Assembly (NCBI GenBank): GCA_947303825.1
Contig: CAMYZK010000020.1
Span: 1 to 15,899 of the forward strand
DNA: 15,899 nt
Direction: 5' to 3'
Source: an uncultured Prevotella sp.
Lineage (GTDB): Bacteria > Bacteroidota > Bacteroidia > Bacteroidales > Bacteroidaceae
Positions 1 through 15,899 of this stretch are shown one piece after another. The notes under the pieces are model-generated. The model was not told the DNA's origin. It ran no database searches and saw only the letters and a list, made by a program, of their open reading frames with translations. The number at the start of each line of letters is the position of its first letter. The first letter of the stretch is position 1. A program made the translations under genes and the position numbers.

Positions 1-10
1 GTGCTATTTC

Positions 11-42
11 GCCCTTTCAGGGCTTTACCGCAGAACTTGCGG
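11..42. repeat. two tandem perfect short hairpins
   Basis: Two perfect inverted repeats follow one another: GCCCT-TTC-AGGGC at 11-23 and CCGCA-GAACT-TGCGG at 28-42. They lie just left of the first four-helix element. The first is followed by only TTT, so it is a poor intrinsic terminator. The pair could be a palindromic repeat, the end of an upstream transcription unit, or an outer part of the element. The window edge prevents a decision. Confidence 0.5.
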
Positions 43-50
43 AAGTTGAA

Positions 51-68
51 TTAAAGGAGTTAAAGACA
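51..68 (+). repeat. element A 5' arm, two 9-nt units
   Basis: TTAAAGGAG followed by TTAAAGACA (period 9). The reverse complement matches 480-497 with a single mismatch. The arm ends 8 nt before the four-helix ATG. The AAGGAG inside it is too far from the ATG to act as a normal ribosome binding site. Confidence 0.75.
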
Positions 69-76
69 TTACTTTG

Positions 77-454
77 ATGGCGACATATAGTTTTGAAAAC
101 GTTATTACCTGGCAAAAGGCTCACGACTTTGCCCTGATTGCATACAGGACATGCCAAAAGTTCCCTGTTACAGAACGTTACGGACTATGCGACCAATTTC
201 AAAGGGCAGCAGTATCAATCTCTGCAAAAATTGCCGAAGGTTACAAAAAAATCAGCAAACCAGATAAACTCCGCTTCTTCAACATAGCCCAAGGGAGTTT
301 GGAAGAATGCAGAAACTACATACTTTTAGTAAAAGATTTAGGTTACATATCTACAGAAGAGTTTGAGAATCTTCGTTTTTCTCTTGAAGAGACAAGCAAG
401 TTTTTAAATTTATATTGTAAAGGCATTATCAATAATAATGGAGTAAAAGACTAA
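77..454 (+). CDS. four-helix-bundle protein (S23/IVS-encoded family), copy A
   Basis: A 125-residue, almost entirely helical protein. The family signature is seen as a first helix 'ENVITWQKAHDFALIAYRT', then 'LCDQFQRAAVSISAKIAEGYKK' (split here: LCDQFQRAAVS / ISAKIAEGYKK) around residues 37-58, a helix with SLEECRNYILL, and 'DLGYISTEEFENL' before the last helix. This is the family first found in 23S rRNA intervening sequences; its relative Avd is a pentameric nucleic-acid-binding accessory of diversity-generating retroelements. The molecular role of stand-alone copies is not established. I chose ATG at 77; TTG at 74 is possible. The last residues GVKD and the stop are encoded by or next to a copy of the flanking repeat unit. 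The gene is visibly richer in A+T than parB downstream, which suggests separate ancestry. No reverse transcriptase is nearby. Confidence 0.85.
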   Translation: MATYSFENVITWQKAHDFALIAYRTCQKFPVTERYGLCDQFQRAAVSISAKIAEGYKKISKPDKLRFFNIAQGSLEECRNYILLVKDLGYISTEEFENLRFSLEETSKFLNLYCKGIINNNGVKD

Positions 455-492
455 GGATAGCAAGGAACGACACAACTATTGTCTTTAACTCC
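440..492 (+). repeat. 3' hairpin of element A (third repeat copy against 3' arm)
   Basis: GGAGTAAAAGAC at 440-451 is complementary at 11 of 12 positions to GTCTTTAACTCC at 481-492, with a 29-nt loop. The ascending strand encodes the last residues of the four-helix protein and the loop starts at its stop codon. The descending strand is also the partner of the 5' arm at 51-68, so the two pairings are mutually exclusive. Confidence 0.55.
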
Positions 493-515
493 CTTAACTC
501 CTTTAACTCCTAACT
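480..515 (+). repeat. element A 3' arm, tandem 9-nt units
   Basis: TGT followed by CTTTAACTC, CCTTAACTC, CTTTAACTC and a partial CTAACT: an array of period 9 in the opposite sense to the left arm. It stops 7 nt before the parB ATG and therefore forms most of the parB 5' leader. No promoter box is seen between it and parB. Confidence 0.75.
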
Positions 516-522
516 GAAGAAA

Positions 523-1449
523 ATGGCTGTAAGAAAGAAATACGACAAGAGCGTCATCGGACGCGGACTTGATGACATGGGCATAGGGCGAGGACTCGAT
601 GCCCTGATAGATACGAGCGACGTGAAGACTCAGGGGTCTTCGAATCTCAACGAGATTCCCATTGAGCAGATAGAGCCCAACCCCGACCAGCCGAGGCGGG
701 AATTCGACGAGCAGTCCATGCAGGAGCTGGCAGCAAGCATACAGACCATGGGCATCATTGCACCCATCACCCTCAGACAGGTGGCTCCCGACCGCTATCA
801 GATAATTGCCGGCGAACGCCGCTGGAGGGCATCGCAGATGGCCGGTCTGAAGCACATACCGGCATACATTCGCACGGTGGAAGACGAGAACGTGATGGAA
901 CTGGCGCTCGTAGAGAACATACAGCGCGAAGACCTGAACGCCATTGAGATAGCATTGGCCTACGAGCACCTGGCCGAGACCACCGGCATGACGCAGGAGA
1001 AGATTTCGGAACGCGTGGGAAAGAGTCGCACGGCAGTAACCAACTACATGCGGCTGCTCAAGCTGCCGGCACAGATACAGATGTCGCTCAAAAACCACGA
1101 GATAGACATGGGACATGCACGCGCACTGCTCGCCCTCGACTCGCCCTCGCTGCAGCTGAAACTCTTCCGCGACGTACAGAAGAACCAGTACTCGGTGCGT
1201 AAGGTGGAGGAGATGGTGCAGATGCTCAAGCAGGGCGAAGACGTGCAGACAGCAAAGAAGAAAATTACCGCCAAGGCACAACTGCCACAGCCAATGGTAG
1301 AGGCACGCGAAAAACTGGCAAAGAAGCTGGGGGCAAAAGTGCAGCTGACATACTCTTCAAACGGAAAGGGGAAAATAAGCATCCCCTTTGCCGACGAGAC
1401 AGAGCTGAATCACATCTTGGAAGAGTTAAGAGTTAGGAGTGAAGAATGA
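523..1449 (+). CDS. parB: chromosome partitioning protein ParB
   Basis: A 308-residue ParB/Spo0J-type CTPase that loads at parS sites and works with the ParA ATPase in segregation of the replication origin. Visible parts are a basic N-terminus with a ParA-interaction motif GRGLDALI (residues 22-29); the ParB N-domain with GERRWR (97-102) and ENIQRE (131-136), which form the CTP pocket and clamp; a helix-turn-helix around 156-180 (MTQEKISERVGKSRTAVTNY); and a C-terminal dimerization part. The motif IGRGLD occurs twice in the first 26 residues. parA is not in the window and may lie to the left of element A. The last seven residues LRVRSEE and the stop are encoded by a heptanucleotide array (GAGTTAA, GAGTTAG, GAGTGAA, GAATGAC), so the tail looks like a repeat-derived extension. 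DUF5683 starts 23 nt downstream, consistent with an operon. Confidence 0.95.
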   Translation: MAVRKKYDKSVIGRGLDDMGIGRGLDALIDTSDVKTQGSSNLNEIPIEQIEPNPDQPRREFDEQSMQELAASIQTMGIIAPITLRQVAPDRYQIIAGERRWRASQMAGLKHIPAYIRTVEDENVMELALVENIQREDLNAIEIALAYEHLAETTGMTQEKISERVGKSRTAVTNYMRLLKLPAQIQMSLKNHEIDMGHARALLALDSPSLQLKLFRDVQKNQYSVRKVEEMVQMLKQGEDVQTAKKKITAKAQLPQPMVEAREKLAKKLGAKVQLTYSSNGKGKISIPFADETELNHILEELRVRSEE

Positions 1450-1450
1450 C
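1423..1450 (+). repeat. gene-less heptanucleotide array at the parB 3' end
   Basis: Four successive 7-nt units: GAGTTAA, GAGTTAG, GAGTGAA, GAATGAC. The unit sequence lies between the element A unit (GAGTTAAAG) and the element B unit (GAGTGAA). The array contains the parB stop TGA at 1447-1449. AGTTAGGAGT at 1431-1440 is the exact inverse of ACTCCTAACT at 506-515, so parB itself sits between inverted arrays. Confidence 0.65.
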
Positions 1451-1464
1451 AGGGAAAAACCTGG

Positions 1465-1546
1465 AATGAGAAATGAGGACTAGCGTTCATTTCATACTTG
1501 ACAATGCGTTTGGTAGGCTGCTCAGTTTATCATTTATCATTTTTCA
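1465..1546 (+). repeat. second heptad family across the DUF5683 gene start
   Basis: AATGAGA and AATGAGG at 1465-1478 are followed, after 47 nt, by TTTATCA, TTTATCA, TTTTTCA at 1526-1546, roughly the inverse of the first pair. The start codon at 1473 lies in the first array; the second encodes the hydrophobic run LSFIIFHLS of the signal peptide. This may be a repeat insertion captured as coding sequence. Confidence 0.45.
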
Positions 1547-2219
1547 TCTGTCAGCAAGTCCGGCAAGCGCTCAGACAGAGATACCCGACTCCATAGTGAT
1601 GGCCATCGACTCGATGTATAACGCCATGCCCGACACGCTGCTGCCACGCGAAGAGACGCTGGGAACACTAGTAGGACAGAAAGTGAAGCGCACGGCACAG
1701 AAAGACTGGAGCACATGGAGACCTGACCCGCAAAGGGCTCTCTGGCTGGCACTGGTAATACCTGGCGGAGGCCAGATATACAACAGAAAATACTGGAAAC
1801 TGCCGTTGGTCTACGGCGGATTCATGGGGTGTATATACGCCATGCGATGGAACAACATGATGTACAAAGACTATGCACAGGCATACCTCGACATCATGGA
1901 CAACGACCCGGGCACTGCAAGCTACAACAAGTTCCTGCACCTGGGAAAGCAAATCACTCCCGACAACGAGGAACGCTACAAGACCATCTTCAAGAAGCGC
2001 AAAGACAGGTTCCGCCGTTACCGCGACCTCAGCTTCTTCGTCATGGTGGGAGTATATGCCATCTCGGTCATCGATGCATACGTTGACGCCGAGCTGTCGG
2101 TATTCGACATATCAAAAGACCTGTCGCTAAAGGTAAGACCAGCGGTGATAGGCAACGGGCAGATGGTAAACTCGCTGGCATCGGCTTCGCTGGGAGTGAA
2201 CTGCTGCCTTGAGTTCTGA
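1473..2219 (+). CDS. DUF5683 family membrane protein
   Basis: A 248-residue protein recognised as the DUF5683 family found next to parB in Bacteroidales. It starts with a probable signal peptide (hydrophobic core about 16-26, SASPASAQ cleavage region about 27-34). The family core is PDPQRALWLALVIPGGGQIYNRKYWKLP, broken here as PDPQRALWLALVIPGGG (84-100) and QIYNRKYWKLP (101-111), followed by a membrane segment around 112-124. A second membrane segment is near 186-201 (LSFFVMVGVYAISVIDAY), and the C-terminus contains DISKDLSLKVRPAV. Function is unknown; the core suggests an envelope protein with two membrane spans. The start is uncertain because the N-terminus is encoded by short tandem repeats; the mature part is secure. 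It lies between parB and the transglycosylase gene, probably in the same operon. Confidence 0.8.
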   Translation: MRTSVHFILDNAFGRLLSLSFIIFHLSASPASAQTEIPDSIVMAIDSMYNAMPDTLLPREETLGTLVGQKVKRTAQKDWSTWRPDPQRALWLALVIPGGGQIYNRKYWKLPLVYGGFMGCIYAMRWNNMMYKDYAQAYLDIMDNDPGTASYNKFLHLGKQITPDNEERYKTIFKKRKDRFRRYRDLSFFVMVGVYAISVIDAYVDAELSVFDISKDLSLKVRPAVIGNGQMVNSLASASLGVNCCLEF

Positions 2220-2260
2220 AAATAATTACTGTAAAAACAATCATTTATAATAAAAAAGAC

Positions 2261-3712
2261 ATGAAATCAAGATTATTGCTATTGTTGGCGTTTGCGCCAT
2301 TTGCTCTCTGCGCGCAGAACGTGGTGACAGACACTGACGACGAAGACGAGATAGAAGTGCTGGAAGAAGAAGAAGAAGAAGAAGCGAGCAGCGAAGGGTT
2401 TGACTTCCCAGAAGCACTGGTAGACAACAACTTGGACAGCCTGATGAACCTCTACATGTCGCGCACTTACCTGTCTACCGACGGGGGCTGCGTGCCGCTG
2501 AAGGAGAATCCCACCTTCAGCCGTGAGGTCTACATAGATCGTCTGAGCCGCATGCCGACGGTGATGGAGATGCCCTACAACGACGTGGTGCGCTCGTGCA
2601 TAGACCTGTATATGGCACGCCTGCGCCGGCAGGTGAGCTACATGCTAGGAGCATCCAACTTCTACATGCCCATCTTCGAACAGGCCCTCGAGACCTATAA
2701 CCTGCCGCTAGAGCTGAAGTACCTGCCCATCATCGAGTCGGCACTCAACCCCACAGCCACATCGCATGCTGGTGCCTGCGGACTATGGCAGTTTATACTC
2801 AGCACAGCCAAGATGTACCACCTCGAGGTGAACTCACTGGTTGACGAGCGGCGCGACCCCGTGAAGTCGAGCTATGCAGCAGCACACTTCCTCAGCGACC
2901 TGTATAAGATATACGGTGACTGGAACCTGGTGATAGCTGCCTACAACTGCGGACCGGAGAACGTAAACCGTGCCATACGCCGCAGCGGAGAGCGCGACTA
3001 CTGGAAGATATACCCCTACCTGCCCAAGGAGACACGTGGATATGTACCTGCATTCATTGCTGCCAACTATGCCATGAACTACTACTGCGAGCACGGCATC
3101 TGCCCACTGGCAAGCAAGCTTCCCGCCAAGACCGACACGGTGATGGTCCACCAGAACATCAGCTTCTCTACCATCTCGGCCGTAACAGGACTCAGCATCG
3201 ACATGATACGCTCGCTCAACTCCGTCTACCGCCGCGACATGGTGCCAGGACTCACCAAGCCGTCGCCACTGAGACTCCCCATGGCAGAGATGTCACGCTT
3301 CATAGACAACGAAGACTCTATCTACGCCATGGCAAGCCGTCAGGTGTTCAAACGCTCGGAAGTAGAGATTACCGATGTCGCTCCAATACGCACACAGCCA
3401 AGTAGATACGAGAGGTCATCGAAGAACACACGCAGCGGGAAGGCAGCGAAGAACGAAAAGAACTCACGTAGCGGAAAAGCTGGAAAAAACAGCAAAAATG
3501 AAAAAGGCGGTAAAGCTGCCAAAGGCAAAGGAGGAAATAAAGGCAAAGGAGGAAAAGGCAAAGGCGGCAACTCGTCGTATGTCACCGTGAAGAAAGGCGA
3601 CACCCTCTCGGCAATAGCTCGCCGAAGCGGTACCTCGGTGGCCAACCTGAAGAAGATAAACAACCTCAGCAAAGACAACATACGCTCTGGTAAGAAAATA
3701 CGAGTTAAGTAA
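2261..3712 (+). CDS. mltD: MltD-like membrane-bound lytic murein transglycosylase with C-terminal LysM
   Basis: A 483-residue secreted peptidoglycan-cleaving enzyme. Residues 1-18 are a signal peptide ending ALCAQ. An acidic run (24-42, mostly D/E) follows. The SLT catalytic domain spans about 125-270: LELKYLPIIESALNP contains the expected catalytic Glu159, followed by AGACGLWQFILSTA, AAYNCGPENVNRAI and the ETRGYVPAFIAANYAM segment typical of MltD. A Lys/Gly/Ser/Asn-rich linker (about 380-436) precedes one LysM domain (437-483, YVTVKKGDTLSAIARRSGTS). The usual reaction is non-hydrolytic cleavage of MurNAc-GlcNAc bonds leaving 1,6-anhydroMurNAc. The linker is strongly basic, in contrast to the acidic N-terminus. 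E. coli MltD is a lipoprotein; here no lipobox cysteine is clear. Rel begins 33 nt downstream. Confidence 0.92.
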   Translation: MKSRLLLLLAFAPFALCAQNVVTDTDDEDEIEVLEEEEEEEASSEGFDFPEALVDNNLDSLMNLYMSRTYLSTDGGCVPLKENPTFSREVYIDRLSRMPTVMEMPYNDVVRSCIDLYMARLRRQVSYMLGASNFYMPIFEQALETYNLPLELKYLPIIESALNPTATSHAGACGLWQFILSTAKMYHLEVNSLVDERRDPVKSSYAAAHFLSDLYKIYGDWNLVIAAYNCGPENVNRAIRRSGERDYWKIYPYLPKETRGYVPAFIAANYAMNYYCEHGICPLASKLPAKTDTVMVHQNISFSTISAVTGLSIDMIRSLNSVYRRDMVPGLTKPSPLRLPMAEMSRFIDNEDSIYAMASRQVFKRSEVEITDVAPIRTQPSRYERSSKNTRSGKAAKNEKNSRSGKAGKNSKNEKGGKAAKGKGGNKGKGGKGKGGNSSYVTVKKGDTLSAIARRSGTSVANLKKINNLSKDNIRSGKKIRVK

Positions 3713-3745
3713 TACAATACATACATAAGGACAATGAGATAGAGA

Positions 3746-6058
3746 ATGACCGACGACGACATTAGACTCCGGGAAGCTGCCGACGACAAAATGATAAACG
3801 AGGCTTACGACAGCCTCATCAACAGCTATCTTCGCACAAAGCATCGCAAGAAGGTTGACATCATAACAAAAGCCTTCAACTTTGCACGGCAGGCACACAA
3901 AGGCGTGCGCCGACTGTCGGGCGAACCCTACATCATGCACCCTATCGCCGTGGCACAGATAGTATGCTCGGAAATAGGACTGGGCAGCACCAGCATCTGC
4001 TCGGCACTGCTACACGATGTGGTTGAGGACACCGACTACACCGTGGAGGACATAGGAAATATGTTCGGGGCAAAGATAGCACAAATCGTTGACGGACTGA
4101 CAAAGATAAGCGGAGGAATATTCGGAGAACAAGCCTCGGCTCAGGCAGAAAACTTCAAGAAGCTGCTGCTCACCATGAGCGAGGACATCAGGGTTATTCT
4201 CATCAAGATAGCCGACCGACTGCACAACATGCGGACGCTCGACTCGCAGCCGGCCAACAAACAATACAAGATAGCCGGCGAGACACTATACCTCTATGCC
4301 CCGCTGGCACACCGCCTGGGACTATACAAGATAAAGACAGAACTCGAAGATCTGAGCTTTAAGTTTGAGCATCCAGAGGAATATGCAACAATACAGCTGC
4401 AACTGGATGAAAGCAAGCTGTCGCGCCACGAGTCTTTCGAGCAGTTTACCAAGCCCATAGAGCAGACACTGCAGGCCATGGGGTTGCAGTATGAGATAAG
4501 GGAAAGGGTGAAGACCCCCTACTCCATCTGGAACAAGATGCAGAAGAAGCACGTCACCTTCAAGGAAATATACGACATTCTGGCCGTCAGGATAATCTTC
4601 AAGCCGGAAAACAAAAACGACGAGATAGACGACTGCTTCAAAATATACACTGCACTGACAAAACTGTACGGACGCCATCCCGACCGTCTGCGCGACTGGG
4701 TGACCAAGCCCAAGGCCAACGGCTATCAGGCACTGCACGTCACACTGATGTCGAAGCAGGGACGCTGGATAGAGGTGCAGATACGCTCGGAGCGCATGGA
4801 CGAGATAGCCGAACAGGGACTGGCTGCACACTGGAAATACAAGGAGGAAAAGAGCGACGACGAGGAAGAGGAAGAGACGAAGAACGCCGAAGAGAGCGAG
4901 TACTCGGAAGACGACATGTACGAGTGGCTGCACACTATTAAGGAGATACTCGACGACCCGCAGCCAGACGCCATGGACTTCCTCGATGCCGTCAAGCTGA
5001 ACCTCTATTCAAGCGAAATCTTCGTCTTTACACCAAAAGGAGAGATAAAGACCATGCCCGCCGAATGCTCGGTGCTAGACTTCGCCTTCTCCATACACAC
5101 CTTCCTCGGATCGCACTGCATAGGAGCCAAGGTAAACCACAAGCTAGTGCCCCTGAGCCACATGCTGAGTAGCGGAGACCAGGTGGAGGTACTCACGTCC
5201 AAGTCGCAGCACGTGCAGCCGTCGTGGATAAACTTTGCCTATACCGCCAAAGCCAAGGCCAAGGTACAAGCCATGCTGCGAAAGGCCAGCCGCGAGGTGC
5301 AGAAGGCGGGAGAAGAGATAATGAACGAATGGCTGAAGAAAAACAGCTTCGAGCCAACCATTGCCATTGCCGACCAGTTGACAAAATTCCACGAAGCATC
5401 GTGCAGAGAGCAGCTTTACCAGGCTATCGGAGAGAATACCATCGTGCTGGGAGCTGCCGACATTGACGAGCTTAAAGGCAAGAACAAAAAGAAAAACGAG
5501 AGAGGAGGAAAATGGCGCAAGTACGTGCCTTTTGTAAAATCAAAGAACGAAGACGCCGAGAGTAACAAACAAGAAGGCAACCTACTCGTCGTGTCGGAGA
5601 AATTCAACAAGAAAAAAACCATTTTCCTTACAGAAGACAATATTTCTCAGTACATCTTCACCGAATGCTGCCACCCCATACCCGGCGACGACGTTCTGGG
5701 ATACATAGACAACCATAACCGCATAGAGATACACAAGAGGGCGTGCACCGTGGCCAACAGGCTGAAAGCCAGCTACGGCAACCGCATACTCGACGTGAAA
5801 TGGGACATGCACAAGCGACTGTTCTTCGATGCTACCATACGTCTGGGCGGCATAGACCGAAGAGGAATGGTAAACGATGTCACGAGAGTAATATCAAACC
5901 AGCTCTCGGTAGACATCCGCAGGCTGGAATTCAACACCAAAGACGGGATATTCGAAGGTACCATAGAGCTTAGGGTGCACGACCGCGAGGACGTACACGA
6001 GATAACAGATAAGCTCAAAGAGGTGGACGACCTGAAAGAAATATCACAAATACTATAG
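3746..6058 (+). CDS. RelA/SpoT family (p)ppGpp synthetase/hydrolase
   Basis: A 770-residue long RSH enzyme controlling the stringent-response alarmone. The HD hydrolase domain (about 40-190) keeps the expected metal and active-site residues: MHP (His65), HDVVED (His90, Asp91, Glu94, Asp95) and KIADRLHN (Asp157, Asn161). The synthetase domain (about 240-370) has YSIWNKMQKK, IYDILAVRI, GYQALH (326-331), EVQIR (Glu343) and AAHWKYK. An acidic insert (368-390) follows. The TGS domain is about 423-485, the Cys-rich CCHPIPGDD segment starts at 641, and a C-terminal ACT domain covers about 690-770. Intact HD residues suggest hydrolase ability; bifunctionality is inferred. Bacteroidetes often carry two long RSH genes, so I do not assign relA versus spoT. 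ATG at 3746 is the first start before conserved sequence. Confidence 0.93.
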   Translation: MTDDDIRLREAADDKMINEAYDSLINSYLRTKHRKKVDIITKAFNFARQAHKGVRRLSGEPYIMHPIAVAQIVCSEIGLGSTSICSALLHDVVEDTDYTVEDIGNMFGAKIAQIVDGLTKISGGIFGEQASAQAENFKKLLLTMSEDIRVILIKIADRLHNMRTLDSQPANKQYKIAGETLYLYAPLAHRLGLYKIKTELEDLSFKFEHPEEYATIQLQLDESKLSRHESFEQFTKPIEQTLQAMGLQYEIRERVKTPYSIWNKMQKKHVTFKEIYDILAVRIIFKPENKNDEIDDCFKIYTALTKLYGRHPDRLRDWVTKPKANGYQALHVTLMSKQGRWIEVQIRSERMDEIAEQGLAAHWKYKEEKSDDEEEEETKNAEESEYSEDDMYEWLHTIKEILDDPQPDAMDFLDAVKLNLYSSEIFVFTPKGEIKTMPAECSVLDFAFSIHTFLGSHCIGAKVNHKLVPLSHMLSSGDQVEVLTSKSQHVQPSWINFAYTAKAKAKVQAMLRKASREVQKAGEEIMNEWLKKNSFEPTIAIADQLTKFHEASCREQLYQAIGENTIVLGAADIDELKGKNKKKNERGGKWRKYVPFVKSKNEDAESNKQEGNLLVVSEKFNKKKTIFLTEDNISQYIFTECCHPIPGDDVLGYIDNHNRIEIHKRACTVANRLKASYGNRILDVKWDMHKRLFFDATIRLGGIDRRGMVNDVTRVISNQLSVDIRRLEFNTKDGIFEGTIELRVHDREDVHEITDKLKEVDDLKEISQIL

Positions 6059-6083
6059 CAGGAAAAATAAAACGGCAAAAAGT

Positions 6084-6114
6084 TTTGACATTTGCAAAAA
6101 AAGTTGTAACTTTG
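6084..6114 (+). promoter_or_regulatory. Bacteroidetes-type promoter of rplS
   Basis: TTTG at 6084-6087 and TAACTTTG at 6107-6114 match the -33 TTTG and -7 TAnnTTTG boxes of the Bacteroidetes primary sigma factor, with the usual 19-nt spacing. Transcription would begin near 6120, giving a leader of about 90 nt before rplS. Confidence 0.75.
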
Positions 6115-6120
6115 CACCCG

Positions 6121-6211
6121 CTTTCCGGCGAAACCGATGGTGGGAAGATAGGAGAGTTGCCCGCTATGTTGCGTTGGAACGATACAACAATCTAAATATT
6201 AAGTACTTACA
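6121..6211 (+). ncRNA. structured 5' leader of rplS (possible L19 autoregulatory leader)
   Basis: The roughly 90-nt leader is richer in G+C than typical Bacteroidetes leaders and can form hairpins: ACC-GAT-GGT near 6133-6141, and TGTTG (6167-6171) with CAACA (6185-6189) enclosing CGT-TGGA-ACG. A GGG/CCC pairing between about 6142 and 6162 is also possible. Ribosomal protein leaders that bind their own product are known in several phyla; whether this is one is inference. Confidence 0.4.
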
Positions 6212-6604
6212 ATGGATTTAATTAAAGTTGCTGAGGAAGCATTTGCAACCAGCAATCGCGCCAAGGCTCAGGAAGCCGGCAAGAAGTTCGAGGAGTTCGC
6301 TCCTGGTGACACCATTACTGTTGGTTACAAAATTATCGAGGGTTCAAAGGAGCGTATCCAGCTCTATCGCGGTGTGGTCATCAAGATTTGCGGCCACGGC
6401 GAGAAGAAGCGTTTCACCGTTCGCAAGATGTCGGGCACCGTGGGTGTAGAGCGTATCTTCCCACTGGAGTCACCCAACATCGACAGTATCGAGGTGAACA
6501 AGCATGGCAAGGTGCGCCGCGCCAAGCTTTACTACCTGCGCAAGCTCACAGGTAAGGCTGCACGCATCAAGGAAAAGCGCATTGCCATCAAGAAGCAGGA
6601 CTAA
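6212..6604 (+). CDS. rplS: 50S ribosomal protein L19 (bL19)
   Basis: A 130-residue protein matching bL19 over its full length: the conserved [16 protein letters not shown] strand region, [11 protein letters not shown], the [16 protein letters not shown] segment and the basic [24 protein letters not shown] tail (split: [12 protein letters not shown] / [12 protein letters not shown]). bL19 sits at the 30S-50S interface of the ribosome. It has its own promoter and terminator, so it is monocistronic here. Its codons (for example CGC, AAG, GGT) look optimised for high expression compared with the flanking genes. Confidence 0.97.
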
Positions 6605-6625
6605 CCATTCCCTTCAGAAAGAAAC

Positions 6626-6665
6626 GGCACTTCTGCCCCACACGGGGTGGAAGTGTCTGTTTTTT
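6626..6665 (+). terminator. intrinsic terminator of rplS
   Basis: The stem GGCACTTC...GAAGTGTC encloses an inner CCCC/GGGG pairing around a short loop and is followed by TG and a run of six T (6660-6665). This is a strong Rho-independent terminator about 20 nt after the rplS stop. Confidence 0.9.
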
Positions 6666-6758
6666 AGCATAGAAGAAACTAGCATTCAAAAGCACAGCAA
6701 GTCTGCTTACATGCCAAAAAAAATCCGTACAATATAGTGGCTTTTCAAATTAATTGTG

Positions 6759-6766
6759 TAAATTTG
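6759..6766 (+). promoter_or_regulatory. -7 box upstream of the DUF853 ATPase gene
   Basis: TAAATTTG fits the Bacteroidetes TAnnTTTG -7 box. No convincing TTTG is found 19-21 nt upstream; the nearest T-rich stretch is CTTTTC at 6741-6746. The box lies 46 nt before the ATG at 6813. Confidence 0.5.
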
Positions 6767-6812
6767 CAACGAAATAGCAATTAATATACTAACTGAAACA
6801 CCATAAAGATAT

Positions 6813-8402
6813 ATGTACGACAACGAACATGGGCTCTACATAGCCCACTGCTCCGAGGGAGCACTTAGCATCATTGGCAAGATGGCCAACCGTCACGGAC
6901 TCATTGCCGGAGCCACTGGCACGGGCAAGACCGTCACCCTGCAGGTCATGGCAGAGTCGTTCTGCCAGGCTGGAGTGCCCTGCTTCATGGCCGACATGAA
7001 GGGCGACCTCTCCGGCATCTCACAAGTGGGAAAGATGAGCGGTTTCATTGAGAAACGCATCAAAGAGTGGGAATGGACAGACATACCTACATTCCAGGCA
7101 TGCCCGGTGCGTTTCTTCGATGTCTTTGGCGAGCAGGGCCACCCCATGCGAGCCACCGTGAGCCAAATGGGCCCCCAGCTGCTGAGCCGTCTGCTGCAGC
7201 TCAACGAGACACAGGAGGGTGTGCTGAACATCACCTTCCGCATAGCCGATGAGCGGGGGCTGATGATTCTCGACCTGAAAGACCTGCGCTCCATGCTAGA
7301 CTATGTGTCGAAGCACGCCAAGGAGTACACCACTAAGTACGGCAACATCTCTACCGCCAGCGTGGGAGCCATACAGCGCGCACTGCTACAGCTGGAGGCA
7401 CAGGGAGCCGAACATTTCTTCGGAGAGCCGGCGACCGACATCTTCGACCTGATGCAGAGCGAGGGAGGCAAGGGCGTGATGAACGTGCTCGCTGCCGACA
7501 AGCTGATGATGCAGCCCAAGCTGTACTCCACCTTCCTGCTGTGGCTGCTCTCGGAGCTGTACAGCAAGTTGCCCGAAGTGGGCGACCTGCCGCTGCCCAA
7601 GCTCGTCTTCTTCTTCGACGAGGCTCACATGCTCTTCGAGGGAACCAGCAAGGCACTGCTCGACAAGATAGAACAGGTGATACGCCTCATTCGCTCGAAG
7701 GGCGTGGGCGTATACTTCATCACCCAGAGCCCTTCAGACATTCCAGAGAACATCTTGGGACAGCTGGGCAACCGCGTGCAGCATGCCCTGCGCGCCTATA
7801 CGCCAAAAGACCAGAAGGCTGTGAAGACCGCTGCCGACACCTTCCGTGCCAACCCCGCCTTCAAGACCGATGAGGCCATCATGCAGCTGGAGACTGGAGA
7901 GGCCCTGGTGAGCTTCCTCGACGAGAAGGGTGCACCATCAATGGTGCAGAGGGCCAAGGTGCTCTTCCCCCTAAGCCAGATAGGAGCCATCACCGAAGGA
8001 CAGCGGCTGGACATCATAAAGCAGAGCCGCATCTATGGCAAGTATGACACCATGGTAGACCGTGAGAGTGCCTACGAGATACTGATGCGTGAGAGCGAGG
8101 AGGCAGCTGCGGCACAGCAACAGGAGGAGCAGGCCAAGGCCGAACAGAAGCAGGCCGACAAGGAGGCTAAGGAAGAGAAGAAGAAGCCGGGATTCTTTAG
8201 CAAGGTGCTGAAAGCCATCATCACAGCCATCACCTCTACCTTTGCCGCCATACTGGGAACCTTCATCAGCAACAAGGTGACGGGCAAGAAGACCAAGAGC
8301 CGCACCAGCACCACCCAACGAGTGGTAAAGAACGCCACCTCGGCTGCCACCCGCACCGTGACACGCGAGATAACGCGCGACATACTGGGCAACCTGAAGT
8401 AG
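6813..8402 (+). CDS. HerA-like/DUF853 ATPase (YjgR family)
   Basis: A 529-residue P-loop ATPase. Walker A is GATGTGKT (33-40) and Walker B is [13 protein letters not shown] (263-275). Other family blocks are [14 protein letters not shown] (58-71), [15 protein letters not shown] (103-117) and [20 protein letters not shown] (301-320), the last close to the sensor region of HerA/FtsK-type motors. The C-terminal part (about 430-470) is a Glu/Gln/Lys-rich predicted coiled coil. It is followed by a hydrophobic stretch [19 protein letters not shown] and a Ser/Thr/Lys/Arg-rich tail, so it may touch the membrane. The E. coli relative YjgR has no settled biochemical role; DNA translocation is inferred from the HerA fold. 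It stands alone between two terminators. Confidence 0.9.
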
Positions 8403-8425
8403 TGACAGGCACAATAGAACAAACC

Positions 8426-8474
8426 AATAATCAAAGACCTGGCTTCGCTAGGGAAGCCAGGCCTTTTGATTATT
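8426..8474. terminator. bidirectional terminator between convergent genes
   Basis: A long stem pairs AATAATCAAAG with CTTTTGATTATT-type sequence and CCTGGCTTC with GAAGCCAGG around a GCTAGG loop. The outer T-rich and A-rich sides give a U-tract in either direction. It serves the DUF853 gene on the plus strand and the secreted-protein gene on the minus strand, whose stop is 20 nt away. Confidence 0.9.
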
Positions 8475-8493
8475 TGACCTATAGGTCAGATCT

Positions 8494-10134
8494 TTAGCGG
8501 ACAATCATCTTCTTACCATTCAAGATGTAGAGGCCCTTGTTCAGCTGGTTCACACGCTGTCCGTTGATGTTGTAGATAGCCTCGCTGTTCTGCTGTTTCT
8601 CTACGCTAGTGATGCCGGTAGTAGCGTCGAACAGAATGGCTGTACTCACACTTACACCTGTGTTGCTAATCTTTGAGGCATCGACATAGGCATTGTTAGC
8701 TTCTACGGCAACATCAGAGTCAACCTTATATAGTTTGTTGTCGCTCAATACCCAGAAGTTGCTTCCTTGCGGTGCAGCCATGTCATCAAACGTACCAATG
8801 AGACCGTTGTCTTCGCCAGGGGCAGCAGCATCAAACTTCTCAAGATCGGCACGGAAGAAGTTTACGTTGAGAACAGCTTTTTCGTTGTTCTGTCCGTTCT
8901 CATCGGCCGACATGTAGAAGTAAGGCTTTCCAGCTTCTAGCAGTCCGGCAACCTTGGCCAGGCCAATGCCATTGGCATCCATGCTAGCAATGCTATAAAC
9001 CTCGGCACCGGCACAAGAAGCTACGTATGGCAGACATATTGTGCCAAACTTGCCAGTCTCAGTATACTCACGCTTAACATCGCCGTCTTTATAACCTCCA
9101 CTAATCTTGGTGTTGTTGTAATCTGTGAGATAGATGTTGGCAATCTTTATCGTACCACTAATGCTGAGAGACTGAATTTTGGAGATGTCCATAAGCTTGT
9201 TGACCCTGAGGTAATCAATGCTGATGCGAATGGCATTCTGATTGTTCCAACGGTCTAGCCACATGTTACCACCTGTTTCTGCTACAGATCCGGAGTAATC
9301 CTCACCCTTGACAGTTTTGCCATTAGCATCGGTAATAGCAATCTCATGGCTGGCATCTGCAGCAGTGCTGACAGTTGTAATCATAATATAATCCCAGTCG
9401 GCAATGCTAACAGGAGTATCAAAAGTCCAGGTGCCATTTGTCAGCACACCAGTCTCGGCATCGTAGCCTTCAGCCTTAGAAAGAGCGAAGATTTCATCGT
9501 TGGCTTCATTGTCAACTTTCTCTATGTCTACGATGGTGGAATTTTCAAACACAATGCTCTCGTAAAGCTTCAGGTAGCATGGCTCGTCTTGTGAACCGTT
9601 TACCTTCAAGTATTTGTTCAGAGAGCAGTTCTTAAAAGAGAATCCGTTTCCGGCAGAATAGGCAAGCTTCCATATACCCTGGTACTGAGTATCTGTGCCA
9701 TATCCTTTTCCTTTGTCTGGTTGAGCACTTCCAGAGAAGATGGATCCCCAGTTAGTGAAATTGACGCAGTTTCCAAGGTTCCATGGAGCCGGGAAAGCTG
9801 TTCCATCTTCATTGATGATGTTTATAGCGTAAATGTCATTGTCAACAGTACCGTCATTATCCAAGTCCAGACCCTCTATCTTCGTTAACGTGTAGTAGAA
9901 ATAGGAGTCACTAGGAACAGAGGCCAAAGCGGCGCTTTTTGCGTCTTGATTACTAGAGAAATACAAAACATTTGCGCCGTCTGTAATGACGAATTTGTTT
10001 CCACCAGTCAGATAGTCGATAGAGGTAATCTCATTTCCAAAATGGTCGGCCACCAAAACAGTTGTTGCATCAACTCTTTCCACTCCGGCTGTCAGCAATG
10101 CCAGTGTAGTCATTAGTTTGGTAATTTTTTTCAT
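8494..10134 (-). CDS. large secreted protein of unknown function, Prevotella-type C-terminal tail
   Basis: 546 residues; I do not recognise a named family over the whole length. Residues 1-23 form a signal peptide ending RVDA. A segment around 163-193 (GFSFKNCSLNKYLKVNGS) resembles a ricin-type or carbohydrate-binding strand. Residues 235-340 look like a beta-sandwich (WTFDTPVSIADWDYIMITT ... IRISIDYLRV). The region 357-490 has FGTICLPY, EAGKPYFYMSAD, GLIGTFDD and NFWVLSDNKLYKV, a strand pattern common in Prevotella surface proteins. The last 30 residues, YNINGQRVNQLNKGLYILNG then KKMIVR, resemble the C-terminal tail of many secreted Bacteroidetes proteins and may be a sorting or anchoring signal. 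A calcium-loop-like DLDNDGTVDND lies at 90-100. An outer-surface, possibly glycan-binding role is inference. Confidence 0.75.
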   Translation of the reverse strand: MKKITKLMTTLALLTAGVERVDATTVLVADHFGNEITSIDYLTGGNKFVITDGANVLYFSSNQDAKSAALASVPSDSYFYYTLTKIEGLDLDNDGTVDNDIYAINIINEDGTAFPAPWNLGNCVNFTNWGSIFSGSAQPDKGKGYGTDTQYQGIWKLAYSAGNGFSFKNCSLNKYLKVNGSQDEPCYLKLYESIVFENSTIVDIEKVDNEANDEIFALSKAEGYDAETGVLTNGTWTFDTPVSIADWDYIMITTVSTAADASHEIAITDANGKTVKGEDYSGSVAETGGNMWLDRWNNQNAIRISIDYLRVNKLMDISKIQSLSISGTIKIANIYLTDYNNTKISGGYKDGDVKREYTETGKFGTICLPYVASCAGAEVYSIASMDANGIGLAKVAGLLEAGKPYFYMSADENGQNNEKAVLNVNFFRADLEKFDAAAPGEDNGLIGTFDDMAAPQGSNFWVLSDNKLYKVDSDVAVEANNAYVDASKISNTGVSVSTAILFDATTGITSVEKQQNSEAIYNINGQRVNQLNKGLYILNGKKMIVR

Positions 10135-10177
10135 CTTTTGTTGGTTTAATTAATAATTAGGAAAATGAAAAGATGTG

Positions 10178-10185
10178 CAAAATTA
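10178..10185 (-). promoter_or_regulatory. -7 box for the secreted-protein gene
   Basis: On the minus strand the sequence reads TAATTTTG, a match to TAnnTTTG, about 43 nt upstream of the ATG. No clean TTTG is present at the expected -33 distance. The stretch 10135-10303 holds no gene; it is A+T-rich leader plus a weak inverted repeat CTGTCTT (10251-10257) / AAGACAG (10283-10289), which may end transcription of the S41 gene. Confidence 0.5.
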
Positions 10186-10303
10186 CCACATTTATAATAA
10201 ATATATGTGCAAGTTAGTAACACCGTCTTTGTCTGACGTTACATAGCCATCTGTCTTTAACTATAATGATAGATAATGAGACAAGACAGGGGGGCTTTAT
10301 GGA

Positions 10304-11353
10304 TTACTCCCTCAACAGTTCGCGTGCAAACTCTATGAGTGTGTCGTGGCCGCTGGCTACGTCGCTGTCGGCAAGGGCAACACGGTAGTGCGGCTCTATG
10401 CCAAACTCTGTAGATTGCTTCTGTGCATCGTAGGTAGGCACAGCCGAGAAGCGGACGCTCCACCCATTGGGCAGCGACGAGCTGAACGGCATGCCAGCTC
10501 CACCGCCAGTGCGGTCGCCCACTATCTTCACCATAGGCAGAGCCTTCATATACATGACAAACTCGTTGGCAGCCGAGAAGACATGCCTGTTGGTGAGCAC
10601 CACCACTGGCTTGTGCCAACGGATGTTGGCCGATGGCTCCAAGTAGTGCGGCTCCATGGCCGAGAAATCAGAGTGTCCAGAACCTGTCTTATGCTGGGTA
10701 TACCCGACGAGTGTCTTCTCCTGGCAGAAGAGTGCTGCCAGCATGTCGGCGTTGGTAATGTTACCCCCACCGTTCTCCCTTATGTCGATAATCATTCCCT
10801 GGCAGGGCATGAGGTGGAAGAGCACCTCGTCAATGTTTCCCTCTCCAATGGCAGAGGTAAAACTCTCGTAGCGCACGTAGCCTATGTTGTCATCGAGAAT
10901 CCTGTACTTCAGCCCCGACGCTATTTTGTAGTCGGTGCCCATATAGCGGCGCAGCAGCGAGTCGCTGCAGTTGGCTGGATAGGCCTCGTACCACGACCAG
11001 TAGCGTCCCAGGTCGTGAGCGGCAGTGAGATTGACATGACCGTCACGCAACTCAGCCAGCATGTTGGTGAGCACCTCGAAGAGCTGTGTGTCGCTCATGT
11101 TGCTGTCTACGTGCTTACTATATTTCTGGTAGACGGCATTCCAGTCGAGTCCTATCTCCTGCTGTTTGTAGTCCAGGAAACAGTAGCGCTCGTCTATTAT
11201 CTTCCATAGTGCCTCGAAATTGCCCTGTGGTGTGTCAGCCATCTGTTCCTCGTCAACGCACGAGCAGAAGAGGCCGGCACATCCACCTCCTGCAAAAGGA
11301 AAAAGTAAATATGTAACAAATGCTAACAACAACGAATACTGTTTCTTCATCAT
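10304..11353 (-). CDS. S41 family peptidase, probable surface lipoprotein
   Basis: A 349-residue protein of the C-terminal-processing-protease (S41/tricorn-core) family. The N-terminus is hydrophobic and ends in cysteines at 25, 30 and 32. Cys32 is followed by VDEE, like the acidic export signal of Bacteroidetes surface lipoproteins, so outer-surface lipidation is likely. An N-terminal helical domain (43-105) contains WKIIDERYCFLDY and ELRDGHVNL. The catalytic core has NIGYVRYESF, GMIIDIRENGGGN (186-198), VVVLTNRHVFSAANEF with the probable nucleophile Ser260, and GDRTGGGAG (279-287). No clear PDZ domain is visible between the two parts. Substrate is unknown. It is divergent from the merR-type gene and followed by the secreted-protein gene after 169 nt. 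Confidence 0.88.
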   Translation of the reverse strand: MMKKQYSLLLAFVTYLLFPFAGGGCAGLFCSCVDEEQMADTPQGNFEALWKIIDERYCFLDYKQQEIGLDWNAVYQKYSKHVDSNMSDTQLFEVLTNMLAELRDGHVNLTAAHDLGRYWSWYEAYPANCSDSLLRRYMGTDYKIASGLKYRILDDNIGYVRYESFTSAIGEGNIDEVLFHLMPCQGMIIDIRENGGGNITNADMLAALFCQEKTLVGYTQHKTGSGHSDFSAMEPHYLEPSANIRWHKPVVVLTNRHVFSAANEFVMYMKALPMVKIVGDRTGGGAGMPFSSSLPNGWSVRFSAVPTYDAQKQSTEFGIEPHYRVALADSDVASGHDTLIEFARELLRE

Positions 11354-11423
11354 GGGGAGATAGGGGTTGTGGATTATTTTTCCTGCTGTTAATATTTATT
11401 ATGCTAAAAGCAGTCTCTATTTG

Positions 11424-11443
11424 TTTTTTTTTTTGTAAGTTTG
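11424..11443 (+). promoter_or_regulatory. -7 box with adjacent T11 tract upstream of the MerR gene
   Basis: TAAGTTTG at 11436-11443 matches the -7 box and lies 25 nt before the ATG. Directly upstream is an uninterrupted run of 11 T (11424-11434). The only TTTG (11420-11423) is 12 nt from the -7 box, too close for a standard -33, so a change of the T tract could alter promoter strength. Confidence 0.5.
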
Positions 11444-11468
11444 CAGTCTGAAATAAAAAGATACGACT

Positions 11469-11819
11469 ATGGCACTGAATATGAACAAGAACTTGAAGCT
11501 GTACTACTCTATAAAGGAGGTTGCCAAGATGTTCGACCTCAACGAGAGCACCCTGCGCTACTGGGAGACGGAGTTTCCGTATCTAAAGCCCAAGACTGCC
11601 GGTTCAAACAAGGTGCGCCAATATTCCGATAAGGACATTGAGCAAATTCGTCTCATTCACAATCTTGTAAAGGTCAGGGGCTTCAAGCTTGCCGCTGCAA
11701 GAAAGATTATCAATGCCAACCGTGACGGCAGCAACCGCAAGGCCGAGGTGATAAGCCGCCTCACCGATGTATGCGCTGAGCTGCAGCTGCTGAAGCGTCA
11801 GCTCGACAGCCTTCAGTAG
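11469..11819 (+). CDS. MerR family transcriptional regulator
   Basis: A 116-residue protein with a winged helix-turn-helix of the MerR type: YYSIKEVAKMFDLNESTLRYWE (residues 12-33, split YYSIKEVAKMF / DLNESTLRYWE), wing residues KPKTAGSNKVRQYSDKDIEQ, and a second helix pair LVKVRGFKLAAARKII. It ends in a short coiled coil (VISRLTDVCAELQLLKRQLD) for dimerization. No effector domain or metal-binding cysteine cluster follows, as in the small MerR-type regulators widespread in Bacteroidetes. Targets are unknown. I chose the ATG at 11469; no other start fits the conserved N-terminus. The stop overlaps the stop of the convergent pectinesterase gene by 7 nt. Confidence 0.9.
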   Translation: MALNMNKNLKLYYSIKEVAKMFDLNESTLRYWETEFPYLKPKTAGSNKVRQYSDKDIEQIRLIHNLVKVRGFKLAAARKIINANRDGSNRKAEVISRLTDVCAELQLLKRQLDSLQ

Positions 11820-12826
11820 CCTGTTTTCCAGAAAGTCGAACCCTGGAACACGTTGTCGGGAGTAACCTCCTTTGCCTCTTTCTTTGTTAGCTGACGGCTC
11901 CATGGAGCACGCTGCCCGGTAGCAGCACCGTCACCACTGTTCTCGTACTCATAGTATCGGGCTGTCTGCTCGCGTTCCTTCTGCCAGTGGTGCCATCCCT
12001 CCGGCCGAATCTGGGCCGGCAGCCGGCAGTGCATGAACAGGGTGTAGCCGTAGTCGCGCCACGGACGGCCGAGGAACATCTTGTCGCACCCGGTGCCGCA
12101 GCTTACCGTACAGTTATTGAAGATGTAGCCATACTTCTGCTCCTTAGGAGTGGAGGCCGCTGTGATGTATGAATTGATCTTACAGAAGATGTCGCAGTGT
12201 TCAAACCATGCCGTTGAAGGGCCGAAGATGAAGTCGGTAGTTCCCTCAATGTAACAGTCTCTGAAGAACAGCCTTGTGGCCGGCATGCCGGTGTAGACGG
12301 TATCCTGGTTGCCCAGCAGACGGCAGTTGACAAACAGCAGGCGGTCTCCTTCGGTGTGCAGGGCAACGGCCTGTCCCATGCGTGGGGCATTGTTCTCTAT
12401 GGTGATGTTCTTGAAGGTGATGTCGTTGGCCTCCACCTTCACCGTATAGGAACGGAAGGTGCCCAGTGTGGGGTATGCCATACCTGGCGTAGGTATGTTG
12501 GCATGGTCGTCGTAGGTGATGACGGTGGCATCGCGGTCTTCCCCACAAATCTCAATATTCTGCAGCCACTGCGGAACGATGATCTTTTCCTTGTAGGTGC
12601 CCCGCTTCACGTAGATAACCTTATGGTAGTCCATGAAAGCACGGCACACCTCGATAGCCTCTTGTATGGTGCGAAACTCCCCCGTGCCGTCGCGTGCCAC
12701 GACTATCGTGTCGGGATTGTCATACTTGCCCGCAGCCTGTACTGTTGCAGTGGGCAGGATGCTTGCAATGGCTGCCATCAAGGCACCAAGTGCCCATGCA
12801 GCGGTTTGTCTTCGCAAATCAGTCAT
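11813..12826 (-). CDS. pectinesterase (carbohydrate esterase family 8)
   Basis: A 337-residue secreted enzyme that removes methyl esters from pectin homogalacturonan. Residues 1-32 are a signal peptide (hydrophobic 10-29, VQAAG). The right-handed beta-helix fold carries the family motifs in order: GTGEFRTIQEAI (47-58), GQAVAL (151-156), GNQDTVY (172-178) with Asp175 as general acid/base, DFIFG (198-202) with Asp198 as nucleophile, and LGRPW (252-256) with Arg254. All key residues are present, so it should be active. It follows the nucleotidyltransferase gene by 16 nt and is probably the last gene of that minus-strand unit. No other pectin genes or SusC/D pair are visible here. Confidence 0.94.
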   Translation of the reverse strand: MTDLRRQTAAWALGALMAAIASILPTATVQAAGKYDNPDTIVVARDGTGEFRTIQEAIEVCRAFMDYHKVIYVKRGTYKEKIIVPQWLQNIEICGEDRDATVITYDDHANIPTPGMAYPTLGTFRSYTVKVEANDITFKNITIENNAPRMGQAVALHTEGDRLLFVNCRLLGNQDTVYTGMPATRLFFRDCYIEGTTDFIFGPSTAWFEHCDIFCKINSYITAASTPKEQKYGYIFNNCTVSCGTGCDKMFLGRPWRDYGYTLFMHCRLPAQIRPEGWHHWQKEREQTARYYEYENSGDGAATGQRAPWSRQLTKKEAKEVTPDNVFQGSTFWKTGY

Positions 12827-12842
12827 TTTAGTATGTCTATAG

Positions 12843-13334
12843 TTACTCGCAGAGCTTACTTTTCTGTGTTTTCCCCATCAAGTCGTAGTAGTGCTGCCAG
12901 GCAGCCAGCGAATATAGCGGAATACGCTGTCCCAGCACCTCGGTTTCTGTATCTATGTCATCGGGCTTAAGGGGGCACTCATAAGGCACACCATTGCTCA
13001 CTATCACATATCCGGCAATGAGGTCAACGTCGGTCTCTCCCACAACGAACTGATGGAAATGGCGGCTCCTGAAACATGGATGGGGCACGAAGGGCAGCTC
13101 ACGTCCCATGCAGGCAAGCAATTCCCGTGCTTTGTCTATGTCATGCTCGCTAACAAACACGTCAATGTCGTGGAACCTGTCAACACGCCCCCTGAGAAAC
13201 AGCATCAGCGATGCCCCTATGGCCCATGTCAGCTGGTGGGCGTTGAAAACCGAGGCGATGTCGGCCAGCGTCTTCAGCTTATCGGCAGTGAAGGTTTCTG
13301 TCTGCGTCTTCAGGTTGTCGGCAGTGGTGGTCAT
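12843..13334 (-). CDS. small nucleotidyltransferase (Pol beta fold)
   Basis: A 163-residue protein with the nucleotidyltransferase signature GASLMLFLRGRVDRFHDIDV (40-59): a Gly-Ala-Ser loop, then Asp56 and Asp58, with a third acidic position in VDLIAG (Asp104). This resembles MNT/aminoglycoside-nucleotidyltransferase-like proteins, which transfer a nucleotide to a small molecule, RNA or protein. The residues following the core, PLYSLAAWQHYYDLMGK, fit the family's helical end. No HEPN toxin gene is adjacent, so a standard MNT-HEPN pair is not supported. The substrate is unknown. It lies 60 nt after ackA with a possible terminator hairpin between, and 16 nt before the pectinesterase gene. Confidence 0.75.
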   Translation of the reverse strand: MTTTADNLKTQTETFTADKLKTLADIASVFNAHQLTWAIGASLMLFLRGRVDRFHDIDVFVSEHDIDKARELLACMGRELPFVPHPCFRSRHFHQFVVGETDVDLIAGYVIVSNGVPYECPLKPDDIDTETEVLGQRIPLYSLAAWQHYYDLMGKTQKSKLCE

Positions 13335-13356
13335 ATACAGGAAAGGAAGCAGAAAG

Positions 13357-13386
13357 GGGGCTACAGGCTGTAGCTCCTGTGGCCCC
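13357..13386 (-). terminator. possible terminator/attenuator after ackA
   Basis: An 11-bp stem (13357-13367 with 13376-13386, one G-T pair) and 8-nt loop lie 8 nt after the ackA stop. On the minus strand it is followed by CCTTTCTGCTTCC, a poor U-tract, so it may only partly stop transcription into the nucleotidyltransferase gene or protect the ackA message. Confidence 0.55.
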
Positions 13387-13394
13387 GTGAGACA

Positions 13395-14588
13395 TTATTT
13401 CAGCAGGTTCATCGTGTCGGTAGCAATCATCAGCTCCTCGTCGGTGGGGATGACGACAACTTTCACCTTCGAGTCATCGGCCGAGATAACGGCCTCCTCT
13501 CCACGCACATTGTTGCGCTCGTCGTCGAACTTCACACCAAGGAACTCCATGTTCTTGCACACCTCAGAGCGCATGGCCACCTGGTTCTCGCCCACTCCGG
13601 CGGTGAAGACAATGACATCGAGGCCACCCATGGCAGCTGCGTAGGCACCAATATACTTCTTTATGCGGTAGAAGTACATGTCCTGAGCCAGCTTGGCACG
13701 TGCGTCACCGCTCTTGGCAGCGTTCTCCACGTCGCGCATGTCACTGGAGCCGCCCGTCAGACCGGCCACGCCGCTCTTCTTGTTCAGCAGATTGCTCATA
13801 CCGTCGGCATCGAGACCCAGCTTCTTCTCTATGAAGGTGATAGCACCGCCGTCGATGTCGCCGGCACGGGTACCCATCATCAAGCCTTCGAGGGGGGTGA
13901 GACCCATCGAGGTGTCTATGCACTTCCCGTCGACGACAGCAGCTATCGAGCCTCCGTTACCCACGTGACAGGTCACCATCTTGGTGCCCTCGGCAGGAAT
14001 GCCCAGGAACTCACAGGCACGTGCCGACACATAGCGGTGGCTGGTGCCGTGGAAGCCGTAGCGACGAATGCCGTACTTCTCGTACAGCTCGTAGGGGATG
14101 GCATACATGAATGCCTTCGGTGGCATGGTCTGATGGAAGGCGGTATCGAAGACACCCACCTGTGGAAGACCGGGCATCAGCTCCTTCACGGCGTTCACAC
14201 CCTTCAGGTTGGCTGGGTTATGAAGGGGAGCCAGGTCAGAGCACTTCTCAAACTCCTTCAGCACCTCATCGGTCAGGACAACGCTCTTGTTGAACTTCTC
14301 ACCGCCGTGCACCATGCGGTGACCCACGGCATCAATCTCGTCAAGGCTCTTGATGACTCCTATCTCTGGGTCGGTGAGCAGGGAGAAGATAAACTTCACA
14401 CCCTCGGTATGCTCGGGGATGTCGTGCATTATCTGGCGTCTCTCCCCATTGGCCAGCTTCACCTTCACGAAGGCACCGTCGAGGCCTACGCGCTCGGCAC
14501 CACCACTGGTCATAACGGACTTGTCATCCATGTTGTAAAGTGCATATTTAATAGAACTGCTGCCACAGTTAAGAACTAAAATTTTCAT
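13395..14588 (-). CDS. ackA: acetate kinase
   Basis: A 397-residue cytosolic enzyme of the usual family length. It makes acetate and ATP from acetyl phosphate and ADP, the substrate-level phosphorylation step of fermentation. Conserved blocks are MKILVLNCGSSSIKYALY (1-18), HRMVHGGEKF, FDTAFHQTMP, GFHGTSHRYVS, HVGNGGSIAAV, MGTRAGDIDGG and FTAGVGENQ, all intact. The partner gene pta lies upstream on the same strand but is separated by the 499-bp element B rather than a short gap. The downstream arm of that element ends 7 nt before the ackA ATG and so replaces its normal leader. Confidence 0.97.
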   Translation of the reverse strand: MKILVLNCGSSSIKYALYNMDDKSVMTSGGAERVGLDGAFVKVKLANGERRQIMHDIPEHTEGVKFIFSLLTDPEIGVIKSLDEIDAVGHRMVHGGEKFNKSVVLTDEVLKEFEKCSDLAPLHNPANLKGVNAVKELMPGLPQVGVFDTAFHQTMPPKAFMYAIPYELYEKYGIRRYGFHGTSHRYVSARACEFLGIPAEGTKMVTCHVGNGGSIAAVVDGKCIDTSMGLTPLEGLMMGTRAGDIDGGAITFIEKKLGLDADGMSNLLNKKSGVAGLTGGSSDMRDVENAAKSGDARAKLAQDMYFYRIKKYIGAYAAAMGGLDVIVFTAGVGENQVAMRSEVCKNMEFLGVKFDDERNNVRGEEAVISADDSKVKVVVIPTDEELMIATDTMNLLK

Positions 14589-14595
14589 CTTTTCT

Positions 14596-14637
14596 AAGTG
14601 AAGAGTGAAGAGTGAAGAGTGAAGAATTTGCTACCGC
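14596..14637 (-). repeat. element B downstream arm, four GTGAAGA heptads plus core
   Basis: Perfect heptads occur at 14598-14604, 14605-14611, 14612-14618 and 14619-14625, then the core ATTTGCTACCGC. The reverse complement matches 15053-15094 with one mismatch. In operon sense the array reads TCTTCAC and directly precedes ackA. Confidence 0.9.
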
Positions 14638-14662
14638 AATTCTTGGCTTTCCACTCTTCACT
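14611..14662 (-). repeat. local 3' hairpin of element B
   Basis: AGTGAAGAGTG (14611-14621) pairs with CACTCTTCACT (14652-14662) and AAGAATT (14622-14628) with AATTCTT (14638-14644), giving 18 pairs with one 7-nt bulge and the core TGCTACCGC in the loop. In operon sense it begins 3 nt after the four-helix stop. It competes with the long-range arm pairing. Confidence 0.65.
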
Positions 14663-14665
14663 CAG

Positions 14666-15049
14666 TTAATTATTTGATTGGTTATTCTTTTTAATTGTTT
14701 TTATTGATGAGACCAACAATGCAATGACCTCACTTAAGTCACCTGCCATGCTTTCAAATCCTTCCGTCGAAAGGTATCCTGTGTCATGTAGCAGGTTGAG
14801 CCAGTTCATAGTCTCATTAGCCTCTTTAAGAGCAATGTGAAGTTTGAAAGCGAAGTCAGAAGAACTCTGTGCGAATTCCGACTCATGAACATTTGCAGAG
14901 ATGGAGGTTCCAGAACGTAAGACCTGCTTATAGACGGACTGTAGTTTCCAGTCATTATCAGTGAAATGAAGGAACATTATCACTATACTTATGGCAAAGT
15001 TGTAACTTTTGATGTGTAATGGTCCTCCTTCTCTATTATAGTGTATCAT
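14666..15049 (-). CDS. four-helix-bundle protein (S23/IVS-encoded family), copy B
   Basis: A 127-residue helical protein of the same superfamily as the one at 77-454 but clearly divergent from it. The signature is KSYNFAISIVIMFLHF (first helix), then VYKQVLRSGTSISANVHESE (39-58), FAFKLHIALKEANETMNWLN, LHDTGYLSTEGFESM, and a last helix EVIALLVSSIKTIKK. The motif LRSGTSISANVHE is the subfamily hallmark. The ATG at 15049 is only 3 nt inside the upstream arm. No promoter box is visible, so expression probably depends on the pta transcript. Base composition is visibly richer in A+T than ackA and pta. The biochemical role is unknown; nucleic-acid binding is possible by relation to Avd. Confidence 0.85.
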   Translation of the reverse strand: MIHYNREGGPLHIKSYNFAISIVIMFLHFTDNDWKLQSVYKQVLRSGTSISANVHESEFAQSSSDFAFKLHIALKEANETMNWLNLLHDTGYLSTEGFESMAGDLSEVIALLVSSIKTIKKNNQSNN

Positions 15050-15052
15050 AAC

Positions 15053-15094
15053 GCGGTAGCAAATTCTTCACTCTTCACTTTTCACTCTTCACTT
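15053..15094 (-). repeat. element B upstream arm, overlapping the pta stop
   Basis: The core GCGGTAGCAAATT is followed by heptads TCTTCAC, TCTTCAC, TTTTCAC, TCTTCAC. The pta stop codon TGA (15089-15091 on the minus strand) and the preceding AAG codon fall in the array, so the repeat supplies the end of the pta reading frame. Confidence 0.9.
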
Positions 15095-15899
15095 TTTGGC
15101 GTCCATGGCCTGGCAAGCGGTGATGGCTACCAAGTAATAGATGTCGTCGACGGAGCAGCCACGGCTGAGGTCGTTCACGGGACGGGCGATGCCCTGCAGT
15201 ATTGGTCCTACGGCGGTGGCACCGGCCAGGCGCTGCACCAGTTTGTAGGCAATGTTTCCCACTTCGAGGCAGGGGAAGACAAGGACATTGGCGTTGCCGG
15301 CAATCTCTGAGCCGGGGGCCTTCTTCTTACCTACAGCAGGCACGAGGGCGGCATCAGCCTGAAGCTCGCCGTCAATCTTCAGCGTGGGGTCGAGCTCCTT
15401 GGCCAAACGAGTAGCCTCTACCACCTTGTCTACCACCTCATGCGAGGCGCTGCCTTTCGTAGAGAACGAGAGCATGGCCACACGCGGGTCGGCGAAGCCG
15501 GCCACACTCTTTGCTGTCTGCGCGGTGCAGACGGCAATCTGCGAGAGCTGGTTGGCATCGGGCATGGGGGTCACGGCAACGTCGCCAACAACGAGGACAC
15601 CGTTCTCGCCGTATTCGGGCTTGTCGGTAATCATCAGCATGGCACCGCTCACACAGGTGATACCAGGAGCACACTTGATAATCTGCAGAGCAGGGCGCAG
15701 CGTCTCGCCTGTCGTCGACAGAGCACCGGAAATCTGACCGTCGGCACCCTCGGTCTTGATAATCATACAGCCTAAGTACAGGGGATTCTTAATCAGTTTA
15801 CGGGCCTCCTCGATGGTCATACCCTTCGACTTGCGAATCTCGGCCAGTTTCTCGGCCAGTTCCTCGCTCTTGTCATAGTTCTCTGGATCGATGAGGGTT
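15089..15899 (-). CDS. pta: phosphate acetyltransferase, partial (C-terminal part)
   Basis: About 270 residues are visible; the reading frame runs off the right edge (beginning TLIDPENYDKSEELAEK at the window end), so the ATG at 15820 is internal. The enzyme converts acetyl-CoA and phosphate to acetyl phosphate, the substrate of AckA. Conserved blocks include MTIEEARKLIKNPLYLGCMI, GAMLMITDKPEYGENGVLVV, DVAVTPMPDANQLSQIA, PRVAMLSFSTKGSASHE, DGELQADAALVPAV, KAPGSEIAGNANVLVFP and NIAYKLVQRLAGATAVGPIL. The stop codon lies inside the repeat arm of element B, with the final KK encoded at the junction. Confidence 0.96.
   Translation of the reverse strand, partial: TLIDPENYDKSEELAEKLAEIRKSKGMTIEEARKLIKNPLYLGCMIIKTEGADGQISGALSTTGETLRPALQIIKCAPGITCVSGAMLMITDKPEYGENGVLVVGDVAVTPMPDANQLSQIAVCTAQTAKSVAGFADPRVAMLSFSTKGSASHEVVDKVVEATRLAKELDPTLKIDGELQADAALVPAVGKKKAPGSEIAGNANVLVFPCLEVGNIAYKLVQRLAGATAVGPILQGIARPVNDLSRGCSVDDIYYLVAITACQAMDAKK

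Follow-up and report, generated by a model that had tools for sequence, protein, structure and literature searches.

The window, that is, the whole stretch of 15,899 nucleotides analysed here (contig C20 of the genome of an uncultured Prevotella sp.), contains a small gene lodged between pta and ackA and enclosed by two inverted copies of a heptad-rich sequence. The question is whether such a unit is a mobile insertion, a settled operon gene or a gene that dropped into a repeat made by the host. The source genome (G000) is a MAG of 2.63 Mb in 385 contigs with 70.7% completeness, and when AckA is compared, the closest relatives with a name belong to Prevotella, most of them MAGs from the ruminant gut.

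The inverted repeat between pta and ackA

The two arms, 42 nt each, were complementary at 41 of 42 positions (98%) with a spacing of 415 nt, and among 68 inverted pairs detected in the window theirs is the longest (Table 1). Tandem heptads occupy positions 14597–14625 and 15065–15093, about four heptads per arm, and a single ORF of 127 residues lies between the arms, starting 3 nt inward of the arm edge at 15053. The near-perfect heptad arms and the sole 127-residue gene had been recognised in a preliminary description, made from the sequence alone, and both were recovered at the same coordinates.

Table 1. Coordinates of the window elements and of related units at other loci
Feature	Position or locus	Strand	Basis or remark
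IVP gene, 127 aa, PF05635/TIGR02436 four helix bundle	14666..15049	-	Profiles, 2rld, purifying selection in pta-ackA orthologs
5' (upstream) arm in gene sense: four purine-rich heptads plus AATTTGCTACCGC, outer end with pta stop codon	15053..15094	-	Also conserved in L092, L111, L143
3' (downstream) arm, repeating the 5' arm in inverted form; 7 nt separate its end from the ackA start codon	14596..14637	-	
Possible smaller local hairpin at the 3' arm (14603–14628 with 14638–14663, 85%)	14603..14663	.	Could form in place of the long-range stem
ackA (acetate kinase), downstream host gene	13395..14588	-	Sequence reading; 94–97% identical relatives in 80 Prevotella loci
pta, host gene upstream of the unit; 3' part only, truncated where the window ends	15089..15898	-	Name by sequence reading
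Second IVP gene, ATG at 77 (mechanical ORF from TTG 74), with a parB-like gene downstream	77..454	+	PF05635 E 1.2e-34, TIGR02436 111 bits; parB name by reading
Second element, 5' arm, GGAGTTAAAG-type unit	48..74	+	85% complementary over 27 nt; score 17 (L001)
Second element, 3' arm	474..500	+	Inverted pair with 48..74; nonamer array 483–511
GxxExxY (PD-(D/E)XK-type) genes in inverted arms at pta-ackA, often 9-nt units, e.g. GTGAATAAT	L070, L076, L094, L099, L107, L113, L117, L118, L124, L127, L138		
CRISPR-operon IVP units	L434 1504–1860; L440 1501–1869; L441 1492–1851		

The gene matched the profiles PF05635 (E 6e-20; 71.9 bits against a cut-off of 33.8) and TIGR02436 (85.3 bits against a cut-off of 24), which upheld its suggested kinship to the 23S rRNA intervening-sequence proteins (IVP), and 2rld was its sole PDB sequence match at the E 0.01 threshold (E 1.2e-25). 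A Xanthomonas relative of the protein is said to form a pentameric ring of four-helix bundles. When the locus was folded as RNA, the arms were predicted to pair over their full length, at −175.6 kcal/mol compared with −118.3 ± 6.2 kcal/mol for 100 shuffled sequences, none of which folded as well (z = −9.2). The giant RNA stem with the gene as its loop, which had been proposed earlier, is thus predicted by folding. The arm score of the locus (L004) was 39.5, against a median of 8.5 for control ORFs. The inverted repeat enclosing an IVP gene between pta and ackA was confirmed as real.

The second IVP element lies at the far end of the window from the pta-ackA locus, and its arms differ from those of the first. 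Six PF05635 matches were identified in the source genome, four of them with inverted arms and each of these with a different unit (GTGAAGA; GTGTAGA/GTTTAGA; AATGAGA-like; GGAGTTAAAG). One of the four, L003, carries a stop codon inside the gene, and two weak matches within long ORFs showed no arms by flank scoring. A search of the 2.63-Mb assembly with the arm heptads and core, as the preliminary description had suggested, returned 133 copies of the dimer GTGAAGARTGAAGA (0 for the reversed-pattern control) and 62 copies of the core TTTGCTACCGC (2 for the control). Because of these genome-wide copies, the GTGAAGA arms are members of a dispersed repeat that is not private to the site.

Two further repeat-rich places were observed. 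At L006 1001–1986 (G000:C50), a 310-aa open frame with a weak PF05635 match lies amid dense GTAGGT-type repeats that run both ways. In the window itself, a short heptad run (AAGAGTT, 1421–1445) overlaps the end of the parB-like gene and forms a gene-free array within coding sequence.

Inverted arms across the IVP family

Arms were scored as inverted matches between the 250-nt flanks of a gene, with a threshold of 14 or more, and two controls were used, namely ORFs in the vicinity of ackA with a length of 100 aa or more, and flanks swapped between loci. Inverted arms were found at 88 of 95 Prevotella IVP loci, compared with 12 of 707 control ORFs (five of these 12 being IVP genes themselves by tblastn matches) and 68 of 937 swapped flanks. 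The 95 loci comprise the six matches of the source genome, 29 obtained by automatic cutting and 60 chosen in order from a ranked list, from which G049:C62, near a contig end, was left out and to which G053:C4 was added; further matches exist. Across Bacteroidota, 18 of 30 IVP loci were armed (6/286 swapped flanks), as were 22 of 30 Prevotella loci of a different gene family, GxxExxY (15/292 swapped flanks), both sets being the best-scoring loci, cut automatically. Plasmid IVP loci of Cyanobacteria, Azospirillum lipoferum and Gemmatirosa were armed in 16 of 17 cases (33/272 swapped flanks), this set representing 17 of 20 records, some of them near relatives of one another. Loci below the threshold numbered 7/95 in Prevotella, 12/30 in the phylum set and 1/17 on plasmids. 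The subfamily of the window gene, IVP-A, reached an arm score of at least 22 at 18 of 18 loci.

The arm units are tandem and mostly 7 nt long, also 8–12 nt, and plasmid examples include AGTCAGG, GGGAACA, TGTAGGG, GGTGACA, GACAGAG and GGGCAGGA. Chance as the origin of the arms was ruled out by the control ORFs and the swapped flanks. This comparison of sequences shows that in the sets tested IVP genes usually come with inverted arms, and the window unit is one case of this widespread layout. PF05635 was present above its cut-off in 47 of 60 Prevotella-genus genomes and in 113 of 148 genomes of the phylum.

The position of the elements was also analysed. Both neighbours could be called at 82 of the 88 armed Prevotella loci, and 74 of these 82 had the IVP gene in sense between co-directional genes, the others being antisense (2), convergent (5) or divergent (1). 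Ordinary genes were arranged in this way in 578 of 1068 cases (Fisher p 1.3e-11), a background made of gene triples in which native control genes likewise share the operon direction. When only co-directional flanks were considered, 74 of 76 IVP genes were in sense, compared with 125 of 152 short genes (p 6e-4). The median distance of the outer arm edges was 1 nt to the upstream stop codon and 10 nt to the following start codon (75 loci). The upstream arm was purine-rich at 72 of the 88 armed loci, where Shine-Dalgarno (SD)-like words were found in 51 upstream arms versus 9 downstream arms. Fifteen annotated plasmid loci comprised 12 that were sense and co-directional, two that were antisense between co-directional genes (L439, L446) and one that was convergent.

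Some of the plasmid units were located inside CRISPR operons of cyanobacteria, as cas10-[IVP]-cmr3 in Picosynechococcus PCC 7003 and as cas6-[IVP]-cas4 on plasmids of Anabaena 90 and Pseudanabaena galeata.

Between genomes, protein identity correlated with arm similarity (Spearman 0.302 over the 88 armed loci; the highest of 500 permutations gave 0.104). Arms were common to 59% of the 54 between-genome pairs with at least 70% protein identity and to about 1% of the 1541 pairs below 25%, and below 70% identity arm similarity was only loosely tied to the protein. The arm units differ between sites and match within a site; the two arms of one element share variants at 20.1 of 21 nt, compared with 19.0 when permuted, a value reached in 0 of 5000 permutations (21 elements). 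From these comparisons, arms tend to follow the IVP subfamily across genomes. The possibility, considered earlier, that the arms are unrelated background repeats was borne out in one part, as they do belong to a genome-wide repeat, and failed in the other, given the excess of armed IVP loci over control ORFs (88/95 vs 12/707) and the link to the subfamily. Capture of host repeats by the gene was likewise considered and is disfavoured by the arm-protein correlation and by arms moving to other sites.

Occupancy of the pta-ackA gap and the origin of the unit

The gap between pta and ackA was readable in 79 relatives, and their comparison, proposed in the preliminary description, separated 17 gaps above 200 nt from 62 gaps of 6–163 nt, the latter made up of 42 gaps of 6–54 nt and 20 of 76–163 nt. 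Inverted ends scoring at least 14 were present in 15 of the 17 long gaps and in 12 of the 20 intermediate ones. The long gaps contained five IVP genes, eleven GxxExxY genes (one truncated) and one remnant; the eleven match the L117 protein, which corresponds to TIGR04256/PF13366, and all 16 genes point with the operon. On a tree of pta plus ackA from 78 relatives and the window, IVP-A required four Fitch changes for its four tips (the window, L092, L111 and L143), IVP-B two and GxxExxY nine, the length classes in the all-state count being our own choice. L137, without pta, was kept out of the gap table and L109 out of the tree. Among the 79 relatives the gaps are too diverged for an exact empty-site partner or a target duplication to be established.

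GxxExxY is a second gene family in an armed setting and occurs in the same pta-ackA gap in other species. Gene-free palindromic inserts, for example rich in CCCTCCC/GGGAGGG, were observed in the 20 gaps of 76–163 nt (L072, L087, L101, L104, L129, L142 and others). The 143-nt gap of L126 resembles a shrunken IVP unit, a MITE-like remnant with arms and only an IVP-like start. The gaps of L077 (34 nt) and L115 (54 nt) carry lone arm-like heptad runs with neither gene nor partner arm, that of L115 including the core TTTGCTACCGC; such runs may be remnants left by a lost unit, or else raw material.

A search of 299 genomes placed IVP-A relatives in 22 genomes besides the source, 10 of them beside ackA, 11 elsewhere and one undecided at contig ends. 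Twenty of the 22 share at least 66% identity over nearly the whole length, two are partial, and the count excludes a further partial match in G310 (67% over 76 residues). The copies elsewhere whose flanks were read occupy several gene junctions, some common to two to five genomes, and all carry (G/A)TGAAGA arms; genes downstream of these sites read as argH-like and acyl-CoA-dehydrogenase-like (names by sequence reading). Confinement of IVP-A to one homing site was ruled out by the 11 of 22 placed relatives found elsewhere. In G039, G352 and G267, ackA is 64% identical to that of the window and the IVP 73–74%, by which horizontal arrival of the IVP at pta-ackA is only suggested, as their ackA may itself be foreign. 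Comparison of the loci shows that one IVP subfamily occupies several sites and that one site holds different elements across species. The long and short gaps and the presence of the subfamily at other sites agree with the earlier description of the unit as compact and as an insertion into an operon of protein genes.

These observations are probably best explained by a mobile-type unit, an IVP gene in inverted heptad arms that was inserted in sense in the operon and that would be the protein-operon counterpart of the 23S rRNA intervening sequence (IVS). An unlikely alternative is a settled, non-mobile operon gene, inherited vertically and often lost, whose arms act as a processing or translation switch for IVP and ackA. 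It would account for the sense orientation, the purine-rich upstream arm with its SD-like words and the recurrence of some sites in several genomes. It also fits the four pta-ackA IVP copies, in which the arms are 95–96% identical while third codon positions are 48% identical; silent sites are saturated in all but one pair, for which dN/dS was 0.05, and by these substitution patterns the IVP gene in the pta-ackA orthologs is under purifying selection. The sense orientation, the conserved arms and the selection on the gene also count in favour of the mobile-type unit. A settled gene is harder to reconcile with one subfamily at several different gene junctions, with four scattered IVP-A tips among relatives whose gaps are empty or otherwise filled, and with the occurrence in this gap of unrelated GxxExxY genes flanked by inverted arms of a similar kind.

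The dispersed arrays bear on a second alternative, namely that the gene drops into heptad palindromes made by the host, for example by polymerase slippage, and is itself unconnected to the repeats. Outside the known IVP loci, 25 of 94 arrays of 7/8-nt type in the source genome (357 kb) and 16 of 75 in G028 (400 kb) matched the arms of the genome's own IVP elements, whereas foreign arm sets matched 5.6 and 3.7 on average and 0 of 200 draws reached the observed number in either genome; arrays in coding sequences were kept in, and four IVP loci per genome supplied the arms. Gene-free arrays are thereby shown, by sequence comparison, to match resident IVP arms more than foreign ones. In 24 non-independent genomes, the density of intergenic arrays with periods of 7, 8, 14 or 16 nt rose with the IVP count (Spearman 0.57, p 0.004), and that of other periods did not (−0.27), the counts including weak matches and 20 of the 24 genomes being sampled over 16–60 kb only. 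Exceptions were G059 and G046, with IVP genes and no 7/8-nt array in 40 kb, and G018, without IVP and yet with four arrays in 39 kb. GxxExxY genes were rejected as makers of the 7/8-nt arrays, as they showed no correlation with density (0.03, 24 genomes).

That the arms are part of a genome-wide repeat, and that short pta-ackA gaps likewise hold heptad-like runs, would be expected if the palindromes came first, and slippage was an earlier guess at the cause of heptads (Mrazek 2007, cited in the accessible text of PMC4679880 and PMC4692102). However, the arms follow the IVP subfamily across genomes and go along to other sites, the two arms are kept matched within an element, and it is the 7/8-nt arrays whose density tracks the IVP count, which makes this origin still more doubtful than a settled gene. 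An assembly artefact or a chance inverted repeat in one MAG has next to no probability in spite of the fragmented, incomplete source genome, since the window unit recurs at pta-ackA in three named MAGs (L092, L111, L143) and the gene-in-arms layout is also found on plasmid records described as complete.

As a mobile-type insertion, the IVP unit would depend on read-through transcription of the operon. The purine-rich upstream arm would supply the IVP start region while the transcript is young, and once the downstream arm is made both arms would fold into a long stem closing off the gene. RNase III, which is known to cleave rRNA IVS (PMC4990558, in its accessible part), may then cut this stem, and the pta and ackA messages would be parted at little cost. 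The IVP protein, as a ring, might bind the units repeated in the arms around its gene, in the form of RNA or of single-stranded DNA, and could help arm units to spread with or without the gene. Counting against this explanation are the loci below the arm threshold, the two armless weak matches of the source genome, the two antisense plasmid loci, the genomes whose array density departs from their IVP count and the loose tie of arms to protein below 70% identity. What the accessible text on Coxiella says of its S23 protein, which is apparently not made, also counts against it (PMC4990558).

A wider reading is put forward tentatively, as a possibility that we do not yet favour. The IVP would be a dedicated partner of heptad DNA, within one gene-repeat system in four phyla (Bacteroidota, Cyanobacteriota, Pseudomonadota and Gemmatimonadota) that spreads without a known transposase, and the rRNA IVS would be a special case of it. 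The spread might involve an RNA stage, which is proposed because the elements are sense-oriented in operons. The long-standing question of why heptads predominate among the simple repeats of bacteria would then be largely answered.

Relation to known systems

The unit joins three subjects that the accessible literature has so far treated apart, namely the IVP/S23 proteins of no known function, rRNA intervening sequences and bacterial heptad repeats. The function of the widespread IVP family becomes directly testable as binding, copying or protecting its own arm unit. The results also give a warning that small operon genes of ordinary appearance can be unit insertions, those within the CRISPR operons of certain cyanobacterial plasmids among them. 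What looks like an overlooked mobile unit may also explain the origin of many short bacterial DNA repeats.

The pieces are already known in the accessible literature, and the whole combination was not found there. In the available text of open papers on IVS and heptads (PMC4990558, PMC4679880, PMC4692102, PMC8934634), heptad arms within protein operons were not connected with IVP genes, and a prior description is possible in subscription papers or preprints, which lay outside this scope. The heptamers TAACTGA, GGGAATC and GGGGAYT form intergenic tandem 7-nt arrays in Beggiatoaceae, Cyanobacteria and Xanthomonas, and two xanthomonads have about 70–75 convergent heptad pairs each, according to the parts available (PMC4679880, PMC4692102). 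The same parts describe no evident transfer mechanism for TAACTGA (PMC4679880) and generally no association of the Xanthomonas heptads with mobile elements (PMC4692102), and, unlike the window arms, these repeats are not stated there to be tied to IVP genes (PMC4692102, PMC4679880).

Insertion sequences and MITEs resemble the unit in their inverted ends and in presence or absence at a site, but the ends of the present unit differ from copy to copy much more strongly than terminal repeats usually do, and no transposase domain was detected in the enclosed gene by the Pfam and NCBIfam profile search. The DGR proteins Avd/bAvd are related by profile to the second window gene (77–454), with bAvd (PF22296) at 25 bits against a cut-off of 40 and DivGenRetAVD (NF033474) at 34 bits against 80; the IVP gene between pta and ackA had no Avd match among the same profiles, and on inspection no reverse transcriptase was noticed in the window. 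This weak kinship, below the cut-offs, hints at an RNA stage of spread and proves nothing.

REPIN-RAYT systems consist of one gene, coding for an HUH transposase, flanked by inverted copies of a genome-dispersed, species-specific repeat, the repeats being short tagged palindromes. As far as the accessible accounts go, the window unit is alike in having a gene within inverted copies of a dispersed repeat, and its arms do match dispersed repeats of the genome, as the array matches and the heptad and core counts indicate. It differs in that the gene belongs to PF05635 and does not code for an HUH transposase, and in that the repeats are tandem heptad arrays; the Pfam and NCBIfam profiles gave the IVP family and sub-cut-off PRK12275 subfamilies, and no HUH (Y1) transposase, for the enclosed gene.

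The closest likeness is to the 23S rRNA IVS with an S23/IVP ORF of Coxiella and Leptospira, which, in the accounts available, share the protein family, a unit of 400–500 nt, complementary ends that pair into a stem around an ORF-bearing loop, and the sense orientation. The Coxiella IVS is cleaved by RNase III, has a 28-bp stem and carries tandem heptamers adjoining the S23p start, a likeness to the window arms, according to the accessible text (PMC4990558). The window unit has such complementary ends with an ORF in the loop in its predicted fold. It differs by lying between pta and ackA and not in an rRNA gene, no Rfam family reaching its gathering score anywhere in the window, by arms that consist wholly of heptads plus a core, and by cognate gene-free arrays dispersed in the genome. 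One defining feature of the 23S IVS, a place within a 23S rRNA gene, and one of REPIN-RAYT, an HUH transposase gene, were looked for and not found, and for this reason the window unit is, as classified by sequence, neither of the two but an IVS-like variant.
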